IMG/VR virus record: IMGVR_UViG_3300043392_000054
Coordinates: 118,830 to 182,829 of that record
Reading direction: 5' to 3' (one strand)
Length of the DNA stretch: 64,000 bases
Source of the DNA: a virus
Part shown: positions 1-64,000 of the stretch, in pieces
How positions within the stretch are numbered: position 1 is the stretch's first letter
Layout of the letters: every line of letters starts with the position of its first letter
Made by a program: the position numbers and the translations under genes
The notes under the pieces: model-generated
What the model was told of the DNA's origin: nothing
Databases searched by the model: none
Seen by the model: the letters and a program-made list of their open reading frames with translations, nothing else

Positions 1-1
1 T

Positions 2-364
2 GAAAGTCCAGAGGGCAAGGCTTCACTTAGCAAATGGGCTAAGAAGTATGCAAATGAGATGGAAGTTAAAGATAGATGGGTTGAAAAGATTAAAAAGTAT
101 TATGGTGACAATATTGACCTTTTAATCGAAAAGTTAATGGACAAATATTATTCTAAAGAGTATACTGATAGAGAACATAAAATGAATGTAGAACCAAGAG
201 AACCTCTCTTATGGCTACTTCGAGATTATGCTGCAACGTATGGTGAAGAGTGCGAGGATGAAAAGTACTTTAATGATTTTACAGCAGAAGCTTATTATAT
301 AGGTTCCTACGTTATTCAGCTCATGATAGGTCAAGGCTCATGCATTAGAATTGATGAAAAATAA
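2..364 (+). CDS. Hypothetical protein, 5' end outside window
   Basis: The reading frame is open from base 2, so the first ATG at 59 is probably internal and the gene begins before the window. The visible part is acidic and rich in Tyr/Glu/Lys, with no signal peptide, membrane segment or motif I recognise. It ends just before a promoter at 373-410. Function unknown. Confidence 0.6.
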   Translation, partial: ESPEGKASLSKWAKKYANEMEVKDRWVEKIKKYYGDNIDLLIEKLMDKYYSKEYTDREHKMNVEPREPLLWLLRDYAATYGEECEDEKYFNDFTAEAYYIGSYVIQLMIGQGSCIRIDEK

Positions 365-372
365 TTAGCCCT

Positions 373-410
373 AAATTTTTTTATGTCGTACTTTTTTTGT
401 AGATTTGTAT
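373..410 (+). promoter_or_regulatory. Class 1 promoter (TAnnTTTG type)
   Basis: An A/T-rich element ending TATGTC (381-387) lies 12 bases before TAGATTTGTAT (400-410). The second box is the Bacteroidota TAnnTTTG element. It should drive 432 and 611. Confidence 0.7.
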
Positions 411-431
411 TATAATTAAAACAAACACATT

Positions 432-614
432 ATGAGCATTTTTTCAAAAAGAATAGAAGATTTAAAATCACGAGGATTTAGAGAAACTAAAGTAGGAATG
501 ACAAATGATAAATACGCTTTCCTATGGTATCAAATAGATACAGATGAAATATCTGATAGCGAATGGGAGGATTACCTCTTGAAATTAACTAACACTCAAA
601 CAAAATCAATATGA
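432..614 (+). CDS. Small hypothetical protein
   Basis: A 60-residue protein starting MSIFSKRIEDLKSRGF, with a charged N-terminal helix and an aromatic centre. It is the first gene after the promoter at 373-410, and its stop overlaps the start of the lipoprotein gene at 611 (ATGA), so the two are co-translated. No family recognised. Confidence 0.65.
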   Translation: MSIFSKRIEDLKSRGFRETKVGMTNDKYAFLWYQIDTDEISDSEWEDYLLKLTNTQTKSI

Positions 615-892
615 AAAAATTATTAGCAGTATGGATTGTAGCATTAACAATCATGACGCTTATTTATGGTTGCACTGAAAATCAGAGCGCTAGAAATTAT
701 GGTGGAACAGAAACAGTTCAGCTAGAAAAAGGAGTTCGCGTAGTAAACGTTACTTGGAAAGGCGATGAGCAGCTTGGTTCTTTATGGATTCTCACTAAAA
801 AGGACACTACTACTAAGCCTACTACATATTCATTCAAAGAGAAATCAAATTTTGGTGTAATGGAAGGCACCGTAATTATTATAGAAAAATAA
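611..892 (+). CDS. Small predicted lipoprotein
   Basis: The protein (93 residues) starts with a Lys-Lys, hydrophobic stretch and a lipobox-like LIYGC, so export and lipidation at Cys21 are likely. The remaining ~70 residues are Thr/Lys-rich, probably a small beta domain in the periplasm or on the outer membrane. Phage-encoded lipoproteins sometimes act in superinfection exclusion, but nothing here proves that role. It is followed by a terminator/promoter at 919-960. Confidence 0.7.
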   Translation: MKKLLAVWIVALTIMTLIYGCTENQSARNYGGTETVQLEKGVRVVNVTWKGDEQLGSLWILTKKDTTTKPTTYSFKEKSNFGVMEGTVIIIEK

Positions 893-918
893 TTTTAAAA
901 TTTATTAAAAATAATTAG

Positions 919-946
919 CCCGATATTTTTTAATGTCGGGTTTTTT
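919..946 (+). terminator. Intrinsic terminator overlapping a promoter
   Basis: CCCGA (919-923) pairs with TCGGG (936-940) and is followed by six T residues. The A/T loop is also the upstream element of the promoter at 922-960, so stop and restart share the same DNA. Confidence 0.6.
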
Positions 947-960
947 GTTTATATTTGTAT
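922..960 (+). promoter_or_regulatory. Class 1 promoter
   Basis: GATATTTTTTAATGTC (922-937), then 12 bases, then TATATTTGTAT (950-960). It should drive the gene at 986. Confidence 0.7.
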
Positions 961-985
961 TGTAATTAAAACAAATAAACAAATC

Positions 986-1897
986 ATGGAAAATTCAATC
1001 AAAGTAGGTTACGATTCCCAAACTGGTTTTTATACATTTAAAAACACGTATAATGCAACAGCAGAAATGAACGGCAAGTCTCTTACAGACCCATTGAAAG
1101 GTTTTAGAAGTGGAGAACTTGTAGTAACTTCTGAGAAACCAGAAACTATTACATATAAAACGTCTGGCCGTAAATTAATCGGTTATGACAATATTGAAGA
1201 TTTAACTACTATTTCCGTAGAGAAATATAAAGAACTTGAAGCTAAAATTAAATTAACTAGAGAATGGGATGAAGATTCTGAAGAATTTACATACTCTAAT
1301 TTAGAAGATGAGGTTTTTGCTTTAAGATTTGCAAGAACTTACAAACCTATTTATGAAAATGTTGAAGAAGTTCATAATTTAGAAATTGAGTTTATTGAAT
1401 ATCCTGTAAGTGCTTACAAATGTATTATTCCATTGTATTCTCTAGATGCAAATAATGTATTTGAAACAAAATGTAAATATGTGCCTAATAATATTGAAAT
1501 GTTTTTTGATATTTGTGCCTCATTTGGTATTGATAAAGGCAGAATTGATTTACCTAATCATTCTGGTTTAAGATTTGTTAAAATCGACGATAAATTTGTA
1601 GCAGGTATGGAAGATCATGAAAGGACTTTTGCACCAACAATTATTGATACTTATGAAGGATGTATTACTAGAATGGAATCTACTCGTAAAAAATTAGAAG
1701 ATATAGTTAGTTTTCATGTTGCTAAACAATCTCAAAAGATTGTAGACACATCGACTATTGGGTATCTTTTAACTCAATTAAAATCTGTGCAAAACTCAAT
1801 TTCTAGTTTAGAAGTTAAACAAAAAGAATATAATTCACAGAGAGCCATTTTAAATAGAGTTGGAGAATTAATTAATACTTATAAAGAACAAGCATAA
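986..1897 (+). CDS. Hypothetical protein, 303 aa
   Basis: A soluble, acidic protein with no membrane segment. The C-terminal ~70 residues are Gln/Lys/Ser-rich and probably helical coiled coil. It is a single-gene unit with its own promoter at 922-960, and the next promoter follows at 1951. I do not recognise a family. Confidence 0.75.
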   Translation: MENSIKVGYDSQTGFYTFKNTYNATAEMNGKSLTDPLKGFRSGELVVTSEKPETITYKTSGRKLIGYDNIEDLTTISVEKYKELEAKIKLTREWDEDSEEFTYSNLEDEVFALRFARTYKPIYENVEEVHNLEIEFIEYPVSAYKCIIPLYSLDANNVFETKCKYVPNNIEMFFDICASFGIDKGRIDLPNHSGLRFVKIDDKFVAGMEDHERTFAPTIIDTYEGCITRMESTRKKLEDIVSFHVAKQSQKIVDTSTIGYLLTQLKSVQNSISSLEVKQKEYNSQRAILNRVGELINTYKEQA

Positions 1898-1950
1898 TTT
1901 TAAAACTGTGTCAGAATCTGCAATTAAAAAAAATAGAAAAATAAAACATC

Positions 1951-1990
1951 GATTATTTTTTATTGTCAGATAAATGTGTTATATTTACAT
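1951..1990 (+). promoter_or_regulatory. Class 1 promoter
   Basis: GATTATTTTTTATTGTC followed 12 bases later by TATATTTACAT (1980-1990). It precedes the RNA-repair-like run beginning at 2013. Confidence 0.7.
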
Positions 1991-2012
1991 ATCTAATTAA
2001 AACAACCAAGTT

Positions 2013-2669
2013 ATGAAAATTGTAGTAAATCCAGGTCAACGAGTATTCTTTACTTCAGATACCCATTATAATCACAGTAATATTTGCAGAGGTGTTTCTA
2101 ACTGGGAGGGAAATAGAGAAAACCGAACTCGTGATTATGATACGTTGAATCAAATGAATATTGACCTTATTGATAATATCAATATGCTAGTAATGGAGGA
2201 TGATATTTTGATTCACTTAGGAGATTGGTCTTTTGGAGGTTTTGAATCAATTACTGAATTTAGAAATCAATTGAATTGTAAAAATATTCACCTTTTTTTG
2301 GGCAATCATGACCATCATATTTTAAATAATAAAGATAATGTACGCGACTTATTCTCTTCGGTTAATGAGCAACGAATGGTAACTATTGTGATGCCTCCAT
2401 CAATAAAGAACGGTCCATCTGAGAAACATAGATTTGTTTTAAGTCATTATCCAATTGCTTCTTGGCAAAATATGGGAGAGGGCGTAATGCACTTGCATGG
2501 TCATATTCACACTCCGCATGAATTTAAAATTGGACCAGGTAGAATGATGGATGTTGGAATTGATGGAAATCCAGATTTTCAACCATACACAATTCAACAA
2601 GTTTTGAAACTAATTGCTAATAGACCTATAAAATCTTTATTACAACATCAGCTTGACCATCATGAATAA
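2013..2669 (+). CDS. Calcineurin-like metallophosphoesterase
   Basis: The motifs of the family appear in order: FTSDTHYNH (Asp16, His18), a GDW at about residue 71, GNHDHH near residue 105, SHYP and HGHIHTP near residue 163. Together they build a two-metal phosphoesterase site. At 218 residues it is a single-domain enzyme without a signal peptide, so it is cytoplasmic. Its substrate cannot be read from sequence. It opens a run that continues with a P-loop kinase (3149) and an RNA ligase (4172), which suggests end-healing of RNA; cyclic nucleotide or nucleotide cleavage are alternatives. Confidence 0.88.
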   Translation: MKIVVNPGQRVFFTSDTHYNHSNICRGVSNWEGNRENRTRDYDTLNQMNIDLIDNINMLVMEDDILIHLGDWSFGGFESITEFRNQLNCKNIHLFLGNHDHHILNNKDNVRDLFSSVNEQRMVTIVMPPSIKNGPSEKHRFVLSHYPIASWQNMGEGVMHLHGHIHTPHEFKIGPGRMMDVGIDGNPDFQPYTIQQVLKLIANRPIKSLLQHQLDHHE

Positions 2670-3144
2670 AGAATCTAAGCGAACTGTTTCAAAACAAAAA
2701 CAGGTCAAAGAAAAAACTTCTGAAGTGTTAAAACAATTTAATGAGCATCTTAACGATGAAGAATTAAAAAGAAATTATGATGGTTTTATAAAAACAAAAA
2801 GTATTATTGAAGTAAGAGTTGAAAGGTATATTACACAAATAAATTCTTTACAAGATAATATTAATAAGCATAGAAACTGTATCATAGATACTCTTAAATT
2901 GGGTTATACAGATATTTCGTATCTTATTGGAGGTTTATCTCAATTGGAATCTGATTTAGAAAGAGTAAATGAGGACTTGTTTAAATCAAAGACAGAATTA
3001 GATAAAATTAATAGCAATATAGAACGTTATGAAGAATTATCTGAAAGAACTAAATTAACTTATTTTAAATTATTATCTAATTCAGGCGATATTAAAGGAA
3101 CTTGGTTAGAATTTAAAGAACAATACAAAGATAAAATATTTTAA
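2662..3144 (+). CDS. Hypothetical coiled-coil protein
   Basis: I chose the ATG at 2662 rather than the upstream TTG at 2653 because it overlaps the stop of the phosphoesterase gene. The ~160-residue product is almost wholly helical, with heptad-like Leu/Ile spacing and many Lys/Glu/Asn, so a long coiled coil is likely. No enzyme motif is seen. Confidence 0.7.
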   Translation: MNKESKRTVSKQKQVKEKTSEVLKQFNEHLNDEELKRNYDGFIKTKSIIEVRVERYITQINSLQDNINKHRNCIIDTLKLGYTDISYLIGGLSQLESDLERVNEDLFKSKTELDKINSNIERYEELSERTKLTYFKLLSNSGDIKGTWLEFKEQYKDKIF

Positions 3145-3148
3145 AATA

Positions 3149-3532
3149 ATGAAAGAGTTAATATTATTGAGAGGGTTACCTGGTAGCGGTAAATCAACGT
3201 TTGCTGATTTAATCGGTGGTTTTCGTTGTGAAGCTGATATGTTTTTTATGGAAGATGGAGAATATAAGTTTGATGTTAATCGTCTTAAAGAAGCACATCT
3301 TTGGTGTAAAAAGGAATGTGAATCATTTATGGTTAGAGAAAAACCAAAGGTAATAGTATCCAATACATTTACTCAAGAATGGGAAATGGAGGATTATTAC
3401 AAATTGGCAAAAAAATATGGCTATAAAGTAACATCACTTATTGTTGAAAATAGACATGATGGTAAAAGTATTCATAGTGTTCCAGATGCAACATTAGGTA
3501 ATATGAGAAATCGTTTTGAAATTAAACTATGA
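3149..3532 (+). CDS. P-loop kinase, polynucleotide-kinase-like
   Basis: The N-terminus carries a Walker A motif, GLPGSGKST (residues 9-17), followed by an Asp/Glu-rich region and a DxxN-type stretch. At 127 residues it fits a single AAA/PNK-type kinase domain (family also seen in NEDD4BP2-like and zeta-type kinases). It lies between a phosphoesterase and an RNA ligase, so a 5'-OH RNA kinase is a reasonable guess, but the substrate is inferred only from context. Confidence 0.8.
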   Translation: MKELILLRGLPGSGKSTFADLIGGFRCEADMFFMEDGEYKFDVNRLKEAHLWCKKECESFMVREKPKVIVSNTFTQEWEMEDYYKLAKKYGYKVTSLIVENRHDGKSIHSVPDATLGNMRNRFEIKL

Positions 3533-3714
3533 AAAGCTTATTTGATTTAGAAAGTACTCCTAAAACTGAAGTAGAGTGGGATAAAGTATTAGACCATTGG
3601 ATGGTAGATACTGGAATAAAAGACCCGAAAGATGATAACTTCAATACCCCACCACAAATAGTAAAGTTAGCAATTTGGTTAGAAGAAAGATATACAAAGC
3701 CCTTTAAAAAATGA
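3529..3714 (+). CDS. Small hypothetical protein
   Basis: A 61-residue acidic protein overlapping the kinase stop by four bases (ATGA) and overlapping the next gene the same way, so it is translationally coupled within the 2013-4125 run. No motif recognised. Confidence 0.6.
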   Translation: MKSLFDLESTPKTEVEWDKVLDHWMVDTGIKDPKDDNFNTPPQIVKLAIWLEERYTKPFKK

Positions 3715-3947
3715 TAAAAAAGATATTTCTATTAGCATTAACGATTGGTCTTTTTTCTATGGGTTATAGAAGTTTAAAAAAAGAACAATGTTCAGTTGCT
3801 CGTAAATTTGAAATAGAAAATAATGGTAAATTAGAAAAACACTTTTTAGTTAAATTTACAGATGGAACTATTCAAGATGAAATAGTTTCAGATGTAGTTT
3901 ATAGAAATATAAAAGAATTAGATTTTTATTATGCAATTAAACAATAA
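3711..3947 (+). CDS. Small membrane-anchored hypothetical protein
   Basis: A hydrophobic N-terminal segment (KKIFLLALTIGLFSMGY) precedes ~55 charged residues, so the product is either secreted or anchored by one membrane helix. It is coupled by ATGA overlap to the gene before. Function unknown. Confidence 0.6.
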   Translation: MIKKIFLLALTIGLFSMGYRSLKKEQCSVARKFEIENNGKLEKHFLVKFTDGTIQDEIVSDVVYRNIKELDFYYAIKQ

Positions 3948-3951
3948 TATT

Positions 3952-4125
3952 ATGTACGTAACAATTTTAAATTTTGAAAGCGGTAAAATTGATGTCTTAG
4001 AAATACCAATGTCAAATGCAGGTGATTCGGCTGAATTGTATATCGAAGAAACTTTAAACTATTCTCTTAGTAACTGTGATTGGATGATGACTGCTGAAAA
4101 ACCAGAACTTAATTTTTTAAATTAA
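3952..4125 (+). CDS. Small hypothetical protein
   Basis: The ATG at 3952 follows the previous stop directly; an earlier in-frame ATG at 3931 would overlap it and is less likely. The ~57-residue product is acidic and lacks known motifs. It is the last gene before the promoter at 4131-4171. Confidence 0.55.
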   Translation: MYVTILNFESGKIDVLEIPMSNAGDSAELYIEETLNYSLSNCDWMMTAEKPELNFLN

Positions 4126-4130
4126 AGTTC

Positions 4131-4171
4131 CAAATATTTTTTTATATCAATTATTTTAGTTATATTTGTAT
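4131..4171 (+). promoter_or_regulatory. Class 1 promoter touching the start codon
   Basis: CAAATATTTTTTTATATC (4131-4148) and TATATTTGTAT (4161-4171) abut the ATG at 4172, so the transcript is predicted to have almost no leader. Confidence 0.65.
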
Positions 4172-5269
4172 ATGAAAATTAATCTACAAATACTAGAGCA
4201 ATATGTGTCTGAAGGATATGTGACTAAGCAAGTCCACCCAAAATATCCATTAGCCATATATAATTATACGCAATCAACTCAATATGAAAAAAATTGGGAT
4301 GAAATTACATTGTCTTGTAGAGGATTAATTATGGATACTGAAACTGGAGAAATTGTAGCTCGTTCTTTTCCAAAGTTTTTTAATTTAGAAGAGCTTGATG
4401 ATAAAACTAAAGTATCGCTATTGTCAAATCATAGAGTATCTGTTCAAGAAAAAATAGATGGGTCTTTAGGAATCATTTTTAATTATAAAGGTGAATGGAT
4501 TCTTTGTACTAAAGGTTCATTTACATCAGAACAATCAATTAGAGGAACACAAATTTTAACTAAAAAATATGACCTTAAAAAGTTTAACCCGGCTGTTTCG
4601 TATATCTGTGAAATCATTTATCCGGAAAATCGTATTGTTTGCGATTATCAGGACGCAGAAACACTTGTTTTTCTTACAGCATTTATTGACAATGTTGAAT
4701 TAGAAGAGGATATAGTTCAAGAAGTTTTTCTAGAATCAGGTATAGAATTAGAGGATACTATTTATGATACAGCGTACCTTGAAGAAATTAACTTTGATTT
4801 ATTATCAAGTCTTAAAGCTCAAAATAGTAAGGGTGAAGAGGGCTACGTATTAAGATTTTTACCTTCTAATTATAGAATCAAAATTAAGTTTAGCGATTAT
4901 ATTGCATTACATAGGATAATGACGCAGTGCTCTTCTTATGACATCTGGGAGAACTTGTCTAAATTCAATAAAGTACCAGATGAATTATTAGATAATGTAC
5001 CAGATGAGTTCTATGATTGGATTAGAGCTGAAGAAATTAGTATTCTATCAAATTTTGCACACATATATGCTTTACATGCTGCGTGCTTAACTAATTTAAA
5101 TCTGTCAAAAACTTTACCAAGAGCTGAAGTTGCTAAAGCAATTACATCCGTAAATCAACACAAAATTAGTCATAAGATTTTATTTGCAATGTATGATGGT
5201 AAATTAGTTCATGATATGATTTGGCCATTAGTAAAACCAGCGTATAGTAAACCTTTTAGTAAATTTTAA
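4172..5269 (+). CDS. RNA ligase, T4 Rnl1/Rnl2-type nucleotidyltransferase
   Basis: The adenylation motif I is EKIDGS with the predicted AMP-accepting Lys94. An upstream RGLIMD and FPKFFNLEE match the region before motif I in T4 Rnl1, and later EGYVLRF (motif IV) and KIKFSDY (motif V) follow. At about 365 residues it has the size of Rnl1. It should seal 5'-phosphate to 3'-OH RNA ends, e.g. tRNAs cut by host anticodon nucleases. Together with the kinase at 3149 and phosphoesterase at 2013 it forms a plausible RNA-repair set. The start codon lies at the edge of its promoter, suggesting a leaderless mRNA. Confidence 0.87.
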   Translation: MKINLQILEQYVSEGYVTKQVHPKYPLAIYNYTQSTQYEKNWDEITLSCRGLIMDTETGEIVARSFPKFFNLEELDDKTKVSLLSNHRVSVQEKIDGSLGIIFNYKGEWILCTKGSFTSEQSIRGTQILTKKYDLKKFNPAVSYICEIIYPENRIVCDYQDAETLVFLTAFIDNVELEEDIVQEVFLESGIELEDTIYDTAYLEEINFDLLSSLKAQNSKGEEGYVLRFLPSNYRIKIKFSDYIALHRIMTQCSSYDIWENLSKFNKVPDELLDNVPDEFYDWIRAEEISILSNFAHIYALHAACLTNLNLSKTLPRAEVAKAITSVNQHKISHKILFAMYDGKLVHDMIWPLVKPAYSKPFSKF

Positions 5270-5281
5270 TATAATAAGAAA
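5246..5281 (+). promoter_or_regulatory. Class 2 promoter (AAAC-N17-TATAAT)
   Basis: AGTAAAC (5246-5252), 17 bases, TATAAT (5270-5275), upstream of the gene at 5291. The first box is a variant of TTGAAAC. Confidence 0.45.
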
Positions 5282-5290
5282 AATATTATT

Positions 5291-5833
5291 ATGGCAAAGA
5301 TTGAAGAAATGCTTTCTGTGATTAAGGATTTAACATCTGACGTAACTATTCCCGGTTTAGATGTTGATACTGTTGTACCCGCAATGGTTGAAGCTAGATT
5401 TAAGAATGAATTGGGTATGATTGAAGATGCTAAACAAAAAGAGGCAGAAACTAAAAAAATGATTGAGTACTATAAAACACAAGGTCGTGTTGAAGTAGAA
5501 ACTCAAATTGCTACTATAAAAATGGGTTACAAAACAGTAAAATCTCAAGTAATTCAAATTACAGCAGCAGCAAAAACAGCAGTTGCTAGTAATTTAATTC
5601 CACCTGTGATTTCAGTACCTCCAGCTGTACCAAATCCTGCTTATGTTTTGGTTGAAAACGCAACAAAGGTTAGTAATTTTATTTCAATGATTGAAGGAGC
5701 TTTAGCTAAATTTGGAGAGATGTTATTAGCAGCTGTTAAAATTGCATTTGAAATTCCAGATATGATTATGGATTTATTGAAGACTTTACTAGACCTTAAA
5801 AAGACAGTGACTGCAATTCCTGTACCAGCATAA
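5291..5833 (+). CDS. Hypothetical, possible structural protein
   Basis: A 180-residue protein with an N-terminal amphipathic region, a central coiled coil (residues ~45-95), a Pro/Val-rich linker (IPPVISVPPAVPNP) and a hydrophobic C-terminal helix pair. This composition suits a virion structural or scaffold-like protein, but no family is recognised. Its stop overlaps the methyltransferase start (TAATG). Confidence 0.7.
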   Translation: MAKIEEMLSVIKDLTSDVTIPGLDVDTVVPAMVEARFKNELGMIEDAKQKEAETKKMIEYYKTQGRVEVETQIATIKMGYKTVKSQVIQITAAAKTAVASNLIPPVISVPPAVPNPAYVLVENATKVSNFISMIEGALAKFGEMLLAAVKIAFEIPDMIMDLLKTLLDLKKTVTAIPVPA

Positions 5834-6402
5834 TGGAACATTTTTACGAAAGTATTGGAGAAAATTGGTTTAACTATCAAGACGTTTATAAAAAAATGGT
5901 TGAGATAGCTAAACCAAATTCTCATTTTGTAGAAGTAGGTAGTTGGAAGGGTAGAAGTGCAGCTTTTATGGCAGTTGAAATCATAAACTCCATTAAAAAA
6001 ATACAATTCGACTGTGTAGATACATGGGAAGGTTCAATTGAGCATACTGAAAATAATAGTGTAGTTAATAGAACTCTATATGACGAATTTCTATTCAATA
6101 TTGAACCAGTTTCAAATGTTATTAAACCTATTCAAAAGCTTTCTCTAGAGGCTGCTCAAGATTATGCAGACCAAAGTTTAGATTTTGTATTTATAGATGC
6201 TTCACATGAATATGAAGATGTTTTAAATGATATAAAGGCTTGGATGCCTAAAATAAAATCTGGTGGATGGATTGCAGGTCATGATTATGTAGAAGGCAGA
6301 AAATATTGGGAAGGTGTATATGATGCTGTAAATGAATACTTTAAAGAAATTCCCTTTCAAACAATGAGCCATTGTGATGCATGGCTTTATCAAAAACCAT
6401 AA
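5833..6402 (+). CDS. Class I SAM-dependent methyltransferase-like protein
   Basis: The glycine-rich SAM motif is FVEVGSWKGRSAAF (about residues 37-50) and an acidic motif FVFIDASHEYED follows near residue 117, with GGWIAGHDY afterwards. This matches the Methyltransf_24 type often found with glycan genes. It resembles the protein at 46635. Acceptor unknown; sugar or lipid methylation is possible. Confidence 0.8.
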   Translation: MEHFYESIGENWFNYQDVYKKMVEIAKPNSHFVEVGSWKGRSAAFMAVEIINSIKKIQFDCVDTWEGSIEHTENNSVVNRTLYDEFLFNIEPVSNVIKPIQKLSLEAAQDYADQSLDFVFIDASHEYEDVLNDIKAWMPKIKSGGWIAGHDYVEGRKYWEGVYDAVNEYFKEIPFQTMSHCDAWLYQKP

Positions 6403-6581
6403 TGGAAATCATTTTTTTTATTTTAATTATCATAGTGCCGATTCTAATTTGGAATTGGGTGAAAGCCATATTCACAAAATGGATATGGAATGAAACTCTT
6501 CCAAAAATGACAAATCATGTAAATAAAATAAGTACAAAACAGGCTTTTGTTATCAATGTGTTAAAAAATAAAAAAAAGTAA
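6402..6581 (+). CDS. Small membrane protein
   Basis: The start at 6402 overlaps the preceding TAA. An N-terminal hydrophobic helix (IIFFILIIIVPILIW) is followed by a basic amphipathic tail, giving a one-helix inner membrane protein of ~59 residues. Function unknown. Confidence 0.6.
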   Translation: MEIIFFILIIIVPILIWNWVKAIFTKWIWNETLPKMTNHVNKISTKQAFVINVLKNKKK

Positions 6582-6690
6582 AATATAATGTTAACCAATA
6601 AACTACTTATTGTACTTTTTTGATAATGTGTCAATTTTACAATATTAAAATAGTTATATATTGTATACACAACATAAACAACAAAGCGGC

Positions 6691-7098
6691 ATGAAAAAGC
6701 AGATTATTTTTTTAACATTATCATTATCATTATTAGTAGTTTTATCTACAATTTTAGGATTTCACACAGTAAAACACTTAAATAGTACACATACAAAAAC
6801 AGATACTCAAAATGAAATTTCAGTGTCTTCTACTATTGCAAACAAAACTGAAAATATTTCATCTACCAAAAAGATAAAACAATATAGAAAGGATAAAATA
6901 GAAACAGAAGTAAAAGCGGAAGAGATACAACAAATTTATTATACAGGACCTTCTTTATTTGAATTAGCAAATGAATTAAATGTTCAAATTGGAAACATAG
7001 AAGAACCAATTAATACAGATATTCCGGTTCAACAGGATAATAGCAATATATTAAGTTTAGCAGAATTAATAGGATTATACGGCATTAAATCATTTTAA
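6691..7098 (+). CDS. Membrane-anchored hypothetical protein
   Basis: The ATG at 6691 starts a basic-hydrophobic segment (KKQIIFLTLSLSLLVVLSTILG), a signal anchor. The remaining ~110 residues are Thr/Lys/Glu-rich and look disordered, with an LFELANELNVQIG helix near the end. The hydrophilic part probably lies in the periplasm. No family recognised. Confidence 0.6.
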   Translation: MKKQIIFLTLSLSLLVVLSTILGFHTVKHLNSTHTKTDTQNEISVSSTIANKTENISSTKKIKQYRKDKIETEVKAEEIQQIYYTGPSLFELANELNVQIGNIEEPINTDIPVQQDNSNILSLAELIGLYGIKSF

Positions 7099-7125
7099 GG
7101 ATATATAAGTTAATAACAATATATC
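7099..7125. repeat. Short inverted repeat before 7135
   Basis: GGATATA (7099-7105) is repeated inverted as TATATCC (7119-7125) between two genes. It could be an operator or hairpin; the GGATATATA sequence recurs in other gaps (20874, 23593). Confidence 0.4.
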
Positions 7126-7134
7126 CAATTACTT

Positions 7135-7797
7135 ATGGAAACCAAATCAAACTCAAAAATCTATCTCTGGTTAGCTATTGCGATATTAGCAATATTATTA
7201 GGCATTGAAAAATGTAATAAATCAGAGGAATCAGTTGCTCAAAATCAAGTGGCATTAGAAGCTAAACCAGCTAAAGTAGATACTATTTTGATTGAAGTTC
7301 CATCTAAGCCAAAAATTGTTTATATTACTAAATATAAAATTATTCCAAACGATAAGAGTAAATCGATTGACACAGCAAATAAAATTGTTGAGGTACCAGT
7401 TAAGGTAGATAGTTCTTTATTATTATCTAAATATTATGGTAGAAATTACCAAATTATCGAGACGACATTAGACCCAGGTTATACTTCAATCGTAACTATT
7501 GACGCTATTTCAAGAAATAAAATCATTGCAAGAAGAACATATCTTAGAACATTTAAGAAAAGACCAAATTATGTCAGTGTTTATCTTGTAGCTCCAGAAA
7601 AACCTAAGACTAGAGAATGGTATGTAGGTGGAGGAACTTCTGTTAGCAAATATGGTTTCAACACAATGCATGGTTCTGTCCTGTTAAAGAACAAACATGA
7701 TGAAATTTATCAATTAAGCGCAGGTATCACTAACACTTCACCATTAGGAGTATATGAGCCTTTTGTTGGTGCATCAATTTTATTTAAAGTAAAATAG
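7135..7797 (+). CDS. Membrane-anchored protein with beta-rich C-terminus
   Basis: Residues ~8-24 form one membrane helix followed by a Val/Pro/Lys-rich periplasmic linker. The C-terminal ~70 residues (WYVGGGTSVSKYGFNTMHGSVLLK and onward) alternate aromatic and polar residues like outer-membrane or spanin-like beta strands. A role linking inner membrane and cell wall is possible but not shown. Confidence 0.6.
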   Translation: METKSNSKIYLWLAIAILAILLGIEKCNKSEESVAQNQVALEAKPAKVDTILIEVPSKPKIVYITKYKIIPNDKSKSIDTANKIVEVPVKVDSSLLLSKYYGRNYQIIETTLDPGYTSIVTIDAISRNKIIARRTYLRTFKKRPNYVSVYLVAPEKPKTREWYVGGGTSVSKYGFNTMHGSVLLKNKHDEIYQLSAGITNTSPLGVYEPFVGASILFKVK

Positions 7798-7802
7798 TCT
7801 TA

Positions 7803-7839
7803 GATTTTTATTTGTCAGATTTTTTAATTATATTTACAT
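7803..7839 (+). promoter_or_regulatory. Class 1 promoter
   Basis: ATTTTTATTTGTC (7804-7816) then TATATTTACAT (7829-7839), upstream of the gene at 7862. Confidence 0.7.
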
Positions 7840-7861
7840 ATAGTTAAAGGATAAATATACA

Positions 7862-8161
7862 ATGAATTTAGAAAAACAAATACTTGCCTATAAAGCAGCT
7901 GCTGAAAATTATACTAAAGAAAATTTAGCGCATTGCCTAGGTAAAAATGTTGAAATCAATCAAGAAGAATATCAATATATCGTCGATATTACAATGTCTA
8001 TTTTAATGACTAGAGATGATATCGGTTATTCAGGCGGTCATTTTGCAAAAGCAATTGTAAATGATGATAATGCCGGTATATTAGAGCACGGAGATGCAGT
8101 GTGTATAAAAGCCCTTAATTTTTTTATTACAGCTAATAAATGGTGTGCAGTTTCTTATTAA
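7862..8161 (+). CDS. Hypothetical protein, 99 aa
   Basis: A small soluble protein with a mixed helix pattern and a GYSGGHFAKAIVNDD segment that recurs as a type in phage proteins of unknown role. It has its own promoter at 7803-7839. I cannot assign a function. Confidence 0.65.
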   Translation: MNLEKQILAYKAAAENYTKENLAHCLGKNVEINQEEYQYIVDITMSILMTRDDIGYSGGHFAKAIVNDDNAGILEHGDAVCIKALNFFITANKWCAVSY

Positions 8162-8164
8162 TTT

Positions 8165-8200
8165 TTGAAACAATGCTAATTTAATAAGTATAATATATAC
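8165..8200 (+). promoter_or_regulatory. Class 2 promoter of a stable-RNA operon
   Basis: TTGAAAC (8165-8171), exactly 17 bases, then TATAATATATAC (8189-8200). It is the best match to the class consensus and lies 33 bases before tRNA-Leu. Confidence 0.7.
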
Positions 8201-8232
8201 AAAAAGAGTTAAAGAAAAGACTTTAATTTTTT

Positions 8233-8315
8233 GCTTCGGTGGTGGAATAGGTAGACACGCAAGACTTAAAATCTTGTTCCTGTAAGGAGTGCCGGTTCGA
8301 TTCCGGCCCGAAGTA
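8233..8315 (+). tRNA. tRNA-Leu (anticodon TAA)
   Basis: Acceptor GCTTCGG pairs with CCGAAGT, the anticodon stem is CAAGA/TCTTG around CTTAAAA, a long variable arm is present, and the T-arm is GCCGG-TTCGATT-CCGGC. CCA is not encoded. Confidence 0.95.
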
Positions 8316-8316
8316 C

Positions 8317-8426
8317 AATGTAACGACTTAGAAATAAGTGACGGAACAGACGCTAAGTATGAAATGGAAACGTTTGAAGCTCGTATAAAGAAGCGGATTC
8401 GACACAAACCGTACAGACGTTACATT
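8317..8426 (+). ncRNA. Structured RNA between two tRNAs
   Basis: AATGTAACG (8317-8325) pairs perfectly with CGTTACATT (8418-8426), closing a 110-nt domain. Inside are ACTTAG/CTAAGT (8326-8331/8353-8358) and GTTTG/CAAAC (8372-8376/8405-8409). ACGG (8341-8344), in the first loop, can pair with CCGT (8409-8412) outside it, which overlaps the last base of CAAAC, so the pseudoknot is only tentative. No open frame of note. Confidence 0.6.
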
Positions 8427-8440
8427 AATTTTTAAAATCC

Positions 8441-8512
8441 GGCCCTATAATTAAACGGATATAATGCGTCCCTTCTAAGGATGACTTGGGAGTTCGATTC
8501 TCTCTGGGGCTA
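8441..8512 (+). tRNA. tRNA-Arg (anticodon TCT)
   Basis: Acceptor GGCCCTA/TGGGGCT (two wobble pairs), anticodon arm CGTCC-CTTCTAA-GGATG, T-loop TTCGATT. It is the last tRNA of the operon and is followed at once by a terminator. Confidence 0.93.
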
Positions 8513-8513
8513 C

Positions 8514-8535
8514 AAAGCTCTATCATTAATGGTAG
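8514..8535 (+). terminator. Intrinsic terminator of the tRNA-Leu/tRNA-Arg operon
   Basis: The AAAGCTCTA/TAGAGCTTT hairpin is followed by a T-run starting within the last stem bases and running to about 8544. Confidence 0.8.
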
Positions 8536-8561
8536 AGCTTTTTTAATTTACCAAGTATTGT

Positions 8562-8924
8562 ATGCAACTGTTAGCTACTAAAATTGTTAAAAAAATGGAC
8601 CTTGGCTCTAACGGAAACCTATTCGGCGGAGAATTACTGGCATGGGTCGATGAAGCGGTTGCAGCATACGCAATGTTAATTCTTCAAAATAGGGAAATGG
8701 TAACTCTTAGTATTGATTCCCTTAAATTCGAAAGAGAAGTAAAAGAAGGTGCATTACTTCAAATTAATGCTGGTTTAATCAAAACAGGTACAACATCTGC
8801 AACCTTTGAAGTAGTTGTAAATACTTATGATGTAGTAGATAGTTCAATAGAAAGAGTCTTCAAAACTAATATGACATTTGTCAGAGTCATCAATGGAAAA
8901 CCCCATCCAATTAAGAAAACTTAA
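8562..8924 (+). CDS. Hotdog-fold acyl-CoA thioesterase
   Basis: The start MQLLATKIVKKMDLGSNGNLFGGELLAWVDEAVAAYA matches the hotdog family, with the LFGGxLLxWxDE motif holding the active-site Asp. Residues ~45-75 (VTLSIDSLKF, GALLQINA) match the sheet of YciA-like thioesterases. It would hydrolyse acyl-CoA esters in the cytoplasm. It stands next to thymidylate synthase. This is an uncommon phage cargo gene. The family is clear; the substrate is unknown. Confidence 0.88.
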   Translation: MQLLATKIVKKMDLGSNGNLFGGELLAWVDEAVAAYAMLILQNREMVTLSIDSLKFEREVKEGALLQINAGLIKTGTTSATFEVVVNTYDVVDSSIERVFKTNMTFVRVINGKPHPIKKT

Positions 8925-8928
8925 AGAC

Positions 8929-9015
8929 ATGAAAGATAAAATTAAAGCGATAATAGCATTTATTATAGGATTTGTTTCCTTTCAATTATTATTTCATTTA
9001 GTGATTTTAAAATAA
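8929..9015 (+). CDS. Tiny membrane protein
   Basis: A 28-residue product (MKDKIKAIIAFIIGFVS, ending HLVILK) is one hydrophobic helix flanked by Lys. It sits between thioesterase and thymidylate synthase with four- and one-base gaps, which supports real translation. Confidence 0.5.
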   Translation: MKDKIKAIIAFIIGFVSFQLLFHLVILK

Positions 9016-9016
9016 T

Positions 9017-10324
9017 ATGAATAACATAGATAAACAATACCAAGCATTATTACAAGATATTTTAGATAACGGTGTAGAAAAATCAGACCGAACAGGTACA
9101 GGAACAATTTCAGTTTTTGGTAGACAGATTCGCCATAAAATGAGTGAAGGATTTCCATTATTAACCACAAAGAAAATGGCATTCAAAACTATGGTAACTG
9201 AATTACTATGGTTTTTACGTGGTGATACTAATATTAAATTCCTATTAGATTATAATTGTCATATTTGGGACGGTGACGCATATAAGAACTATCAAACTTA
9301 TATGAATAAAAACTTAACAGAGACTAAACATTGTAAAATAATAGAAGTTTCAGAAGACGATAGTGGTATAGGTGCTAAGGGTAGACACTATACAAAAGAA
9401 GAGTTCATCAACAAAATTAAAACTGATGATATATTTGCAAAACAATGGGGAGAATTAGGCCCGGTATATGGTAAACAATGGAGAGATTATAATGGTGAAT
9501 TACGTACTGAATTAAGTACTACAAAGGGTGAAGATGGGTTCTATAAATACATAACAAAACATATTCCAGGGATAGACCAAATTCAAAATCTGATTGACGA
9601 CCTTAAAACAAATCCGGATTCAAGAAGATTGATGGTCTCGGCTTGGAATGTGGCAGCATTAAACCAAATGGTACTTCCGCCTTGTCATTATGGATTTCAA
9701 GTTTATACAAGAGAGTTGAGTTGGGAAGAGAGGTTTGAATTATTTAAGAAACAAAATAATGGTTCACATCCTTATGATAATGAAATGTTAGATGATTATA
9801 ACATCCCAACCAGAGCATTATCTTTAATGTGGAATCAACGAAGTGTAGATACATTCTTAGGATTACCTTTCAACATTGCGTCATACGGTTTATTACTTGA
9901 AATACTAGCTAAAGAAGTAAATATGGTACCTGATGAATTAATTGGTAATTTAGGAGATGTTCATTTATATAAAAATCATATTGAACAAGCTAAAGAACAA
10001 ATTGGCAGAGATTTAACTGATGAAGAGAGATACAATAAATGGTTTAATAATAATGTTGTATCTGGTATGGAAAAGTTCTTTGACCCAAATAACCTACCAA
10101 ACTTTGAAGACCCATATTATGAACCAACACCAAAAAGTAGTCGAGAACCATATCCATTACCAAGGATTGAAATTACTGAAAGAGATTGGTACCAACATGA
10201 AGCAGTTAAAGAACATTTAGGCCCAAAAACTTTTAATGAAAAGATTTTATCTTATAGACCTGATTGTTTTGAATTAATCGGATATAAATCGCATCCATCT
10301 ATTAAAGCACCTTTATCAAATTAA
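9017..10324 (+). CDS. thyA: Thymidylate synthase, enlarged
   Basis: It makes dTMP from dUMP with methylene-tetrahydrofolate. SDRTGTGT (phosphate-binding Arg), the catalytic LPPCHYGFQ, SRRLMVSAWN, FNIASYGLL and GDVHLYKNH are all present. It has 435 residues against about 264 in E. coli. The extra length is an insert at ~95-140, another around 232-262 between the catalytic Cys and RALSLMWNQRS, and a longer C-terminal section. All key residues are kept, so it should be active. It supplies thymidylate for phage DNA. Confidence 0.95.
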   Translation: MNNIDKQYQALLQDILDNGVEKSDRTGTGTISVFGRQIRHKMSEGFPLLTTKKMAFKTMVTELLWFLRGDTNIKFLLDYNCHIWDGDAYKNYQTYMNKNLTETKHCKIIEVSEDDSGIGAKGRHYTKEEFINKIKTDDIFAKQWGELGPVYGKQWRDYNGELRTELSTTKGEDGFYKYITKHIPGIDQIQNLIDDLKTNPDSRRLMVSAWNVAALNQMVLPPCHYGFQVYTRELSWEERFELFKKQNNGSHPYDNEMLDDYNIPTRALSLMWNQRSVDTFLGLPFNIASYGLLLEILAKEVNMVPDELIGNLGDVHLYKNHIEQAKEQIGRDLTDEERYNKWFNNNVVSGMEKFFDPNNLPNFEDPYYEPTPKSSREPYPLPRIEITERDWYQHEAVKEHLGPKTFNEKILSYRPDCFELIGYKSHPSIKAPLSN

Positions 10325-10335
10325 ATAAATTAATT

Positions 10336-10437
10336 ATGGAATATAAAATAATTGTGGTAGTAGGTATATTTGCTATACTTGCAGTATTACATAAATTATC
10401 AAATAGAAATTATCGAAATCCGCACAATAGAAAATAA
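10336..10437 (+). CDS. Tiny membrane protein
   Basis: A 33-residue product with a hydrophobic helix (IIVVVGIFAILAVL) and a basic, Asn-rich tail. It follows thyA by 11 bases and precedes a strong terminator. Function unknown. Confidence 0.5.
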   Translation: MEYKIIVVVGIFAILAVLHKLSNRNYRNPHNRK

Positions 10438-10453
10438 TACACGATATTAATAA

Positions 10454-10487
10454 AGTTATATAACTTAAATTATATAACTTTTTTATT
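10454..10487 (+). terminator. Strong hairpin terminator
   Basis: AAGTTATATAA and TTATATAACTT form a perfect 11-base inverted repeat with a short loop followed by T residues. It sits directly before the ATG at 10489, so it may also occlude that start. Confidence 0.65.
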
Positions 10488-10488
10488 A

Positions 10489-11079
10489 ATGGAATTATTA
10501 GATTCAACTATTTTATTATTTAAGCGTAAAGCTTCTGATAAAGTATTAAAGGAATTAGACCAATATTTTAAAGATGTTTTAATTATAAGAGATGAATTGT
10601 CAGTTGAATTAACTGATAAATCTCTAGACTTAATTAACGATTTCATTCAAAAAAATGTTAAGAACGATGTGCTTAATTATTTTGTAGAATTAAACCATCC
10701 AGATAGACCTGACCTAAAGGCATATTCTGCAGTTGCACATATCGACTTAGAGCATTATAAAAAAACAAAAGAATTTAGAAGTCTTTTAAAATTATCAAAT
10801 AATTTTAAATTAGAATCCGGTAATGCAGTCCTTACTCACAGAGGAACTGTAATTTATGATGGTAATTTACTAAGATGGAAAGGAACCTTAAATAAATTTA
10901 CGGTTTTAATAGGACTTAGTGAAGAACATGAACACGTTTCATATATTAAATTTCCAATTCAAGGTGTTTCAGTTCAATTAAATAGAGGCGATATATTAAT
11001 TGCACCAGCTGGTATCACGCATCCTTTTACAGTGACAGATATAATTAATGGTAAATTCAAATTCATTGACTGTTTATGA
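10489..11079 (+). CDS. Oxygenase/cupin-like protein, cassette copy A
   Basis: The C-terminal half (VLIGLSEEHEHVSYIKFP then RGDILIAPAGITHPF and GKFKFI) looks like the end of a double-stranded beta-helix, as in 2-oxoglutarate/Fe(II) oxygenases: a distal His in ITHPF and a hydrophobic last strand. The first metal ligands are not certain. It is a clear paralogue of 14395. Its stop overlaps the SGNH-like gene at 11076, an arrangement repeated at 14395/14985. A hydroxylation or sugar-modifying role is only a guess. Confidence 0.65.
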   Translation: MELLDSTILLFKRKASDKVLKELDQYFKDVLIIRDELSVELTDKSLDLINDFIQKNVKNDVLNYFVELNHPDRPDLKAYSAVAHIDLEHYKKTKEFRSLLKLSNNFKLESGNAVLTHRGTVIYDGNLLRWKGTLNKFTVLIGLSEEHEHVSYIKFPIQGVSVQLNRGDILIAPAGITHPFTVTDIINGKFKFIDCL

Positions 11080-11819
11080 TTTATTCATTTGGTTGCTCTT
11101 TTAGTACGAATTATATGGTTCCATTAGAAAATTTTTGGCTAAATATTTTAGCTAAAGAGATAGGTCATGAATATGAATCATGGGGCAATGGAGGCACAGA
11201 AATGCATGAAGCTTTCCATAGATTAACCTGGTCTATGCGAGATTTTAAAAAGGGCGATATTATCATTTATCAATTTACAGAGCATCATAGAATAGGGCTA
11301 AGACATAATAATTATTATATTTCAACGTCAAGTTTAAAGCATAAAACCGCTAAAGAGGTATTAGATGCAATTCATTTTTTAAGAGAAACTGTTAATATAA
11401 ATAAAACAGATGAAGAATATTTAACCTTATTAGAATTCTCAAATACTTGGATGGATGGTCAAATGTTTTGGAATTATTGGAGAGTTTGGAATTTATTAAA
11501 ATATCTAGAAGATAAAATAGGTATTAAATTTATCTTATTATTTTTAGACCAAACTTGGGCAAATGTAATTCCAAAAGAACATTATACAAATATTCCTATC
11601 TTTAAAATACCTAATAATATTCAAACCGATAAATGGTCTTCTTCACCAGATACTAATATAGCGTTAGACCTATTTTGCTCTGAAAATAAATGGGCTATAA
11701 AAGATGACCTTAAATATAAAAACCATCCAAATTGGCATATAGGAGATGGACATCCTGGAGACCTAGGCCATCTTGGAATCGCAAATACATTAATCAAACA
11801 TATTAATGAAAACAATTAA
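11076..11819 (+). CDS. SGNH/GDSL-like hydrolase, cassette copy A
   Basis: The start IYSFGCSFST fits SGNH block I with a Ser near residue 6-9; NGGTEMHEAFHR gives a block II/III-like Gly/Asn region; and DGHPGDLGHLG near the end gives the Asp-x-x-His pair of block V. Such enzymes add or remove O-acyl groups on carbohydrates. It is closely similar to 14985. It precedes another SGNH-like protein (11806) and a carbamoyltransferase (12609). Confidence 0.72.
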   Translation: MIYSFGCSFSTNYMVPLENFWLNILAKEIGHEYESWGNGGTEMHEAFHRLTWSMRDFKKGDIIIYQFTEHHRIGLRHNNYYISTSSLKHKTAKEVLDAIHFLRETVNINKTDEEYLTLLEFSNTWMDGQMFWNYWRVWNLLKYLEDKIGIKFILLFLDQTWANVIPKEHYTNIPIFKIPNNIQTDKWSSSPDTNIALDLFCSENKWAIKDDLKYKNHPNWHIGDGHPGDLGHLGIANTLIKHINENN

Positions 11820-12612
11820 AAACATTGTAATAATCGGTACTTCATTTACAGCTGGAGGTGGATTTGAAGAAACAAATCCTAATAGAAAAATATTAGGAAA
11901 ATATGAGTCTATTCCAGATAGAATGGAAGATTGTGCATGGCCAGCGTTTCTTAAAAAGAATTTAAATGGTATTAATGTTTATAATTTAGCAATTCCTGGC
12001 TCGGGTGTAGATTATTTAATTAGAACTGTAAATGAATGGATTGATAAAAATCCTTTGATTTATAAAGATACTTTATTTCTATTAGAAGTTTCAGGTTATG
12101 GTAGATTAGAATTATGGTCAAACGAATATCAAAGACATTTAGTTTGTAATTGGGACTATGGTGTTAGAAATGAAAAATTTTATGCAACTTTACATACTGG
12201 CAATTATTGGAAAGACCCGATTGATTTAGCAGCTAAAATAGAAGAAAATAATCCATTAGTTGAAAAATGGTTAAATACATTTGCAGACCCAAGTATGCTA
12301 GTTGAACAGGTTCAAGAGCGCATGTTTAATTTTTTATGTAGATTAAATTATATGGGTTTGGAATTTAAAATATTTTCAGAAGGTTTTTGCAATCCATTTT
12401 TAGATGAAGACCCGTTAGTACAAGATAATTGTCTAAAATTAAATAGTAGTAAAGGAGAATATAGGTCTATACATCACTATTTAATAGATACAAAATTACA
12501 GATAAAGGATTTTACAAATGGTGAATGTGACGATTTCCATGGTACTTTACAAGCTAATAGAATTATAGCAGAGCAATATTACGCCCAGCTAAAAGCTATA
12601 TATAATATATGA
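11806..12612 (+). CDS. SGNH-like hydrolase, divergent
   Basis: VIIGTSFTAGGGF (block I), NLAIPGSGVDY (block II/III) and CDDFHGTLQANR near the end (Asp..His) match an SGNH fold. It overlaps the genes on both sides, so it is translated with the carbamoyltransferase. It is only distantly similar to 11076 and 14985. Target unknown, presumably a glycan. Confidence 0.65.
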   Translation: MKTIKNIVIIGTSFTAGGGFEETNPNRKILGKYESIPDRMEDCAWPAFLKKNLNGINVYNLAIPGSGVDYLIRTVNEWIDKNPLIYKDTLFLLEVSGYGRLELWSNEYQRHLVCNWDYGVRNEKFYATLHTGNYWKDPIDLAAKIEENNPLVEKWLNTFADPSMLVEQVQERMFNFLCRLNYMGLEFKIFSEGFCNPFLDEDPLVQDNCLKLNSSKGEYRSIHHYLIDTKLQIKDFTNGECDDFHGTLQANRIIAEQYYAQLKAIYNI

Positions 12613-14276
12613 TACAGTTAGGTATTTCAGCTTTTTATCACGATTCTTCAGCCTGCATCGTTAAAGATGGAGTAGTTCTTGCTGCAGTTGAAGAAGAGCG
12701 CTTTACTGGTATTAAGCACGATGATTCTTTTCCAACGCAATCTATTAATTGGCTTTTTGATTATTGTAAATTAACATTACAAGATATTGACCAAGTATGT
12801 TGGTATGAAAAGCCAAAAATCAAACAAAATAGAGTTTATTCAATTTTTAATAAGCACTATTTTAAAACTCTATGGAATAGAATTAAATTTCATCATAGAA
12901 ATAGAACAGAAGGCAATATACCTGTTTTATTATTAAATAAATTAGGTTATATGGGACCTATTAAATATACAACACACCATAAATCTCATGCAGCCTTTTC
13001 ATTTTATACCTCTCCATATAAAGAAGCTGTTGTAGTTTCAATTGATGGAGTTGGAGAATGGGAAACAGTTTCAGTTTATCATGGTAAAAGAAATAAGTTA
13101 ACTAGAGTTTCAAACTCAGTATTTCCTAATTCGTTAGGAATGTTATATTCTACTATTACAGCTTTTTTAGGATTTAAACCTAATGAAGGCGAATATAAAG
13201 TAATGGGTTTAGCACCTTATGGGAATCCTAATAAGTACTATGATATTTTAATGAGTGTAATTGAAATTTTACCAAAGGGTAATTTCAAAATACAACAAGA
13301 TTATTTTACTTGGGAATATTCTGATAAGATAATGTTTAATCATAATTTGTGTGAGCTTTTGCAGTTATCTCCAAGATTAAATGGTCAAGAATTAACACAA
13401 GACCATAAAGATTTAGCTGCTGCAATCCAAAGGGTATATGAAACTGTATTTATGCATATTTTAGAATGGGCTAAAAAAGAAACTGGAGCTACTAATTTAT
13501 GTTTAGGCGGAGGTTGTGCCTATAATGGAGTTGCAAATAATAAAGCTTATTCTTTATTTGATAGTATTTGGATTCCATTTTCTCCATCTGATTCAGGCTC
13601 AGCTATTGGAACTTGTTTAAATCATTGTAAAAAAATAAGCAGAGAAAATACCTCGCCATATTTAGGCCCTGAAATAGAAAATGCAGAATTAAAAAAAGCT
13701 ATTGATAAATTTAAAGACTTAATAAAGGTAGAAGAAAACATTTCTCAAAAGATAATAGAAAAAGCAGCGTATGATATTGCAAATGGATTTGTAATAGGTT
13801 GGTGTCAAGGCCAAATGGAATTTGGAGCTAGAGCTCTTGGTAATAGGTCTATTCTAGCTTCTCCTAAATTTAAATATATGAAAAATACTTTAAATAAAGT
13901 AATTAAAAAAAGAGAAGGATTTAGACCATTTGCGCCAACTTGTATAGAATCAAAGGCGAATACTTTTTTTAAAATAGAAGAGCCTATTCCATACATGAAT
14001 CAAGTGGTAGAAGTTAGACCTGAATTTAATTTACCAGCTATTACGCATATTGATGGGAGTGCAAGGGTTCAAACTATAACAAAATCACAAAATTCAAAAT
14101 ACTATAATTTATTACTAAAGGTTGAAGAATTAACAGGTTATCCTATAGTTTTAAATACATCATTTAATTTTAAAGACCAAACCATAACTATGACAGCTGA
14201 GCAAGCAATAGAAAGATTTTTAGATTGTGAAATGCATTCATTAGTTATTAATAATACTTATATAACTAAAAAATGA
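12609..14276 (+). CDS. O-carbamoyltransferase (NodU/TobZ family)
   Basis: The N-terminal Kae1-like domain begins LGISAFYHDSSACIV and continues EEERFTGIKHD, HHKSHAAFSFY, VSIDGVGEWET and EYKVMGLAPYG (metal and nucleotide site). The C-terminal YrdC-like domain has GWCQGQMEFGARALGNRS and REGFRPFAPT. The full length of 555 residues equals the family. It would transfer carbamoyl from carbamoyl phosphate, via carbamoyl-adenylate, to a sugar hydroxyl. It is flanked by two copies of an oxygenase-like/SGNH cassette. Confidence 0.92.
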   Translation: MIQLGISAFYHDSSACIVKDGVVLAAVEEERFTGIKHDDSFPTQSINWLFDYCKLTLQDIDQVCWYEKPKIKQNRVYSIFNKHYFKTLWNRIKFHHRNRTEGNIPVLLLNKLGYMGPIKYTTHHKSHAAFSFYTSPYKEAVVVSIDGVGEWETVSVYHGKRNKLTRVSNSVFPNSLGMLYSTITAFLGFKPNEGEYKVMGLAPYGNPNKYYDILMSVIEILPKGNFKIQQDYFTWEYSDKIMFNHNLCELLQLSPRLNGQELTQDHKDLAAAIQRVYETVFMHILEWAKKETGATNLCLGGGCAYNGVANNKAYSLFDSIWIPFSPSDSGSAIGTCLNHCKKISRENTSPYLGPEIENAELKKAIDKFKDLIKVEENISQKIIEKAAYDIANGFVIGWCQGQMEFGARALGNRSILASPKFKYMKNTLNKVIKKREGFRPFAPTCIESKANTFFKIEEPIPYMNQVVEVRPEFNLPAITHIDGSARVQTITKSQNSKYYNLLLKVEELTGYPIVLNTSFNFKDQTITMTAEQAIERFLDCEMHSLVINNTYITKK

Positions 14277-14395
14277 TAAACAAACTTATAAATTGGGTAA
14301 AAGCTAAATTAGCTGAAAGAAAAAAGAAGGCAGCTTTTAAAAAAGCTATGGACAAATATAAAAAGCAAGACCCATTTAATTATAAAAATTTCTAA
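14273..14395 (+). CDS. Tiny basic protein
   Basis: A 40-residue, Lys/Ala-rich helical product (MINKLINWVKAKLAERKKKA). It overlaps the stop of the carbamoyltransferase (ATGA) and the start of 14395 (TAATG), which supports coupled translation. Function unknown. Confidence 0.55.
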   Translation: MINKLINWVKAKLAERKKKAAFKKAMDKYKKQDPFNYKNF

Positions 14396-14988
14396 TGGAA
14401 CTTTTAAGTGATTCTATTCTCTTTTTTAAAAACATTGTACCCTCAAAATTACTTAATGAGTTAGATACCTATTTTGATAATTGTCAAATAGATGAACACC
14501 TATTTGAAGTAAATGGAACAGATGAAACTAATGCTAAAATCGATTTATTTTTACAAAAAGAAATAATTCCGAATATACTGCAATATTTTTTACATCTTAA
14601 ACATCCTAAACGAGATGACCTAAATGATTTTTCATGGTCTTATTATTTAGATAGGGAATTGTATAATAAAACCGGTAAAATGGAACATTTTATCGAAAGA
14701 TACATGAATATCAAGGTTAATACAACTTGTTTTAGATTAGTTCATCGAAATAATAGTACATACGATGGAAATTTTATAAAATATATGGGTAATATGAATA
14801 ATTTTACTTTCATATTAGGTTTATCAAAAGATAACGAGCATGATTCTAATCTTATATTTCCTATTCAAAGTGTAAATGTTAAATTAAATAGAGGAGACAT
14901 ATTAATAGTTCCAGCTGGTATTACACATCCCTATGGTATAAATTATATTGTTAATGGAAAATTTAAATTTGTTGAAACTATACAATGA
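14395..14988 (+). CDS. Oxygenase/cupin-like protein, cassette copy B
   Basis: It is a paralogue of 10489 over its whole length: same start (MELLSDSILFFK against MELLDSTILLFK), same LKHPKRDDL against LNHPDRPDL, and the same C-terminal RGDILIVPAGITHPY and NGKFKF. The shared ITHP, RGDILI and GL-S-x-(D/E)-x-EH positions are the likely functional residues. Like copy A it overlaps an SGNH-like gene. Confidence 0.65.
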   Translation: MELLSDSILFFKNIVPSKLLNELDTYFDNCQIDEHLFEVNGTDETNAKIDLFLQKEIIPNILQYFLHLKHPKRDDLNDFSWSYYLDRELYNKTGKMEHFIERYMNIKVNTTCFRLVHRNNSTYDGNFIKYMGNMNNFTFILGLSKDNEHDSNLIFPIQSVNVKLNRGDILIVPAGITHPYGINYIVNGKFKFVETIQ

Positions 14989-15767
14989 GAGGAAAAATAT
15001 ATTCGTTTGGTTGTTCTTTTAGTACAAAGCAATTATTGCCAAAAAAATTATTTTGGTTAGACATATTAGCTAATAAGTATGGCGTAAAATACGAACAATG
15101 GGGCCATGGAGGCTCTGAATATCAAGAAGCTTTTCATAGATTAACTGGAGCCATGAAAGATTTTAAGAAAGATGACTTAATTATTTTTCAGTTTACAGAC
15201 CATAATAGAATAGGCTTTAATTATCATAATCACTATAATACAACAGCAACGTTAAATGACCACGAGACTGATAAAATGCTCAATAAATTTAAAGCTGCTA
15301 GAGAAATAATTAGGTTTAATAAATCTGATGAAGATTATTTAAATCTATTTGAATTTGCAAATACTTGGGCAGATGGTCAAATATTCTATCATTATTGGAA
15401 GGTTTGGAATCTTTTATCTTATTTAAAAGATACAATTGGTATAGATTTTATTCTTCTTTTTTTAGACCAAACATGGATTAATACTATTCATGATTCTCAT
15501 TATAAACATATACCTATTTTTAAAACTCTTGAAAGGTCTTATTATGATAAAGCTATTAATACTAATGCAGATAAAAATATTTCATTAGCACATTTTTGTA
15601 GAATGGATGGTTATGCAGTAGGTCATGAGCTTAAATGGAAAGATATACCGGGTTGGCATCCAGAGGATGGTCATCCAGGAGAATTAGGCAACCAAAAAAT
15701 GGTAGAAGTAATTATGGAGCACATCAATACTAATTGGGATGAAACAAATCCATGGGTTTTAATATAA
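14985..15767 (+). CDS. SGNH/GDSL-like hydrolase, cassette copy B
   Basis: A paralogue of 11076: IYSFGCSFST, WGHGGSEYQEAFHRLTGAM, FEFANTWADGQIF, LLFLDQTW and DGHPGELGN occupy the same order. Ser in block I and Asp/His in DGHPGELGN would give the catalytic set. The C-terminus is slightly longer. The pair B was probably produced by duplication of pair A. Confidence 0.7.
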   Translation: MRGKIYSFGCSFSTKQLLPKKLFWLDILANKYGVKYEQWGHGGSEYQEAFHRLTGAMKDFKKDDLIIFQFTDHNRIGFNYHNHYNTTATLNDHETDKMLNKFKAAREIIRFNKSDEDYLNLFEFANTWADGQIFYHYWKVWNLLSYLKDTIGIDFILLFLDQTWINTIHDSHYKHIPIFKTLERSYYDKAINTNADKNISLAHFCRMDGYAVGHELKWKDIPGWHPEDGHPGELGNQKMVEVIMEHINTNWDETNPWVLI

Positions 15768-15785
15768 ATTAAAACAATATACTAA

Positions 15786-16205
15786 ATGAAACATAAAATA
15801 TTAAAGTGGTTAATTGGTGATGAATTTGAATTGGTTCCTAAAAAACAACCTATTGCATTAGGAATTAAAAGTAAAAAGGAATTAATAGAAGAATGTTTAG
15901 AAAATATTGATTTTACAGATATTCGTGAAGCAATGGTTTTATTAGAATGGACATGGATAGATTCTAGAACACCACCTTCAGTTGAAGAACTAAGAGAAGC
16001 TGCAGAAGAAAGATTATATTCTGCATGCTCAGTTGCTTTTGACCCTGAATATAATGGAGAAAAAGATGGAGATAAAATAATAGGACCATTTATGTCTTCA
16101 TGTGGGGGTTTTAGAGCTGAAGCATATTTAGATAAAACATTTAGCCATATTGAAGCTGTAAGATTAGCATTTGAATTAGCTGAATGGCAAGCAGAACAAG
16201 ATTAA
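15786..16205 (+). CDS. Hypothetical protein, 139 aa
   Basis: A soluble protein with a basic start (MKHKILKWLIGDEFELVPKK), a Glu/Trp-rich middle (MVLLEWTWIDSRTPPSVEEL) and a CGGFRAEAY stretch, a pattern common in phage proteins of unknown role. No catalytic motif recognised. Confidence 0.7.
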   Translation: MKHKILKWLIGDEFELVPKKQPIALGIKSKKELIEECLENIDFTDIREAMVLLEWTWIDSRTPPSVEELREAAEERLYSACSVAFDPEYNGEKDGDKIIGPFMSSCGGFRAEAYLDKTFSHIEAVRLAFELAEWQAEQD

Positions 16206-16211
16206 TATAAA

Positions 16212-16460
16212 ATGGATTCAACACCTGAAGAAAGAAGATGTCTTAAATTAAAAGACTTGAAGCAGTGGCTTAATATGCTACCGAATGAATTTTTAGAATA
16301 TGACCTAGTTACAGCTAATAATGGTATTTTAGCAACTGGAGTGCATGTATATGAAAAAGAATTTAATATTAGAGGCTTTGATATTGATGAAGCATATAAA
16401 CAAATTCTATTTCTACATGCAATTGATGAAAGTAAAAGGTCAAATAAAATAATCACATAA
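16212..16460 (+). CDS. Small hypothetical protein
   Basis: An 82-residue soluble protein beginning MDSTPEERRCLKLKDLKQWL. It abuts the glycosyltransferase gene (shared base at 16460). No motif recognised. Confidence 0.65.
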   Translation: MDSTPEERRCLKLKDLKQWLNMLPNEFLEYDLVTANNGILATGVHVYEKEFNIRGFDIDEAYKQILFLHAIDESKRSNKIIT

Positions 16461-17608
16461 TGAATATATCAACAAAGCCTACATTGGCATTCGTTACAAT
16501 GTGTAAAGACGAAGCTCATTGTATTAGAAAAACATTAGATTCAGTTGCTCCATATATTGACTATTTAGTACTATATGATACGGGTTCAACTGATAATACA
16601 ATTGAAGTAGTACAACAATTTATGGATGAAACTGGAATTCCAGGAGAAATCTTTACGGGTACATTTGATGGTTTTGGTAAAACTAAAACTTTAATGATGG
16701 AAAAAGTGTATAATAAAACTGATTATGTTTTACACTTTGATGCCGATGATGTTTTAGAAGGTGATTTTAGCTTTAATCAATCTGATACAGGTTATGATAC
16801 CTATTATATGACGATGACTAAAGGTAATTCAAATTTAACATATTTGTCTACAGTAATATACAATAATAGACTTAAGTGGAAATTTGCAGGTGTAGCACAT
16901 ACGATTATTAAATGTATCGATAAGCCAAATTATAGTATAGGAACTTTAAATAAGGGTTCTGTTTGTTGTGATTCTGTAGGAGCTCGTTCATTTGACCCTG
17001 AGAAGTATTTAAAAGATGCTAATAAACTAACAGGCCAGTTTTTTGAAACTCTTTACGATGACCCAGATGGTCTTAATGCACGTTCTGTTTTCTATGCAGC
17101 ACAAAGCTATATGGATTATGGCGACTATGAATCAGCTTTAAGATGGTACTCATTATATACTAGATTAAACAATACATGGATAGAAGAGAAATTTGAATCT
17201 ATTATGAGAATGGGTATATGTTTAATGCGTTTAGGCAAATCAAAGAATGAAATCTTATTACAATTAGATAATGCATCTTCTATTTTTCCAGACAGAGCTG
17301 AACCATATTATAGAGCAGGTGAATATCTATTAGGTATTGGTGAATACCAATTAGCTTATAATTATTTTAGTAAAGCTAAATCTTGTAAATTAAAAAATGC
17401 TAAAGACAAATATGTGTTATTTATTTTAGATGAATGTTATGAATTAGGTTGTAATGATAATTTATCAGTAGCTTGTTCTCATTTAAATAAAACTGAAGAG
17501 GGAATCAAATTAATTTTAGAAATAATTGATTTACCAAAATATGCTGAGCATAAAGAAAGATTAACTAGAAATCTAGAATACTTTTTTAGTTTACAACATG
17601 CACAATAA
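16460..17608 (+). CDS. Family 2 glycosyltransferase with C-terminal TPR-like helices
   Basis: The N-terminal GT-A domain has CKDEAHCIRKTLDSV, YDTGSTDNT and the metal-binding HFDADDVLEGDF (DxD). Residues ~200-370 form helical repeats (WYSLYTRLNN, YYRAGEYLLGIGEYQLAYNYFSKA) of the tetratricopeptide kind. This architecture is common in glycan genes. It probably adds a sugar from a nucleotide donor. Its stop overlaps the UDP-galactopyranose mutase gene. Confidence 0.9.
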   Translation: MNISTKPTLAFVTMCKDEAHCIRKTLDSVAPYIDYLVLYDTGSTDNTIEVVQQFMDETGIPGEIFTGTFDGFGKTKTLMMEKVYNKTDYVLHFDADDVLEGDFSFNQSDTGYDTYYMTMTKGNSNLTYLSTVIYNNRLKWKFAGVAHTIIKCIDKPNYSIGTLNKGSVCCDSVGARSFDPEKYLKDANKLTGQFFETLYDDPDGLNARSVFYAAQSYMDYGDYESALRWYSLYTRLNNTWIEEKFESIMRMGICLMRLGKSKNEILLQLDNASSIFPDRAEPYYRAGEYLLGIGEYQLAYNYFSKAKSCKLKNAKDKYVLFILDECYELGCNDNLSVACSHLNKTEEGIKLILEIIDLPKYAEHKERLTRNLEYFFSLQHAQ

Positions 17609-18704
17609 ACAATATGATTATCTAATTATTGGTTCTGGTTTTTATGGAGCAGTTTGTGCTTATGAATTAAATCGTCTAGGTAAAAAGGTTCTTATAATTG
17701 AAAAAAGAAATCATATTGCGGGTAATGCGCATACTGAAAGGGTAGAAGATATTGATGTTCATAAATATGGTCCTCATATTTTTCATACTAATGATAAAAC
17801 AATATGGGATTGGATTCAACAATTTGGTGAATTCAATAATTTTAGAAATACTTCAATAGCTAATTATAAAGGTGAAATCTATTCTCTTCCATTTTCAATG
17901 TGGACCTTTAATAAATTATGGGGCGTTTCAAAACCAGAAGAGGCCAAAAAAATTATAGAATCACAAAGATATACTGGCAAAATTACTAATCTAGAAGAGC
18001 AAGCTTTGGCTTTAGTAGGTTCTGATGTCTATGAAAAATTAATTAAAGGTTATACTGAAAAACAATGGAAGAAAGAGGCTAAACTTTTACCAGCTTCTAT
18101 TATCAAAAGACTGCCTGTTCGTTTTACTTGGGATAATAACTATTTTAATGACAGATACCAGGGTATCCCAGTAGATGGGTATACCAAATTATTTGAAAGA
18201 ATGTTAGACGGAATTCCTGTAGAATTAAATGTAGATTATTTTAAAGACCGAGATTATTGGAATGCAAAAGCTAATAAAATTATTTATACTGGACCAATAG
18301 ATGCTTATTTTAATTATGAGCACGGAGAATTAGAATACAAAACAGTAGAATTTAAAAGCCTATTTTTAGAAAATACTGATTTTCAAGGGAATGCTATAGT
18401 AAATTATACAGAGGCAGAAATTCCATATACTAGAATCGTAGAACATAAGCACTTTAATTTTACTGGTCAAAAAAATACAATGGTTTCTTGGGAATATCCC
18501 GTTGATTATAAACGCGGAGTAGAACCGTATTACCCTGTCAATGACGAAAAGAACACAAATATTTATAAAAAATATAAGCAAGTTGCAGATACTTTTGAAA
18601 ACATTCATTTCGGTGGAAGATTAGCAGAATATAAGTACTATGACATGCATCAAGTCATTGCATCAGCTCTTTCAAACTTAAATAAAAATATTTTCTTTAA
18701 ATAA
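17598..18704 (+). CDS. glf: UDP-galactopyranose mutase
   Basis: It converts UDP-galactopyranose to UDP-galactofuranose with reduced FAD. The N-terminal dinucleotide motif is IIGSGFYGAV, followed by EKRNHIAGNAH, KYGPHIFHTND, LPFSMWTFNKLWG and, near the end, GGRLAEYKYYDMHQ. The length of 368 matches the family. It implies galactofuranose in a phage-directed glycan and supplies donor for the neighbouring glycosyltransferase. Confidence 0.95.
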   Translation: MHNKQYDYLIIGSGFYGAVCAYELNRLGKKVLIIEKRNHIAGNAHTERVEDIDVHKYGPHIFHTNDKTIWDWIQQFGEFNNFRNTSIANYKGEIYSLPFSMWTFNKLWGVSKPEEAKKIIESQRYTGKITNLEEQALALVGSDVYEKLIKGYTEKQWKKEAKLLPASIIKRLPVRFTWDNNYFNDRYQGIPVDGYTKLFERMLDGIPVELNVDYFKDRDYWNAKANKIIYTGPIDAYFNYEHGELEYKTVEFKSLFLENTDFQGNAIVNYTEAEIPYTRIVEHKHFNFTGQKNTMVSWEYPVDYKRGVEPYYPVNDEKNTNIYKKYKQVADTFENIHFGGRLAEYKYYDMHQVIASALSNLNKNIFFK

Positions 18705-18739
18705 TTTTTATTTGTCAATTATTTTGTGTAGATTTGTAT
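18701..18739 (+). promoter_or_regulatory. Class 1 promoter
   Basis: ATAATTTTTATTTGTC (18701-18716), 12 bases, TAGATTTGTAT (18729-18739); it serves the gene at 18758. Confidence 0.72.
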
Positions 18740-18757
18740 AAATCAAAAAAATAAAAT

Positions 18758-19141
18758 ATGAAAAACATTCTAAATTTATTCAATCTGAATTTATCAAAAA
18801 AATCACCCAAAATTATGGATGAAGAGCAACAATTAATTCATGATATTGTTGCTAAATTATGTGAAAGCTCAGATTCTATTATTATTGCAAATGATATAAA
18901 TGGAATTGGAACGCAATATCACATTCATAATGAGGCAAATGGTTATTTTGTAGTATTAACTGGAAATTGTATTAAGGTTACTAATAATGAATTGTATATT
19001 GTTCGTTACTTTGAATTAGATATGATTGAAAATCTAATAAAATTAGTAATTAGCAGAATCAATGACGATGTAAATCGTATTCATAATGCTGTAACAATGA
19101 GTGAATTGCAAGTTCTTCAAAGTATGAAAGATTCTTTATAG
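18758..19141 (+). CDS. Hypothetical protein, 127 aa
   Basis: A soluble acidic protein with a Lys/Asn-rich start and helical end. It has its own promoter. An in-frame Met at residue 20 is an alternative start. No motif recognised. Confidence 0.65.
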   Translation: MKNILNLFNLNLSKKSPKIMDEEQQLIHDIVAKLCESSDSIIIANDINGIGTQYHIHNEANGYFVVLTGNCIKVTNNELYIVRYFELDMIENLIKLVISRINDDVNRIHNAVTMSELQVLQSMKDSL

Positions 19142-19142
19142 A

Positions 19143-19178
19143 GTGAAACAATACATCTTATTTTAATATAACTAAGGA
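19143..19178 (+). promoter_or_regulatory. Possible class 2 promoter
   Basis: GTGAAAC (19143-19149), 17 bases, TATAAC (19167-19172). It runs into a terminator hairpin, so it may be attenuated or accidental. Confidence 0.35.
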
Positions 19179-19196
19179 GCTTCGGCTCCTTTTTAA
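19174..19196 (+). terminator. Intrinsic terminator
   Basis: AGGAGC-TTCG-GCTCCT hairpin with a stable TTCG loop followed by a T-run, between the genes at 18758 and 19215. Confidence 0.8.
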
Positions 19197-19214
19197 TTTA
19201 AAAAATAAATCTGT

Positions 19215-19688
19215 ATGAAAATAGTTATTGTTGGTAAAGCAGCTTCTGGTAAAGATTATTTAAGAAAAAGAATGATTCAACAAGGAGCTAAATACGGTGT
19301 TAGTTATACGTCAAGACCTCCTAGAGAAGGTGAAATTGAAGGTGTAGATTATTATTTTACGTCTAAAGAAAATTTTGAAAAGCTAATTACAGAGAATAAA
19401 TTAATCGAATATCAACAGTTTAATGGTTGGTATTATGGTATGACATACGATACATTTAATGAAAGCGATTGCATGATATTAAATGTTGATGGCTTATCAC
19501 AATTACCAGCAGAAATTAGAAAACAGTGTTTTGTTATTTATGTTGATATTGATATGTCAATTAGAAAGCAAAGATTAAGTGAAAGAAATGATAATAACGA
19601 TTCTATCACTAGAAGAATAGAAGCTGACGAGGAGCAATTTAAAGACTTTAATAATTACGATTTTCGCATTACAAATCCAGATTTCTAG
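19215..19688 (+). CDS. gmk: Guanylate kinase-like enzyme
   Basis: The P-loop is GKAASGKDY, followed by SYTSRPPREGEIEGVDYYF, the classic guanylate kinase GMP-binding segment with its Arg and Tyr residues. It would phosphorylate GMP/dGMP. At 157 residues it is about 40 shorter than bacterial Gmk, mainly at the C-terminus. It may supply dGTP for phage DNA. Confidence 0.87.
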   Translation: MKIVIVGKAASGKDYLRKRMIQQGAKYGVSYTSRPPREGEIEGVDYYFTSKENFEKLITENKLIEYQQFNGWYYGMTYDTFNESDCMILNVDGLSQLPAEIRKQCFVIYVDIDMSIRKQRLSERNDNNDSITRRIEADEEQFKDFNNYDFRITNPDF

Positions 19689-19719
19689 ATATATAGAATA
19701 AAATAAAAGATTCTTTATA

Positions 19720-20235
19720 ATGGCATCAGGCTTAAGTATTTCGGGCACAACATATAACGTAGGCACTACAAACGTTTCAATTATAGTACCACATGACCAA
19801 ACATCGGTTGGTTCAATGTATACTACAGCAACAAGATATAGATACCCTAGAGCAACTACAAATATTGGTGTAGGTTCTTTATACAGAGGTAAAACTTTTA
19901 ATAGATTACAATATGTTGGAGCATTAAGTACTAGATTAACGGGTACTACTACAATTTCAGTTAACTGGGGACTTATTTCTTGGACTTCTGGAAATATTAT
20001 TATTGGAGCAACTAATACAAACTTTGGAACACAGGAGCCACTTGGACCAGATGGTTATAGAGTTTATATGGATACAGCTTCAAGCACTACGGCTACTATT
20101 TCAGTTGGAACTTCTCTTTATGGAGGTGTTTTTTCTGGTTGGAGAAATCAATCTAATACATTAATTAGTACGTCAAATCCTTTTTCATGGAATGGTTTAG
20201 CTACAGCTAATTCATTATATGCATATTGGACATAG
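19720..20235 (+). CDS. Secreted/structural beta-rich protein, probable tail-fibre part
   Basis: A Thr/Ser/Gly-rich beta protein. The last ~40 residues (FSGWRNQSNTLISTSNPFSW, then ANSLYAYWT) match the InlB B-repeat/Listeria-Bacteroides repeat pattern with Gly-Trp and a final Tyr-x-Trp-Thr. It begins the block of adhesion proteins up to 23579, so it is probably exposed on the virion tail. Confidence 0.65.
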   Translation: MASGLSISGTTYNVGTTNVSIIVPHDQTSVGSMYTTATRYRYPRATTNIGVGSLYRGKTFNRLQYVGALSTRLTGTTTISVNWGLISWTSGNIIIGATNTNFGTQEPLGPDGYRVYMDTASSTTATISVGTSLYGGVFSGWRNQSNTLISTSNPFSWNGLATANSLYAYWT

Positions 20236-20259
20236 TTTTTACATTTAAATAAATTAAAT

Positions 20260-20862
20260 ATGGGTTTTATTATTAATAAAAGTTACTCGAGAGATATTAA
20301 ATCAATTGATAATTTTTATGCTAGAATTGAACAAGTAACAATTGAAAGATTACCTGGTACTGCTTATGCAATGATTCAGTATTTTAGAAGCAAAGAGGAT
20401 GCTGCTAAATATACAATGGGATATAGTCGTGAAACATGGGAAACAGAATTAGTTGATATTCCATTCGAATCTTTTCCATTAGATTTTGATGAAGAAACTT
20501 TAATTGATGGAGTTTCTTTTAAAATGCCAGAACCATATACAACTGGATTTAGAATTGGTTGCTATGGTTTCTATTTTCCTTTAGGAGATTTAGAAGAAAC
20601 TGTTGATGAAGAATATGAAATGGTAGATGGTTTTGTAGAAATGCCATATATTGATTTTGATGACGATGGTAACCCCATTGAAATGACAAAAAAGATTCCT
20701 TGTAAGGACCGAGTTTTAGTTAAGTCAACAAGGGTAGTTAAAACTAAAATCAATATAATGCAACCAGAGTTATTAGAGAATCCTTATAAATATCTATATA
20801 CGAGAATTAAACCAGAATTAGAGAAAATATTCGGTGAAGGTTCAATTATAGATGACTTATAA
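20260..20862 (+). CDS. Hypothetical tail-region protein, 200 aa
   Basis: A soluble, acidic, mainly beta protein (DGVSFKMPEPYTTGFRIGCYGFYF). No motif recognised. Its position between an InlB-like protein and glycine-rich fibre-like proteins suggests a baseplate or fibre-associated role. Confidence 0.6.
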   Translation: MGFIINKSYSRDIKSIDNFYARIEQVTIERLPGTAYAMIQYFRSKEDAAKYTMGYSRETWETELVDIPFESFPLDFDEETLIDGVSFKMPEPYTTGFRIGCYGFYFPLGDLEETVDEEYEMVDGFVEMPYIDFDDDGNPIEMTKKIPCKDRVLVKSTRVVKTKINIMQPELLENPYKYLYTRIKPELEKIFGEGSIIDDL

Positions 20863-20917
20863 GAAATTAAGGAAGGATATATACAATAATAAGTAAAAAA
20901 AGGTATTTTAGTATAAT

Positions 20918-21913
20918 ATGGCAAGTTTAAAAAATACAACCATTAATGATACAGGATTTTTAGGTTTACCTGCAGGTACAACTGCACAAAGACCTTCCCC
21001 ATCTAATGGTATGATTAGATATAATACAAGCTCTGGTCAAATGGAAGCCTACGTTAACGGAGCATGGACAACTGTTAGCACGGATTACACTATTGAAATG
21101 GTTTTAGTTGCTGGCGGTGGAGCTGGTGGCGGTGGCTCTAACGGTGGCGGAGGCGGTGGTGGCGGAGGCGTCATTATTAATAGTGGTATATTAGTTACAC
21201 CAGGCGCGGGTTATTCAATAGTAATTGGTGGTGGTGGCTCAGCTGTTATCGGTGGAGGTGTAAGTGGTAACCAAGGTGGTAATAGTACAGCATTTGGTTT
21301 TACAGCTATCGGTGGTGGTGGAGGTGCCCCAAACGGTTCATACGGAGGAGCTCAAAATAATGGTGGTTCTGGCGGCGGCGGAGGTCGCGATACCGTATTT
21401 GGTGATGGATTTTCATTTGGATATGGTACAGTAGGTCAAGGAAATAATGGAGCAGGTGCTTATAAAAACGGTTATGCTTCTGCCGGTGGTGGAGGAGGAG
21501 CAGGTAATGGTGGATACACAGGAGGTGATGACTTAAATGGTAGATATGACCCAATATCTTGCGGAGGTGAAGGTGCTCTAATAAACTGGACAGGAACTAA
21601 TTTCTATTATGGTCCTGGTGGCGGTGGTTCTTTTGAAAATGCATACGGAAATGCAAATGGTCCTGCTCCTGGAGGAAGAGGTCTTGGTGATGGAGGAGGA
21701 AATGGTTCTACAAATCAAGTAGCCCCAACAGCAGGAACAGCTAATAGAGGCGCTGGTGGTGGAGGAGCTAAAAGTAGTTGGTCTGGCGCAGGCGGTTCAG
21801 GCAGATGTATCATAAGATACCCTGGTCCACAAAGAGGTTCAGGCGGAACAATTACATCATATAATGGATATACAATTCATACATTTGATGGAACATCAAC
21901 ATATACAGCATAA
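20918..21913 (+). CDS. Glycine-rich tail adhesin-like protein A
   Basis: The N-terminal ~55 residues (SLKNTTINDTGFLGLPAGTT, then GMIRYNTSSGQMEAYVNGAW) form a module seen in many phage tail-fibre proteins. The rest is almost continuous GGG-rich polyglycine II-like repeat with scattered aromatics, ending in RYPGPQRGSGG. Glycine-rich sandwiches of this kind form receptor-binding tips (as in T2-like gp38). The tip sequence differs from 21917, which would give different receptor contacts. Confidence 0.75.
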   Translation: MASLKNTTINDTGFLGLPAGTTAQRPSPSNGMIRYNTSSGQMEAYVNGAWTTVSTDYTIEMVLVAGGGAGGGGSNGGGGGGGGGVIINSGILVTPGAGYSIVIGGGGSAVIGGGVSGNQGGNSTAFGFTAIGGGGGAPNGSYGGAQNNGGSGGGGGRDTVFGDGFSFGYGTVGQGNNGAGAYKNGYASAGGGGGAGNGGYTGGDDLNGRYDPISCGGEGALINWTGTNFYYGPGGGGSFENAYGNANGPAPGGRGLGDGGGNGSTNQVAPTAGTANRGAGGGGAKSSWSGAGGSGRCIIRYPGPQRGSGGTITSYNGYTIHTFDGTSTYTA

Positions 21914-21916
21914 ATT

Positions 21917-22969
21917 ATGGCAAGTTTAAAGAATACAAATATTAATGACACTGGGTTTTTACAATTACCCTCAGGTACAACAGCTCAAAGACCGACAGGT
22001 GTCAATGGTATGATGAGATATAATACTACTTTAAATGTAGTTGAAATATTTAATGGAGCAACATCTACTTGGAATATAGTAGCTGCAAGCGGTTATACAG
22101 TTGATGTATTAATTGCAGCAGGTGGTGGCGGTGGTGGAGCTGGCGGTACCATTTGGTATGGTGGAGGCGGTGGCGGTGGAGCCGGCGGTCTTCGTGTTAT
22201 TAGTAATATTGGAGTAACAGTAAATTCCTCATATGCTATTGTAGTTGGTGCAGGTGGTTGTGGCTCTCAAAGTAATAGTCAAGGTGTAATTTATTGGGGT
22301 TCTAACGGCGGAGATTCTTCTGCTTTTGGATACACATCAATAGGTGGCGGGCATGGAGGTAGTTTTAATGGAGATGGGCCTTATTGGTATGGACAAGCAG
22401 GTGGTTCTGGTGGAGGTTCAGGTCGTGATAAAACAGACGGTAATGGTGCAGGAACTGCTGGCCAAGGCAATGGTGGAGGAACAGCTTACGCAGGTGGTTA
22501 TGCATCAGCTGGCGGCGGAGGAGGTGCTGGAGAAGGTGGATGGACTGGTGGTGCAGATGGACAAGGTCAATATGTTTCAGGAAATCAATCTGCTGGAGGT
22601 ATTGGATTAGCATATAACTGGACAGGCACTAATATTTACTATTGTGGCGGCGGTGGAGGTTCATTTTCTTCAGCATACGGTGGAGTTGGTGGATTAGGAG
22701 GAAGAGGATATAATGATGGTGGAGGACAAGGTTCAGGTAGTCAACAAATAGGTGGAACTGCTGGATTAGCAAATAGAGGACAAGGTGGAGGTGGAGCCCA
22801 CTCAAACAAAGGAGACAACGGTGGATACGGTTCTACGGGTTATGCTGGCGGCTCTGGTGTAGTATTAATTAGATATTCTGGACCTCCTAGAGGTAGAGGC
22901 GGAATTATTACACAATCTGGAGGTTATACTTGTCATCAATTCAATGGTTCCGGAAACTTTATAGCTTAA
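21917..22969 (+). CDS. Glycine-rich tail adhesin-like protein B
   Basis: It shares the N-terminal module with 20918 (SLKNTNINDTGFLQLPSGTT, GMMRYNTT) and a glycine-rich body ending IRYSGPPRGRGG. Both proteins end with a short QFNG/TFDG-like strand. Tandem paralogues with diverged tips are typical of host-range genes. Confidence 0.75.
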   Translation: MASLKNTNINDTGFLQLPSGTTAQRPTGVNGMMRYNTTLNVVEIFNGATSTWNIVAASGYTVDVLIAAGGGGGGAGGTIWYGGGGGGGAGGLRVISNIGVTVNSSYAIVVGAGGCGSQSNSQGVIYWGSNGGDSSAFGYTSIGGGHGGSFNGDGPYWYGQAGGSGGGSGRDKTDGNGAGTAGQGNGGGTAYAGGYASAGGGGGAGEGGWTGGADGQGQYVSGNQSAGGIGLAYNWTGTNIYYCGGGGGSFSSAYGGVGGLGGRGYNDGGGQGSGSQQIGGTAGLANRGQGGGGAHSNKGDNGGYGSTGYAGGSGVVLIRYSGPPRGRGGIITQSGGYTCHQFNGSGNFIA

Positions 22970-22986
22970 TAACATATAATTAATAA
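22951..22986 (+). promoter_or_regulatory. Class 2 promoter inside the adhesin tail
   Basis: CGGAAAC (22951-22957), 17 bases, TATAAT (22975-22980), ending just before the ATG at 22988. Confidence 0.45.
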
Positions 22987-22987
22987 C

Positions 22988-23164
22988 ATGTCAACTTTAA
23001 AAAATACAACCATTAACGATACTGGATTTATACAAATACCAGCTGGTACTACTGCTCAACGTGTAGGTACAACAAATGGAATGATAAGAGTAAATACAAA
23101 TACAACACCCTACGTATTAGAAATATACCAAGGCGGTTGGAGAACTTTAAAAATATTAAACTAA
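22988..23164 (+). CDS. Stand-alone adhesin N-terminal module
   Basis: The 58-residue product (STLKNTTINDTGFIQIPAGT, ..NGMIRVNTN..) is homologous to the N-terminal module of 20918 and 21917 but lacks the glycine-rich body. It may be a remnant of a third adhesin or a separate cap subunit. Confidence 0.65.
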   Translation: MSTLKNTTINDTGFIQIPAGTTAQRVGTTNGMIRVNTNTTPYVLEIYQGGWRTLKILN

Positions 23165-23171
23165 ATAAAAT

Positions 23172-23579
23172 ATGGCACATTTTGCAGAAATAGATGAGAA
23201 CAACGTTGTTGTAAGAGTAGTAGTAGTTCCAGATGAGCATGAATCTCGCGGACAAGAATATTTATCACAAGACTTAAATCTTGGAGGTACATGGTTAAAA
23301 ACATCATATAATACATTTGCAGGAACTCACACTGGTGGAGGAACTCCATATAGATTAAACTTTGCAGCAGTAGGAGATATTTATGACCCTCAATTAGATG
23401 GATTTATTAAGAAATCACCATTCTCATCTTGGGTAAATATTGACCCTGCAACAGGTTTCCGTATTCCACCGGTTGCTAAACCGGCAGATGCGCCAGATTA
23501 TTCTTATTATCATGAATGGGATGAATCTAACTTAGCGTGGGTACAAGTTCAAAATCCATCATTTATAAATCCTGAATAA
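23172..23579 (+). CDS. Tail-fibre-associated protein, MAHFAEID family
   Basis: The start MAHFAEIDENNVVVRVVVV matches a family common in T4-like and cyanophage tail regions, where the protein is thought to be structural or to assist fibres. A GTWLKTSYNT segment and a Trp/Pro-rich end are conserved-looking. It is the last gene of the tail block. Confidence 0.72.
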   Translation: MAHFAEIDENNVVVRVVVVPDEHESRGQEYLSQDLNLGGTWLKTSYNTFAGTHTGGGTPYRLNFAAVGDIYDPQLDGFIKKSPFSSWVNIDPATGFRIPPVAKPADAPDYSYYHEWDESNLAWVQVQNPSFINPE

Positions 23580-23582
23580 TTT

Positions 23583-23618
23583 TTGAAACAAAAGGATATA
23601 TAGAAGTATAACATACAA
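23583..23618 (+). promoter_or_regulatory. Class 2 promoter
   Basis: TTGAAAC (23583-23589), 17 bases, TATAACATACAA (23607-23618), ahead of the small gene at 23631. Confidence 0.6.
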
Positions 23619-23630
23619 ATTAAATTAACA

Positions 23631-23738
23631 ATGCAACAGCAAGTGCTACATATTATAGAAAACAATTATTGGTTTAGTAACAAACCGACGAATTGTGATA
23701 TGTCTAACGTAGGGCTCAAAGTTGTATTTATGAATTAA
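23631..23738 (+). CDS. Small hypothetical peptide
   Basis: A 35-residue frame starting MQQQVLHIIENNYWFSN lies between a class 2 promoter and a terminator, which supports expression. No motif. Confidence 0.45.
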   Translation: MQQQVLHIIENNYWFSNKPTNCDMSNVGLKVVFMN

Positions 23739-23768
23739 ATTAAATTTACATTAAATATAATAGTTAAA

Positions 23769-23796
23769 GGAGCCCGATTTTATCGGGCTTTTTTAT
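23769..23796 (+). terminator. Intrinsic terminator
   Basis: AGCCCGAT/ATCGGGCT stem with a short loop and six T residues, ending the 23631 unit before the tRNA region. Confidence 0.85.
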
Positions 23797-23810
23797 TGCA
23801 TAAACAAAAG

Positions 23811-23881
23811 GTTCTTATAGTGAAAAGGTATCACGTCTGACTGTTAATCAGTTATTATTGGTTCGAATCCAATTAGGAACG
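23811..23881 (+). tRNA. tRNA-Asn (anticodon GTT), copy 1
   Basis: Acceptor GTTCTTA/TAGGAAC, anticodon loop CTGTTAA, T-loop TTCGAAT. The outermost anticodon-stem pair is a mismatch (T-T). Confidence 0.85.
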
Positions 23882-23904
23882 CAAAAAAATTGAAAATAAT
23901 TCGC

Positions 23905-23945
23905 TAAATATTTTTTTTATTCGAGAATTATTAGTAGATTTACAT
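23905..23945 (+). promoter_or_regulatory. Class 1 promoter of a tRNA operon
   Basis: TAAATATTTTTTTTATTC then TAGATTTACAT (23935-23945). AATAATTC/GAATTATT flank the A/T element and can form a hairpin. It drives tRNA-Leu onwards. Confidence 0.7.
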
Positions 23946-23956
23946 AACTTAAAACA

Positions 23957-23978
23957 GTTCTTTGACATATTGGTAAAA
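23957..23978 (+). promoter_or_regulatory. boxA-like antitermination element, copy 1
   Basis: GTTCTTTGACATATT followed by GGTAAAA lies 11 bases after a promoter and just before tRNA-Leu. It matches the boxA found ahead of bacterial rRNA genes, and it recurs at 24543 and 30350. Confidence 0.55.
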
Positions 23979-23981
23979 GTT

Positions 23982-24062
23982 GCCCGGGTGATGGAATGGT
24001 AGACATAACGGTCTTAGAAACCGTGGTCGAAAGACGTGAGAGTTCGAGTCTCTCCCTGGGTA
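23982..24062 (+). tRNA. tRNA-Leu (anticodon TAG)
   Basis: Acceptor GCCCGGG/CCTGGGT, anticodon arm ACGGT-CTTAGAA-ACCGT, long variable arm, T-loop TTCGAGT. Confidence 0.93.
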
Positions 24063-24069
24063 CAAATAA

Positions 24070-24139
24070 GTACGAGTTGGTCGTGGCGGCCAGCAGGTCT
24101 GCAAAATCTGCGGAGTCAGTTCGATTCTGACCTTGTACT
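24070..24139 (+). tRNA. tRNA-Cys (anticodon GCA)
   Basis: Acceptor GTACGAG/CTTGTAC, anticodon arm CAGGT-CTGCAAA-ATCTG, T-arm GTCAG-TTCGATT-CTGAC. Confidence 0.93.
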
Positions 24140-24220
24140 CTACATCCTGTCTCCACAGACACACACATCCGGGAGATGAGCAGGATTACGTCGAATAAAG
24201 GAGAGGAATAAGACGATTCT
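24140..24220 (+). other. Hairpin-containing spacer
   Basis: ATCCTG (24144-24149) can pair with CAGGAT (24180-24186 region) around TCTCC/GGGAGA, giving a short hairpin between tRNA-Cys and tRNA-Phe. No gene seen. Confidence 0.35.
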
Positions 24221-24296
24221 GGACCAGTAGCTCAGCTGGTAGAGCACTAGACTGAAGATCTAGGTGTCGCAGGTTCGAATCCTGCCTGGTCCACCA
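24221..24296 (+). tRNA. tRNA-Phe (anticodon GAA), CCA encoded
   Basis: Acceptor GGACCAG/CTGGTCC, anticodon arm CTAGA-CTGAAGA-TCTAG, T-loop TTCGAAT, then ACCA. It is one of two tRNAs here with an encoded CCA. Confidence 0.96.
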
Positions 24297-24299
24297 TAT

Positions 24300-24374
24300 T
24301 GCGGGATGCGTAGAAAATGGTTATCTCATCGGTCTCATAAGCCGAGGTTCCGGGTTCGAGTCCCGGTCCCGCAA
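24300..24374 (+). tRNA. tRNA with CAT anticodon, copy 1
   Basis: Acceptor TGCGGGA/TCCCGCA, anticodon arm TCGGT-CTCATAA-GCCGA, T-arm CCGGG-TTCGAGT-CCCGG. It may be Met or Ile2 (lysidine). Confidence 0.88.
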
Positions 24375-24380
24375 CAACAT

Positions 24381-24453
24381 AGAGTAGTATATCAATGGCT
24401 AGATTACACGTTTTGGGTGCGTGAGGTTGCAGGTTCGAGTCCTGCCTACTCTA
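24381..24453 (+). tRNA. tRNA-Pro (anticodon TGG)
   Basis: Acceptor AGAGTAG/CTACTCT, anticodon arm CACGT-TTTGGGT-GCGTG, T-loop TTCGAGT. Confidence 0.9.
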
Positions 24454-24483
24454 CTTAAAAAAAATAATTTAAAAATAATTAGC

Positions 24484-24524
24484 AAAATATTTTTTTATAT
24501 CAAGAATTATAGTTATATTTACAT
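24484..24524 (+). promoter_or_regulatory. Class 1 promoter of a tRNA operon
   Basis: AAAATATTTTTTTATATC and TATATTTACAT (24514-24524) precede a boxA-like element and tRNA-Gly. Confidence 0.7.
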
Positions 24525-24542
24525 AAGAATTTAAATAAGAGA

Positions 24543-24564
24543 GTTCTTTGACATATTAGTAAAA
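24543..24564 (+). promoter_or_regulatory. boxA-like antitermination element, copy 2
   Basis: GTTCTTTGACATATT followed by AGTAAAA; it differs from the copy at 23957 by one base and has the same place between promoter and first tRNA. Confidence 0.55.
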
Positions 24565-24566
24565 TA

Positions 24567-24641
24567 AGCAGGTATCGTATAATGGCTTATTACTCTAGCC
24601 TTCCAAGCTGGAGATGAGAGTTCGATTCTCTCTACCTGCTC
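24567..24641 (+). tRNA. tRNA-Gly (anticodon TCC)
   Basis: Acceptor AGCAGGT/ACCTGCT, anticodon arm CTAGC-CTTCCAA-GCTGG, T-arm GAGAG-TTCGATT-CTCTC. Confidence 0.92.
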
Positions 24642-24643
24642 TA

Positions 24644-24738
24644 AATCATGAGGCCATTGGTTGGCAGCACCTCCCCAAGGTTGAATCTTAGGATTCTTTA
24701 TGGCAAAGCTGAAATTGGTTCGAATCCAATCATGATTA
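24644..24738 (+). ncRNA. Expanded tRNA-like RNA, 95 nt
   Basis: Perfect acceptor AATCATG/CATGATT, D-arm GCCA/TGGC and T-arm ATTGG-TTCGAAT-CCAAT flank 47 bases with no normal anticodon stem. Two small hairpins, GAATC/GATTC and CTTT/AAAG, occupy the place instead. Confidence 0.6.
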
Positions 24739-24744
24739 CAATAT

Positions 24745-24823
24745 TGCGATGCAGGTGCATTGACGGTCTCATGAGCCGTATTGGTAGATATACCCAACAG
24801 AGGTTCGAGTCCTCTAATCGCAA
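24745..24823 (+). tRNA. Unusual tRNA with CAT anticodon
   Basis: Acceptor TGCGATG/AATCGCA (6 of 7 pairs), anticodon arm ACGGT-CTCATGA-GCCGT, T-arm AGAGG-TTCGAGT-CCTCT. The D-arm is very short, and a TTGG/CCAA hairpin lies in the variable region. Confidence 0.65.
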
Positions 24824-24825
24824 CA

Positions 24826-24945
24826 AATCTTAGGAGTAATTAACTTAAGACTGACAGGTTCGAAACTGTCGATTGATTATGGTGTAAAGGCGCACAGAGA
24901 CCGTAATTGGAGCTCAGGATTAAGGTTCGAATCCTTATTAATCAG
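24826..24945 (+). ncRNA. tRNA-like RNA with unclear anticodon
   Basis: The part at 24874-24945 has an acceptor TGATTA/TAATCA and T-arm TAAGG-TTCGAAT-CCTTA but no anticodon stem I can draw. Just upstream, GACAG-GTTCGAAA-CTGTC resembles a second, isolated T-arm. Confidence 0.45.
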
Positions 24946-24951
24946 CAATAT

Positions 24952-25023
24952 TGAGTATTAGCTCAGCGGTAGAGCTCTCGACTGTTAATCGAGCGGTCCT
25001 AGGTTCGAATCCTAGATACTCAG
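24952..25023 (+). tRNA. tRNA-Asn (anticodon GTT), copy 2
   Basis: Acceptor TGAGTAT/ATACTCA, anticodon arm CTCGA-CTGTTAA-TCGAG, T-arm CTAGG-TTCGAAT-CCTAG. Confidence 0.95.
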
Positions 25024-25028
25024 CAATG

Positions 25029-25095
25029 TATTTAACGCTCCAACTTAGGTTGGTAAGCATCCGATAGTAACCTCGGACGGGCAATGTGTTAAATA
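25029..25095 (+). ncRNA. Compact structured RNA, 67 nt
   Basis: TATTTAAC (25029-25036) pairs with GTTAAATA (25088-25095). Two hairpins, CCAAC-TTAG-GTTGG and TCCGA/TCGGA, lie inside, giving a three-way junction without a T-arm. Confidence 0.5.
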
Positions 25096-25119
25096 AGCGG
25101 TAAGGAAAAGACGAAAATA

Positions 25120-25244
25120 TTGTCAAGAGGCGAGAGGAACACGCCCCGAAACATTGATTCAAAACTTTCTGACAGAAGAACGGAGTCTCTGCTTTATCAA
25201 TGTGCTGATGGAGACTATCACTGGTTCGAATCCAGTATTGACAA
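25120..25244 (+). ncRNA. Expanded tRNA-like RNA with pseudoknot, 125 nt
   Basis: Acceptor TTGTCAA/TTGACAA, D-like arm GGCG/CGCC and T-arm ACTGG-TTCGAAT-CCAGT are intact. The anticodon region is replaced by ACATTGAT (25151-25158)/ATCAATGT (25196-25203). AGTCTC in that loop (25184-25189) is complementary to GAGACT outside it (25211-25216), an H-type pseudoknot. Confidence 0.65.
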
Positions 25245-25246
25245 CT

Positions 25247-25428
25247 AAAACAACTAACTGATTAACACTAAATAGTAACACTATCGGCAGTACGATTCTG
25301 CACTAGAAATTGGATTTGATGTGTTATCTCACAGTCTAAGATGTGAATAGTTTAGGTTAATGTAAACATAAAGTAGCTTATGGCCAAATGTAAAGTGTTT
25401 ATCCACTTAGAAGGCAGTTAGTTGTTTT
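25247..25428 (+). ncRNA. Highly structured RNA, 182 nt
   Basis: AAAACAACTAACTG (25247-25260) pairs perfectly with CAGTTAGTTGTTTT (25415-25428). Next comes ATTAACACTAAA (25261-25272) with TTTAGGTTAAT (25351-25361), one bulge. Inside are a T-arm-like GCAG-TACGATT-CTGC, TCACA/TGTGA, CATAA/TTATG and AAGTG/CACTT. No significant open frame. Confidence 0.65.
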
Positions 25429-25435
25429 AAAATAT

Positions 25436-25528
25436 AGTCAGGTGACGGAATGGTAGACGTATTTGGGTTCTCTGCCCGATACCTTTGTAAAGGCAAAAAG
25501 CTTACAGGTTCGAATCCTGTCCTGACTA
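25436..25528 (+). ncRNA. Type II tRNA-like RNA, AGTCAGG family 1
   Basis: Acceptor AGTCAGG/CCTGACT and T-arm ACAGG-TTCGAAT-CCTGT with a Leu-like 5' half. The anticodon stem TTGGG/CCCGA encloses TTCTCTG (formal anticodon CTC) and a CCTTT/AAAGG variable arm follows. The anticodon does not fit Leu, Ser or Tyr. Confidence 0.6.
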
Positions 25529-25542
25529 CAATATTAAAATAC

Positions 25543-25710
25543 GGTCAAGTAGCGGAATGTTTGCACTAGAGGTTTATTTCTGATGGTGTTGACTTGGTTA
25601 AACGCTAAGTAGTAAAGCTAACTACAGACAAAGCTGTGACGGACCCTGAAGTACAAAGGGTTGAAGTAGAAGATTACGCACGGTTATAGGTTCGAATCCT
25701 GTCTTGACCA
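25543..25710 (+). ncRNA. Expanded tRNA-like RNA, 168 nt
   Basis: Perfect acceptor GGTCAAG/CTTGACC and T-arm ATAGG-TTCGAAT-CCTGT enclose a ~110-base centre with TAGCG/CGCTA, GTAGT/ACTAC and ACCCT/AGGGT stems. It lacks the group I intron core sequences seen at 42752. Confidence 0.6.
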
Positions 25711-25782
25711 CAAGGAGTTCCCAATCTCAAGTGCTGGTTAACCTTAAAAAGTTATCCGTATGAGCCCATCAAAATTGGAATT

Positions 25783-25864
25783 TGCCTGTATCGCATAGCG
25801 GCAATTGCGGCTGACTGTAAATCAGCTCCTTCGGGTTCAGAGGTTCGAGTCCTTTTGCAGGCAC
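25783..25864 (+). tRNA. tRNA-Tyr (anticodon GTA), copy 1
   Basis: Acceptor TGCCTGT/GCAGGCA, anticodon arm GCTGA-CTGTAAA-TCAGC, variable arm with TTCGG, T-loop TTCGAGT. Confidence 0.93.
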
Positions 25865-25920
25865 GATTAAACAAAAATATTTACGTAAGTATAATTAATA
25901 CAACTATTAAAATTAAAATT

Positions 25921-26139
25921 ATGACATCTAACGAATTCACTTATTGGTTACAAGGTTTTTTTGAAATTTCAAAAGCTGCTAATGTAAAAGAACTTGATGA
26001 AGTGCAAACTCAAATTATCAAAGACCATTTAGAATTAGTTTTTAAAAAAGAAACACCTAATAGAACATGGTCCGATACGGGTGGAAATAGAGGCACGTGC
26101 GGAACTGCGGGAACTGCGGGAATTCCGTTTGGAATGTAA
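25921..26139 (+). CDS. Small phage protein, MTSNEFTYWLQGFFE family
   Basis: The ~72-residue protein has a helical first part (EFTYWLQGFFEISKAANVKELDEVQTQIIKD) of a kind common among small T4-like phage proteins of unknown role, and a disordered Gly/Thr-rich end (GTCGTAGTAGIPFGM). The ATG at 25921 follows an A-rich leader; it lies between two tRNA-Tyr genes. Confidence 0.75.
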   Translation: MTSNEFTYWLQGFFEISKAANVKELDEVQTQIIKDHLELVFKKETPNRTWSDTGGNRGTCGTAGTAGIPFGM

Positions 26140-26150
26140 GATATTAATTT

Positions 26151-26231
26151 GGGAGTATTGAGCAATTGGTTGGCTCGCCGGTCTGTAAAATCGGTCCTTC
26201 GGGCATGTAGGTTCGAGTCCTACTGCTCCCA
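26151..26231 (+). tRNA. tRNA-Tyr (anticodon GTA), copy 2
   Basis: Acceptor GGGAGTA/TGCTCCC, anticodon arm CCGGT-CTGTAAA-ATCGG, variable arm TCCTTCGGGCA, T-arm GTAGG-TTCGAGT-CCTAC. Confidence 0.9.
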
Positions 26232-26235
26232 CTAA

Positions 26236-26337
26236 AGTATTAGTAATTCAGTGGTAAGACTGGCGTCCCCTCATGGTTAAGGGCCGAAAAGCTGGGAATA
26301 AGACGATCGCCGTTGGTTCGAGTCCAACCTAATACTT
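26236..26337 (+). ncRNA. Expanded tRNA-like RNA, 102 nt
   Basis: Acceptor AGTATTA/TAATACT is perfect and the T-arm GTTGG-TTCGAGT-CCAAC normal. Between D-arm and T-arm a GGCG/CGCC helix encloses about 40 bases with a CCCT/AGGG hairpin, and no clear anticodon. Confidence 0.55.
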
Positions 26338-26342
26338 TAAAT

Positions 26343-26413
26343 ACGAGTGTGGTGCAATGGTAGCATTCCGGTCTCCAAAACCGTCGATGGGAGTTCGAAT
26401 CTCTCCACTCGTG
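26343..26413 (+). tRNA. tRNA-Trp (anticodon CCA)
   Basis: Acceptor ACGAGTG/CACTCGT, anticodon arm CCGGT-CTCCAAA-ACCGT, T-loop TTCGAAT. Confidence 0.93.
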
Positions 26414-26476
26414 CAAATAGTTTTACAGGTCGTTCTGTCCTTGGGTTCTATAAATCAAAAATCCTAAAAAAGGCCA

Positions 26477-26550
26477 GGACTCTTAGCTCAGTTGGTTAGA
26501 GCACCCGACTCATAATCGGTAGGTCGTAGGTTCAAGCCCTACAGGGTCCA
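26477..26550 (+). tRNA. tRNA with CAT anticodon, copy 2
   Basis: Acceptor GGACTCT/AGGGTCC, anticodon arm CCCGA-CTCATAA-TCGGT, T-loop TTCAAGC. Met or Ile2. Confidence 0.9.
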
Positions 26551-26554
26551 CATT

Positions 26555-26628
26555 TGATTCTTTAGGCTAACGGATAAACCTCTCGGCTACGAACCGAGGA
26601 TTGAATGTTCGAATCATTCAGGAATCAC
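26555..26628 (+). tRNA. tRNA-Arg (anticodon ACG)
   Basis: Acceptor TGATTCT/GGAATCA, anticodon arm CTCGG-CTACGAA-CCGAG, T-loop TTCGAAT. Confidence 0.93.
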
Positions 26629-26633
26629 AATAT

Positions 26634-26707
26634 TGCGATATGGTAGAGATGGTTTCTTACGGTGCTCTCATAAGGCACAGACATTGGTTCAAATCCAATT
26701 GTCGCAA
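26634..26707 (+). tRNA. tRNA with CAT anticodon, copy 3
   Basis: Acceptor TGCGATA/TGTCGCA, anticodon arm GTGCT-CTCATAA-GGCAC, T-arm ATTGG-TTCAAAT-CCAAT. Met or Ile2. Confidence 0.88.
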
Positions 26708-26759
26708 CAAAAGTTTTTACGGTGGTTCTGGTTCTTCAAAAACGCTATCACCTCCACCA

Positions 26760-26833
26760 GACTCCGTAGCTCAGTTGGTTAGAGCACCTCACTTTTAATG
26801 AGGGGGTCAATGGTTCGAGTCCATTCGGGGTCA
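26760..26833 (+). tRNA. tRNA-Lys (anticodon TTT)
   Basis: Acceptor GACTCCG/CGGGGTC, anticodon arm CCTCA-CTTTTAA-TGAGG, T-loop TTCGAGT. Confidence 0.95.
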
Positions 26834-26839
26834 CAATAT

Positions 26840-26933
26840 GCTTCATACACAATTCTGCAATCTCTCAGTTAAAAGCTGTTGCAGACGTAAATGAATAATC
26901 CAACATGGTTATTAGTTGTGAACAATATGAAGC
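26840..26933 (+). ncRNA. Structured RNA, 94 nt
   Basis: GCTTCATA (26840-26847) pairs with TATGAAGC (26926-26933). TCTGCAA/TTGCAGA (26854-26860/26879-26885) and an AATAA/TTATT hairpin lie inside. It sits between tRNA-Lys and tRNA-Ile. Confidence 0.55.
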
Positions 26934-26938
26934 TCCAT

Positions 26939-27012
26939 GCACCTTTAGCTCAGTTGGTTAGAGCACCGACCTGATACGTCGGGGGTCGAAGGTTCGAGTC
27001 CTCCAAGGTGCA
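26939..27012 (+). tRNA. tRNA-Ile (anticodon GAT), copy 1
   Basis: Acceptor GCACCTT/AAGGTGC, anticodon arm CCGAC-CTGATAC-GTCGG, T-loop TTCGAGT. Confidence 0.95.
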
Positions 27013-27021
27013 CAATTATAT

Positions 27022-27095
27022 GGTGTTTATCGTCTAACGGTTAGGACGCTGGTTTGTGGTACCAGCAATCTGAGTTCGATTCTCAGTAGACACCC
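27022..27095 (+). tRNA. tRNA-His (anticodon GTG)
   Basis: Acceptor GGTGTTT/AGACACC with discriminator C, anticodon arm CTGGT-TTGTGGT-ACCAG, T-loop TTCGATT. Confidence 0.94.
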
Positions 27096-27099
27096 CAAT

Positions 27100-27184
27100 G
27101 GAAGTTTGTCCGAGTGGCTTATGGTGACACTTTGCTAAAGTGTTGGATGTAATAGTCCCACAGGTTCGAATCCTGTAACTTCCT
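27100..27184 (+). tRNA. tRNA-Ser (anticodon GCT)
   Basis: Acceptor GGAAGTT/AACTTCC, anticodon arm ACACT-TTGCTAA-AGTGT, long variable arm, T-arm ACAGG-TTCGAAT-CCTGT. It is the only clear serine tRNA and a natural substrate for the SerRS at 33243. Confidence 0.94.
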
Positions 27185-27210
27185 CAATGACAAAAACAAT
27201 CGATAAAAGA

Positions 27211-27246
27211 TTTTTATTTATTGAAACTTTTAGTTACATTTACAGT
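27211..27246 (+). promoter_or_regulatory. Class 1 promoter, weak match
   Basis: TTTTTATTTATTG then TACATTTACAG (27235-27245). It precedes the genes at 27276-28045. Confidence 0.6.
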
Positions 27247-27275
27247 ATATTAATATATACCAAATTTGACTTATA

Positions 27276-27656
27276 ATGGGAAATAGCCTGAAAAATGAAT
27301 TTGCAGCATACGAACATGCATTGGCTGTAAAAGAATTAGGGTTTAATTGGAAGTGTTTTGGCTTCTATGATAGTCCAACCCTTCAATTAATGCATTGTAT
27401 AAACTCTGAGCCTTGGATGGGAAATGCAGTTGTTGCAGCACCGCTAAAAAGTCAACTATTTAGATTCTTTCGGGAGAAGTATAATCAAAATTCATTTATT
27501 GAATTAGTTTATCAAGATGGAATAAAATATGATTATGTTTTATATGCAGATAAAGATGAAGAAGTATGCGGAAATTTTGGAGATGGACCTTTTAATACTT
27601 ACGAAGAAGCAGAGAATGCTTGTATCGATAAACTTATAGAACTAGCTAAACAATAA
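27276..27656 (+). CDS. Hypothetical protein, paralogue of 40732
   Basis: This 126-residue protein shares with 40732 the order EFxxYExAxAxxxLGFNxxCxGxY, VxAAPLKxQxFxxFREKY and YExAENxxIDxLIELAKQ. The pattern recurs in phages of Bacteroidota as proteins of unknown role; the conserved FREKY and IELAKQ ends suggest a small helical-beta domain. It is followed by 27658 without a gap. Confidence 0.75.
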   Translation: MGNSLKNEFAAYEHALAVKELGFNWKCFGFYDSPTLQLMHCINSEPWMGNAVVAAPLKSQLFRFFREKYNQNSFIELVYQDGIKYDYVLYADKDEEVCGNFGDGPFNTYEEAENACIDKLIELAKQ

Positions 27657-27657
27657 A

Positions 27658-27891
27658 ATGAAAACAAGAATTCATGTTAATCAACACAATATTCGTTCAA
27701 ATAAAACAAAGGGTACAGATTTACCAGTTATAACTATTAAACAGGGTAAAAAAAATACTTATTGTAATGAAGTAGAAATACTTGGTCCTAGTAAAATTAT
27801 TTATTCAGGCTCAGGTTGTGATACTGCAGCTTTATTAGGTTGTGGTGCTAGAGTAGTGATAGAAACAGAATCAGATGTGATAATTAAATAA
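27658..27891 (+). CDS. Hypothetical protein, 77 aa
   Basis: A small beta-rich protein with LGPSKIIYSGSGCDTAALLGCGARVVIETE, containing two Cys. It starts two bases after the stop of 27276. Family unknown. Confidence 0.65.
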   Translation: MKTRIHVNQHNIRSNKTKGTDLPVITIKQGKKNTYCNEVEILGPSKIIYSGSGCDTAALLGCGARVVIETESDVIIK

Positions 27892-27901
27892 ACAATAAAT
27901 T

Positions 27902-28045
27902 ATGAAATGGTTAGATAGAAATATTTTGTATATTACCTTTGGCTTTTTAGCAGCTTGTATTCTTTTTCAAATGTGGTATATTCAAAAATTAAAAAGTGAA
28001 TTAAAGTTGTTTAATCAAAAACAAATTGTTATGCCAAAAAAATAA
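27902..28045 (+). CDS. Small membrane protein
   Basis: A 47-residue product with one hydrophobic helix (NILYITFGFLAACILFQMW) and a basic C-terminal part. Function unknown. Confidence 0.55.
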   Translation: MKWLDRNILYITFGFLAACILFQMWYIQKLKSELKLFNQKQIVMPKK

Positions 28046-28061
28046 TTTGAAAATAAAGGCT

Positions 28062-28103
28062 CAAATATTTTTTATTGTCACCGGAATTTAGTAGATTTAC
28101 AGT
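28062..28103 (+). promoter_or_regulatory. Class 1 promoter
   Basis: TCAAATATTTTTTATTGTC then TAGATTTACAGT (28092-28103), upstream of the gene at 28125. Confidence 0.7.
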
Positions 28104-28124
28104 ATACTAATAAACAATAAGACA

Positions 28125-28355
28125 ATGACTGAAGAACAAATCTACAACGAGCAACAGGAATACAATCGTTACCAAGAGTTGATTAATACAAAGGAAATCT
28201 TAACTCAAGAAGAGTATGAACTTTGTAAAGCTTGGAATGCTGATGAGGCTTGGAAATATTTAAATGATATTGGTAATGGTCAATGGTTAAACATCAACGT
28301 TTACTCTGAAGTGGATAAAGAAGAGTTTGACCTTAGAAAGGAAATGGGTTTTTAA
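28125..28355 (+). CDS. Small acidic hypothetical protein
   Basis: A 76-residue, Glu/Tyr/Asn-rich protein (EEQIYNEQQEYNRYQELINT), mostly helical. No motif. It has its own promoter and is followed by a class 2 promoter. Confidence 0.65.
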   Translation: MTEEQIYNEQQEYNRYQELINTKEILTQEEYELCKAWNADEAWKYLNDIGNGQWLNINVYSEVDKEEFDLRKEMGF

Positions 28356-28358
28356 TTA

Positions 28359-28394
28359 TTGAAACTATATAAAAATAGTACATATAATATATAC
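28359..28394 (+). promoter_or_regulatory. Class 2 promoter of a stable-RNA unit
   Basis: TTGAAAC (28359-28365), 17 bases, TATAATATATAC (28383-28394): both boxes equal those at 8165, also before tRNA-like genes. Confidence 0.7.
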
Positions 28395-28396
28395 AT

Positions 28397-28468
28397 TGCG
28401 GGGAGGACAAATGGTAAGTCGTTAGTCTCATAAGCTAAAGAAGGTAGTTCAATTCTACCCCCACGCAA
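28397..28468 (+). tRNA. Divergent tRNA with CAT anticodon
   Basis: Anticodon arm TTAGT-CTCATAA-GCTAA and T-arm GGTAG-TTCAATT-CTACC are normal. The acceptor TGCGGGG/CCCACGCA needs one bulge, so it may be decaying. Confidence 0.6.
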
Positions 28469-28469
28469 C

Positions 28470-28741
28470 AATGAGTAAGAGATACTCAGCAGTCTTTAAT
28501 CCAAGACTCATTTAACAATGGATAGGGTAATGGACCGGACATCCTAACTATATAAAAAGCCGGTCTCATGGGGATAAAGGAACGGGGACACGGTTCCTTC
28601 CCAGTAAGTGTTGACTTTTTAAGCGGTAAGACGCGTTGGGTTTTTGAAAGCAAAAAACTATAAATATCTACCCATCTAGAATCTCAAGGTGGGGAAAGAA
28701 GTTCTGAGGTTGGCGAGCTCTTCTATAAAAAAGCAATCCAT
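28470..28741 (+). ncRNA. Structured untranslated region
   Basis: AATGAGT/ACTCATT closes a first hairpin (28470-28515). ATGGAT/ATCCAT (28518-28523/28736-28741) encloses GACCGG/CCGGTC, a strong AAGGAAC/GTTCCTT hairpin (28577-28599) and AATCTCA/TGAGGTT (28680-28711). AGAAG within the last loop is complementary to CTTCT at 28720-28724 (pseudoknot). No open frame of note. Confidence 0.45.
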
Positions 28742-28748
28742 CCACTAT

Positions 28749-28863
28749 AGTCAGGTGGCGGAATGGTAAACGCAGGTTCGGTGGAGCAAAAGAACTCCAT
28801 ACCAGAGTAAGCAATTAGTTTATGACTAACACCTATTTACAGGTTCGAATCCTGTCCTGACTA
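28749..28863 (+). ncRNA. Expanded tRNA-like RNA, AGTCAGG family 2
   Basis: Acceptor AGTCAGG/CCTGACT and T-arm ACAGG-TTCGAAT-CCTGT equal those at 25436. The centre holds two hairpins, TGGAG/CTCCA with loop CAAAAGAA and TTAG/CTAA with loop TTTATGA, neither a normal Leu/Ser anticodon arm. Confidence 0.55.
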
Positions 28864-28879
28864 CTAAACAAATAACATT

Positions 28880-29068
28880 ATGAGAAAAGAAGAAACATTA
28901 ATTTTAAGCAGAGAAGATATGATTGCAGCTGTAAGTGATAAAGATGTTCAGCATATTAATTGTTCTGACTTTAAGATTGATAGTAACCTATTTCAAAAAA
29001 GTAGTATTGTTTTGTTCATAGACGATAATAATCAATCTAAGATTCTTAAAAACCGATACGGCTTATAG
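28880..29068 (+). CDS. Small hypothetical protein within RNA region
   Basis: A 62-residue frame (MRKEETLILSREDMIAAVSD) after an A-rich leader. Its last codons run into a tRNA 3' fragment (29051-29090), so the C-terminus may come from insertion into a tRNA-like gene. It may be real but degenerate. Confidence 0.45.
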   Translation: MRKEETLILSREDMIAAVSDKDVQHINCSDFKIDSNLFQKSSIVLFIDDNNQSKILKNRYGL

Positions 29069-29090
29069 GTTTGAATCCTGTTTTGACTAC
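29051..29090 (+). pseudogene. tRNA 3'-end fragment
   Basis: ATAGG-TTTGAAT-CCTGT followed by TTTGACTAC matches the T-arm and acceptor end of the 25543 and AGTCAGG families, but no matching 5' half is present. Confidence 0.5.
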
Positions 29091-29167
29091 GGTTCTGTGC
29101 TGCCTGAACGTACAGAAGGTTTTAAGTGACCTTGCTTAGATACTTAATGACTGATGGAAAGACATCG

Positions 29168-29227
29168 AATTCAATAGTACCTGAACAGTTAAATAGAGTG
29201 GGTATCCGCACAAAATGCTATTGAATT
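29168..29227 (+). ncRNA. Hairpin RNA, 60 nt
   Basis: AATTCAATAG (29168-29177) pairs perfectly with CTATTGAATT (29218-29227). Upstream, TTCTGT/ACAGAA and TTAAGT/ACTTAA give two further hairpins in 29093-29150. Confidence 0.45.
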
Positions 29228-29231
29228 ATTT

Positions 29232-29321
29232 AGTCAGGTGGCGGGAGTCTACACGGAGGCATCTGTGTGTTGGTTCGAGTCCAACGAGGTGTAAATACAG
29301 GTTCGAATCCTGTCCTGACTT
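29232..29321 (+). ncRNA. Nested tRNA-like RNA, AGTCAGG family 3
   Basis: Outer acceptor AGTCAGG/CCTGACT and T-arm ACAGG-TTCGAAT-CCTGT enclose a second complete T-arm, GTTGG-TTCGAGT-CCAAC, itself bracketed by TACAC/GTGTA and next to CACGGA-GGCA-TCTGTG. There is no anticodon arm. Confidence 0.55.
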
Positions 29322-29434
29322 CAAAATAATTAGAGAGAATGTGGGTTCGAATCCCACCTGGGCTGTCCGGTGAGGAGGGCCCGGTAGTGGAAAGGGACAA
29401 AGCACTCTATTTATTAAAGTATTGTAATAAACAT
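29322..29434 (+). other. Orphan T-arm and GC-rich structured spacer
   Basis: GTGGG-TTCGAAT-CCCAC (T-arm) appears 5' of a TGTCC/GGACA helix, inside AATTAGAG/CTCTATTT, so the T-arm is on the wrong side for a normal tRNA. Confidence 0.4.
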
Positions 29435-29595
29435 AGTCGGGTGACGGAGAGGAAACGCATGGTAAGACGCGTAATTACTTACACGGCTCACCACACACAG
29501 GTTCGAATCCTGTCCTGACTACAATGTATCAAATGTGCAGTGAAAATTAGTGTAGGCATACATTGATGAGGTGGGTTCGATTCCCGTTTAATAAT
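29411..29595 (+). ncRNA. Possible outer tRNA-like RNA enclosing 29435
   Basis: TTATTAAA (29411-29418) is complementary to TTTAATAA (29587-29594), directly after GTGGG-TTCGATT-CCCGT. CAATGTAT/ATACATTG is a hairpin inside. The whole 29435-29521 element lies within. The A/T-rich helix could be coincidence. Confidence 0.35.
29435..29521 (+). ncRNA. tRNA-like RNA, AGTCAGG family 4
   Basis: Acceptor AGTCGGG/CCTGACT (one wobble) and T-arm ACAGG-TTCGAAT-CCTGT. GGTGA/TCACC and ACGC/GCGT helices take the centre; no anticodon identified. Confidence 0.5.
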
Positions 29596-29600
29596 TCCTA

Positions 29601-29712
29601 ACTATGGAGGAAGCCAAGTAGCTGAGAACACATTATAGCCGGAATGGGTTGTGCACCTTGTCTAAGAGACCCTAATAGTTCCTAATAGGTCGGTATGGAA
29701 CTGATACATAGT
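29601..29712 (+). ncRNA. Structured RNA, 112 nt
   Basis: ACTATG/CATAGT close the domain. AGTTCC/GGAACT (29677-29682/29697-29702) is inside, and GACC (29668-29671) can pair with GGTC (29688-29691) in its loop. Confidence 0.4.
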
Positions 29713-29721
29713 AATATAGGT

Positions 29722-29812
29722 TGATTGGGGAATGGTTATGTCGATAGTTCGAGAGTGAATGCTGACTGACATAATCGGAGTTTAGAAGTATTCACCATAG
29801 TAAAGCCAATCA
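29722..29812 (+). ncRNA. Structured RNA with pseudoknot, 91 nt
   Basis: TGATTGG/CCAATCA close it. TTATGTC/GACATAA (29736-29742/29768-29774) encloses GTGAAT (29755-29760), complementary to ATTCAC (29790-29795) outside. Confidence 0.5.
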
Positions 29813-29857
29813 TAAAAGTAGATGTCCACTGAACCATCTTCTACTTTCCTAATAAAT

Positions 29858-29974
29858 AAGAGGCGGTGAAAGCTGTAATGATGAGCTTACGAGGTTAAGG
29901 TTTGAAAAAGGGTTAATAGTACGACTTAAAGCCTGCACTCATCATCAGTAACCCTGAAAGACCCGTAGCCTCTT
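29858..29974 (+). ncRNA. Structured RNA with pseudoknot, 117 nt
   Basis: AAGAGGC/GCCTCTT close it. ATGATGAG/CTCATCAT (29878-29885/29938-29945) encloses GGGTTA (29910-29915), complementary to TAACCC (29949-29954) outside. It has no T-arm and no anticodon. Confidence 0.6.
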
Positions 29975-29978
29975 AATT

Positions 29979-30051
29979 GCTTCCATAGCTCAGTTGGTAG
30001 AGCAGCTGATTTGTAATCAGCAGGTCGTTGGTTCGAACCCGACTGGAAGCT
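29979..30051 (+). tRNA. tRNA-Thr (anticodon TGT)
   Basis: Acceptor GCTTCCA/TGGAAGC, anticodon arm GCTGA-TTTGTAA-TCAGC, T-loop TTCGAAC. Confidence 0.94.
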
Positions 30052-30054
30052 CGC

Positions 30055-30115
30055 TGGATTATTGAATTGAATGATACGAGCCCCGAAAGTTCGAAATGAG
30101 TCATTCGATAATCCA
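30055..30115 (+). ncRNA. Small hairpin RNA, 61 nt
   Basis: TGGATTAT/ATAATCCA (8 bp) with an inner GAATGA/TCATTC helix and a loop containing GTTCGAAA. Confidence 0.45.
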
Positions 30116-30119
30116 AATT

Positions 30120-30258
30120 GATTCTATAGTTGTTTAGGTCGCTCCGAAAACAACGAGTGGGTTAATGATGGTTTAATATTACTGTCCAATATTCTAGATA
30201 AAGTGATAAGTGATTAAACAAGTAATTAACAAGATGGGTTCGATTCCCATTAGAATCG
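30120..30258 (+). ncRNA. Expanded tRNA-like RNA, 139 nt
   Basis: Acceptor GATTCTA/TAGAATC and T-arm ATGGG-TTCGATT-CCCAT are perfect. The D-arm is enlarged (GTTGTTT/AAACAAC). GTTAAT/ATTAAC and GTTTAAT/ATTAAAC helices enclose AATATT-ACTGTCC-AATATT, whose 7-base loop lacks the usual T33 (formal anticodon TGT). Confidence 0.6.
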
Positions 30259-30263
30259 CATTT

Positions 30264-30337
30264 GGTTCGTTAGTAGAGTTGGTTACAATGTCGCCCTGTC
30301 ACGGCGAAGGTCACGGGTTCGAGTCCCGTACGAACCG
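30264..30337 (+). tRNA. tRNA-Asp (anticodon GTC)
   Basis: Acceptor GGTTCGT/ACGAACC, anticodon arm TCGCC-CTGTCAC-GGCGA, T-loop TTCGAGT. Confidence 0.95.
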
Positions 30338-30349
30338 CATTACATTATC

Positions 30350-30373
30350 GTTCTTTGACATATAGGAGAAAAC
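30350..30373 (+). promoter_or_regulatory. boxA-like element, copy 3
   Basis: GTTCTTTGACATATAGG, overlapping the left inverted-repeat arm and preceding the gene at 30379. Confidence 0.45.
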
Positions 30374-30378
30374 AAATT

Positions 30379-30699
30379 ATGGATATACTATCATTCGTTT
30401 TAGGGATTGCTGTTGTCGTGGTTATTGGATTATCAATAGTTGCGGTTATTGCATTTGTTAAGGCAAAGAAAATAGAAAAACAATTAGAAAACGTAGAATC
30501 TCATATTTTCAGAATATTGCAATCTGAAATATCAGATACACATCTAAAAATTGATGAAGTTGAAAAAGGAACTCATCAGTTAATTGATGAAGTTGAAAAA
30601 GGAACTCATCAAAGAATAGATGAATTAGAAAACAACGTCTTTTCTCAAATGGATTCGAGATTAGATAAACTAGAAAACAAATTAACAACTAAAAAATAA
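30379..30699 (+). CDS. Membrane protein with heptad repeats, inside tRNA array
   Basis: Residues ~4-30 form one membrane helix (ILSFVLGIAVVVVIGLSIVA); the rest is coiled coil. A 10-residue unit, IDEVEKGTHQ, occurs twice in tandem, followed by a related IDELENNVFSQ. The gene is brac keted by a 17-bp inverted repeat and lies between tRNA-Asp and tRNA-Glu. Function unknown. Confidence 0.7.
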   Translation: MDILSFVLGIAVVVVIGLSIVAVIAFVKAKKIEKQLENVESHIFRILQSEISDTHLKIDEVEKGTHQLIDEVEKGTHQRIDELENNVFSQMDSRLDKLENKLTTKK

Positions 30700-30729
30700 A
30701 AATTAGTTGAAGAACGATAATGTAATTTT

Positions 30730-30801
30730 GGCCCTATCGACAAGCGGTTAAGTCACGTCTCTTTCTAAGATGAGTCACGGGTTCGAATCCCGTTGGGGCT
30801 A
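30730..30801 (+). tRNA. tRNA-Glu (anticodon TTC)
   Basis: Acceptor GGCCCTA/TGGGGCT, anticodon arm CGTCT-CTTTCTA-AGATG, T-loop TTCGAAT. Confidence 0.92.
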
Positions 30802-30809
30802 CTTTAAAT

Positions 30810-30880
30810 TATTCCATGGTGTAACGGTAACACTACTGTTTTTGGTGCAGTCGTTGGAGGTTCGAATCCTTCTGGAATAA
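30810..30880 (+). tRNA. tRNA-Gln (anticodon TTG)
   Basis: Acceptor TATTCCA/TGGAATA, anticodon arm ACTGT-TTTTGGT-GCAGT, T-loop TTCGAAT. Confidence 0.93.
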
Positions 30881-30881
30881 C

Positions 30882-30985
30882 AGCTTAAAACCGCATCGGG
30901 TATCGTGAACAAGGGAGGCCTGCAACTTGAAATAAAGACAAATCACGTTAAATCTCTCCATTGAAGGTGCTATCGGTGACCTTCT
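30882..30985 (+). ncRNA. Structured spacer RNA
   Basis: CGTGA/TCACG encloses GGAG, complementary to CTCC outside (possible pseudoknot); GAAGGT/ACCTTC is a hairpin at the 3' side. It lies between tRNA-Gln and tRNA-Ile. Confidence 0.4.
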
Positions 30986-30989
30986 AAAT

Positions 30990-31063
30990 AGTGGTATAGC
31001 TCAGTTGGTTAGAGCATCGATCTGATACGTCGGGGGTCCCTGGTTCGAGTCCAGGTATCACTA
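30990..31063 (+). tRNA. tRNA-Ile (anticodon GAT), copy 2
   Basis: Acceptor AGTGGTA/TATCACT, anticodon arm TCGAT-CTGATAC-GTCGG, T-arm CCTGG-TTCGAGT-CCAGG. Confidence 0.93.
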
Positions 31064-31078
31064 CTAAATTTTATCAAT

Positions 31079-32167
31079 ATGAAAAGTAATGAGTTCTTAA
31101 AGGCATACTTAAATGCCTATTCACCGGTTGCGCAAGAGGCCGAAGGTCAACAAATATGGGTTGACTATGTAAAACAATTCACCAATGAAGTTAAGGTAGA
31201 TGCTTATGGTACTGCGGTTGCTAGAGTTCAAGGTTTTCAACCTATTTTACAACATAGAATGGGAGTGCCATACAAAGTTGTAATTGAAGCACACTGTGAT
31301 GAGATTGCCTGGATTGTAACTCAAATTGAAAAAGAAGGCTTTATTAGAGTTGCAAGACACGGTGGTTCTGATAATATGATTGCTGCTTCTAAAACAGTTT
31401 TAATTCACACTCATACAGGACAAAAAGTACCAGGTGTTTTCGGACACCCGGCAATTCATACTAGAAAAACGGTTACAGAAATGGGACCAGAATATCATGA
31501 ATTATGGATTGACTTAGGCGTCGAGTCTGATGAAAAGGTAAAAGAACTTGGAGTTGAGGTTGGTAACGTAGTTACGTTTGATGACCAATTCAGTGAGCTT
31601 GGAGACTACTATGTTGGTCGCTCATTAGATAATAAGATTGGTGGTTTTATCATCGCAGAGGCCTTGAGAAGAATCACAGAGCTAAAAGAAAAGCTACCTT
31701 ATGACCTATATGTAGTTAACTCGGTACAGGAAGAGGTTGGTTTATATGGTGCAAAGATGATTGCTAAGAGTTTAAAGGCTGATTTGGCTTTAGTGCATGA
31801 TGTTTGTCATAATACAAATACACCAAAGATGAATAAGGCAAAGGATTCTGATGTGAAAGGCGGTAAGGGACCAACATTAGAATTTACAGCCCAAAATCAT
31901 AGAATGATTATCTCTAAGTTAAGAGAAGTGGCCGAAAAGACTGAAATCGACCTACAACTACAAGTTGGTAGTTATGGTAATGACACAATGGCATTCTTTT
32001 TAGAGAACACACCAACTGCAATCGTTGCAACTCCATTAAAGTATATGCATTCAACTTGTGAAATGGCTCATAAAGAGGATGTAGAAAATTGTATTAAATT
32101 ATTTGTGAATTTCTTACTCAATATTAAGCCCGAGTGGATAGATACTGTAAAAGGTGAAACATTCTAA
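31079..32167 (+). CDS. M42-family metallo-aminopeptidase
   Basis: The two-metal site of M42 (glutamyl aminopeptidase/deblocking aminopeptidase) is complete: EAHCDEIAW (His72, Asp74), SLDNKIGG, the catalytic pair QEEVG, VHDVCHNTN and KYMHSTCEM. The length of 362 is normal. Family members act as cytoplasmic peptidases trimming short peptides. It is an uncommon phage cargo gene, perhaps for amino-acid recycling during translation-heavy infection. It follows the tRNA array and precedes an outer-membrane protein. Confidence 0.92.
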   Translation: MKSNEFLKAYLNAYSPVAQEAEGQQIWVDYVKQFTNEVKVDAYGTAVARVQGFQPILQHRMGVPYKVVIEAHCDEIAWIVTQIEKEGFIRVARHGGSDNMIAASKTVLIHTHTGQKVPGVFGHPAIHTRKTVTEMGPEYHELWIDLGVESDEKVKELGVEVGNVVTFDDQFSELGDYYVGRSLDNKIGGFIIAEALRRITELKEKLPYDLYVVNSVQEEVGLYGAKMIAKSLKADLALVHDVCHNTNTPKMNKAKDSDVKGGKGPTLEFTAQNHRMIISKLREVAEKTEIDLQLQVGSYGNDTMAFFLENTPTAIVATPLKYMHSTCEMAHKEDVENCIKLFVNFLLNIKPEWIDTVKGETF

Positions 32168-32869
32168 GTGAAATTTCTTATTGCATTTCTATTACTATCA
32201 TTTAGCATATTCGGGCAGGACACTACTAAACACAAGGCCTCAATTATGCTAAATGGTAGTTTTTCTGATATAAATGGGCAATCTCAAATTGCAGCCAATA
32301 TTAGTAATTCATATTCTATTACTAGAAAACACATAGAAAATTTAGTTCTTGTTAAATATTTATATGCGAATGAAAATGGACAAATAATTATTAATGACTT
32401 TATTGTTAGAATTCAACCTAGATATTTAAGAAAAGACTGGAGTGCTTTTGCATATCATCAATTTTCAAGTGTTTTATCTAGAAAGATTAATAATAGAAAT
32501 GAAATTGCATTAGGAGCTGGGCGTTATTTAATTAAGAAAAAAGATTTCTATTCTACACTATCATACGCTACCATTTATGTTAATACTAGATATATTACAG
32601 ATTTAAATATTACAAGTGTTAGACACTCAACTAGAATTCAAGTAGGTGGTAATATTAAAAGAGTGACATATACAATGGAAGCATTTTATCAACCCTCATT
32701 TCAAGACCTAAGTAATATTAACTATACATACGACATAAAGGTATCTGTACCAATTGTAAAAAAACTTGCATTTAATATAAATTCATACGGTAATTATGAG
32801 TCTTTTAATTTAAAGGGAGTTAGTAGTTCTAATGATATTTTAAGCCTAGGCGTCATTTATAATTACTGA
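32168..32869 (+). CDS. Predicted outer-membrane beta-barrel
   Basis: The GTG at 32168 directly follows the peptidase stop. A signal peptide (KFLIAFLLLSFSIFGQ) with a Bacteroidota-like FGQ end precedes a protein of alternating strands, like the DUF481 barrel family. It ends in an aromatic strand, SLGVIYNY, with the final Tyr expected of barrel proteins. It should insert in the host outer membrane. Surface remodelling or exclusion of other phages is possible. Confidence 0.75.
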   Translation: MKFLIAFLLLSFSIFGQDTTKHKASIMLNGSFSDINGQSQIAANISNSYSITRKHIENLVLVKYLYANENGQIIINDFIVRIQPRYLRKDWSAFAYHQFSSVLSRKINNRNEIALGAGRYLIKKKDFYSTLSYATIYVNTRYITDLNITSVRHSTRIQVGGNIKRVTYTMEAFYQPSFQDLSNINYTYDIKVSVPIVKKLAFNINSYGNYESFNLKGVSSSNDILSLGVIYNY

Positions 32870-32875
32870 TATATA

Positions 32876-32911
32876 ATGAAACAATCAATTTAATTATTAT
32901 ATAAATTAAGC
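32876..32911 (+). promoter_or_regulatory. Class 2 promoter next to a start codon
   Basis: ATGAAAC (32876-32882), 17 bases, TATAAA (32900-32905). The ATG at 32913 is only 7 bases beyond the second box. Confidence 0.5.
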
Positions 32912-32912
32912 A

Positions 32913-33239
32913 ATGGCAAAATGCGTTCATCATATTTGGAATACAACAGATACTGAGCCCTGTTGGCAATGCGAAGAATTAAAATATAGTGATAGATTAA
33001 AAACAATTACTAATATGGCAAAGGAAACTTGTGTAATGTGCGGAGTTGAAACTAAATATGACATTAATGACCATGTCGATTTTAGACATGGTTACGTTGA
33101 AGGTTTAGGTCAAACTTGTCCTAAATGTTCAGGTCTTCATAATATCAATGAAGTAATGATTGAAATTCCAGGGGAAATGATTAGAAATACACCTAATAAT
33201 TATGAATTAGGTGAAAAGGTTAGAAGACTATTAGATTAA
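32913..33239 (+). CDS. Cys-rich zinc-ribbon-like protein
   Basis: Three CxxC pairs (CWQC, CVMC, CPKC) plus CVHH suggest one or two zinc sites. It lies directly before seryl-tRNA synthetase with a three-base gap and probably shares its mRNA. Role unknown; nucleic-acid binding is possible. Confidence 0.7.
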   Translation: MAKCVHHIWNTTDTEPCWQCEELKYSDRLKTITNMAKETCVMCGVETKYDINDHVDFRHGYVEGLGQTCPKCSGLHNINEVMIEIPGEMIRNTPNNYELGEKVRRLLD

Positions 33240-33242
33240 ATT

Positions 33243-34502
33243 ATGCTAAATATTAATTTTATTAAACAAAATGCAGATTTTGTTAAGGAAAGACTTTTAT
33301 TCAAAGGATTTAAAGATATTAATCTTGTAGATGACCTAATAGACGCATCTAAAGATAAGCATGCATTACAGCAAAAAAGTGAATTGATTCAATATGAAAT
33401 CAATCAAGTTTCAACACAAATCGGTGTTTTATTTAAAAACGGAGAGGATGTTACTAAATTAAAGGCATCTATTTCACCACTTAAACAAGATTTAGTAGTT
33501 TTAGTAGAAGATATACGTCAACTTGAAGATAAAATACAAAATATTTTATATCAATTACCAAATCTACCTAATGAAGAGGTTCCTTATGGTGAAAGTGCTG
33601 AACAAAATGAAGTAGTGTACCAAGAAGTAGTTAATACAGAAAAAGCTCCTTTAGCACAATATGATTTAATTGAAAAATATAATTTAGTTAATTTTGAATT
33701 AGGTTCTAAAATTACAGGTCGTGGATTTCCAGTTTTTATTGGAGATGGTGCAAAATTACAAAGAGCATTAACCCAATACTTTTTAGATTTTAATACTAAT
33801 GCAGGTTATTTAGAATACATTCCGCCATTTATGGTAAATGAAGACTCAGCTTTAGCAACTGGTCAATTACCTGATAAAGATGGACAGATGTACTATATGG
33901 AAAAAGATGAACTTTATCTAATTCCAACTGCTGAGGTACCTGTAACAAATGTTTATCGAGATACTATTATTAAAGAGTCAGATTTACCAATTAAAATGAC
34001 AGCACATTCTCCTTGTTTTAGAAGAGAAGCTGGTAGTTTTGGTAAAGAAGTTAGAGGATTGAATAGAGTACATCAATTTGAAAAGGTTGAAATCATTCAG
34101 ATTGCGCATCCTGAAAAGAGTGAAACTGCATTAAATGAAATGGTTGAGCATGTTAAAAATTTGTTAGAATCTCTAGAATTACCATATAGAATTTTAAAAT
34201 TGTGTAGCCATGATATGAGTTTTACCTCAGCTATTACTTATGATTTTGAAGTTTGGAGCCCAGGTCAACAAATGTGGTTAGAAGTAAGTTCAGTTTCTAA
34301 TTTCAATACATATCAAACGCATAGAATGAAATGTAGATTTAAAGACCAGAATGGTAAAATGCAAAATCCGCATTCTTTAAATGGTAGTGCATTAGCTTTA
34401 CCAAGAATTTATGCAGCTTTAATTGAAACATTCCAAACAGAAAGGGGTATAAAGATACCAGAGGTGTTAAAGCCTTATTTTGGAAAAGATTATATAGAGT
34501 AA
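33243..34502 (+). CDS. serS: Seryl-tRNA synthetase
   Basis: The N-terminal ~110 residues form the tRNA-binding coiled coil (MLNINFIKQNADFVKERL). The class II catalytic core follows with TAEVPVTN, motif 2 FRREAGSFGKEVRGLNRVHQ and motif 3 HSLNGSALALPRIYAALIE. The length of 419 is close to bacterial SerRS, and all motif residues look intact. It charges tRNA-Ser using the long variable arm rather than the anticodon. A phage SerRS is rare. It is followed within 4 bases by an abnormal 159-nt tRNA-like RNA. Confidence 0.95.
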   Translation: MLNINFIKQNADFVKERLLFKGFKDINLVDDLIDASKDKHALQQKSELIQYEINQVSTQIGVLFKNGEDVTKLKASISPLKQDLVVLVEDIRQLEDKIQNILYQLPNLPNEEVPYGESAEQNEVVYQEVVNTEKAPLAQYDLIEKYNLVNFELGSKITGRGFPVFIGDGAKLQRALTQYFLDFNTNAGYLEYIPPFMVNEDSALATGQLPDKDGQMYYMEKDELYLIPTAEVPVTNVYRDTIIKESDLPIKMTAHSPCFRREAGSFGKEVRGLNRVHQFEKVEIIQIAHPEKSETALNEMVEHVKNLLESLELPYRILKLCSHDMSFTSAITYDFEVWSPGQQMWLEVSSVSNFNTYQTHRMKCRFKDQNGKMQNPHSLNGSALALPRIYAALIETFQTERGIKIPEVLKPYFGKDYIE

Positions 34503-34505
34503 CAT

Positions 34506-34664
34506 TGTAGTGTGGCGAAATGCGTACGCTCGGCAGACGCACCCTCCTGTCTCGGGGGTGAGGAGTTCAAAATAAAGTAAGGATATCGGGGTAGACCACC
34601 AGCTTGCAAGCGCTATTGTCCTTTACCTAATTGCCTCGTGGTGGTTCGACTCCACCCACTACAG
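34506..34664 (+). ncRNA. Expanded type II tRNA-like RNA after serS, 159 nt
   Basis: Acceptor TGTAGTG/CACTACA and T-arm GGTGG-TTCGACT-CCACC are perfect. The D-region contains TGCGT/ACGCA, and CACCCTC/GGGGGTG encloses the 7-base loop CTGTCTC (formal anticodon GTC). About 70 further bases follow, with GTAAGGA/TCCTTTAC and GCTTGCAAGC. It starts right after the serS stop. Confidence 0.65.
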
Positions 34665-34685
34665 CTATAAAAAAACTAAGTAGAA

Positions 34686-35204
34686 ATGAATTTTATTATT
34701 AGAATTGGTAAACCAGGTCTTGATTTAATTAAAGAATTTGAATCCCTACAGTTAAAACCATATCTATGCCCAGCCGGTGTTCCTACTATTGGATACGGAA
34801 GCACTTATTACGAGGATGGAAAAACAGTAACTTTGAAAGATAAAGAAATTACTGCTAAAAGAGCTGAAGAATTATTAATGAATACTTTAGCAATGTATGA
34901 AAAAACAGTTGCAACATTTGTACAAACTACTATTAATGGCCACCAATTTGATGCTTTAGTATCTTTTTGTTTTAATGTCGGTGTTTCTGCTTTCAAAAAT
35001 AGTACATTACTTAAAAAGGTTAACTCTATACCAAATGACCCGTCTATTGAATTTGAATTCTTAAAGTGGTGTAAAGCCGATGGTGCCAATAATGGTATAG
35101 ACGATGATAATGACGGACAGATTGATGAAAAGGGAGAAAAGAGAATTCTTAAAGGTCTACTAAAAAGAAGACAAGCTGAGGCTAAATTATATTTCTCTAA
35201 ATAA
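34686..35204 (+). CDS. T4-type lysozyme (GH24) with calcium-loop insert
   Basis: LIKEFESLQLKPYLCPAGVPTIGYGST carries the catalytic Glu and Thr of family 24 lysozymes, and the core NGHQFDALVSFCFNVG follows. It cuts the glycan strands of peptidoglycan. Near residue 140 an insert, IDDDNDGQIDEKGE, matches a DxDxDGxxD calcium loop as in bacterial thrombospondin type 3/dockerin repeats, which is not usual for the family. It has no signal peptide; export by holin or virion is needed. Confidence 0.9.
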   Translation: MNFIIRIGKPGLDLIKEFESLQLKPYLCPAGVPTIGYGSTYYEDGKTVTLKDKEITAKRAEELLMNTLAMYEKTVATFVQTTINGHQFDALVSFCFNVGVSAFKNSTLLKKVNSIPNDPSIEFEFLKWCKADGANNGIDDDNDGQIDEKGEKRILKGLLKRRQAEAKLYFSK

Positions 35205-35787
35205 TATCATCGCTTTCTAATAAAGTATACGTGAAAGAGTTTCCATGGATTTTGGAAGCTCTTTTGCATATAGCCATAAATTCAGCAAAATCCTTTGCTT
35301 TTTTAAAAACTTGACAACCTTCACTCCAGTTTTCAACCCATGTTGATTCTGTTTTAGAATTAGATTTATGAATGTTGATACCAAATAAACCTGTTTGTGG
35401 TTTAACTTCATCGAATTTAGTATCCTTATTAGCATCTCTAAAAACGGTTAGAGGCTTAGATTGACAAAGAGCTTCATATTTGCCTTTGTGCATTCCTATA
35501 TAATAAGCACTTCTATATTGTCCAGGTACTAAAATAGCTACACCAATTGGATTAGTTACTGTTTGCATAGCTTTTGTACCTGGGTCTGTTGTAATTGGCC
35601 ATTCAAAATACTTCCACTCACCGCCCTCTTTAAAGCTAATAGTAATTATATCATCGAATAGGTTAGTAACCTTATCATTAGTCTTTTTATTTCTAATACC
35701 AACTATGTTAACGTCAAGGTCTCCATTTGTGAACCATTTATAACCCTTCTTAAGCATTGCGGCTTCAATTTGTTCTTTCGAATACAT
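35197..35787 (-). CDS. YkuD/L,D-transpeptidase-like protein
   Basis: This is the only minus-strand gene. NIHKSNSKTESTWVENWSEGCQVF contains His, Ser-x-Gly-Cys in the order of the L,D-transpeptidase/YkuD catalytic motif, so it may cut or exchange peptidoglycan cross-links. I chose the ATG at 35787 (MYSKEQIEAAMLKKG). It shares an 8-base overlap with the lysozyme 3' end. The fold is inferred from the motif only. Confidence 0.65.
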   Translation of the reverse strand: MYSKEQIEAAMLKKGYKWFTNGDLDVNIVGIRNKKTNDKVTNLFDDIITISFKEGGEWKYFEWPITTDPGTKAMQTVTNPIGVAILVPGQYRSAYYIGMHKGKYEALCQSKPLTVFRDANKDTKFDEVKPQTGLFGINIHKSNSKTESTWVENWSEGCQVFKKAKDFAEFMAICKRASKIHGNSFTYTLLESDDII

Positions 35788-35789
35788 GT

Positions 35790-35822
35790 TGTAAACTTTT
35801 TTCTTTTTGTATATATAATACT
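35790..35822 (+). promoter_or_regulatory. Class 2 promoter between divergent genes
   Basis: TGTAAAC (35790-35796), 17 bases, TATAAT (35814-35819). The core GTATATATAATAC is nearly palindromic, so it may also fire toward the minus-strand gene. Confidence 0.5.
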
Positions 35823-35835
35823 TAAACACATAGCT

Positions 35836-36441
35836 ATGAAATTAACATTTGGTGATTCATTTCTTGATAGTATTGATAGAGTAATATTCGAACAGTCTAA
35901 ACTATATAAAATCTATTCTATTTTTAGAAGAGACTTATGGCATTTCTTTAAAAATATTTATAGATTCAGAAAGATGTTATGGGCACATCGTTGGTGGGAT
36001 TATAACTTTACGCTTCATGCAATGCAAACCTCTTTACAGATTATGGAAAAAGGTATGCATAAAGGTTCAGAAATTAGAGAAAATCGTGATAAAAAAATAG
36101 CTAAGATGCAAAGAGCTATTCAAATCATTGAAAATATTAGAAATCAAGATTATATTGAAATCGTAGAATCTGTTGTTGGACCAATTAAGTTTGAAGATTT
36201 TGCATTTGAACCAGTTTTAGATGAAGCTGGTCGACCAACTAATCAATATACACTAAAGGATACTTTATCGGATGAAGCAAAGGCTCATCGTGATTTTGTC
36301 TATAAAACAGTCGATTTATTAGAAGAGGCAGAATGGAATGAATTATGGAGTATTTTTAAAGGCCAAAATTGGAATGAATTTAGTGGTAATGACTGGGATA
36401 CTAAATTTGATGGTACAGGTTTACGTTCTTGGTGGGATTAA
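35836..36441 (+). CDS. Hypothetical phage protein, ~201 aa
   Basis: The ATG at 35836 (MKLTFGDSFLDSIDRVIF) is preferred over an upstream one. The protein has a basic helical core (HRWWDYNFTLHAMQTSLQIMEKGMHKG) and an acidic Trp-rich end (NEFSGNDWDTKFDGTGLRSW). Related-looking proteins occur in T4-like phages, but their role is unknown. Confidence 0.7.
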   Translation: MKLTFGDSFLDSIDRVIFEQSKLYKIYSIFRRDLWHFFKNIYRFRKMLWAHRWWDYNFTLHAMQTSLQIMEKGMHKGSEIRENRDKKIAKMQRAIQIIENIRNQDYIEIVESVVGPIKFEDFAFEPVLDEAGRPTNQYTLKDTLSDEAKAHRDFVYKTVDLLEEAEWNELWSIFKGQNWNEFSGNDWDTKFDGTGLRSWWD

Positions 36442-36462
36442 AATAAAAAAAATTAAAATAAA

Positions 36463-37029
36463 ATGAAGCATATTAAAGATTATTTGACATGGTTGTTTGA
36501 GTCTCAACAAGAAGATGTCAATGAAAAGAAGGCAACTTACGAGTATGGTTGCGCAATGTTATACTTTGATTTTCCAGAAATGGCAGAATTACATGATAAA
36601 ATTGACCCTGAACACGTGTTCAAGGATCCAAATGACCCGACCTTTGGTCTAGAAGATGAACCGCATTGTACTTTATTATATGGTCTACATAAAGAGGTCT
36701 CAGATGAAATGGTTGAAAATATTATGAAGAATTATGCATTTGGAAATTGTACAATTAAAAATGCTTCTCTATTTGAGAATGAGAAGTTCGATGTGCTTAA
36801 ATTCGATGTAGAAGGTGATAATTTACATGATTGTAATAAAGAACTTTGTAAGCTACCACATACTACAGATTATCCAAACTATCATCCACACATGACAGTT
36901 GCTTATTTAAAACCTGGAATGGGAAAAGAATATGCTGACATGTTTAAGGATAGAATGCATGAATTAAAGCCTAAACATGTTGTTTATTCAAAACCTGATG
37001 GAAGTAAAACTATAATTGAATTAAAATGA
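36463..37029 (+). CDS. 2H phosphoesterase-like protein with head-tag-like start
   Basis: Two His-x-Thr motifs, PHCTLLYG (about residue 67) and HPHMTVAYL (about residue 147), are the signature of 2H phosphoesterases, which cut cyclic or 2',5' phosphates in RNA. The first residues, MKHIKDYLTWLFES, resemble the capsid-targeting tag of the 57-64 kb family. It could degrade host 2',3'-cyclic or cyclic-oligonucleotide signals, but no substrate is evident. Confidence 0.78.
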   Translation: MKHIKDYLTWLFESQQEDVNEKKATYEYGCAMLYFDFPEMAELHDKIDPEHVFKDPNDPTFGLEDEPHCTLLYGLHKEVSDEMVENIMKNYAFGNCTIKNASLFENEKFDVLKFDVEGDNLHDCNKELCKLPHTTDYPNYHPHMTVAYLKPGMGKEYADMFKDRMHELKPKHVVYSKPDGSKTIIELK

Positions 37030-37232
37030 AAAAGCTAATAGTTACAGATGAATTTAGAACTAATCCATTAGCATTAACCCCAGGTGGTTCAGTTGTTGAA
37101 ATAGTATATAAGGATGGGCGGAATATGGTTTATGATAAAATTAAATTTCCAGCTGCTTATATAGCAAAATTAGATTTAACTGAGATTAAACAGCTTTTTT
37201 TAAATAATAGAGAAATAAAAATTGTAAATTAA
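37026..37232 (+). CDS. Small hypothetical protein
   Basis: A 68-residue protein overlapping the previous stop (ATGA). It holds a beta-rich first half (GSVVEIVYKDGRNMVYD) of KTSC-like appearance and a helical end. No assigned function. Confidence 0.6.
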   Translation: MKKLIVTDEFRTNPLALTPGGSVVEIVYKDGRNMVYDKIKFPAAYIAKLDLTEIKQLFLNNREIKIVN

Positions 37233-37250
37233 TTAAAATTTTTTTAAAAT

Positions 37251-37287
37251 AAAAGCCCAAATATTTTTTTATTTGGGCTTTTTTTAT
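37251..37287 (+). terminator. Terminator merged with a promoter
   Basis: AAGCCCAAAT/ATTTGGGCTT with an A/T loop and seven T residues. The loop is the upstream element of the promoter at 37255-37298. Confidence 0.8.
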
Positions 37288-37298
37288 TATATTTACAT
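37255..37298 (+). promoter_or_regulatory. Class 1 promoter
   Basis: CCCAAATATTTTTTTATTTG then TATATTTACAT (37288-37298), for the lipoprotein gene at 37317. Confidence 0.65.
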
Positions 37299-37316
37299 AT
37301 CTTAAATAATAACACA

Positions 37317-37559
37317 ATGAAAAAAATATTATTAATTGCAACCGCACTGGGAATGATGTCCTGCGAAGTAAAACCAACAAAATCTACGGCGACTGAAGTA
37401 TCGACTGACGGTAAAGTCAGTTATGATTTCGGTGATGGATACTTTAACGTATATGTTGTAAATATAGATGGATGTCAATATTTATTTAGAGCGCATGCTC
37501 GGAATGCATTATTAACTCATAAAGGTAACTGTACTAACTCTATTCATTCAGTACGATGA
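37317..37559 (+). CDS. Small predicted lipoprotein A
   Basis: The N-terminus KKILLIATALGMMSCEVKPT is a lipoprotein signal with the acceptor Cys in MMSC. The rest is a ~60-residue beta-rich domain (YFNVYVVNIDGCQYLFRAHA). It is followed by a related lipoprotein with a four-base overlap. Confidence 0.72.
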   Translation: MKKILLIATALGMMSCEVKPTKSTATEVSTDGKVSYDFGDGYFNVYVVNIDGCQYLFRAHARNALLTHKGNCTNSIHSVR

Positions 37560-37723
37560 AAAAGCTACTCCTTATCCCGCTCATTTGCTTCTCTTGTGAA
37601 GTCAAGGAACCACCAAAGCCAGTTAATGTGGCTAAGGTTACACAAATTTACTCGATTAATCATCAACCGCACACAGGTGTATTTAATCAATATGTGCCAA
37701 ACTTAGTATATTCTGGGAAATAA
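37556..37723 (+). CDS. Small predicted lipoprotein B
   Basis: A 55-residue product beginning KKLLLIPLICFSCEVKEP, sharing the SCEVK motif with the gene before and coupled to it by ATGA. The body is short and unstructured in appearance. Likely a duplicate that diverged. Confidence 0.6.
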   Translation: MKKLLLIPLICFSCEVKEPPKPVNVAKVTQIYSINHQPHTGVFNQYVPNLVYSGK

Positions 37724-37751
37724 ACTTTACCGTTTAATTTAATATAATAGA
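37719..37751 (+). promoter_or_regulatory. Class 2 promoter close to a start codon
   Basis: AATAAAC (37719-37725), 17 bases, TATAAT (37743-37748), four bases before the ATG at 37753. Confidence 0.45.
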
Positions 37752-37752
37752 C

Positions 37753-38199
37753 ATGATACTAGAGAAACAACTTATTCAAAATACTAAACCTAACTTGAAT
37801 TCAAGAGTTTATCCATTAGAAACCCTCGAACATATTAAGTTACAGATTGAAAAATACAATACTGAAGTTGGGCTTGATTTAGGAACCTTAGGTTCTACTA
37901 CTTCTCCCGTAGTTTTAATCAAAGATATTGCATTTAGATACTATAACCCTCAAATTGAAAACGAAGCACTTTACGTTGACATTGAAGTTTTAGAGACTAA
38001 AGCTGGTATTAAACTTAAAAAACTTTTAGAAAAAGATGTAGTAGTATTTAGACCTGCTGGTTATATTGAACTTAAAGAAGACCACGATGCTCTTGATACT
38101 GCAAGGACTTTATTAAATTTAAATTATATCGTTGGATTGGATTATAAATTGACTACAATTAATGCTATTCCAAAAGAAGACGATTCATTAAACTTTTAA
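37753..38199 (+). CDS. Hypothetical protein, weak prohead-protease-like start
   Basis: The opening LIQNTKPNLNSRVYPLETLEHI recalls the N-x-N-G-R-x-YP motif at the start of T4-type prohead proteases, but at 148 residues it is short, and I see no catalytic triad. It could be an unrelated head-region protein. No firm assignment. Confidence 0.55.
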   Translation: MILEKQLIQNTKPNLNSRVYPLETLEHIKLQIEKYNTEVGLDLGTLGSTTSPVVLIKDIAFRYYNPQIENEALYVDIEVLETKAGIKLKKLLEKDVVVFRPAGYIELKEDHDALDTARTLLNLNYIVGLDYKLTTINAIPKEDDSLNF

Positions 38200-38203
38200 A
38201 ATT

Positions 38204-38698
38204 ATGTGTTATAGCGAAATAGAAGGTAATTTATCAGAATTAGCACAAAGAGGCCATTTTGATGTAATTGTTAATTACTGTAACTGTTTTAATTTAAATC
38301 AAAATAATAAATCGTTTGTTGAAATTAATAAATGGGCAGATTGTTCTCAGTTTCCATTAGAGCATCCTGAAACAAATGGTCAAATCAACAAACTAGGAAT
38401 GATTGATTATGAAGTGTCAACATATGCTAATGCTGAACAAATTACATTGATTCCTTTTGCAGATTTTGACCTAGCAGTTGTTAATGCATATACTCAATAT
38501 TTACCAGATTCTGCGGAAAAAACCTATTTTGATAAAGAAGCATTTACAATTTGTTTACGAAAAATCAATAATGTTTTTCAAGGTAAAAGGGTAGCATTAT
38601 TAAAGGTAGAAGATACTGATATGGGTTTATATTGGAATCAATATAAAGAAATTGTAAAAAGAGAATTAGCAGATTGTTGTGTCACTGTAATAAAATAA
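38204..38698 (+). CDS. Macro-domain-like protein
   Basis: GNLSELAQRGHFDVIVNYCNC, then GQINKLGMIDYE and LAVVNAYTQY follow the order of phage macro domains (ADP-ribose-binding; Appr-1''-p phosphatase type). In T4-like phages such proteins may remove or bind ADP-ribose. Key binding residues cannot be checked from sequence alone, and the similarity is moderate. Confidence 0.6.
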   Translation: MCYSEIEGNLSELAQRGHFDVIVNYCNCFNLNQNNKSFVEINKWADCSQFPLEHPETNGQINKLGMIDYEVSTYANAEQITLIPFADFDLAVVNAYTQYLPDSAEKTYFDKEAFTICLRKINNVFQGKRVALLKVEDTDMGLYWNQYKEIVKRELADCCVTVIK

Positions 38699-38702
38699 AG
38701 TT

Positions 38703-38999
38703 ATGATATATCACCCGGAATTAGGAAAAATTAAAGTCTTATTAGAATATAATAGCGAAAAGAATTTTAAATTAGTTAAAGCTTTTCTTAGAGTTGATTA
38801 TGATTGGTATGGTACTCGTAGATTTGTTTGGTCAAATAAGAGTCGATATTACACTTTATGGGGTAACACTGATAACTTAGAGGATATGGGTATCACTGAA
38901 TTATTGACTCCTACTGGTCGAAGACCTTCCTTTAAATCTTGTGTTAATAAATTTTATACAATGGTCAAAAATTCAGACCAAGTTAATTTTATAAAGTAA
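38703..38999 (+). CDS. Hypothetical protein, 98 aa
   Basis: A basic, aromatic-rich soluble protein (RVDYDWYGTRRFVWSNKSRYY). It abuts the next gene (TAATG overlap). No motif recognised. Confidence 0.65.
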   Translation: MIYHPELGKIKVLLEYNSEKNFKLVKAFLRVDYDWYGTRRFVWSNKSRYYTLWGNTDNLEDMGITELLTPTGRRPSFKSCVNKFYTMVKNSDQVNFIK

Positions 39000-39586
39000 T
39001 GAATATACTTCAAACTTTTAAAGAGATAAAAAAGAGTCCATTTAAATTACCAACATGGACTCAGTATATTGGTAAATCACAATACGGTACACCTTATTTC
39101 TGGCCTATAAATTTCTGCTCTACTATTATTTCTATTAGACGATTAAAATTAAGGTCAGAAGAAGATTATCAAAAACGTATAGAGCAAAGAAAGCCTTATA
39201 TTGTAAGTGAAGGATACAAAAAAGAAATTAGGTACCTTAATTTACCAATGGCTAGAAGAACAAAGAATTGGATTATTAATGTATTTGGTCAAGAATTCTA
39301 TATAGAACTCGGTTCTCCAATTGCTATCGATTCAACTCAATTGGGTTGGAAGCATAAATACGATACACCAAGATTTGAATGGGCTCCAAGTTTTAAAATC
39401 TTCTTTTTTAAATGGCAGTACTGTATTTGGTTAAATTCTCCAGGAGATGCTAGAGACGAATATTGGGAAATGCTTTTATGGTATTTGTATTATGCTGATA
39501 AAGACATTAAAAAGGCAGAACAAACTTGGCCTTGGGTAAATTCTAAAATAAAAGAGAGTACGTGGAATAAAAGCTTATTAAAATAA
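38999..39586 (+). CDS. Hypothetical protein, 195 aa
   Basis: A Trp/Tyr-rich, basic protein (WKHKYDTPRFEWAPSFKIFFFKWQYCIWLN) without a clear membrane segment. The pattern resembles other phage proteins of unknown role. It may be a membrane- or sugar-interacting protein, but nothing proves it. Confidence 0.65.
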   Translation: MNILQTFKEIKKSPFKLPTWTQYIGKSQYGTPYFWPINFCSTIISIRRLKLRSEEDYQKRIEQRKPYIVSEGYKKEIRYLNLPMARRTKNWIINVFGQEFYIELGSPIAIDSTQLGWKHKYDTPRFEWAPSFKIFFFKWQYCIWLNSPGDARDEYWEMLLWYLYYADKDIKKAEQTWPWVNSKIKESTWNKSLLK

Positions 39587-39590
39587 AGAA

Positions 39591-39785
39591 ATGATTAGAT
39601 TTGAATTAACTGAAACACAAGAGGCCAAACTTGACGATTGGAAAGAGGCTATTAAAAAAGTTTATGGTAATTATGGGACCTATGAATATAGATTTAGCCA
39701 TGCTAGTGGAATCGGCTTAGAAGTTAGGGTTTATTCTAGTCTTGCTAGAACTGAATTAGACCTTACTGAAGTTGAAAATTGGTAA
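39591..39785 (+). CDS. Small hypothetical protein
   Basis: A 64-residue protein with a C-terminal beta segment (YEYRFSHASGIGLEVRVYSS). The LTETQEAKLDDWKEAIKK start is a helix often seen in small T4-like proteins. Function unknown. Confidence 0.65.
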   Translation: MIRFELTETQEAKLDDWKEAIKKVYGNYGTYEYRFSHASGIGLEVRVYSSLARTELDLTEVENW

Positions 39786-39801
39786 TTAAAAGAAAATAAT
39801 A

Positions 39802-40143
39802 ATGGATAAATTAGAAGCATATAAACGATTATTAGCAGATTCATTTCAATTAGATATGAATGCAGGAGATTTCTTTTATTATGCATGTGCTCAAATGTTA
39901 CCAGTAGTTGCCGAAGATGTTGATTGGGTTGCGGAACACATTCAAGAATTTGAAGATGAAGGCCTATATTCAGCAATGGCATATATTCAAAATCAAGAAC
40001 CAATTCTACCATACTTGACTCAGGATTTTGATAAAGCAATAAAAGTATTAATGGATAGAAAACAAGAAGTGTTTGGTGATATTGATTGGGATTTTCATGG
40101 ATATAAAGATGCAGGTCCTTATAGAACTATAAACAAAGATTAG
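39802..40143 (+). CDS. Hypothetical protein, 113 aa
   Basis: An acidic, helical protein (AGDFFYYACAQMLPVVAEDVDW) without recognised motifs. It follows an A-rich leader in a run of unknown genes. Confidence 0.65.
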   Translation: MDKLEAYKRLLADSFQLDMNAGDFFYYACAQMLPVVAEDVDWVAEHIQEFEDEGLYSAMAYIQNQEPILPYLTQDFDKAIKVLMDRKQEVFGDIDWDFHGYKDAGPYRTINKD

Positions 40144-40146
40144 ATT

Positions 40147-40731
40147 ATGACAAATAATAAAACTATGACCTACTCAGACGACAATATTGGTAATGTAGTG
40201 TACGACTATATAGAACAAGTAATTGATGACATAATTAAGAATGATGGTCAACCTCACAGAAAGGTGTTTGATGAAACGCTTCAGTTATTCATATTTAATA
40301 GAGTTGACTATCTACAGTTTGTATTTAGGGATTTAAGGGTGAGTACTCATAATCCAATTCATTATTTGCATGTTAAACCTATGCTATTTACTTTTAGCGA
40401 GAACCCAGGGTTACACACTCTCGAAACAGAAGTTATTAGCACAGCTTACGATAATCCACAGTTATATCTAGACATAGATATTGAACGAAGCGATGTTCGA
40501 CGAGTAAAGAAAATGGTTGCCACTGGATGGGGAGGATTTGGATATGGTAGAACGGTAGATGAATATACTGAAGTGGAAACAGTAGAAGGAGGTAATGTAT
40601 TAAATCCCGAAGGTGTAAAAAGAAAGGCTCTTCTAGAATTAAAGAAACATGTTATGCCTGAGTTAGGAGCATACCTAAACAGAACCACAATTTTTATTAA
40701 CTCAACTGGTTTTCGGCCAAAGAATTTATAA
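40147..40731 (+). CDS. Hypothetical protein, 194 aa
   Basis: A soluble protein with a Gly-rich centre (KKMVATGWGGFGYGRTVDEY). Sequence use (CGA codons, fewer TTA) differs a little from neighbours. No family recognised. Its stop abuts the next gene. Confidence 0.65.
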   Translation: MTNNKTMTYSDDNIGNVVYDYIEQVIDDIIKNDGQPHRKVFDETLQLFIFNRVDYLQFVFRDLRVSTHNPIHYLHVKPMLFTFSENPGLHTLETEVISTAYDNPQLYLDIDIERSDVRRVKKMVATGWGGFGYGRTVDEYTEVETVEGGNVLNPEGVKRKALLELKKHVMPELGAYLNRTTIFINSTGFRPKNL

Positions 40732-41103
40732 ATGATGGAAAAAGAATTTGTTACTTATGAGCAAGCTGCAGCCTTAAGAGATTTAGGATTTAATGAGACG
40801 TGTTTGGGTTGTTATATTTATGAAGTTGAAACATTAACTTGGAAGTTAAATTATGCAATGTATGACAACGATATTAGATGGGTTATAGCTGCCCCACTTA
40901 AACAACAAACATTCAAGTGGTTTCGGGAGAAGTATGATGTAGACTTTTACATTACTCGTAGCTTACCAAATGTAATAAGTAAAGATATTTATCACATTGT
41001 ATTGAATGATATATGGATTCCTAATGATTCTCATAGAAATTATGAAGATGCAGAAAATAGGTTAATTGATAATTTGATAGAACTAGCTAAACAGAAAAAA
41101 TAA
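40732..41103 (+). CDS. Hypothetical protein, paralogue of 27276
   Basis: It keeps EFVTYEQAAALRDLGFNETCLGCY, VIAAPLKQQTFKWFREKY and YEDAENRLIDNLIELAKQ, shared with the protein at 27276. A second ATG at 40735 is an alternative start. Role unknown. Confidence 0.75.
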   Translation: MMEKEFVTYEQAAALRDLGFNETCLGCYIYEVETLTWKLNYAMYDNDIRWVIAAPLKQQTFKWFREKYDVDFYITRSLPNVISKDIYHIVLNDIWIPNDSHRNYEDAENRLIDNLIELAKQKK

Positions 41104-41570
41104 TGAAAGCAGAAATAGAAATATACAGCACAGAAATAATTTATCGAGTAGGTTATGAAGATGCTGACTATGAAGATGAATTTGATGTTAAGCAAATAAA
41201 CGAGGATGGTAAAGTTAAATGGAAGATAGAATCTGTAATATATGGCGCTATAACAAATAGTTCAGCTATCGGTAAAAAGCTACTCAAACATATTCAAAAA
41301 GAGGTTACATCTAAAGACAAAGACACGAATTATTGGAAACAGAATGCTGAAGAAGATTATGCTACAACACCAATCAGTGTACTGAGATATATTTCAGAAT
41401 TAGAAAAGCAGTTAAAATCAGCTTATACAGAAGAAAGGGTTAAAGACCTTTTATTAGCACAAAGAGGCAATTCCTATGTTGCAGTTTTAACTAAATGTAG
41501 AAATGAGGAGATTGCGACAGCAGCTGCAGCAGCACCAGAACCTTGGAATTGGGATAATACAGGAAAATAA
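41103..41570 (+). CDS. Hypothetical protein, 155 aa
   Basis: The first half is beta-rich and acidic and the last part is an Ala-rich, Pro-containing tail (ATAAAAAPEPWNWDN). It overlaps the previous gene by one base. No motif recognised. Confidence 0.65.
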   Translation: MKAEIEIYSTEIIYRVGYEDADYEDEFDVKQINEDGKVKWKIESVIYGAITNSSAIGKKLLKHIQKEVTSKDKDTNYWKQNAEEDYATTPISVLRYISELEKQLKSAYTEERVKDLLLAQRGNSYVAVLTKCRNEEIATAAAAAPEPWNWDNTGK

Positions 41571-41582
41571 GTTATATACTGT

Positions 41583-42230
41583 ATGGAAGAACGGAAATTA
41601 ATTAGTATTGCCCCACCTAAGGGTTTAGAATTACAAAATTATTTACAATATTTTAAAGACTTTAAAATCAAGGTCTTAAAAGAGGATGACCAAGTTGAAG
41701 GAGCTTTAATTCTTACAGGTGGCCCAGATATAGGCTTAAATCAAAAGAGAGATTCTCAAGAGTTAAATTGGGTCAAACAAGCTTTAGAAAAGAATTTACC
41801 AATTCTTGGAGTTTGTAGAGGTATGCAATTATTGAATGTCTTTTTTGGTGGAGAGGTTACTAGTTTAAGTGATATTTTAGCAGAAGAACACAGAACTCAT
41901 GAATCATTTAAAGACGATGAAGACCATCTTTTATATGAATCACAGTTTCATCTAGTTGAAGACATCATAAATCTGAAACAGTTTGTAGTTAATTCAAGGC
42001 ACCATCAATATTGCTCTAAAGTAGCAGAAAATTTTAAAGTAACTCATTATAATTTTAGTAAATTACCGTTAGATGTTTCTATTATTCCAGAGGCTTTTAT
42101 TGACCATAAGAGAAATATTTTAGGGGTACAATGGCACCCAGAAAGACAAGATTATACTGAAGCTTTAGAATATAATACGTATCCTTTAAATTGGTTAAAA
42201 CAACAAATAGATGGCAAAAAGAGCAATTAA
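41583..42230 (+). CDS. Class I glutamine amidotransferase-like hydrolase (C26)
   Basis: GVCRGMQLLN provides the nucleophile Cys and VQWHPERQ the His/Glu of the triad; TGGPDIG is the typical loop near residue 48. With 215 residues it is a single-domain gamma-glutamyl hydrolase or amidotransferase. Candidates are gamma-Glu-GABA hydrolase-like or folylpolyglutamate hydrolysis, as phages do cut folate tails. Substrate unknown. Confidence 0.85.
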   Translation: MEERKLISIAPPKGLELQNYLQYFKDFKIKVLKEDDQVEGALILTGGPDIGLNQKRDSQELNWVKQALEKNLPILGVCRGMQLLNVFFGGEVTSLSDILAEEHRTHESFKDDEDHLLYESQFHLVEDIINLKQFVVNSRHHQYCSKVAENFKVTHYNFSKLPLDVSIIPEAFIDHKRNILGVQWHPERQDYTEALEYNTYPLNWLKQQIDGKKSN

Positions 42231-42414
42231 TTATTATGGATGTAGTTGGTGTTTAACTGTCTATGATGCAAATGATATGTATTTAATTAATAGAAAGGGG
42301 CATAATACTTACTATTGTGAGAAATGCAATACTAAAACCCAAAATACCGAATGGAATTTAGGATTAGTAAAAGGACCTAAAATCAAAAAAGTGTTGAAAC
42401 AGAAAAAGAAATAG
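42211..42414 (+). CDS. Small zinc-ribbon protein
   Basis: CSWC and CEKC pairs separated by ~22 residues predict one zinc ribbon, followed by a basic Lys-rich tail suited to nucleic-acid binding. It overlaps the amidotransferase gene by 20 bases. Confidence 0.68.
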   Translation: MAKRAINYYGCSWCLTVYDANDMYLINRKGHNTYYCEKCNTKTQNTEWNLGLVKGPKIKKVLKQKKK

Positions 42415-42430
42415 ATATATAAAGTATATA
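42394..42430 (+). promoter_or_regulatory. Class 2 promoter within the 42211 gene end
   Basis: TTGAAAC (42394-42400), 17 bases, TATAAAGTATAT (42418-42429), for the gene at 42449. Confidence 0.6.
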
Positions 42431-42448
42431 AAAAAAAACAACAAAGAT

Positions 42449-42679
42449 ATGTTATACTTAATTGGATTAATCGTATTATTAGGTGGTATAGCAGCTTATA
42501 TGCTGACTAAAAAACACCCAGAAGCTCCAGTAGTTACAACTTCTGAAGATAAAAAGCCAGCTGGTTGGATGGATTTAGGTGGAGACCCAAATGCAGACAA
42601 ATATACTAGCAAGGTAAATCAATCTCTTCAGGAGAATGATGCTAAAGCTAAAAAAACTAGAACTAAAAAGGCTGAATAA
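42449..42679 (+). CDS. Small membrane-anchored protein
   Basis: An N-terminal helix (LYLIGLIVLLGGIAAYMLTK) is followed by ~50 hydrophilic residues ending in Lys-rich sequence, so it is an anchored inner-membrane protein. Unknown role. Confidence 0.65.
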   Translation: MLYLIGLIVLLGGIAAYMLTKKHPEAPVVTTSEDKKPAGWMDLGGDPNADKYTSKVNQSLQENDAKAKKTRTKKAE

Positions 42680-42696
42680 GTCCTTTTAGTTTTAAT

Positions 42697-43001
42697 GGGG
42701 GTATAGCTCAGATGGCTAGAGCACCTGCCTTGCACGCAGGGGGTCGTGGGTAGGTAAAGAGCCCACTTAAGTAGTGATACTTAAATAAAAAACCGGATGA
42801 ATTGCTGGAAATCTAAGTCAGAAATGATATGACAATCAGCAGCCAAGCTTAAGATACATCTTAAGAAGGTTCAGAGACTAGTGGAGAAGTAAAGTCTTCT
42901 TAATAACCACATTAGCGTCCGGCATCTCATTAGAGATGAAGATATAGTCCGACACTCTTTCGAAAGAAGAGATTACAGTAAGTCGAATCCCTCTATCTCC
43001 A
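42697..43001 (+). tRNA. tRNA-Ala (anticodon TGC), split by a group I intron
   Basis: Exon 1 (42697-42751) ends inside the T-arm; exon 2 (42983-43001) begins TCGAATCC. Joined, they give acceptor GGGGGTA/TATCTCC, anticodon arm CTGCC-TTGCACG-CAGG and T-loop TTCGAAT (T-stem with one T-T mismatch). The anticodon is TGC for alanine. Confidence 0.88.
42752..42982 (+). other. Group I intron in the T-loop, 231 nt
   Basis: P1 forms between exon GTGGGT and internal guide GCCCAC (42761-42766) with the expected U-G at the splice site. The core elements P (AATTGCTGGAAA), Q (AATCAGCAGCCAAG), R (GTTCAGAGACTA) and S (AAGATATAGTCC) appear in order, and the last intron base is G. It encodes no protein itself. 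Confidence 0.92.
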
Positions 43002-43003
43002 CT

Positions 43004-43032
43004 AAGGTCTGTGAATTCACAGACCTTTTTTT
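43004..43032 (+). terminator. Terminator after tRNA-Ala
   Basis: AAGGTCTGTGAATTCACAGA is a perfect palindromic stem (AAGGTCTGTG/CACAGACCTT) followed by seven T residues. Confidence 0.85.
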
Positions 43033-43091
43033 ATTTTACAATGTATTTAGTTCGATTGCTATATTCTCCACATTTCTTAGATATATAGAAT

Positions 43092-43862
43092 ATGAAAGAA
43101 ATTATAAAATGTGATGAGTGTGGTGAAATATTCGATAATAAGAAAATAAAAGCTAATCATATTAGGTGGAAACACAGAGACCAGTCTGCGTATATAATTA
43201 AAGCATCTTTTATATTAAAAGATTCTTATGAAAAGAAGCATGGGACTATTTTAAAAGAATCTGTAAAATGTTCCTGTGAAACGTGTTCAAATATAATTGA
43301 AATAGAGTATAGAGAAAATAAAAAGAAGAAATATTATTTTTGCTCTAGGTCATGTTCTAATTACAGAGGAAAAAGGTCAATTGAAACTAAACAAAAAATT
43401 TCAGAATCTTTAAAACAAAAAAGTACATTAAAAAAATGTAAATGTAAATATTGTTTAAATGAATTTGAATATAATAGACCTAAAATGTTTTGTTCTAAAG
43501 CATGTTATACTCTATTTAAAAGAAAGGATAAATCTGGATTATCTAATTATAGAATTGATGCTTCTTTTAAATTTGATTTAAAAGATTATCCAAATGAATT
43601 TGATTTTAGTTTAATAGAAAAATATGGATGGTATAGCGCAGCAAATAGAGGAAATAATTTAAATGGTATTAGTCGAGACCACATGATAAGTGTTAAATAT
43701 GGATACGATAACAATATAGACCCAAAAATAATTGCGCATCCTGCAAATTGCAAGTTGATGAGACACAATGATAATGTTTCGAAATTTTCAAATTGTTTAA
43801 TTACGTTGGATGAACTTTTAGAAAAAATTAAAATCTGGGATGAAAAATATGAAACCTTTTAA
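43092..43862 (+). CDS. HNH-type homing endonuclease
   Basis: Zinc-finger-like CxxC pairs (CDEC, CETC, CSRSC, CKYC, CSKAC) fill the N-terminal 150 residues, and SRDHMISVKYGYDNNIDPKIIAHPANCKLM near residue 205 matches an HNH active site (Asp-His, Asn-His). It follows the intron-bearing tRNA by about 90 bases as a free-standing gene, so it may cut intron-less tRNA-Ala alleles and drive the intron's spread. Confidence 0.85.
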   Translation: MKEIIKCDECGEIFDNKKIKANHIRWKHRDQSAYIIKASFILKDSYEKKHGTILKESVKCSCETCSNIIEIEYRENKKKKYYFCSRSCSNYRGKRSIETKQKISESLKQKSTLKKCKCKYCLNEFEYNRPKMFCSKACYTLFKRKDKSGLSNYRIDASFKFDLKDYPNEFDFSLIEKYGWYSAANRGNNLNGISRDHMISVKYGYDNNIDPKIIAHPANCKLMRHNDNVSKFSNCLITLDELLEKIKIWDEKYETF

Positions 43863-43905
43863 ATAAGTATTATATAAATTTTATATTTAATATAAATCAT
43901 TTATC

Positions 43906-44031
43906 ATGGAAGATTTAAGACGCACGCAAGGTAGAAACCCTAAAAAAGTTAAATTGCAAGAAGATTATATGGACATTATCATGCTAGTTGCAGTTATTTT
44001 TTGTACATTGTATGCTATTTTTTCAGCCTAA
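43906..44031 (+). CDS. Small membrane protein
   Basis: A 41-residue product with a basic start (MEDLRRTQGRNPKKVK) and one hydrophobic helix (IIMLVAVIFCTLYAIFSA). No family known. Confidence 0.5.
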   Translation: MEDLRRTQGRNPKKVKLQEDYMDIIMLVAVIFCTLYAIFSA

Positions 44032-44033
44032 TT

Positions 44034-44069
44034 TTGAAACTTTTTTAATTAATCCAGTATAATTTATAT
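44034..44069 (+). promoter_or_regulatory. Class 2 promoter
   Basis: TTGAAAC (44034-44040), 17 bases, TATAATTTATAT (44058-44069), ahead of the lipoprotein gene at 44097. Confidence 0.65.
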
Positions 44070-44096
44070 AATTTTTAATAACTTAAACAACAATTT

Positions 44097-44261
44097 ATGA
44101 AAAAGGCAATCTTTTTATTATCAGTAGTAACATTTATTTCATTAGCATCAGTTTCTTGCTCTTCAAGCACTCAATCAGGAACAGCTGATTCAACTCAAGT
44201 AGACTCAACTCAAACAGATTCTTTAGCAACTGACTCAGTAGCTGTAGATTCTACAAAATAG
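44097..44261 (+). CDS. Small Ser/Thr-rich lipoprotein
   Basis: A signal peptide with lipobox (SLASVSC, acceptor Cys21) precedes a 33-residue tail of repeated (D)STQ/DSxxTDS units, probably an extended surface linker. It stands alone with its own promoter. Confidence 0.65.
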   Translation: MKKAIFLLSVVTFISLASVSCSSSTQSGTADSTQVDSTQTDSLATDSVAVDSTK

Positions 44262-44274
44262 TTAAAATTTTTAA

Positions 44275-44331
44275 AGGATACATTCAGCAAATTTACAAAT
44301 TTGGCTATAAATCAAAAAAAAACGTATCCTG
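44275..44331 (+). other. Long hairpin in gap
   Basis: AGGATAC/GTATCCT closes a 57-base domain with AAATTT repeats; an AAAGAGATT/AATCTCTTT hairpin follows at 44341-44360. They may end transcription or process the following tRNA-Gly. Confidence 0.45.
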
Positions 44332-44364
44332 TAAATTATTAAAGAGATTAAAATCTCTTTAAAA

Positions 44365-44440
44365 GCGAAAGTAGCTCAGCTGGTAGAGCATCACCTTGCC
44401 AAGGTGAGGGTCGCGAGTTCGAACCTCGTCTTTCGCTCCA
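44365..44440 (+). tRNA. tRNA-Gly (anticodon GCC), CCA encoded
   Basis: Acceptor GCGAAAG/CTTTCGC, anticodon arm TCACC-TTGCCAA-GGTGA, T-arm GCGAG-TTCGAAC-CTCGT, then TCCA. Confidence 0.96.
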
Positions 44441-44456
44441 CAAATTTTTTAAAAAT

Positions 44457-44492
44457 AAAAGCTCAAATATTTTTTTATTTGGGCTTTTTTTT
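44457..44492 (+). terminator. Terminator merged with a promoter
   Basis: AAAAGCTCAAAT/ATTTGGGCTTTT (one G-T) with T-run, nearly identical to 37251-37287. The loop is the class 1 upstream element. Confidence 0.75.
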
Positions 44493-44505
44493 GTAGATTT
44501 GCTAT
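44461..44505 (+). promoter_or_regulatory. Class 1 promoter
   Basis: GCTCAAATATTTTTTTATTT then TAGATTTGCTAT (44494-44505), for the gene at 44526. Confidence 0.65.
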
Positions 44506-44525
44506 GTAATTAAAAATTAATAAAT

Positions 44526-45014
44526 ATGAAGCTATCGCAAATTAATGAAGAATGTAAATATTATTTAAATATACTTACTGCACAAGTTAGTTCTCCTTTT
44601 GCAATTAATGTACTTGAACACAAAAAAGCAATTCGAGATATTTTAGATAATTTTGAAGGACATTTACATAAATGTTATAATTCTAACGGAATGTATGACC
44701 ATGCTTCTTTAAAATATCATGCAACATATATGAGTGAAGCTGCTATAATAATTAAATCTAAATTAACTAAAGGTGAATTTATATCAATAACACACAGAGA
44801 ACATGCTAAACCTCTTGCTATTTTAATTGAAGAAATGCAAGGTCTCTCGGGTCAAAAATTACTTACATATTTATATGAAAATCTTAAAAGCGTAACTATA
44901 TTAAAAGAAGAAGCTAAACTTATTGATGTTAAATATAAAACAACTATGCCTAATAGTTTTATATTATTTTCTAGATTTGAAGAATTTGGAATAAAATTAG
45001 TTAAAAATAATTAA
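44526..45014 (+). CDS. Hypothetical protein, 162 aa
   Basis: A soluble, mostly helical protein (KLSQINEECKYYLNILTAQVSS) with His/Lys-rich centre. Own promoter; no motif recognised. Confidence 0.7.
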   Translation: MKLSQINEECKYYLNILTAQVSSPFAINVLEHKKAIRDILDNFEGHLHKCYNSNGMYDHASLKYHATYMSEAAIIIKSKLTKGEFISITHREHAKPLAILIEEMQGLSGQKLLTYLYENLKSVTILKEEAKLIDVKYKTTMPNSFILFSRFEEFGIKLVKNN

Positions 45015-45058
45015 CTCAATATTTTTTATTCTCAAGTATTTTAGTTATATTTACAGTA
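45015..45058 (+). promoter_or_regulatory. Class 1 promoter
   Basis: CTCAATATTTTTTATTCTC then TATATTTACAG (45046-45056), for the gene at 45080. Confidence 0.68.
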
Positions 45059-45079
45059 TCAATAATTAATAAACAGACA

Positions 45080-45631
45080 ATGGAAATTAAAATAGGTTCA
45101 AAAGTAAAACATATACCAACGGGTAAGATTGTCACGGTGAAATCGAAAACTAAAGTCTTTATTCAAGGAACTATTCCAGATGAAGAAGTTGATTGGATGG
45201 TAGGTAGGTCAGTTAAAGTTCGAATCACCGAATGTGAAACTTATATTGAACCACCTAAAGAGAAATCTGCGTATGAAAAGATGCGTGAAAGAAATATGGA
45301 AGATGCTAAGAAATTAACTCCGGTTCCAAAAGAAATTGGTCAACATATTTTATGGTTGAAATTAGCAGTTACAGACCGAGTTGAAAAGATTGAAAATCTA
45401 ACCGATAATGAGTTAAAAACTTTTCGTTCTGAAGGAACTTTTGGTTTCACTGAACCTTATGTGAATCTATTAATGCATTATGCGTATGAAGCTGGTAAAA
45501 AGAACGCAACTGATAGTTTAACGCGTCATTTTAATGAATCGACTAAAAATATGAAAGCTGCCATTGATGCTATTGTTACTGCATTGGATGATAATGACCT
45601 TTTACCAGAGAATGAGAATTATGAGTGGTAA
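45080..45631 (+). CDS. Hypothetical protein, 183 aa
   Basis: The first ~55 residues (EIKIGSKVKHIPTGKIVTVKS) look like a small beta-barrel (SH3/KOW-like); the rest is helical. No enzyme motif seen. Own promoter. Confidence 0.7.
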   Translation: MEIKIGSKVKHIPTGKIVTVKSKTKVFIQGTIPDEEVDWMVGRSVKVRITECETYIEPPKEKSAYEKMRERNMEDAKKLTPVPKEIGQHILWLKLAVTDRVEKIENLTDNELKTFRSEGTFGFTEPYVNLLMHYAYEAGKKNATDSLTRHFNESTKNMKAAIDAIVTALDDNDLLPENENYEW

Positions 45632-45633
45632 TT

Positions 45634-45668
45634 TTGAAACTTTGTAAAAAAATTACTTAAATAATTTT
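45634..45668 (+). promoter_or_regulatory. Possible class 2 promoter
   Basis: TTGAAAC (45634-45640), 17 bases, TAAATAAT. It is immediately followed by a class 1 promoter, so both classes may feed the same gene. Confidence 0.35.
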
Positions 45669-45699
45669 TATTTGTCGATTATTTTTATTAGATTTACAT
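45661..45699 (+). promoter_or_regulatory. Class 1 promoter
   Basis: ATAATTTTTATTTGTC then TAGATTTACAT (45689-45699), for the genes at 45720 and 46070. Confidence 0.7.
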
Positions 45700-45719
45700 A
45701 TCATTAAAAAATAAACATT

Positions 45720-46067
45720 ATGAAAAGCATGAAAATAACATTTGGATTAATTTCATTTTTAGTAGCATCGTTAATTATTGGAACGATTGCATATAGTATT
45801 AAAGCATATAATCATATTGAAACTCACATTGTAAAGGTAGAAGGTAAAGAAAGAATTACAGAGTCAAATGGAAAAAATGTTGTGTCTTTCTACTTGGTTT
45901 ATACTGATAAAGGTACTTTTAAATTAGAGGACGATTTGTTTAGAGGTAACTTTTATTCAAGTGATGTGTATGGAAAACTTAGAGAAGATTCTACATATAC
46001 ATTTAAAACTGCAGGTTATCGAATTGGTTGGATGAGTGAATACCCTAACATTATTGAAGTAAAATAG
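45720..46067 (+). CDS. Membrane-anchored small protein
   Basis: One N-terminal helix (ITFGLISFLVASLIIGTIAY) precedes ~85 residues of beta-rich, DUF-like sequence (VVSFYLVYTDKGTFKLEDDLF), predicted periplasmic. The pattern resembles small phage membrane proteins of unknown role. Confidence 0.7.
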   Translation: MKSMKITFGLISFLVASLIIGTIAYSIKAYNHIETHIVKVEGKERITESNGKNVVSFYLVYTDKGTFKLEDDLFRGNFYSSDVYGKLREDSTYTFKTAGYRIGWMSEYPNIIEVK

Positions 46068-46069
46068 TT

Positions 46070-46321
46070 ATGTCACCAGCAAAATACGTAATTGTCGATG
46101 GTTGTGCAATCATCTTCTCGGCAGCAATCCAACATAAAGATATGGTTGGTTACAATAGTAAAGCAACTGGGGCTGGGTTTGTTCATTTTTCTACAGAAGT
46201 TGATGAATATGGAGAAACTATTATTAAGGCAAGTGCTTATGGTAAATCTATTTCACTTGGCATAGAATCCCAGGAAGGAGACTCGAGAATTTTAACAAAT
46301 CAAATTACTAATACATATTAA
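46070..46321 (+). CDS. Hypothetical protein, 83 aa
   Basis: A soluble beta-rich protein (MSPAKYVIVDGCAIIFSAAIQH). It begins two bases after the previous stop. No motif recognised. Confidence 0.65.
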   Translation: MSPAKYVIVDGCAIIFSAAIQHKDMVGYNSKATGAGFVHFSTEVDEYGETIIKASAYGKSISLGIESQEGDSRILTNQITNTY

Positions 46322-46324
46322 TTT

Positions 46325-46360
46325 TTGAAACTTTATAGGAATACCCTATATAATAGATAC
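46325..46360 (+). promoter_or_regulatory. Class 2 promoter of a stand-alone ncRNA
   Basis: TTGAAAC (46325-46331), 17 bases, TATAATAGATAC (46349-46360), 192 bases before a terminator with no real gene between. Confidence 0.7.
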
Positions 46361-46361
46361 A

Positions 46362-46587
46362 GTAGATGTTTTACGATAGCCTAACCAACAGGTTTGTTTC
46401 ATCTTAAAATAAAACAAAGTAGAGATGGTTAAGTTTGACAGTGATTATCTTTGAACAACTGTATTGCTTTGGCGACCACGAGCGCCCGTTCTCAATGATG
46501 AATGAAATCTCGTCCGGTTACATGCAAAACTGTTAATGCATGACCATAGTTAAAGGGAACCTGTGCACAGGGTTCCCTTTCTTTTTT
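46362..46587 (+). ncRNA. Stand-alone small RNA, about 220 nt
   Basis: The transcript is bounded by the promoter at 46325-46360 and the terminator at 46552-46587. It folds with GATG/CATC, ACAGT/ACTGT, ACGAG/CTCGT and CATGCA/TGCATG hairpins. The only open frame is a 13-codon one without a leader. It is neither tRNA nor 6S-like as far as I can see. Confidence 0.65.
46552..46587 (+). terminator. Strong terminator of the 46362 RNA
   Basis: AAAGGGAAC and GTTCCCTTT form the stem around CTGTGCACAG (itself a palindrome), followed by CTTTTTT. Confidence 0.88.
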
Positions 46588-46623
46588 ATGAAACAAAATG
46601 ATAAAGATAAATATAATTCATAA
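46588..46623 (+). promoter_or_regulatory. Class 2 promoter
   Basis: ATGAAAC (46588-46594), 17 bases, TATAATTCATAA (46612-46623), for the methyltransferase gene at 46635. Confidence 0.6.
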
Positions 46624-46634
46624 ACATTATATAA

Positions 46635-47276
46635 ATGGCAGCAATTAAGCAAGAAATTAACAGATTAGACCTTATTCCGGCTCTTTTAAATAGCCAATGT
46701 CCTGGAGGTAAAGGTGTAGAAATCGGAGTTTTTAAAGGACAGTTTACTAAACATATCTTAGACCGATGGGACGGTACATTATACCTAGTTGACCCATGGA
46801 GAGCATTAGATGAAGAAGAATATTTAGATTCCTCTAATCATGCTAATCACAATGATGCATATTCTCAAACAATGGAGAGAATCAAAGGCAATGAAGACCG
46901 AGCATTTATGATTAGAGCTCTTTCGAATCAAGCAGCAGACCTATTTCCAGATAATTCATTAGATTTTGTCTATATTGATGGCAATCATGCTTATGAATAT
47001 GTTAAAATGGACCTTGAAATGTGGTGGCCTAAATTAAAAGCAGGTGGTATTTTTGCTGGTCATGATTATTTACCAATAGATTGGTTTAAAGACCCTAATT
47101 TCGCTGAAAATGGCATTGATAAACATATTTGGCATTACCCAGAAGATAAGCCAGACCAATTATCATATTCAGGTGTATTTGGAGTAAATCCAGCTGTGGA
47201 TGAATTTGCTCAAAAGAATGGAATTACGTTTAAGGTGACTAATGAATATTATGGAACCTTTTTTGCAATCAAATAA
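46635..47276 (+). CDS. Class I SAM-dependent methyltransferase-like protein
   Basis: GKGVEIGVFKGQFTKHIL (motif I, about residue 25), LVDPWR and VYIDGNHAYEYVKMDLEMWW (about residue 113) mark a Methyltransf_24-type fold, like the protein at 5833 with the same GGxxAGHDY step. A sugar or lipid hydroxyl is a plausible acceptor given the glycan genes. It has its own class 2 promoter. Confidence 0.8.
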   Translation: MAAIKQEINRLDLIPALLNSQCPGGKGVEIGVFKGQFTKHILDRWDGTLYLVDPWRALDEEEYLDSSNHANHNDAYSQTMERIKGNEDRAFMIRALSNQAADLFPDNSLDFVYIDGNHAYEYVKMDLEMWWPKLKAGGIFAGHDYLPIDWFKDPNFAENGIDKHIWHYPEDKPDQLSYSGVFGVNPAVDEFAQKNGITFKVTNEYYGTFFAIK

Positions 47277-47284
47277 TGAGTTAA

Positions 47285-47320
47285 GTGAAACCTTTATAAT
47301 GTGTTAAGTACAATTTTTAT
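47285..47320 (+). promoter_or_regulatory. Class 2 promoter touching a start codon
   Basis: AGTGAAAC (47284-47291), 17 bases, TACAAT (47309-47314). The ATG at 47319 lies within the expected transcription start region. Confidence 0.45.
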
Positions 47321-47777
47321 GATAAAAATAATTTTATATTGGTATAATTTTTTTAAAGAGCTGTTTTATGTTTATAAATATCGTAAAGCTTCTCTGTCAA
47401 TTAAAACTGAATTAGAAAAAGAAGGCCTTAGAGTTGACCAATTAGGTAGAATTTATACTGTAATTAATTTACCTGAAGAAGTTTCAAGTCAAGCTGAATT
47501 AATGCAACAGTCTTATGTTTTGCAACAATTATCGCCAATTACTCAAATCTTAATGAAATATGGTATGGCTGATAGTTCTTTTCCTGAGCTTAGAAAGATT
47601 GAAAATAGCAATTCATATCTAATTATCTTATATCCAGAAATTGATTATATTGAATTATCAGTCTTTTTGGTTAATTTAGCCCTAACTACTGTAGTCGGAA
47701 CTGTAATTTATTACGCTATCAAATGGGTTCCTTTCGCTTGGTTATTAGCAACAGCCCAGGCTTATTTGCCTAAATAA
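47319..47777 (+). CDS. Membrane protein, ~152 aa
   Basis: The ATG at 47319 (MIKIILYWYNFFKELFYVYK) is preferred over a GTG at 47301. The soluble middle is followed by two C-terminal hydrophobic segments (LSVFLVNLALTTVVGTVIYYAIKWVPFAWLLATAQ). It overlaps the nuclease gene by one base. Unknown role. Confidence 0.65.
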   Translation: MIKIILYWYNFFKELFYVYKYRKASLSIKTELEKEGLRVDQLGRIYTVINLPEEVSSQAELMQQSYVLQQLSPITQILMKYGMADSSFPELRKIENSNSYLIILYPEIDYIELSVFLVNLALTTVVGTVIYYAIKWVPFAWLLATAQAYLPK

Positions 47778-48514
47778 TGGAAGTTTCTGTCAATAGAATT
47801 GAAAAAAATGGCTTGAGATACTATCAAGTTAAAGAAGACGAAGCCATAGTTGGAGAATTTCCATCTGTGACCACTATTTTGGGTAATACAAAAGATATGT
47901 CAGGATTAGATAAATGGAGAGATAAAGTAGGTCATGAAGAGGCAGACCGAATCTCAAAGCTTTCTATGAATCGAGGTACTGTGATGCACCGACTTATTGA
48001 ATTGTATAAACCTTTGAGCGGTAGTAAAGAAGAGCGCTTAAGGATTATTACAGATTTATTAAAGACAGACCCAGAAATCAATGAATTTGACCAAGAATAT
48101 ATTGACCAGGGTTTTGAATTCTTTATGAAATTCTATAATAATTCTAGTCAGTTTTTTGACAGAGTTAAAGAGGTTTTAGCAGCTGAAAAGTTTTTATGGT
48201 CTATTAAAGGAGGTGGTTATGCTGGTACAGTTGATAATGTATCCGTGTTATTAGATGATACAGTTGCTATTATTGATTATAAAAATTCTAGGAAACCTAA
48301 AATGGAAGGTTGGATTCAAGATTATTTTATTCAAGCTTCTGCTTATGTCATAGCTTTTTGGGAAAGAACCGGAATCAGAGCAACTTCTGTAGAAATTTGG
48401 ATTGCAAATGAATTAGATGGTTGCCCTCAGATTTTTAAGTTAACAGAATCTGATATTAAAATCTATTTTAAGATGTTTCAGGAACGTTTATCGAAATTTA
48501 AATCAATTTCTTAA
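47777..48514 (+). CDS. PD-(D/E)XK family nuclease
   Basis: The order is SVTTILG near the start, NRGTVMHRLIE, then the metal site GYAGTVDNV, AIIDYKNSRK (Asp and Lys of the D-x-K motif) and QASAYVIAFWERT (motif III Gln/Tyr). It matches the RecB-like PD-(D/E)XK exonuclease type (PDDEXK_1). It probably acts on phage DNA ends or host DNA. 245 residues is normal for the domain. Confidence 0.85.
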   Translation: MEVSVNRIEKNGLRYYQVKEDEAIVGEFPSVTTILGNTKDMSGLDKWRDKVGHEEADRISKLSMNRGTVMHRLIELYKPLSGSKEERLRIITDLLKTDPEINEFDQEYIDQGFEFFMKFYNNSSQFFDRVKEVLAAEKFLWSIKGGGYAGTVDNVSVLLDDTVAIIDYKNSRKPKMEGWIQDYFIQASAYVIAFWERTGIRATSVEIWIANELDGCPQIFKLTESDIKIYFKMFQERLSKFKSIS

Positions 48515-48545
48515 AATATATACTATAATAAATAAATGTAATATT

Positions 48546-48818
48546 ATGCAAAAATTAAACGAATTCTTAGCTCAACATGGTCTTAAAGTTATTATTGTTT
48601 TATTAGCTTTAACTTATGCTAAATCTTGTAGTGTTGATTCTGAATTAACAAAAGTTAAAAAGCACTTAGCCGTAATTGATTCTTTACCGACTAGAAGTGA
48701 TTTAAAGGTCGAAGGTTTAAAGGCTGAAAAAAGAATGATTCAAGCTACTGACAGAAAAATGTTAGATGTACAACGTCAAACTCAAATTGACGAAGAATTA
48801 AAAAAATTGGACAAATAA
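48546..48818 (+). CDS. Small membrane-anchored coiled-coil protein
   Basis: A hydrophobic N-terminal segment (HGLKVIIVLLALTYAKSC) followed by a Lys/Glu/Gln-rich coiled coil. It starts an operon running to 50187. Confidence 0.6.
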   Translation: MQKLNEFLAQHGLKVIIVLLALTYAKSCSVDSELTKVKKHLAVIDSLPTRSDLKVEGLKAEKRMIQATDRKMLDVQRQTQIDEELKKLDK

Positions 48819-48819
48819 A

Positions 48820-49026
48820 ATGCCAATTGAAAGGAAATCACATGGTTTTGGGGACACTATAGCTAAATTTACAGCTGCAACCAATATAGATAAAGTGGTA
48901 AAGGTTGTAGCTAATTTAGCTGGTTATAATGACTGCGGGTGTAATGAAAGAAGAGAAGCTCTAAATAAAGCATTTCCTTATAAAAATAATCAAATTAATA
49001 ATGAACAAAACAAATCTAGTCAATAA
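48820..49026 (+). CDS. Small Cys-containing hypothetical protein
   Basis: A 68-residue protein with NDCGCNERREALNKAFPYK, a motif found in small phage proteins of unknown role. It overlaps the next gene by 26 bases. Confidence 0.6.
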   Translation: MPIERKSHGFGDTIAKFTAATNIDKVVKVVANLAGYNDCGCNERREALNKAFPYKNNQINNEQNKSSQ

Positions 49027-49762
49027 TTTTGTTATTGGCACTTTTGTAATGCTATATTTAATCGTGTCTATTATTTCAACAGTACACGTAATTAACTTTT
49101 TTAGCCTATCTAATCCATATTGGTTAGCAGTTTCTCTTGCAATCGCGTTTGAGGTTGGTGCAGCCGCATCTTTAGCCTCTTTAATTGCATTAGATAAAAT
49201 GAACAAAGGTCTTGTATGGGCTCTTTTTATTACAATTACCTTAATGCAAATGCAAGGTAATATGTATTACGCATTTACTAATCTACAAGATTATAAATCT
49301 TGGTCAGAATTATTTAATCTAATAGAAGAGGACCAATTATATCAAAGAAGAGTGCTTTCATTTGTTTCGGGTGCTATTTTACCTCTTGTTGCTTTAGGTT
49401 TTATTAAATCCTTAGTGGATTATATCAAGCCTGAGAAAGTTGAAGAGTCTGAAAAAAAAACTAAAGTCGGTAGTCTAGAAGGACCTATCGGAACTAATGG
49501 ACCTGACGATTCTACGTTGCAACCAGTTTTAGCAGTAGACCCAACACCTGGTCAAGCTTCAATTGAAGAACCTGTGGATTCCACAATAGGGTTTGATATT
49601 GAAACAAAGGACGATAAAAGGGATATTATTAAAACAGAAGATGACCTAAATCATTTTTTAGATAATTCTGGCCAAGGATTAGTAAATTCAAAACCTAGAC
49701 CTAGAGTTATAGGAGATGATAATAGACCAACTGGATTTCAACACCCTGACGTAATTAGCTAA
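49001..49762 (+). CDS. Polytopic membrane protein
   Basis: Four hydrophobic segments are visible (NFVIGTFVMLYLIVSIISTV; WLAVSLAIAFEVGAAASLAS; GLVWALFITITLMQM; VLSFVSGAILPLVALGF) before an acidic, Pro/Asp-rich cytoplasmic tail of ~100 residues. It could be a membrane-remodelling or holin-related protein; nothing in sequence decides this. Confidence 0.72.
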   Translation: MNKTNLVNNFVIGTFVMLYLIVSIISTVHVINFFSLSNPYWLAVSLAIAFEVGAAASLASLIALDKMNKGLVWALFITITLMQMQGNMYYAFTNLQDYKSWSELFNLIEEDQLYQRRVLSFVSGAILPLVALGFIKSLVDYIKPEKVEESEKKTKVGSLEGPIGTNGPDDSTLQPVLAVDPTPGQASIEEPVDSTIGFDIETKDDKRDIIKTEDDLNHFLDNSGQGLVNSKPRPRVIGDDNRPTGFQHPDVIS

Positions 49763-50187
49763 TGCTAAAAAGACTACATTTTAATTTAGTAAAACCTTAT
49801 ATCAATAAATCATTAGATATTGATTCAATGCAACAGGTTCTGGATAAACCAGACTCTGTTGCTTATTGTTTGTATTGTATCAAAAATGATGTCAAAGAGA
49901 TAATGAAGTTTGCTGAATTAAATGACCCAGAATGGGACTTGATGGCTCATGTTAGAGTTAGATACGCTTTAGTAGGTGCAGCAAAAAGACAAGCTTGGGA
50001 AGTAAAACCCTTTTCAAAATTAATAAAGGTTAAACCTGAATACAATTTTATTTGCATACTTGATTCCTTAAAAGAGGGCAAAATGATGTATTATAAGAGA
50101 TTCAAGACTACTAACCCAGATATTATCTATAAATTAGTTCAAGAGGCTTATCAAGATTTACAATTAATTACTGGCTACTTTGAATAA
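49762..50187 (+). CDS. Hypothetical protein, 141 aa
   Basis: A soluble basic protein (LKRLHFNLVKPYINKSLDID) with an aromatic C-terminal half. It overlaps the previous stop by one base. No family recognised. Confidence 0.65.
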   Translation: MLKRLHFNLVKPYINKSLDIDSMQQVLDKPDSVAYCLYCIKNDVKEIMKFAELNDPEWDLMAHVRVRYALVGAAKRQAWEVKPFSKLIKVKPEYNFICILDSLKEGKMMYYKRFKTTNPDIIYKLVQEAYQDLQLITGYFE

Positions 50188-50217
50188 ACAAATCTAAATT
50201 AATTAGTATAAATACTT
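50183..50217 (+). promoter_or_regulatory. Class 2 promoter variant
   Basis: AATAAAC (50183-50189), 17 bases, TATAAATAC (50207-50215), for the glycosyltransferase operon at 50239. Confidence 0.45.
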
Positions 50218-50238
50218 TATCACTAACTTATTTATATA

Positions 50239-52155
50239 ATGATTGGAATTTGGATTGACACACCAGCCTTAGGCGATACTATTGCTGCAATTCCTACTTG
50301 TAAAAAAATTTCAGAAGCATACGGCCAATCGGTCCATATTATAGCAAATCATGCCTATTTATTTGAAGGTATTGAATACGTTGCAAGCACTTCTAAACCA
50401 GACCATACTAATTTCAATAACTTTGATAAAGTTCATAGACTTTTTGGACCTTTAGTCGGTAAAGGATATGAATTACAAGGTGGAGAAAGGGTCGAGTGGA
50501 GATATTCAAATATGGACATTCGTCAATTTCATGCAGTTTCACAAGGATTTACACTTTTAGAATCTGAAATGGAAACCTCTTTACATATTGAAAGAGAGCG
50601 AGAATTGATATTCGAGAATCAAATTCTTAAGGACTATGTAATTATACATCCAACTACAACTTGGGCCACTAGAACATGGGATACTGAAAAATGGCAAGAG
50701 CTATGTGATAAATTAGCTTTTGCTAATATTCCAGTTGTAGCAGTTGGTAGAAGCGGTAAAGAACAAGGATTCTATAATGTAGATAAACCTGTGATGGATA
50801 TTAATATTCGTTTAGGTGTTAATCTATTAGATGACCCAGATAATGATGTTGCAGAATTAAGATGGATGATGAATCATCGAGCTCGCTGCGTAGTGACAAT
50901 GGATTCAGGTATTTTACACGTTGCAGGAACCACTGATGTTAATATTATTCAATTAGGTAGTTCAATTGACTATAAATTACGAGCACCCTATAGAAATGGT
51001 TCACAAGATTATAAATTTCAGTATATTGGTGGTTCTTGTAATTTAGCTTGTTCAAGTAATATGAAATACAATGTCCAGATTCATGGAAATATACATGGTG
51101 TACCTCCACAAGTTTATTGTTTAGAAAATAAGCCAACATTTGAATGTCATCCTGACGTAAATAAGGTGTTCGAGGGCGTAAAGTCATTATATAAGCATAA
51201 TGAAATCAGGTATGATATAGACCCTAAAAGAATCTGTGTAACTACAATCTATAATGATAATTATCAAAACATGGCAAATATTACAGCTTTTGATAATTTT
51301 GAAAAGTATTGTAAAATCCATGGCTACTCTTTAGAAGTTATTAAAGTAGAGGATGATAAAATAGAAAGAACACCACACTGGGAAAAAGTTAAGGTTGTAA
51401 AATCTTTATTACAAAGTGGTAAATACGATTGGGTTTTCTTTATAGACTTGGATTGTCTATTTATGAATACCACTATCAAATTGGAATCATTTATTAGTGA
51501 TGAACATTTTATGGTCATTACGGGCCATGATGACATTCCAGATACTCCTATTTTAAATCAACATGGCACAAAGTCTATTATGACTGCGCAGTTCTTAATT
51601 AAAAACTGTGAAGAATCTATTAAATTTCTTGATGATGTTTGGGCTGCTGAAGAAACTCAAGATAAAATCAAAGTGTTTGATTATGAAATGCGTCAATTTA
51701 GATATTCAGCAGATAAATCTGAATTTAAGCAAGGCATTAAAATCATAGACGGTAAAAACTTTAATAGATTTTGGTACAGCAATAGTATTTTTATGATTCA
51801 TCATTTTCCAAAGACAAACGATGATGTATGGCAATACGGAGATTTTATAGTTCATGTCCCTGCTGGAGCAGCTGAACAAAGATTAGCACATTTAAGTGAC
51901 CTAAACTATTTTTCAGGTGGAGCAATGATTGGGCATAGAATTGAAGAGGATGTAGTTTTATTTGAACCTCTATCTGATATTCAAAACTTTAAGATGGTTA
52001 TTATAGATGCAGAAGGTTCAAGAACTAATTACCATTTTGATGAATTAAAGGTTCGAACTGTTGGTAAACTTTGGATGAATGCAGATATAAAGAAACCAAT
52101 TAGAGTTGAAGGTTATAATAAAGAACAAGAATTAATATCAATACAAGTTTTATAA
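50239..52155 (+). CDS. Two-domain glycosyltransferase (GT9-like plus GT-A)
   Basis: Residues 1-300 look like a GT9 heptosyltransferase-type GT-B domain: IDTPALGDTIAAIPT, HPTTTWATRTW, VAVGRSGKEQ and VTMDSGILHVAGTT. Residues ~325-510 form a GT-A domain with WVFFIDLDCLFMNT (DxD). The final ~120 residues are beta-rich. It would add two different sugars or act as a bifunctional transferase in the cytoplasm. It overlaps the next glycosyltransferase by one base. Confidence 0.82.
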   Translation: MIGIWIDTPALGDTIAAIPTCKKISEAYGQSVHIIANHAYLFEGIEYVASTSKPDHTNFNNFDKVHRLFGPLVGKGYELQGGERVEWRYSNMDIRQFHAVSQGFTLLESEMETSLHIERERELIFENQILKDYVIIHPTTTWATRTWDTEKWQELCDKLAFANIPVVAVGRSGKEQGFYNVDKPVMDINIRLGVNLLDDPDNDVAELRWMMNHRARCVVTMDSGILHVAGTTDVNIIQLGSSIDYKLRAPYRNGSQDYKFQYIGGSCNLACSSNMKYNVQIHGNIHGVPPQVYCLENKPTFECHPDVNKVFEGVKSLYKHNEIRYDIDPKRICVTTIYNDNYQNMANITAFDNFEKYCKIHGYSLEVIKVEDDKIERTPHWEKVKVVKSLLQSGKYDWVFFIDLDCLFMNTTIKLESFISDEHFMVITGHDDIPDTPILNQHGTKSIMTAQFLIKNCEESIKFLDDVWAAEETQDKIKVFDYEMRQFRYSADKSEFKQGIKIIDGKNFNRFWYSNSIFMIHHFPKTNDDVWQYGDFIVHVPAGAAEQRLAHLSDLNYFSGGAMIGHRIEEDVVLFEPLSDIQNFKMVIIDAEGSRTNYHFDELKVRTVGKLWMNADIKKPIRVEGYNKEQELISIQVL

Positions 52156-55100
52156 TGAGAGCATTTATTTCACATACAACTGAAAATTACGAACATGTTG
52201 TACTTAATTTAGCTAAAAGTATTAATAGGTACTCAGTACATCCATTAATAGTTTATACAATTGACTATGATGCTAGTGATGCATTAAAAGATTTGGCCAT
52301 TTGTAAAAGATTAGACCTTAATTTACCCATTTCAAATACTGATGATTTTGTAGAGTTTGAAGGAAACCAATATGTAAATAGAGGTACATATAGAACTTAT
52401 ATGACCCTTTCTGCAAAAATCGATTGCATGTTAGATGCAACTGAAATGGGTATTAAAGAATGGGTTTATCTGGATGCAGATTGCATTGCTAATACAAACG
52501 TAGATGACATGTTTGAATATGCAAAGCAAGTTAAAGACTACCCTTTAGCCTCTCTGGGACCTCAGGAATACGCCCTATTAATAGAAGGTGATGAATTAAT
52601 AGGAAATCCTTTCTGGAAAGAAGATGGTTCTACAGATAATACAAACTGTCTGGAATGGAAGCTAATGGATTTCTTTGGAATGAAACCTGAAGACCGGTCT
52701 ACTAATTATAGAACTACAAATATTTTAGTTGGAACTAATAAAGTAGGAGCTTTCTTAAAATTATGGAAAGAGGCTAAGAATGTATTTCCAAAGTTATTTG
52801 ATACCTATAAAGCTATGCCATATCATGAAGAAACATTATACAATGTTTTAGTTTGGCAAAGAGATGACCAGTATTTACCAATGGTTTATATCAATATCCA
52901 AGGTGTAGAAACTGTTGAAGATTTTTTAGCTAATGAAGTAGAAGAGGATACATTAAAAGGTGCATTTTATAAGTTTCCGGCTGATAAAAATCAGATTAAA
53001 GTTTTTCATGGAGAAAAAAGAGCTGAAGAAATAGAAAAGGTATTTAGATTATTAGGTGAAAAGAAAGAAGCATTAAAGATTTTATTTTTAGCACCACATC
53101 TTTCAACTGGTGGTATGCCAGCATTTCTATTAAGAAGAATTCAAATGCTAAAGAAGTGGACTAAGCATGAAATCTTTGTAGCAGAATGGACTCTTTATTC
53201 AGGTGCTTATGTTGTTCAGCGCAATCAAATTCTTGATATAATTCCAGAAGACCACTTTATTTCATTAGGTTTTTTAGGAGAGGATGAAGAAACTCATTTA
53301 AGAGGTAGAAGCAGAATCGTTAATATCTGTTATCAATGGGGTATTGATGTAATTCATATTGATGAAATTCCAGAGGGTTTTGATGGATTCTCGGTCTTTC
53401 CAATAGAATTACAAAGAGAATTATACAATGAAAGACATCCATGGAAAATAGTTGAAACTTGTCATAATGTTTGGTTTAAACCAAATGAAATGAAACGAGC
53501 TGAACCAGATGCATACGCTACTATTGTTCATGAACATATTAATAATACCTTTAAGGGTCGTGGTGTAAAAACTGAATTGATTCAATTTCCAATTGATAGA
53601 CCAAATGATAATGTCTTACCAAATAGAGAAGAAATCCTATCTGAAATGGGATTTAGAACTAGTGGAGAATACCATATTGTAAATATTGGTCTATGGACTC
53701 CTGGTAAAAATCAAACTTATGCTTTACAAATAGCTAAGCATCTATATGATTATTATGGTCAAACTTACCAGTTTCATTTTATTGGTAACCAAGCCCCTAA
53801 TTTTGAACAGTATTGGAGACCTTTAATGGAAGATGTTCCACCAAATTGTCATATTCATGGTGAAAGAGATGATAGCTGGAGATTTTTATTAATGGCAGAC
53901 CTAATGTTATTTACATCGACATGGGAGTGTAACCCTATTGTTTTAGCCGAAGCACATGGTTATGGATGCAAAACAATGGCCTTTAATTTACCACAATATG
54001 GAGACCGTTGGACTGATAAAATCACAACACTATCAGGTACTATTCACAAAGATGCAAATGAATTAGTAAATCAATGTGCAATTAAAAAGGAGACCAAGTT
54101 ACCAAATGGTATCGATGGACATAGATTTGCAATGCAACATGATAAATTATACACAGAATTAGCAAAAACATCACCATATAGAAGACCAACTACATTAATG
54201 TTAAATGACAGATATAGTATAGAATTTAATAATGTTCTTAAATTCGTGAATAAACATGAAACACCATGTAATGTTGAATTTTGGGACCAAGATTCAGGTA
54301 AATTAATTCACTTTCATAATGGTTTAGGCTCTAATTATTGGTGCTCACCATCTCCACAATATTTTGTAAATTGGAAAGTTGTAATGCATTGGGAAGACAG
54401 GTCTATTGAATGGGTAATGGACCTAAAAGATAAGACAGTTTATGTTGAAATAGGCAGTTCAAGTCTTGGAGATAGTTTAGCCTTTGTAGAAGTTGTTAGA
54501 GCTTGGGTTAAACAAAATGGGATTAAGAAGTGCTATTTAATGACCTATAAAAACTTCTTATTTGATTGGGATGATTATGCTAAAGACAATGTTTTTCCAT
54601 CTCATCCAGGTACAGCTTACCCAGAATTTGATTATAGATTTTATTTAGGTGTGCACATGGGAACTGAATCAAATGGAGAACCTGCATGGTACCCAAATAA
54701 AAATAAAAGAGATTGGAGAGCTATTTATTTAGGAGATGTAGCAGCTGATGGTTTAGGTTATAAAGGTAATGCTGAATTAAGACCAAGATTAGCTTTTAAA
54801 GAGGCAGAAAGACCAATTGAAAACAAATATATTGTAATTGCTACTCAATCCACAGCTCAGTCAAAGTATTGGAATAATCCAACAGGTTGGCAAGAATTAG
54901 TAGATTGGCATTTACAAAACGGTTATGAAGTATATTTAGCTTCCAAGGAACATGATGGTTATATGGGCAACTGGTATCCTAAAGGAGTTAAGCAATTACC
55001 AGAACCTTTAGAAGAGGTTGCAAATTGGATGCGACACGCTGAATATTTTATTGGCATCTCAAGTGGTTTAAGTTGGTTAGCTTGGGCTTTAGATATACCA

Positions 55101-55328
55101 GTAGTTATGATTTCAGGCTTTACACCAGAAGTATGCGAGTTTACTGATAAGACCCTAAGAATTATAGATAAGTCAGTATGTAATTCATGTTGGGAATGGG
55201 GTCATTTTGATAAAGGTGACTGGCATTGGTGTCCAGCTCATAAAGGAACGGAAAGAGTTTATGAATGTAGTAAAGTAATTACTGCACAAAGAGTAATAGA
55301 ACAAATTAAAAATTGGAATAAAAAATAA
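52155..55328 (+). CDS. Three-domain giant glycosyltransferase with BAHT-like end
   Basis: Domain 1 (about 1-300) is GT-A with WVYLDADCIANT (DxD). Domain 2 (about 305-690) is GT4-like GT-B: LAPHLSTGGMPAFLLRRI, GLWTPGKNQTYAL and STWECNPIVLAEAHGYG. Domain 3 (about 745-1057) resembles bacterial autotransporter heptosyltransferases: EIGSSSLGDSLAFVEVVRAW, GISSGLSWLAW, then a Cys set (CNSC, WCPAHKG, YEC) like the iron-binding knot of that family. Those enzymes glycosylate proteins on Ser. The 1057-residue fusion is unusual. Confidence 0.85.
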   Translation: MRAFISHTTENYEHVVLNLAKSINRYSVHPLIVYTIDYDASDALKDLAICKRLDLNLPISNTDDFVEFEGNQYVNRGTYRTYMTLSAKIDCMLDATEMGIKEWVYLDADCIANTNVDDMFEYAKQVKDYPLASLGPQEYALLIEGDELIGNPFWKEDGSTDNTNCLEWKLMDFFGMKPEDRSTNYRTTNILVGTNKVGAFLKLWKEAKNVFPKLFDTYKAMPYHEETLYNVLVWQRDDQYLPMVYINIQGVETVEDFLANEVEEDTLKGAFYKFPADKNQIKVFHGEKRAEEIEKVFRLLGEKKEALKILFLAPHLSTGGMPAFLLRRIQMLKKWTKHEIFVAEWTLYSGAYVVQRNQILDIIPEDHFISLGFLGEDEETHLRGRSRIVNICYQWGIDVIHIDEIPEGFDGFSVFPIELQRELYNERHPWKIVETCHNVWFKPNEMKRAEPDAYATIVHEHINNTFKGRGVKTELIQFPIDRPNDNVLPNREEILSEMGFRTSGEYHIVNIGLWTPGKNQTYALQIAKHLYDYYGQTYQFHFIGNQAPNFEQYWRPLMEDVPPNCHIHGERDDSWRFLLMADLMLFTSTWECNPIVLAEAHGYGCKTMAFNLPQYGDRWTDKITTLSGTIHKDANELVNQCAIKKETKLPNGIDGHRFAMQHDKLYTELAKTSPYRRPTTLMLNDRYSIEFNNVLKFVNKHETPCNVEFWDQDSGKLIHFHNGLGSNYWCSPSPQYFVNWKVVMHWEDRSIEWVMDLKDKTVYVEIGSSSLGDSLAFVEVVRAWVKQNGIKKCYLMTYKNFLFDWDDYAKDNVFPSHPGTAYPEFDYRFYLGVHMGTESNGEPAWYPNKNKRDWRAIYLGDVAADGLGYKGNAELRPRLAFKEAERPIENKYIVIATQSTAQSKYWNNPTGWQELVDWHLQNGYEVYLASKEHDGYMGNWYPKGVKQLPEPLEEVANWMRHAEYFIGISSGLSWLAWALDIPVVMISGFTPEVCEFTDKTLRIIDKSVCNSCWEWGHFDKGDWHWCPAHKGTERVYECSKVITAQRVIEQIKNWNKK

Positions 55329-55334
55329 TTAATT

Positions 55335-55733
55335 ATGAAAATCGAAGTATCTAACGGAGAAATCCTTGACAAACACACAATTTTAAAGATTAAATTAGAA
55401 AAAATTCAAGACCCAACTAAAAGAGTTAATATTCAAAAAGAATGGGATACTTTAACCCCATGTGTTGACAGAATCATGTCAGATTCAGAAAACGAGGCCG
55501 CGGTTTCACAAGCATACCAAGATTTATTAGAAGTAAATCGTACTCTTTGGAAAATAGAGGATGAAATTAGAGATTGTGAGAGAGCGCAAGATTTTGGTAG
55601 TGAATTTATTAGATTAGCAAGAGCAGTTTATTACACTAACGATGATAGAAATTTAGTAAAGAAGAAGATAGATAGTTTAAGTGGTTCAACCTTAACTGAA
55701 GAAAAGTCTTACCAAGACTATAAAAACAAATAA
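55335..55733 (+). CDS. DUF6165-like protein
   Basis: The start KIEVSNGEILDKHTILKIKLEKI and the helical remainder match a small helical family found next to glycosyltransferases in bacteria and phages. Its function is unknown; the position after two glycosyltransferases fits. Confidence 0.7.
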   Translation: MKIEVSNGEILDKHTILKIKLEKIQDPTKRVNIQKEWDTLTPCVDRIMSDSENEAAVSQAYQDLLEVNRTLWKIEDEIRDCERAQDFGSEFIRLARAVYYTNDDRNLVKKKIDSLSGSTLTEEKSYQDYKNK

Positions 55734-55737
55734 GACA

Positions 55738-56055
55738 ATGAAAAGCAAACTTGAAAAATTTGCAGATTTGTTTAAGAGTATTACTTTTGATATTTGTATT
55801 AAGGAATCTTCTATCATCGATGAAGAATTAGAAGAAACTGGTAAAAAACATCAACAGAGTCCTGAAACAAATGAAAAGGCTAAAGTTGAATTAAGCAAAG
55901 CTCTTCAGCGTGCTAAAAGTGATTTAGCATCTGCTAAAAAATTATTTAAGCAAGGTAAATTAAGTAACGATGACTTACTTGAATATGAATGGAGAGTTTA
56001 CGAACTAAAAGAACAATTAGACCAAATAGATAACGAAGATGAAGAAATACGTTAA
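55738..56055 (+). CDS. Helical, coiled-coil hypothetical protein
   Basis: A 105-residue Lys/Glu-rich helical protein (LDQIDNEDEE end) with SKLEKFADLFKSI at the start, faintly like the tag of the following proteins. It overlaps the next gene by 17 bases. Possibly a head-core protein. Confidence 0.6.
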   Translation: MKSKLEKFADLFKSITFDICIKESSIIDEELEETGKKHQQSPETNEKAKVELSKALQRAKSDLASAKKLFKQGKLSNDDLLEYEWRVYELKEQLDQIDNEDEEIR

Positions 56056-56755
56056 ATTATACGAAGAATTTATAGAAGAAGGCATTAATGACCCTAATAT
56101 CTTAAAAGCTTTCTTTATGGCCGGTGGCCCAGGTTCAGGTAAATCATACGTAGCTGCAGAGTTATTTAATATTCCTAAAGAAACTACTCAATCCGTTTCT
56201 TATAGAACAGGTTTAAAAACTGTCAATTCAGACCCAGCTTTTGAATTAGAATTAAAGAAAATGGGAGTTGACCCTAAAACATTAGGAGAAATGGACCCAG
56301 AAGAATTTGATAAACTAACTAAAGGTGAAGATTCTCCAAGAGCTAAGGCTAAAAAAATTACAATGGCTAAACAAGAATTATACATTAATAATTTATTAGG
56401 TATGATTATTGATGGTACAGGTGATGACTTTAGAAAAATTGCAGATAAGAAAAAATCTTTAGAAGCTCATGGTTATGATTGCTTTATGGTTTTTGTCAAT
56501 ACTTCTTTAGAAGTTGCATTAGCAAGAAATGCTAAAAGAAGCAGGTCTTTACCAGAAGAATTAGTTAAAGAGAGCTGGCATGCTGTTCAAAATAATTTAG
56601 GTAAATTTCAGAACTTATTTGGTTCTACAAATATGATTATCGTCGATAATACAGTTGATATGGCAGTTGATTTTGAAATGATTGAAAAATCTATTCAAAA
56701 AATGCTAAATAAGCCTATTCAAAATCCAATTGGAAAAAAAATCTTAAAAAAATAG
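56039..56755 (+). CDS. Zeta-toxin-like P-loop kinase carrying a head-targeting tag
   Basis: It starts MKKYVKLYEEFIEEG, the tag of the 57-64 kb family, followed by the P-loop AGGPGSGKSYVAAELF, an Asp-rich middle and ARNAKRSRSLP (Arg-rich lid). This fits a zeta-toxin/PNK-type kinase, which phosphorylates small molecules or nucleic acids. With the tag it may be packed in the capsid and injected. The target is unknown. Confidence 0.8.
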   Translation: MKKYVKLYEEFIEEGINDPNILKAFFMAGGPGSGKSYVAAELFNIPKETTQSVSYRTGLKTVNSDPAFELELKKMGVDPKTLGEMDPEEFDKLTKGEDSPRAKAKKITMAKQELYINNLLGMIIDGTGDDFRKIADKKKSLEAHGYDCFMVFVNTSLEVALARNAKRSRSLPEELVKESWHAVQNNLGKFQNLFGSTNMIIVDNTVDMAVDFEMIEKSIQKMLNKPIQNPIGKKILKK

Positions 56756-56798
56756 TCAATATATTTTTTTATATCAAAGTTTTTAGTTATATTTGTAT
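56756..56798 (+). promoter_or_regulatory. Class 1 promoter
   Basis: TCAATATATTTTTTTATATC then TATATTTGTAT (56788-56798), for the gene at 56817. Confidence 0.68.
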
Positions 56799-56816
56799 AT
56801 AATTAAAGAATACAAC

Positions 56817-57275
56817 ATGCAAAAACAAATATTATACATCGATTTAGACGGAGTTGTAGTTGACTTAGAAGGAAATGCAATCAAAAGACACGGAGCAGAC
56901 GCAGTAAATCATTTGGGCAAATTAACATCAATAGATAAACATCTTTTTGATACACCAGAACCAGTTTCAGGCGCTATAGAAGCAGTTACTTTATTAATGA
57001 AAGAATATGACGTATTCTTTTTAAGCACTGCACCATGGAGTAATGTTAATGCTTGGTCTGCTAAAAGAGTTTGGGTTCAAAAACATTTTGGTAAATTAGG
57101 TCATAAAAGACTTATTCTTTCTCACAGAAAAGACCTATTAATGGGAGATTATCTTATTGATGACCGACCAAATAATGGAGCTGCAGAATTTAAAGGACAA
57201 TGGCTTCAATTTGGTAAAGAAGGCTTTGAGAACTGGGATAAGGTTTTAAATTACCTAATTAAAAGTGATATATAA
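56817..57275 (+). CDS. HAD-type 5'(3')-deoxyribonucleotidase
   Basis: The ATG at 56817 starts KQILYIDLDGVVVDLEGN, whose DLDGVVVD is HAD motif I. FFLSTAPWSN (motif II) and HRKDLLMGDYLIDDRPNNG (motifs III and IV) complete the site. It resembles NT5C-type 5'(3')-nucleotidases that dephosphorylate dNMPs. The ~152 residues are normal. It adjusts nucleotide pools and could favour particular dNMPs. Confidence 0.88.
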   Translation: MQKQILYIDLDGVVVDLEGNAIKRHGADAVNHLGKLTSIDKHLFDTPEPVSGAIEAVTLLMKEYDVFFLSTAPWSNVNAWSAKRVWVQKHFGKLGHKRLILSHRKDLLMGDYLIDDRPNNGAAEFKGQWLQFGKEGFENWDKVLNYLIKSDI

Positions 57276-57297
57276 TCCATAAAATATTATTTGGAAA

Positions 57298-57600
57298 ATG
57301 AAAAAGGTTAAATTATTTGAGCAATACGTAGCTGAAAAGAAATCAGACTATCAAGTTTATCATAATACTTATTCTGCTGCAATTGATACAGCATTAGAAT
57401 ATGCAGAAGATAATGGCTATGAATACGATAAAGAGGAAACCTTTACTAAAATAGGAATGGGTGATAAAAAACCTAAAGATGGAGTTACTAATAAGTTTAC
57501 TATCACTCTGTATAAAGATGGTAAAGAACAAAAGAAAGCTCTTCAAATCCAGGTTTATGGAATGGGTAATAAATATGAATTAAACGCATATATCGCATAA
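57298..57600 (+). CDS. Head-tag family protein 1
   Basis: Starts MKKVKLFEQYVAE, matching the shared tag with a predicted protease cut after VAE. The mature part (~87 residues) is an acidic-basic beta domain (YQVYHNTYSAAIDTALEYAED). Inferred internal virion protein; no function known. Confidence 0.65.
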   Translation: MKKVKLFEQYVAEKKSDYQVYHNTYSAAIDTALEYAEDNGYEYDKEETFTKIGMGDKKPKDGVTNKFTITLYKDGKEQKKALQIQVYGMGNKYELNAYIA

Positions 57601-57911
57601 TGAAAAAGGTAAAACTATTTGAAGACTTTATTAATGAAGCTTATAAGCAAGTTCCCTATAATGTAAAGATTGCAGGAGTTTATAAAGTCGATATAGATGA
57701 TGCAGAATGCACTGTTAAAGTGGCTGGTTTTGAAAGACAAGGTGATGACACAGATGCTCTTTATTTAATGGACACTGACCCTTATAAATCTCTATTAGGT
57801 AGTCTTATTGTCAAGAATAAAGATATGTTTAGCTTACCAAAGGGTAAAACAGTTAAGGCTCATTCTACGACTAATAATAATGTAACAATAACACGTTTAA
57901 GAGACTTATAA
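57600..57911 (+). CDS. Head-tag family protein 2
   Basis: Starts MKKVKLFEDFINEAY, with cut expected after INE. The body (~90 residues) is beta-rich with GFERQGDDTDALYLM. It overlaps the previous stop by one base. Confidence 0.65.
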   Translation: MKKVKLFEDFINEAYKQVPYNVKIAGVYKVDIDDAECTVKVAGFERQGDDTDALYLMDTDPYKSLLGSLIVKNKDMFSLPKGKTVKAHSTTNNNVTITRLRDL

Positions 57912-57925
57912 AAAATAAAATAATT

Positions 57926-58981
57926 ATGAAACACGTTAAATTATTTGAACAGTTTATTGGTGAAATGAGTCATAAAGATGTTCACTTTAAAGATATTATG
58001 CAAATGTATCTTAAAGGAGGTTCATTTACAAAAAAGAAAGTAGCTTCAGTTGTTTGCAAAAATCCTAATGCTTCTCAAAAAGAAATTGAAGATGCTTTAG
58101 AAGATTCAGATTATAATGAAATCATTGAATTTGAAGATGAATTAGGAATTCATGAAGCAATTGTAAATGAAGAATCTGGCAAGATGAAACAAATTAGAAC
58201 TGGAAAGCCAGAAAACATATATTATGTATTTTATAAAGGCAAATTTGATGTGGACTACAGTTCAATGGGTCCTCGTCCCGTGCAACAATATTACAAAAAT
58301 GAATTTAAGGTAAGAAAACCAAAGGGTTCTGAATTTGATTTTAATCCTGATTTTAAAGTTGTTTCTAAAACTCAATATGAAAAATATCCAGAGGATTATA
58401 AAGAATTAAAACCATTTGTTGATAAATTTTGGGATGAATTAGGTGTTAAAGAATCAACTGTAAATGAAAGTTGGGAAGCTAAAGATGGTAAAGTGTTATC
58501 TAATGGCAAACTTATAGGTTATTATAGTTTTGATAGTGATTCAGATTCTTTTTGGGTAGATGACTTTAAAGGTAAAGGTCAAAAATCATTTGAAGAAAAA
58601 TCAGAAGTGATTGCATATTTTAAAAAGCATGAAAAAGAGGCACTTAAAGCATTACAAAACTTTAAAGAAGTAGATGAATCTATTGTAAATGAAGAATCTT
58701 CTAAAAAAGATTTAGAGCTTCAAAGAATAAAGTTATTAAATCAAGCATTTAAAGCAATGCCTAATTCACCTAAGCAACTTAAAATCAAAGAAGAGATACA
58801 AAAAATCGAATCTCAAATTAAAGAATTAAGTGAAGGTGTTGGTACTGAAATTGGAGATTCTTCAACATTACAACCAAATCCGGGTGAATCTGAAGAATCT
58901 TTTAAAATCAGAACTTTTTCAGCTAACGTTGACGATTATGAAAAGTTCGTAACTGGTAAAAAAATAGTTAAAACTTTTTAA
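57926..58981 (+). CDS. Head-tag family protein with four predicted cut sites
   Basis: Starts MKHVKLFEQFIGEMS. Internally AIVNEESGK, STVNESWEA and SIVNEESSK repeat a VNE(E)S motif at about residues 74, 174 and 250, like additional prohead-protease sites ((I/V)xE). Between them lie separate small domains (WEAKDGKVLSNGKLIGYY; SEVIAYFKKHEKEA). This suggests a polyprotein cut into four or five peptides in the head. Confidence 0.68.
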   Translation: MKHVKLFEQFIGEMSHKDVHFKDIMQMYLKGGSFTKKKVASVVCKNPNASQKEIEDALEDSDYNEIIEFEDELGIHEAIVNEESGKMKQIRTGKPENIYYVFYKGKFDVDYSSMGPRPVQQYYKNEFKVRKPKGSEFDFNPDFKVVSKTQYEKYPEDYKELKPFVDKFWDELGVKESTVNESWEAKDGKVLSNGKLIGYYSFDSDSDSFWVDDFKGKGQKSFEEKSEVIAYFKKHEKEALKALQNFKEVDESIVNEESSKKDLELQRIKLLNQAFKAMPNSPKQLKIKEEIQKIESQIKELSEGVGTEIGDSSTLQPNPGESEESFKIRTFSANVDDYEKFVTGKKIVKTF

Positions 58982-59003
58982 AGGATTTGAATATATAGAT
59001 TGT
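58968..59003 (+). promoter_or_regulatory. Class 2 promoter variant
   Basis: TTAAAAC (58968-58974), 17 bases, TATATAGATTG (58992-59002), for the small gene at 59040. Confidence 0.4.
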
Positions 59004-59039
59004 AGTTTTACTCTATAACCTAATAATATTAAATCTTTT

Positions 59040-59210
59040 ATGGAAAGTTTCATCGCAGAAGTCGGTCCAGCTTCTGTGTGCGAAACTAAAGAGAATCTTA
59101 CTCATCTAAAAGAAGTAATAGTTGAACAAATTACCAAAGGTTTAACTATACTAAATGATGATGACGAAGCGTCAAATTGGTTTTTCTACGGAGTTGGTGG
59201 TCCGGCCTAA
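59040..59210 (+). CDS. Small acidic protein with tag-like start
   Basis: A 56-residue protein, MESFIAEVGPAS.., whose FIAE could be cut like the head tags though the MKxxKLFE part is missing. It ends in NWFFYGVGGPA. Isolated between a class 2 promoter and a terminator. Confidence 0.5.
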   Translation: MESFIAEVGPASVCETKENLTHLKEVIVEQITKGLTILNDDDEASNWFFYGVGGPA

Positions 59211-59218
59211 AAGAAATT

Positions 59219-59247
59219 AAAGGAATCCAATTGGGTTCCTTTTTTTA
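59219..59247 (+). terminator. Intrinsic terminator
   Basis: AAAGGAA and TTCCTTT pair around TCCAATTGGG, followed by T residues, between 59040 and 59332. Confidence 0.8.
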
Positions 59248-59270
59248 TGAAAAAAATTAAAAATAAATGC

Positions 59271-59313
59271 TTAAATATTTTTTACTGTCATTTATTTTGT
59301 GTAGATTTACAGT
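59271..59313 (+). promoter_or_regulatory. Class 1 promoter
   Basis: TTAAATATTTTTTACTGTC then TAGATTTACAGT (59302-59313), for the gene at 59332. Confidence 0.7.
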
Positions 59314-59331
59314 ATAATAAAAAGAGATAAT

Positions 59332-60171
59332 ATGAAAACAGTTAAATTATTTGAACAATTTGTAAATGAATCTAGAGGTTCTGAATTCTCACATGCAGTT
59401 TTAACTGCTCTAGAGCCAACTATCTTAGAAATGGTTGAAAATATCAAAGCTCAAATCATTGAACAATATGCTAAAAAGAATGAAACGTACACTGTTAGCG
59501 CTTTTGAAGAAAGAATGATTTACTTAGGTTTAATTGTTGATATGTTAAAATCATTTGAGAAATACACAGAACCAACTGATAAATTAATTAAAATCCAAGC
59601 AAATATTGCTCGTAAAGGTGTTGAAATCTATGCAGTTGTTGAGAGAGACGGTGTACAATATGACTATTTCACTGAAGCTATTGGTGCTGGAGGTTATAAT
59701 ATTCAATCTTATCACTATCGTTATTTAACTAAAACTAAATTACCTAACGGTAAAATTAAAGGTACTTTATCTAATGAATATGCTGAGCAATTAAAGAAGT
59801 TAACTAAAGTTGAAAAGATGAATGCTGAAATTAAATCTTATCAAGTTAGAATTGAAAGAAATAATGAAATTATTCAAGCTTCTCTAGGTTTTACAGACGA
59901 AGAAATTTTAGCTAAAGTTAATGCTGGTGATAATATAATGGGAAAACCTTATCAATGGCCAACATGGGCAGAAATCGTTAAAAATGGTGCTGCTAAGAAT
60001 TATAATAATGATGAAGCTGCTTATAATAAACAAAAGTCAGATGCTGAAGCAGATAGCATAGAATTTTGGAAAAGGAGAAACATTAAATGGAATCAAGAAA
60101 ATAACAAAGCTCTTGAAAAGAATATTTCTAAACTTGAAGCTAAATTAGCACAAATCACATCTCAATCTTAA
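59332..60171 (+). CDS. Head-tag family protein, 279 aa
   Basis: Starts MKTVKLFEQFVNES, cut expected after VNE. The mature ~265 residues are helical with a beta middle (GVEIYAVVERDGVQYDY) and a coiled-coil C-terminus. It is the largest tagged protein apart from 57926. Function unknown. Confidence 0.68.
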   Translation: MKTVKLFEQFVNESRGSEFSHAVLTALEPTILEMVENIKAQIIEQYAKKNETYTVSAFEERMIYLGLIVDMLKSFEKYTEPTDKLIKIQANIARKGVEIYAVVERDGVQYDYFTEAIGAGGYNIQSYHYRYLTKTKLPNGKIKGTLSNEYAEQLKKLTKVEKMNAEIKSYQVRIERNNEIIQASLGFTDEEILAKVNAGDNIMGKPYQWPTWAEIVKNGAAKNYNNDEAAYNKQKSDAEADSIEFWKRRNIKWNQENNKALEKNISKLEAKLAQITSQS

Positions 60172-60174
60172 TCA

Positions 60175-60315
60175 ATGCAACTATATTTAGAAGCAACAGT
60201 TCGATTAATAGCTGAAAAGCTAGGCTCTCCTGAAAAGGTGAAAGCTTGGCTTGAATCGGGCGAAATCAAACAAACCAAATCTGGTGTAATTTATTTTCAA
60301 ATAAAAGAAAAATAA
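60175..60315 (+). CDS. Small hypothetical protein
   Basis: A 46-residue frame, MQLYLEATVRLIAEKLGSPE, four bases after the previous stop, with helical and beta parts. Likely translated with it. No motif. Confidence 0.5.
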   Translation: MQLYLEATVRLIAEKLGSPEKVKAWLESGEIKQTKSGVIYFQIKEK

Positions 60316-60350
60316 TTTTTATTTGTCGATTATTTTTAGTAGATTTGCAT
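60312..60350 (+). promoter_or_regulatory. Class 1 promoter
   Basis: ATAATTTTTATTTGTC then TAGATTTGCAT (60340-60350), for the gene at 60389. Confidence 0.7.
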
Positions 60351-60388
60351 AAGTTAATTATTAATCAAGTCACTTTAATTAAAAGAAC

Positions 60389-60613
60389 ATGAGGACAATC
60401 AAACAATTTAAAGTTCCTAAAGGAATTAAATCAAAACAACCAGAACATCTTAAAGAATTTAATCGTTGGGCTAAAAAAAATAGAATCTCCACAAAATGGG
60501 TGGCTGACACTGAAGAAAAACGTGATTTTATTGTAAGATTACAAGAGGCAAAATTCGCAGAAGCAATGTTAAAAGAAAGAACAGATGAAGAAAAACATAA
60601 AGAGGTTATCTAA
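60389..60613 (+). CDS. Small basic hypothetical protein
   Basis: A 74-residue Lys/Glu-rich helical protein (FKVPKGIKSKQPEHLKEFNR). It overlaps the next gene by 29 bases. Nucleic-acid binding is possible but unsupported. Confidence 0.62.
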   Translation: MRTIKQFKVPKGIKSKQPEHLKEFNRWAKKNRISTKWVADTEEKRDFIVRLQEAKFAEAMLKERTDEEKHKEVI

Positions 60614-60893
60614 TCCAGATTCCTTAAGTGGAACAAGTCTTAAAGGTACTATTAATGGTATCGCATTTATTGAATTATTTGCAGTTCTTGGCGCTCCAGA
60701 TGCCGAGGAAACAGATGGTTCTCAATTTGAATGGCATATAGATTTTAAAGGTCAACCAATTTGCTTATATGACTGGCATAAAGGTGACCGAATTCAAGTC
60801 TTAGACCAAAATAGAACTTGGAATATAGGTTCTAATGCAAATGTTGCAGATTTTATTGAGCATTTAGATGCTTTAGTAAAACAAAATCGTTAA
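60585..60893 (+). CDS. Hypothetical protein, 102 aa
   Basis: A beta-rich soluble protein (GSQFEWHIDFKGQPICLYDWHKGDR) with conserved-looking Trp/Tyr positions. An alternative start further inside is possible because of the 29-base overlap. Unknown. Confidence 0.65.
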   Translation: MKKNIKRLSNPDSLSGTSLKGTINGIAFIELFAVLGAPDAEETDGSQFEWHIDFKGQPICLYDWHKGDRIQVLDQNRTWNIGSNANVADFIEHLDALVKQNR

Positions 60894-60909
60894 CTAAACC
60901 CCAAACAGT

Positions 60910-61479
60910 ATGTTTTATAAGTATGATAAAAAGAATTTTGTATTTAAAACAATTAACACTAAATTCTATTTCAATGCAATCTTTGGAGTACTATTTACAT
61001 TTGTACTCTCATCTTTTGTAAGTTATAAATACGGTATTTATCAAAGTATTAATGGTCTAACAGATAATGAGCGTGCAGTCATTATTAAAAGACAAGACCA
61101 ATTTGAACAGGAGAAATTAGTTCAAATGATGAAAGAGTTAAACGTTAAGTTTCCTTGGATTCCATTAGCACAATCGATGGTTGAAACTGGCCATTGGAAA
61201 TCAAATATTTTTATTGAAAACAATAATTTATTTGGTATGAAAGAGGCTAAACAACGCATCTCTACAGCAGGAGGAACACAAAATGGGCATGCATATTATG
61301 AAACTTGGAGAGAATCTGTTTATGATTATGCATTCTATCAATCTCGATATCTAGCCTCTATTCGCTCAGAACAAGAATACTTTCAATATCTTTCGGCAAG
61401 TTATGCAGAGGACCCAAATTATATTCGAGCTATCAAAGCTGCTATATCTGATAATAATTTAAAACAATTATTTAAGTAG
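60910..61479 (+). CDS. Membrane-anchored glucosaminidase (GH73-like)
   Basis: An N-terminal helix (FNAIFGVLFTFVLSSFVSY) anchors a FlgJ-like domain: IPLAQSMVETGHWKSNIF (catalytic Glu), NNNLFGMK, YETWRESVYDYAFY. It cuts N-acetylglucosaminyl bonds in peptidoglycan. The 189 residues equal the family core. It may help release progeny or DNA entry, alongside the lysozyme at 34686. Confidence 0.85.
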   Translation: MFYKYDKKNFVFKTINTKFYFNAIFGVLFTFVLSSFVSYKYGIYQSINGLTDNERAVIIKRQDQFEQEKLVQMMKELNVKFPWIPLAQSMVETGHWKSNIFIENNNLFGMKEAKQRISTAGGTQNGHAYYETWRESVYDYAFYQSRYLASIRSEQEYFQYLSASYAEDPNYIRAIKAAISDNNLKQLFK

Positions 61480-61494
61480 ATATATAAAGTTAGA
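61459..61494 (+). promoter_or_regulatory. Class 2 promoter variant
   Basis: TTAAAAC (61459-61465), 17 bases, TATAAAGT (61483-61490), for the tagged genes at 61511 and 61855. Confidence 0.5.
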
Positions 61495-61510
61495 ATATAA
61501 TAATATTATT

Positions 61511-61852
61511 ATGAAGAAAATAAAACTATTTGAAGAGTTTATAGGCGAGTATATTGTAAATGAAGGCGCAGATTATGAATATCTAGTTGATTTGTTATTA
61601 AACGCAAAACCAGCATACGATGTTTATTATAATAATAGTCAAAATGTTGTCAACGTTGGAGGAACTGGTTATAGTGAAGGAGAGCTTGTAAAACAACTAA
61701 AAGGTGAGCCAGGATTTGCATGGAAGATTAGAAATAACTTCTACTATGCGCAACAAGATCCAAAAGAAACTAAAAAACAAATAGAAAAATTATCAAAAGG
61801 TAAAATACAAGTTGATAATTCTACATCTATTGTAAAATATAAAGTCAAATAA
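61511..61852 (+). CDS. Head-tag family protein with two cut sites
   Basis: Starts MKKIKLFEEFIGEYIVNEG: two (I/V)xE sites lie seven residues apart. The mature ~95 residues form a small mixed domain. Internal head protein by inference. Confidence 0.66.
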   Translation: MKKIKLFEEFIGEYIVNEGADYEYLVDLLLNAKPAYDVYYNNSQNVVNVGGTGYSEGELVKQLKGEPGFAWKIRNNFYYAQQDPKETKKQIEKLSKGKIQVDNSTSIVKYKVK

Positions 61853-61854
61853 TG

Positions 61855-62610
61855 ATGAAAAAAGTAAAGTTATTTGAAGAGTTTTTAGCAGAATCAATTG
61901 AGTCTAAAATTAGGTCTCAGTTGATTCAATTTTTACATGAAGGTGTAAAAATGATTCCAGTTGCTTCAATTAATGAAGGTTTAGTTGACAAAGCTCAATA
62001 TGAACTGGATTTATTGATGAAGAATGCTGAAGGAACCCCAGTTGTTAAAGAATTTGTGCCTGAAATCATGGCTCTAGTAAAGAAATTTGCAGATTCTGGT
62101 CAAAGCGGTGGATCAGCACCTTTTGTATCTCAAATTATTGTTCAAGTATTACAGAAATTATTGAAGCATGAACCTCTTGGAGAGGGTATTATGGGAACTG
62201 ATGATGAATGGAGCGATATGTCAGATATGGAAAATGTTGCTGAAGGAACTGGAAGTTTTCAAAATATGAGGCTTAGCTCTGTATTTAAAGAGGGCAAGAA
62301 CGGTAAACCTTATTATTTAGATGCAATTGTATTTACACCCGAAGGAAAAGATTATAGCTTTACAAGCAGTGGTGTTGGTATGACTGAAGGCAGCGAAGAA
62401 ACAATAGGCTCTTTTCAATACATTAAATCATTTCCATTTATACCAAAGACTTTTACAATTGATGTATGTGAAAAAGAGTACCGTAAATTAGAAGATGGTT
62501 CTATGGTTGAAGAAGAAGGTGGAGGCTGGTGGGAAAGCTGGTTAGCAGACCCTAAACAATTAGACCAAGTTTGGGAATATTACGATAAAAAAGAACCAAA
62601 AAAGAAATAG
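61855..62610 (+). CDS. Head-tag family protein, 251 aa
   Basis: Starts MKKVKLFEEFLAES (ATG at 61855 just after another ATG at 61852). A second site, ASINEG, lies near residue 42. Later sequence is acidic and beta-rich (YDKKEPKKK end). Inferred virion protein. Confidence 0.66.
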   Translation: MKKVKLFEEFLAESIESKIRSQLIQFLHEGVKMIPVASINEGLVDKAQYELDLLMKNAEGTPVVKEFVPEIMALVKKFADSGQSGGSAPFVSQIIVQVLQKLLKHEPLGEGIMGTDDEWSDMSDMENVAEGTGSFQNMRLSSVFKEGKNGKPYYLDAIVFTPEGKDYSFTSSGVGMTEGSEETIGSFQYIKSFPFIPKTFTIDVCEKEYRKLEDGSMVEEEGGGWWESWLADPKQLDQVWEYYDKKEPKKK

Positions 62611-62652
62611 CAAATATATTTTTTATTTCGTATAAATTTATTATATTTGTAA
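62611..62652 (+). promoter_or_regulatory. Class 1 promoter
   Basis: CAAATATATTTTTTATTTCG then TATATTTGTAA (62642-62652), for the tagged gene at 62668. Confidence 0.65.
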
Positions 62653-62667
62653 AACAAAAACAAAATT

Positions 62668-63129
62668 ATGAAACACGTTAAATTATTCGAACAATTTATC
62701 AATGAAGGCAACTCATCTTTTACTAAAGATGAAGTTAAAACTATTAAATCATTGCTTACAAAAGAAACTGGATTTAAAAATTCAGATGAGTATGCAGGAT
62801 TACCATCCTTATTAATTGGAGATTATCAAGATAGCGAAGTATTGGTATTATTTAAGAAAAGTATTGGAGATGAACCGGCTTCTATAGATAATATTGAAGT
62901 TGATTTTATTAAGTGTGTAAGTGCGATTAGAGGCCTTTCAATTTATAATCCTGCAGAATTCAAGCTTATGAAACAATGGGCTAAAAAATGGGACTTTAAA
63001 ATAACTGGCCAAACGGATAATTTATATACTAACAAACAAATTTTACCTAAAGATGTTCAAAAAATGGCTGAAGAATTTACAGATATTCTTGTACAAGCTT
63101 ATGGTAAAGACCGCATGAAAACATATTAA
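62668..63129 (+). CDS. Head-tag family protein, 153 aa
   Basis: Starts MKHVKLFEQFINEGN, cut expected after INE. The body is a mixed alpha/beta domain of unknown fold (DEYAGLPSLLIGDYQDSEVL). Confidence 0.66.
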   Translation: MKHVKLFEQFINEGNSSFTKDEVKTIKSLLTKETGFKNSDEYAGLPSLLIGDYQDSEVLVLFKKSIGDEPASIDNIEVDFIKCVSAIRGLSIYNPAEFKLMKQWAKKWDFKITGQTDNLYTNKQILPKDVQKMAEEFTDILVQAYGKDRMKTY

Positions 63130-63130
63130 T

Positions 63131-63565
63131 ATGAAACACATTAAATTGTTTGAAGATTTTATTAGCGAAGGTGTTAAATATGAATCTGGCAGAGGTATTG
63201 TTTCAGAATGGTCTGGTACTGCAACCTCTGAAAAAGAATTCATTGAGATGATTAAAAGGATGCCAGAAACATTAAAATCTATTGTTGTAACTAATAGCAC
63301 ATCTAGTTTTAATCCTAGTAGAGAAAAGTTTGAAGGTCCTATTGATTCTGCAAAGAAGAACAAAATCATTAAGATAGTTAAAGATATGACTAAAGCTTTT
63401 AAAAAGCAAGGTGATGAAATTACTGCTTATGAGTTAATGTCATTCTATGGTGTTAGTAATGCTGAAAAACATAATACAGACCCGGCATATATTCAATATA
63501 GAACAGAAAAAATAAGTGCATTTAATCATGATATGAGTGCAGGTCGTTACGGTTCATTAGATTAA
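63131..63565 (+). CDS. Head-tag family protein, 144 aa
   Basis: Starts MKHIKLFEDFISEGV, cut expected after ISE. The rest (~130 residues) contains FEGPIDSAKKNKIIKIVKDM and an aromatic end. Unknown function. Confidence 0.66.
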   Translation: MKHIKLFEDFISEGVKYESGRGIVSEWSGTATSEKEFIEMIKRMPETLKSIVVTNSTSSFNPSREKFEGPIDSAKKNKIIKIVKDMTKAFKKQGDEITAYELMSFYGVSNAEKHNTDPAYIQYRTEKISAFNHDMSAGRYGSLD

Positions 63566-63583
63566 AAAAAATTACATAGAAAA

Positions 63584-63874
63584 ATGAAATACACAAAAAG
63601 ATTTGAACAATTTGTAGATGAGTCTATTGTTAATGAGGCTTCAGAAATATCTCTTAATGATTTAGATTCAAACAAACAAAAATTAGTCAATGAACTTGTA
63701 AAATTTTTTGGCGGAAAAGTACTTAATATCTGGGGAGGAATTCATGGTAATATTGTCGATATTCAAATGTCTGAGCCTGTATGGAGAATGGATACACAAG
63801 ATTTAAAAGATTTGATTTCATTAAAAATTAGATGGATTGAATTTGACAAAAAAACAGTTTCAATAGGATTTTAA
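63584..63874 (+). CDS. Head-tag family protein, 96 aa
   Basis: Starts MKYTKRFEQFVDESIVNEAS, a more diverged tag with two (V)xE sites. The mature ~78 residues are a beta-rich domain (FGGKVLNIWGGIHGNIVDIQ). Own short leader. Confidence 0.65.
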   Translation: MKYTKRFEQFVDESIVNEASEISLNDLDSNKQKLVNELVKFFGGKVLNIWGGIHGNIVDIQMSEPVWRMDTQDLKDLISLKIRWIEFDKKTVSIGF

Positions 63875-63875
63875 T

Positions 63876-64000
63876 ATGAAACACATAAAATTATTCGAAG
63901 ATTTTATAAACGAAGAAAAAGTTTATATTGATTTTTTAAATAAGAAAAAAGGATTCTCACAAGATAGAATTAAATTTAATTCTTATGAGGAAGCCGTAAA
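63876..64000 (+). CDS. Head-tag family protein, 3' end outside window
   Basis: Starts MKHIKLFEDFINEEK and runs past the window end, so only 41 residues are visible. It belongs to the same family by its tag. Confidence 0.65.
   Translation, partial: MKHIKLFEDFINEEKVYIDFLNKKKGFSQDRIKFNSYEEAV

Follow-up and report, generated by a model that had tools for sequence, protein, structure and literature searches.

Probable phage noncoding RNAs with a tRNA-like shell around exchangeable cores

What are phage sequences that begin and end like a tRNA and depart from one in between? This question is raised by the viral DNA stretch analyzed here (64,000 nucleotides; hereafter, the window), in which the initial annotation had placed at least nine such elements within positions 24644-31063, describing them as 87-168 nt long, with a perfect or near-perfect 7-bp acceptor and lacking normal anticodon arms. 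We scanned the window for a T-arm plus a 7-bp acceptor, defining a strict set with all seven pairs formed and a span of 87-170 nt. Eight strict elements were found, all of them on the + strand, whereas 60 dinucleotide shuffles yielded 0.05 on average and 1 at most. Moreover, a full Watson-Crick acceptor at that distance accompanied 7 of the 32 T-arms in the region, compared to 0.09 with shuffled upstream sequence. Of the features of a canonical decoding tRNA, the elements have the 7-bp acceptor plus a T-arm with a TTCRA loop; T-arms without a matching acceptor also occur in the window. All nine listed elements exist—recovered by the scan or, for the one at 25120, from the sequence—and seven of them make up the strict set together with a further element at 34506, which falls outside the range first given. 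Acceptors and lengths are as described for most elements; however, the 25120 element is slightly irregular due to one extra nucleotide between T-stem and acceptor, and the 29435 element has one G-U pair and a length of 86 nt. Most elements do lack a normal anticodon arm, but those at 25436 and 34506 have an anticodon-like hairpin, and the description is not literally true of all because ARAGORN calls a tRNA-Glu at 25436 and the Rfam tRNA model matches the 28749 and 29435 elements at gathering score.

Two elements, both on the + strand like all others described below, belong to families in which covariation could be followed. Family A (24644..24738; 94 nt plus A73; acceptor AATCATG/CATGATT; T-arm ATTGG/CCAAT) has at its centre a 3-bp D-stem and a 3-bp closing helix, AGC/GCT, around three hairpins. 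Among 33 distinct sequences from IMG/VR loci, the 24644 element included, 12 of 29 pairs show double (compensatory) changes—at most 3 in slid controls—with 98.8% of cells paired. Family S (34506..34664; 158 nt; acceptor TGTAGTG/CACTACA; G73) carries a hairpin in the D-loop, an anticodon-like arm with a constant GUC preceded by T, A or C, and a 75-nt structured variable arm with a near-invariant apex, GGGGTAGACCACCAGCTTGCAAGC. Its 48 distinct sequences from uncultured phages, again counting that of the window, show double changes in 23 of 43 pairs (at most 8 in slid controls), with 99.2% of cells paired. Uncompensated stem decay had been named as the sign of pseudogenes; when this was checked, both families were found to covary, which argues against decay. 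The further claim that the acceptor half is conserved and the decoding half is not applies to the AGTCAGG group described below, but not to families A and S, whose middles are conserved too. Neither family matched any named phage record, and the 34506 element matched no Rfam family at gathering score. Several candidate assignments were rejected: a PreQ1 riboswitch at 34635-34685 (scoring 31.1 bits where the gathering score is 39, and overlapping the T-arm); anti-Shine-Dalgarno mimicry in family A, where GGTTGGAATCACCTCC, which we take to resemble the 16S 3′ end, is not conserved (L013 has CACCCCTC); and a role of the 34506 element as partner of the seryl-tRNA synthetase encoded next to it, a homologue of which occurs in none of the fetched loci, including those carrying a 34506-type element. 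A viral scan with the synthetase of the window likewise found no relatives.

Other elements have acceptors of their own. The expanded element at 25120..25245 (~125 nt; TTGTCAA/TTGACAA; D-like arm GGCG/CGCC; T-arm ACTGG/CCAGT) may form a pseudoknot, read by eye as ACATTGAT/ATCAATGT with AGTCTC/GAGACT; its nested fold is no better than that of shuffles (z −0.97), and a copy with 95.5% identity lies in locus L008. An element of 167 nt at 25543..25711 (GGTCAAG/CTTGACC), apparently with its insert in the D-loop (TAGCG...CGCTA, read by eye), is missing from L008, although the flanks are homologous. The same locus conserves, at 5799-5897, the 99-nt element at 26237..26336 (GTATTAG/CTAATAC; first listed as 26236) and holds a relative of the 138-nt element at 30120..30258 (GATTCTA/TAGAATC), in which GGTTCTA/TAGAACT includes one compensatory pair and the middle has diverged.

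The remaining elements of the window represent the largest group. As originally claimed, four elements share AGTCAGG/CCTGACT and ACAGG-TTCGAAT-CCTGT around unrelated middles, save that the one at 29435..29521 reads AGTCGGG/CCTGACT. The 92-nt element at 25436..25529 displays a tRNA-Leu-like D-arm, TGACGGAATGGTAGACG, and a hairpin, TTGGG-TTCTCTG-CCCGA, that becomes TTGGA/TCCGA—a compensatory change—in relatives from L074 and L234, with identical cores at unrelated sites. The element at 28749..28863 (114 nt; fold z −2.3) lies directly upstream of a small ORF (28880-29068), and that at 29232..29321 (89 nt; fold z −2.3), with a similar element in L091, contains a second T-arm-like hairpin in its middle, GTTGG-TTCGAGT-CCAAC. 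A decayed AGTCAGG 3′ half, with three mismatches and the T-loop TTTGAAT, was also detected at 29067..29087; no matching 5′ half was found for it. Across uncultured phage contigs, the class comprises at least about 370 sequences at no fewer than about 200 loci, 66-190 nt in size and with a tRNA-Leu-like shell in common. The 229 cores compared fell into 178 clusters—hence at least 178 different cores. A Leu-type D-arm is present in 236 elements, 218 of which keep the T before the T-stem (U48). In exact-pattern searches, each shell half was abundant in viral contigs, in contrast to bacterial and archaeal genomes, 84,980 of which gave only three matches to the shell halves. The shell resembles bacterial tRNA-Leu in its D-arm (TGGCGGAATTGGTAGACGC), discriminator A, U48 and T-arm, and an ordinary tRNA-Leu (L289) has a D-arm equal to that of the elements; unlike tRNA-Leu, most elements have neither an anticodon arm nor an ordinary variable arm, and their many middles are unrelated.

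Members of this class keep the shell and have various other cores in place of the decoding part; a subset of these cores contain H-type pseudoknots. At p≤0.05, a significant pseudoknot was identified in 33 of the 158 non-redundant cores tested (7.9 expected), and at p≤0.01 in 13 (1.6 expected); about four fifths of the cores showed none by this test. Three related cores have differing yet complementary 6-bp helices (GGGTAC/GTACTC, GATAAC/GTTATC and GAACAC/GTGTTC). Nested folding is only slightly better than in controls, the pseudoknot signal being the stronger of the two. The cores are also exchanged between sites and phages. At one site, compared across nine contigs, the flanks are 92% and 90% identical and the core 57%, against 51% for random unrelated cores; conversely, homologous cores on different contigs have unrelated flanks in 56 of 63 pairs. 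Alignments between related loci end in the shell halves: 50 of 408 start in the 3′ halves, which make up 0.55% of the sequence, and 42 of 403 stop in the 5′ halves (0.64%). The window offers an example—homology with L008 ends at 28774, the end of the D-arm of the 28749 element, and restarts at 29296, at the T-arm of the 29232 element, so that both cores and the intervening small ORF were exchanged together. Slightly different shells can also hold identical cores. The wider class, the pseudoknots and the core swapping were absent from the initial annotation.

Several explanations could be offered for this arrangement. The shell might serve only for RNase P and RNase Z cutting of polycistronic phage mRNAs, which would leave the following gene with a short leader, the middle being filler that can vary freely. 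These enzymes recognize features of the kind found in the shell, and ORFs lie nearer to the elements than to ordinary tRNAs (74 of 360 elements have a start 0-20 nt downstream, versus 42 of 455 ordinary tRNAs, and 83 of 360 have a stop at most 20 nt upstream, versus 43 of 455). Nevertheless, we deem this explanation unlikely: the middles of families A and S are conserved and covary, whole cores are replaced rather than drifting, with pseudoknot pairing retained, and several elements are flanked on both sides by ordinary tRNAs, where there is no mRNA to cut. A little less probable still is that the constant halves are kept as places where phages exchange small cassettes of genes or RNA, with the RNA itself doing little. 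The clustering of alignment ends, with its strong polarity, the joint exchange of two cores with an ORF and the identical cores in differing shells agree with such a role; however, the elements conserve pairing at the RNA level as well as the discriminator base and U48, and compensatory changes keep the fold, none of which DNA exchange alone would require. In addition, a general survey of neighbours brought out no recombinase beside the elements.

The elements could, alternatively, be working tRNAs that have introns or unusual arms and become able to decode once spliced, a highly improbable reading even though ARAGORN calls a tRNA in 28 of 184 AGTCAGG elements and two AGTCAGG shells resemble ordinary tRNA-Lys. 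The called anticodons are scattered, and a 5-bp anticodon stem, a 7-nt loop and one consistent anticodon did not occur together across the 184 elements; several elements of 69-71 nt (L126 and L153) leave only about 17-20 nt for the core, which cannot accommodate both an anticodon arm and a variable arm; Rfam models gave no group I intron match in window elements; and the base before GUC varies in family S. A shell carrying cargo would also suit a stable antisense RNA whose core pairs with phage or host mRNAs, which we regard as more improbable again, as the longest stretch complementary to other parts of the window is of no greater length in the window middles than in their shuffled versions. 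Finally, outer stems of decaying tRNA pseudogenes might survive by chance, as the half-copy at 29067-29087 and the T-arms without a matching acceptor could suggest. This last reading has almost no probability left: perfect acceptors are far above chance, long ordered inserts are conserved in dozens of phage contigs, and the covariation counts contradict it for families A and S. The elements are not decaying tRNAs.

We conclude that the window elements are probably phage noncoding RNAs composed of a stable, tRNA-processed shell—acceptor stem, D-arm, T-arm and discriminator base, of tRNA-Leu type in the largest group—and exchangeable structured cargo. Transcription of such elements would take place inside tRNA arrays or in the gaps between small genes, with excision by RNase P and RNase Z, and they may persist as stable RNAs because their ends resemble tRNAs. 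The least certain part of this proposal, and a rather doubtful one, is that each core serves as a ligand, binding some factor of the host or of a competing phage or acting as a decoy for it, e.g., for a nuclease or toxin that targets tRNA or RNA; this role would account for the fast replacement of cores at a constant site with an unchanged shell. Counting against the proposal as a whole are the half-copy, the ordinary-looking tRNAs in a few AGTCAGG shells, the weak nested folding, the many cores without a significant pseudoknot and the absence of a consistent protein neighbour across 194 loci, the commonest family occurring in 28 of them and far from the elements.

A possible precedent exists in a laboratory phage. 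RNA C of bacteriophage T4 (species 1 RNA, rnaC; NC_000866 70908-71046), 139 nt long and encoded in the tRNA cluster, is a late RNA detected as a discrete stable transcript by Northern blot (PMC9697503), with its role given as unknown (PMC3014915, PMC9697503). Like the window elements, which also lie in or near tRNA genes, it has a T-arm (CCGGG-TTCGAAT-CCCGG) and an acceptor-like stem at its 3′ end, and a long middle; unlike them, it has two U-U mismatches in that stem and no recognized Leu-type D-arm, and we found nothing in its sequence that resembles theirs. Relatives in Moon and KMB20 show compensatory changes in both the T-arm and the acceptor-like stem, and that of EnC15 has a different middle. 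Among the matches listed in a distant rnaC search, all were from T4-like phages of enterobacteria. We tentatively propose, as a possibility rather than an expectation, that phages draw on a common pool of exchangeable RNA cassettes—hypervariable effectors, often with a pseudoknot, swapped whole via the tRNA-Leu shell in an arms race—which would be an RNA counterpart of hypervariable protein cassettes and of which RNA C would be an early-described member. Through this link, the long-standing question of what RNA C does could be addressed in a laboratory phage. If the reading of the elements as shell plus core holds, these RNAs would form a widespread class in uncultured phages, mostly skipped or misnamed by tRNA finders and without Rfam families of their own. 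Turnover of their cores resembles that expected from intense conflict, so the RNAs may act as anti-defence or inter-phage effectors. The shell would likewise be nature's equivalent of the engineered tRNA scaffold with which RNAs are stabilized. No description of the class was found in the open-licence literature, which is weak evidence of absence, as most subscription papers lie outside it.

YrlA, a bacterial Y RNA, contains a tRNA-like domain; this identity was rejected, as the gathering score of its model is 69 bits and the best scores in the region reached 22.8 and 21.4. Type III toxin-antitoxin RNAs (ToxI-like) are short H-type pseudoknots that inhibit a nuclease. Such pseudoknots are significant in about a fifth of the cores studied here, which, unlike ToxI-like RNAs, occur one per tRNA shell; no Rfam match to known antitoxin RNA families emerged, at E values up to 1, from the five loci tested, all of which have pseudoknotted cores. 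The window elements do not match the covariance model of tmRNA, which has tRNA-like ends, a pseudoknotted middle and no anticodon; the class shares with it tRNA-like ends and, in a subset of cores, a pseudoknot, but its members are far shorter. Some element-bearing phages also encode a tmRNA.

The window forms the final 64 kb of a 182,829-bp IMG/VR virus record, and at about 23.8–31.1 kb some two dozen tRNAs form an array interspersed with tRNA-like elements of 86–167 nt that carry a T-arm and a 7-bp acceptor. When all seven acceptor pairs and a length of 87–170 nt were required, eight elements were found on the plus strand of the whole window and none on the minus strand, against a mean of 0.05 and a maximum of one in shuffled windows under the same criteria; the expanded elements reported in the initial annotation are therefore real and no effect of chance. 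Seven of the eight lie within the range given there (24644–31063), with the eighth, at 34506–34664, located outside it. At the gathering score, only the general tRNA model of Rfam matched the window elements, and YrlA stayed below threshold in the same search. Three side observations concern the same DNA: a hairpin at 30057–30117, between tRNA-Thr and the element starting at 30120, shows a much stronger fold than shuffled sequence (z −4.4); at 42703–42767 the tRNA model matches in part (31.9 bits; positions 7–64 of the model), without an ARAGORN call; and GTTCTTTGACATA, with zero copies expected, occurs in three exact copies (23957–23969, 24543–24555 and 30350–30362) that precede tRNA genes and ORF 30355 and resemble boxA, the signal for antitermination in rRNA operons.

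Relatives of elements 24644 (family A) and 34506 (family S) were gathered by pattern scans of IMG/VR with CATTGGTTGG...CACCTCNCCAAGGTTGAGT and TRGACCACNAGCTNGCAA. Among the matches listed, family A comprised 33 distinct sequences and family S 48 (146–174 nt), drawn from related metagenomes and hence not fully independent. Conservation within the pattern stretches is partly imposed, since the scans fixed parts of each core. Pairing reached 98.8% of cells in family A and 99.2% in family S—values that lean upward because each structure was derived from the same alignment (drawn on it for family A, RNAalifold for family S). Stronger evidence comes from double changes, all outside the letters fixed by the scan patterns: both sides had changed in 12 of 29 pairs in family A (slid-partner controls, at most 3) and in 23 of 43 in family S (at most 8). 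In family A, compensated changes affected the acceptor, the D-stem, a 3-bp closing helix and the T-stem. The initial annotation had named stem decay without compensation as the outcome that would speak for pseudogenes; the stems of both families are compensated instead, and we reject tRNA pseudogenes as an explanation for them. Family S also keeps an anticodon-like stem with GUC in the loop of every member and a nearly invariant apex, GGGGTAGACCACCAGCTTGCAAGC, while its D-loop hairpin varies among members or is absent. Family A cores occur with two acceptor/T-arm types, one combining an AATCATG-type acceptor with ATTGG and the other an AGTCAGG-type acceptor, in most cases with ACAGG, and two loci, L176 and L268, hold a core resembling family A behind a Leu-type D-arm. 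A phage-encoded seryl-tRNA synthetase gene (33243–34502; Pfam tRNA-synt_2b and Seryl_tRNA_N) ends 3 nt ahead of element 34506, an adjacency not found for family S at the other loci examined. A PreQ1 riboswitch match at 34635–34685, overlapping the T-arm of 34506 as well as the A-rich lysozyme-gene leader, was rejected at 31.1 bits (gathering score, 39).

Elements with acceptor AGTCAGG/CCTGACT and unrelated cores form a larger class. Exact patterns for its 3′ and 5′ halves each matched at least 120 stretches in viral contigs, and the 5′ half only three in 84,980 bacterial and archaeal genomes, all on contigs shorter than 8 kb. Pooling all collected loci gave at least 371 distinct elements, or at least 360 on at least 203 loci once over-long ones were dropped, as counted among the matches listed from viral contigs that are themselves fragments. 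Their median length was 103 nt (n = 333 elements with a full acceptor and up to 190 nt). The tRNA-Leu D-arm TGGCGGAATTGGTAGACGC or a variant was present in 236 elements among the matches listed, 218 of which have a T before the T-stem; in tRNA-Leu, this position pairs with A15. One locus, L289, encodes an ordinary tRNA-Leu with the same D-arm. The class is not limited to jumbo phages, since the complete 60,850-bp podovirus MW202828.1 carries an element (AGTGCAG/CTGCACT); so does the 735-kb phage LR756501.1 (AGTTAAG/CTTAACT). At two loci (L100 and L240), 70-nt AGTCAGG shells surround what seem to be ordinary tRNA-Lys(TTT) anticodon arms; apparently normal tRNAs thus share this shell. tmRNA matches occur on two contigs that have AGTCAGG elements (L070, 7609–8193; L075, 5468–5866), and a group I intron match directly adjoins the one in L070.

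The cores are diverse—229 fell into 178 clusters, 145 of them singletons—and nested folding gained only slightly over controls (mean z −0.73 vs about −0.3). Many contain crossing helices (open 1, open 2, close 1, close 2), usually followed by two nucleotides and then the T-stem. Among 158 non-redundant cores, H-type pseudoknots were found in 33 at p ≤ 0.05 (7.9 expected from dinucleotide shuffles) and in 13 at p ≤ 0.01 (1.6 expected). Three related cores (L160, L204 and L253) have most sequence in common and a different second 6-bp helix in each, all complementary: GGGTAC/GTACTC, GATAAC/GTTATC and GAACAC/GTGTTC. Elements of only 69–71 nt, e.g., at L126 and L153, leave no room for both an anticodon arm and a variable arm, evidence that speaks against hidden introns.

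Cores are also exchanged between phages. In L008, a relative with a 94% identical aminopeptidase, most ordinary tRNAs and elements 25120, 26237, 30120 and 34506 align at 75–95%, and the middles of 25436, 25543, 28749, 29232 and 29435 gave no alignment. Homology breaks off at 28774, the D-arm end of element 28749, and picks up again at 29296, at the T-arm of element 29232, with both cores and the intervening ORF differing. Across 185 locus pairs, which are not independent, 50 of 408 alignment starts fell in element 3′ halves (0.55% of sequence) and one in 5′ halves, and 42 of 403 alignment ends fell in 5′ halves (0.64% of sequence) and nine in 3′ halves. At one site in nine contigs, median identity was 92% and 90% for the 300-nt flanks, 100% for the 3′ shell, 81% for the 5′ shell and 57% for the core; random unrelated cores gave 51% by the same method. 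Moreover, in 56 of 63 pairs of homologous-core elements on different contigs the flanks were unrelated on both sides, and in some pairs an identical core sat in slightly different shells. Blocks 29870–29973 and 24824–24948 lie elsewhere in L008 (7239–7342, 90% identical; 9105–9229, 88%), and other array segments therefore move too.

A conserved tRNA-like shell, stems that covary in two families, a subset of pseudoknotted cores and core exchange are thus shown. The elements often abut ORFs, and pure punctuation of mRNAs was therefore considered; the conserved, covarying middles of families A and S and the replacement of whole cores count against it. Because RNase P and RNase Z work on the stacked acceptor and T-arm without needing an anticodon arm, the element RNAs would, by analogy with general tRNA maturation, be cut out and then be stable. 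With less confidence than for processing, we suggest that the cores bind something and that conflict with the host or rival phages drives their replacement; its speed at a constant site points to such conflict.

The best precedent we found is T4 RNA C. Two small RNAs from the tRNA region of T4 have been described with role unknown, and this is one of them (PMC3014915, PMC9697503). Its 3′ end has a T-arm plus an acceptor-like stem that contains two U-U mismatches. The relatives in Citrobacter phage Moon and Enterobacter phage KMB20 have CGG..CCG instead of CGA..TCG in the acceptor and CCTGG/CCAGG instead of CCGGG/CCCGG in the T-stem. The relative in Enterobacter phage EnC15 has the T-stem CCAGG/CCTGG, and its middle is largely replaced by another sequence. 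A laboratory phage group thus has this kind of construction too, swapped middle included. We accordingly rate the elements a variation on a kind already known from T4 RNA C, yet unexplained; should the reading as exchangeable cassettes be confirmed, it would be of a new kind. By eye, the EnC15 middle holds AAAGTAGTTGACGCT, complementary to almost all of the RNA's own 3′ hairpin strand, AGCGTCAACTACTTT, which suggests an alternative fold.

Follow-up and report, generated by a model that had tools for sequence, protein, structure and literature searches.

A T-loop group I intron in a phage tRNA-Ala gene and the putative homing endonuclease family beside it

In bacteria and phages, tRNA genes are known to carry group I introns at anticodon-loop sites. 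What, then, is one doing in the T-loop of a phage tRNA-Ala gene, and does it have anything to do with the nuclease gene that follows? The locus lies in a window (the whole stretch of DNA analysed) formed by the final 64,000 bases of a 182,829-base virus record; its features are collected in Table 1. To the reading that we prefer, in which the nuclease is a homing endonuclease of tRNA-Ala and tmRNA T-loops whose own target is shielded by an intron or by a recoded T-arm, intron and nuclease gene here making up a two-part mobile unit, we give a probability of roughly two in three (0.68).

Table 1. Features of the split tRNA-Ala locus, in window coordinates
Feature	Position	Strand	Basis
tRNA-Ala(TGC) 5′ exon, G1-T54	42697..42751	+	ARAGORN on spliced sequence
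P1: exon GTGGGT (42746-42751) with internal guide GCCCAC (42761-42766), U.G at splice site	42746..42766	+	sequence
Group I intron, 231 nt, ORF-less, between T54 and T55, terminal G	42752..42982	+	Rfam RF00028, covariation
tRNA-Ala 3′ exon, T55-A73, TCGAATCCCTCTATCTCCA	42983..43001	+	sequence, ARAGORN
Terminator-like hairpin GGTCTGTG AATT CACAGACC, then T7	43006..43032	+	sequence
tRNA-3′-half mimic TTCGATTGCTATATTCTCCA, T-loop to A73 at tRNA spacing; putative nuclease-gene operator	43051..43070	+	18-nt spacing conserved in family
Putative homing endonuclease of 256 aa, free-standing, with a Cys-rich/zinc-finger N-terminus and an HNH-like C-terminus (D196, H197, H216, N219)	43092..43862	+	

The split gene and its relatives

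As a sequence-only reading of this DNA had claimed, the tRNA-Ala gene of the window is interrupted in its T-loop by a group I intron. The covariance check which that reading recommended gave a match of Intron_gpI (Rfam RF00028) to window positions 42742-42972 at 101.2 bits (cut-off 50 bits; E 3.5e-27), spanning model positions 1-253, the full length. It is the only group I intron above the E-value limit in the 182,829-base record; a short-stretch scan reports it, and an Rfam scan of the entire window at the gathering threshold did not. The two exons join as had been proposed: ARAGORN calls the spliced sequence tRNA-Ala(TGC), with T-loop TTCGAAT, all arms present and the G3:U70 pair, and called no tRNA at the locus in the unspliced sequence. 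Compensatory double changes affect 23 of the 51 predicted pairs among six homologous T-loop introns, and chance is excluded for the intron on that account. Insertion is placed between T54 and T55 because the exon ends in GTGGGT, P1 (GUGGGU/GCCCAC) places U.G at the splice site and the intron finishes in a G at 42982, features that had all been named beforehand and are all present.

Candidates for the same insertion elsewhere came from a pattern scan requiring an S core and, after it, a T-loop exon; 201 loci were put through a splice-and-ARAGORN test. Three tRNA genes survived: those of the window (L001), of L003 (the same as L004 and L006) and of L077. Among the matches listed, the other junction-pattern matches in viral and genome contigs, many of them chance ones, failed this test. 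All three survivors are tRNA-Ala(TGC) split at the identical base, with introns of 231, 230 and 228 nt, respectively, and in both L003 and L077 the same nuclease gene as in the window follows at a distance of about 90-110 bp. The gene order of L003, a related phage, is that of the window. L077 is a different locus, having only the nuclease in common with the window in the stretch compared; here identity to the window is 88.5% for the intron, 79.5% for the tRNA exons and 70.3% for the nuclease gene. The T-stem of L077 is ATCGG/CCGAT, versus GTGGG/CCCTC in the window, and the guide has changed from GCCCAC to GCCGCT, such that the P1 pairs are kept except for one mismatch. The U.G pair at the splice site and the terminal G are retained in L003 and L077.

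That the window tRNA-Ala is dead, a relic locus whose intron no longer splices, we consider very improbable. Splicing of the window intron is predicted from its sequence, and the P1 mismatch of L077 could be taken as a sign of decay; against this, the core, P1 and splice-site features are complete, compensatory changes keep the pairs, the spliced tRNA has all its arms and G3:U70, and a second intact tRNA-Ala was not found in the 182,829-bp record, which is perhaps incomplete.

Comparison with related phages, also suggested earlier, gave the intron in L003 and its absence from L204, a locus syntenic with the window in which the nuclease is present and the T-loop of tRNA-Ala reads ATCGTAA. The recipient that the homing model predicts, a phage with a canonical intronless tRNA-Ala allele and no nuclease gene, was not found in this analysis.

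Blastn against a phage collection matched 699 records, with introns in protein genes predominating; those opened were in terminase, psbA and nrd genes, in a tRNA-Met anticodon loop and in one tmRNA. This last is the match of best E-value (77% over 161 nt), from the 735-kb phage LR756501 (L007); with its intron removed, ARAGORN calls a tmRNA whose tag ends in LVLA. Two further phage tmRNAs, in L225 and L228, are interrupted in the T-loop by an intron that separates T55 from C56, and ARAGORN calls both after splicing. All three genes (L007 1597-2210, L225 2197-2915 and L228 2311-2888) are missed by ARAGORN until spliced, and L007 shows one irregularity, in that the base preceding exon 2 would be A instead of G. 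Behind each of these tmRNAs stands a gene for a nuclease that has the zinc-finger N-terminus of the window protein. The host gene of the window intron is tRNA-Ala, not tmRNA.

The T-loop introns of tmRNA are known from four subsites (2, 3, 7, and 8), with subsite 3 in Bacteroidia, and about 4% of tmRNA introns carry a homing gene, an intron-encoded LAGLIDADG (PMC11915505). The window intron shares with them its class and its place in the T-loop of an alanine-accepting RNA. Its position is equivalent to subsite 2 and that of its phage tmRNA relatives to subsite 3; it differs from the introns described there in that its host is an ordinary phage tRNA-Ala and that a free-standing nuclease, of a family associated with T-loops, adjoins it. 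For ordinary tRNAs, the open-access literature searched, part of it in excerpt, yielded no group I intron in the T-loop; the earlier reading, which called such a site not typical, missed that tmRNA cases are established (PMC11915505).

The nuclease family and its association with alanine-accepting genes

The nuclease gene lies outside the intron, as previously stated, starting 90 nt past exon 2. Its assignment to the HNH class is less firm than was stated then. D196, H197, H216, P217, and N219 are invariant in 17 homologs (motif D196-H197...H216-P-x-N219, with x variable), but a Pfam scan of the window protein gave no HNH family match and a PF01844 search of the record gave no match. PHROG 23051 (function unknown) matches at E 5e-31 and an HNH PHROG weakly; PADLOC and NCBIfam gave no informative match, and a PDB sequence search gave weak zinc-finger matches alone. 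Structural comparison of the predicted model (pLDDT 83) is weak, with a VIA Z of 4.0 to BrxU (residues 158-256) and a Z of 2.7 to the Gme HNH nickase; Foldseek on the HNH model found nothing significant, which was not counted against the fold. The motif, together with the weak structural matches, suggests an HNH-like domain.

The protein is one of a divergent family of phage proteins whose N-terminus is a zinc finger. Searching viral contigs with a profile gave 40 loci; the association counts below use a set of 36 loci. The Cys-rich N-terminal region is common to proteins with differing C-termini; the window and L007 proteins, for instance, are 42% identical across 111 N-terminal residues. Some C-termini are HNH-like as in the window and others, in L230-L241, are of a second HNH type; members such as L239 match HNH_3 weakly, under the curated cut-off. 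In the tmRNA-associated L007, L225, L227, and L228, and also in L226, the C-terminus resembles Vsr endonuclease, as modelled from L225 (Foldseek probability 1.00, E 8e-3, for a model of low confidence with mean pLDDT 65). The family is wider than first noted, and partly Vsr/EDxHD-like instead of HNH. L227 differs in arrangement: within 2992-4114 its Vsr/EDxHD-like nuclease gene meets the 3′ end of a tmRNA in opposite orientation, and the tmRNA, on the other strand, ends 5 nt from the nuclease gene.

ARAGORN calls tRNAs in 31 of the 36 loci, and in 22 of these 31 an intact tRNA-Ala is found within 200 bp of the nuclease gene. In 5000 label shuffles within loci this count averaged 7.06 and never exceeded its maximum of 15, a test that serves only as a guide, since L237 and L238 are near-duplicates and the homologs, being related, are not fully independent. 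Beyond these 22, six more loci have a split tRNA-Ala (window, L003 and L077) or a tmRNA (L007, L225, and L228) as the neighbor, while the nuclease homologs of L012, L015, and L240 do not adjoin tRNA-Ala. Seen from the intron side, each of the six T-loop introns that turned up in viral loci (three tRNA-Ala, three tmRNA) has a family nuclease directly downstream, a count that includes some ascertainment bias, L225 and L228 having been found via the nuclease. The comparison strongly supports the partnership of intron and nuclease that was originally proposed.

Intron and nuclease might instead be independent passengers: the intron would have come to the T-loop on its own, reverse splicing out of tmRNA being one possible route, and the nuclease would be a free-standing homing enzyme that happens to sit beside tRNA genes, which are common in these phages. 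Most of the nuclease homologs beside tRNA-Ala do lack an intron, tRNA arrays commonly host phage homing genes such as segB in T4 (PMC2988022), and bacterial tmRNA T-loop introns, mostly lacking an endonuclease gene, can persist alone (PMC11915505). We nevertheless judge the passenger account unlikely: the six-of-six association extends over two host genes and two nuclease domains, tRNA-Ala in particular, more than the remaining tRNAs of these loci, lies near the nuclease gene, and the tRNA fragments described next indicate the same T-loop that the introns occupy.

tRNA fragments around the nuclease gene

Several loci carry what appear to be scars of insertion. Located 3 nt past the nuclease stop of L204, AAGGTTCGAATCTGGGTAGCTCCA is a tRNA 3′ half with the canonical TTCGAAT, followed by its own terminator-like hairpin. 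Such halves are found behind the gene in L014 and L233 as well, in more degenerate form in L013, and on the other strand in L227; none was found behind the window's own nuclease gene. The scars of L204, L014, L233, and L227 start at or just before the T-loop. In L227 it is the tmRNA end near the nuclease that has an altered T-loop, and the canonical tRNA 3′ half is on the far side.

The T-arm is canonical in 4 of 12 tRNA-Ala genes upstream of the nuclease and in 9 of 10 downstream of it. Among non-Ala tRNAs in these loci the count is 217 of 257, which differs from that of the upstream tRNA-Ala genes at Fisher p 1.7e-4. Recoding is not universal, a canonical T-arm standing beside the nuclease in L209, L210, L215, and L217. 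To judge from these sequences, an altered T-arm may shield the tRNA from cutting. The pattern fits insertion within the T-loop for members with an upstream tRNA and further 5′ for those with a downstream tRNA (L230-L241), the unit supplying the missing half; the exact cut site may differ between family members.

Two observations concern tRNA-Ala sequences near these genes. The D-arms as well as the T-arms are strongly divergent in tRNA-Ala beside the nuclease genes of L204 (2837-2910), L207 (2862-2935) and L013 (1905-1980), and tRNA-like 5′ halves precede the nuclease gene in L230 and L239.

A second kind of fragment precedes the gene. Most family genes have, 11-41 nt before the start codon, a copy of a tRNA 3′ half consisting of T-loop and TCCA at exact tRNA spacing, of the form GGTTCGATT-N8-CTCCA. 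We measured spacing from the last TCCA or TCCC in the 75 nt upstream of the start codon to the C of [TG][TG]C: it is exactly 18 nt, C to final base, in 21 of 29 genes, and any other spacing occurs at most 4 times (L217 being a real tRNA end). C56 and A73 of a tRNA are likewise 18 apart. The strict form precedes 19 of the 36 family genes (L238 being a near-duplicate of L237) versus 11 of 263 control ORFs. T-loop, TCCA, and 18-nt spacing are kept across proteins with identity down to 35% and T-stem pairing is lost; because that pairing is not kept, a DNA site is likelier than an RNA fold. TCCA at positions 70-73 is itself a mark of alanine tRNA in these loci (28 of 29 tRNA-Ala genes versus 7 of 257 other tRNAs), and U70 contributes one base to G3:U70, the pair that gives alanine tRNA its identity.

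The mimic is probably a binding site through which the nuclease represses its own gene, by analogy with I-TevI, which does so via an operator resembling its homing site (PMC2988022). Both have an element like the homing site just upstream of the endonuclease gene; in the phage family the presumed operator differs in mimicking a tRNA 3′ half, and autorepression would be a prediction from this resemblance.

Might the mimic be only a decayed scar, an earlier 3′ half that the incoming intron or a substitute tRNA end pushed aside? It does have tRNA spacing, and displaced halves do adjoin the genes in L204, L013, L014, and L233. Yet the mimic is also present where the tRNA is on the other side (L231, L233, L237, and L241), where a 5′ half would be expected; the real scars are behind the gene, and decay would have to have removed T-stem pairing while sparing T-loop, TCCA, and the 18-nt spacing. 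We regard an origin purely as a scar as somewhat doubtful and favor the operator.

In five loci with the second HNH type (L231, L233, L237, L239, and L241), the mimic contains TATAAATA, the late promoter sequence of T4. The nuclease gene is followed by an intact tRNA-Ala in L231, L237, L239, and L241, and by a 3′ half only in L233.

Proposed mechanism and known systems

Scars and mimic point to the T-loop, i.e., the intron site, and an ORF-less intron adjoins a free-standing nuclease gene. From these sequence comparisons we infer splicing, cleavage, immunity, homing and autorepression as follows. The small T-loop intron would self-splice from the precursor, restoring tRNA-Ala. When a carrier phage co-infects with a phage that has a canonical, unsplit tRNA-Ala, the nuclease, whose target would be the T-loop/acceptor part of tRNA-Ala genes and of tmRNA, which shares the alanine signature, would cut the canonical T-loop DNA of the other phage, and repair would copy the carrier segment across. 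The carrier would have to guard its own tRNA: in the window phage, L003, and L077 the intron would do so by splitting the target, and in relatives such as L204, L207, and L208 a tRNA with a rewritten T-arm would take its place. Intron and nuclease would thereby benefit each other, which is collaborative homing, and by binding the copy of the target 3′ half upstream the nuclease would repress its own gene as I-TevI does.

A more specific version, which we hold tentatively at a little under even odds, has the family reading the T-loop together with T70-C71-C72-A73, the gene form of G3:U70. If that specificity holds, tRNA-Ala and tmRNA would both be targets because this motif is what is read; nuclease domains (the two HNH types and the Vsr/EDxHD type) are exchanged among members in this model, which also includes the two kinds of shield and self-control by the mimic.

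Each of four components is already known: group I introns in the T-loop of tmRNA, free-standing homing genes close to tRNAs of phages, collaborative homing, and autorepression. A nuclease family tied to alanine-accepting genes and having both kinds of protection was not found in the open-access literature searched. Close parallels include the collaborative homing pairs formed by the psbA intron and F-CphI in cyanophage S-PM2 and by MobE in Aeh1 (PMC3984707, PMC6083498). There, too, an ORF-less group I intron lies beside a free-standing endonuclease gene and the target is the intron site, as we propose here; the presumed target in the present case differs in being a tRNA T-loop, not a protein gene, and the window's family also occurs with recoded tRNA ends replacing the intron and, with a different domain, on tmRNA. 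T4 SegB is likewise a free-standing homing endonuclease in a phage tRNA cluster, and drives transfer of tRNA genes; it is a GIY-YIG enzyme with its target listed as tRNA intergenic DNA (PMC2988022), while the target proposed here would be inside tRNA-Ala or tmRNA. Klebsiella phage Muenster (L010) resembles the window in that one of its tRNA genes contains a small group I intron and has a nuclease gene nearby: we found at 1428-1733 an unannotated tRNA-Met(CAT) with a group I intron and an annotated HNH gene downstream. That intron differs in its site, the anticodon loop as opposed to the T-loop.

If the mechanism is correct, group I introns have a new site in tRNA genes and are linked there to a family of nucleases recognising a feature that nearly all tRNAs share. 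The long-debated origin of partnerships between introns and separate endonucleases would be testable at a single locus with natural alleles: intron (window and L003), recoded T-loop (L204), and canonical T-loop. The odd T-arms and D-arms of some phage tRNA-Ala genes would represent immunity to the nuclease, and the failure of tRNA finders to detect the split gene would be explained. Should the specificity be right, the enzymes could be useful as reagents recognising alanine tRNA and tmRNA genes.

The window has other tRNA features. A dense cluster of more than 20 tRNA genes, plus further tRNA-like sequences, occupies positions 23811-31064; Rfam tRNAs at 28398, 28749, and 29435 have no ARAGORN call. 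Several tRNA-like stretches at 28380-29560 are possibly decayed or chimeric tRNA genes, and AGGTTCGAATCCTGTCCTGACTAC and its variants, which are tRNA 3′-half sequences, repeat there at about 28841, 29067, 29298, and 29498.
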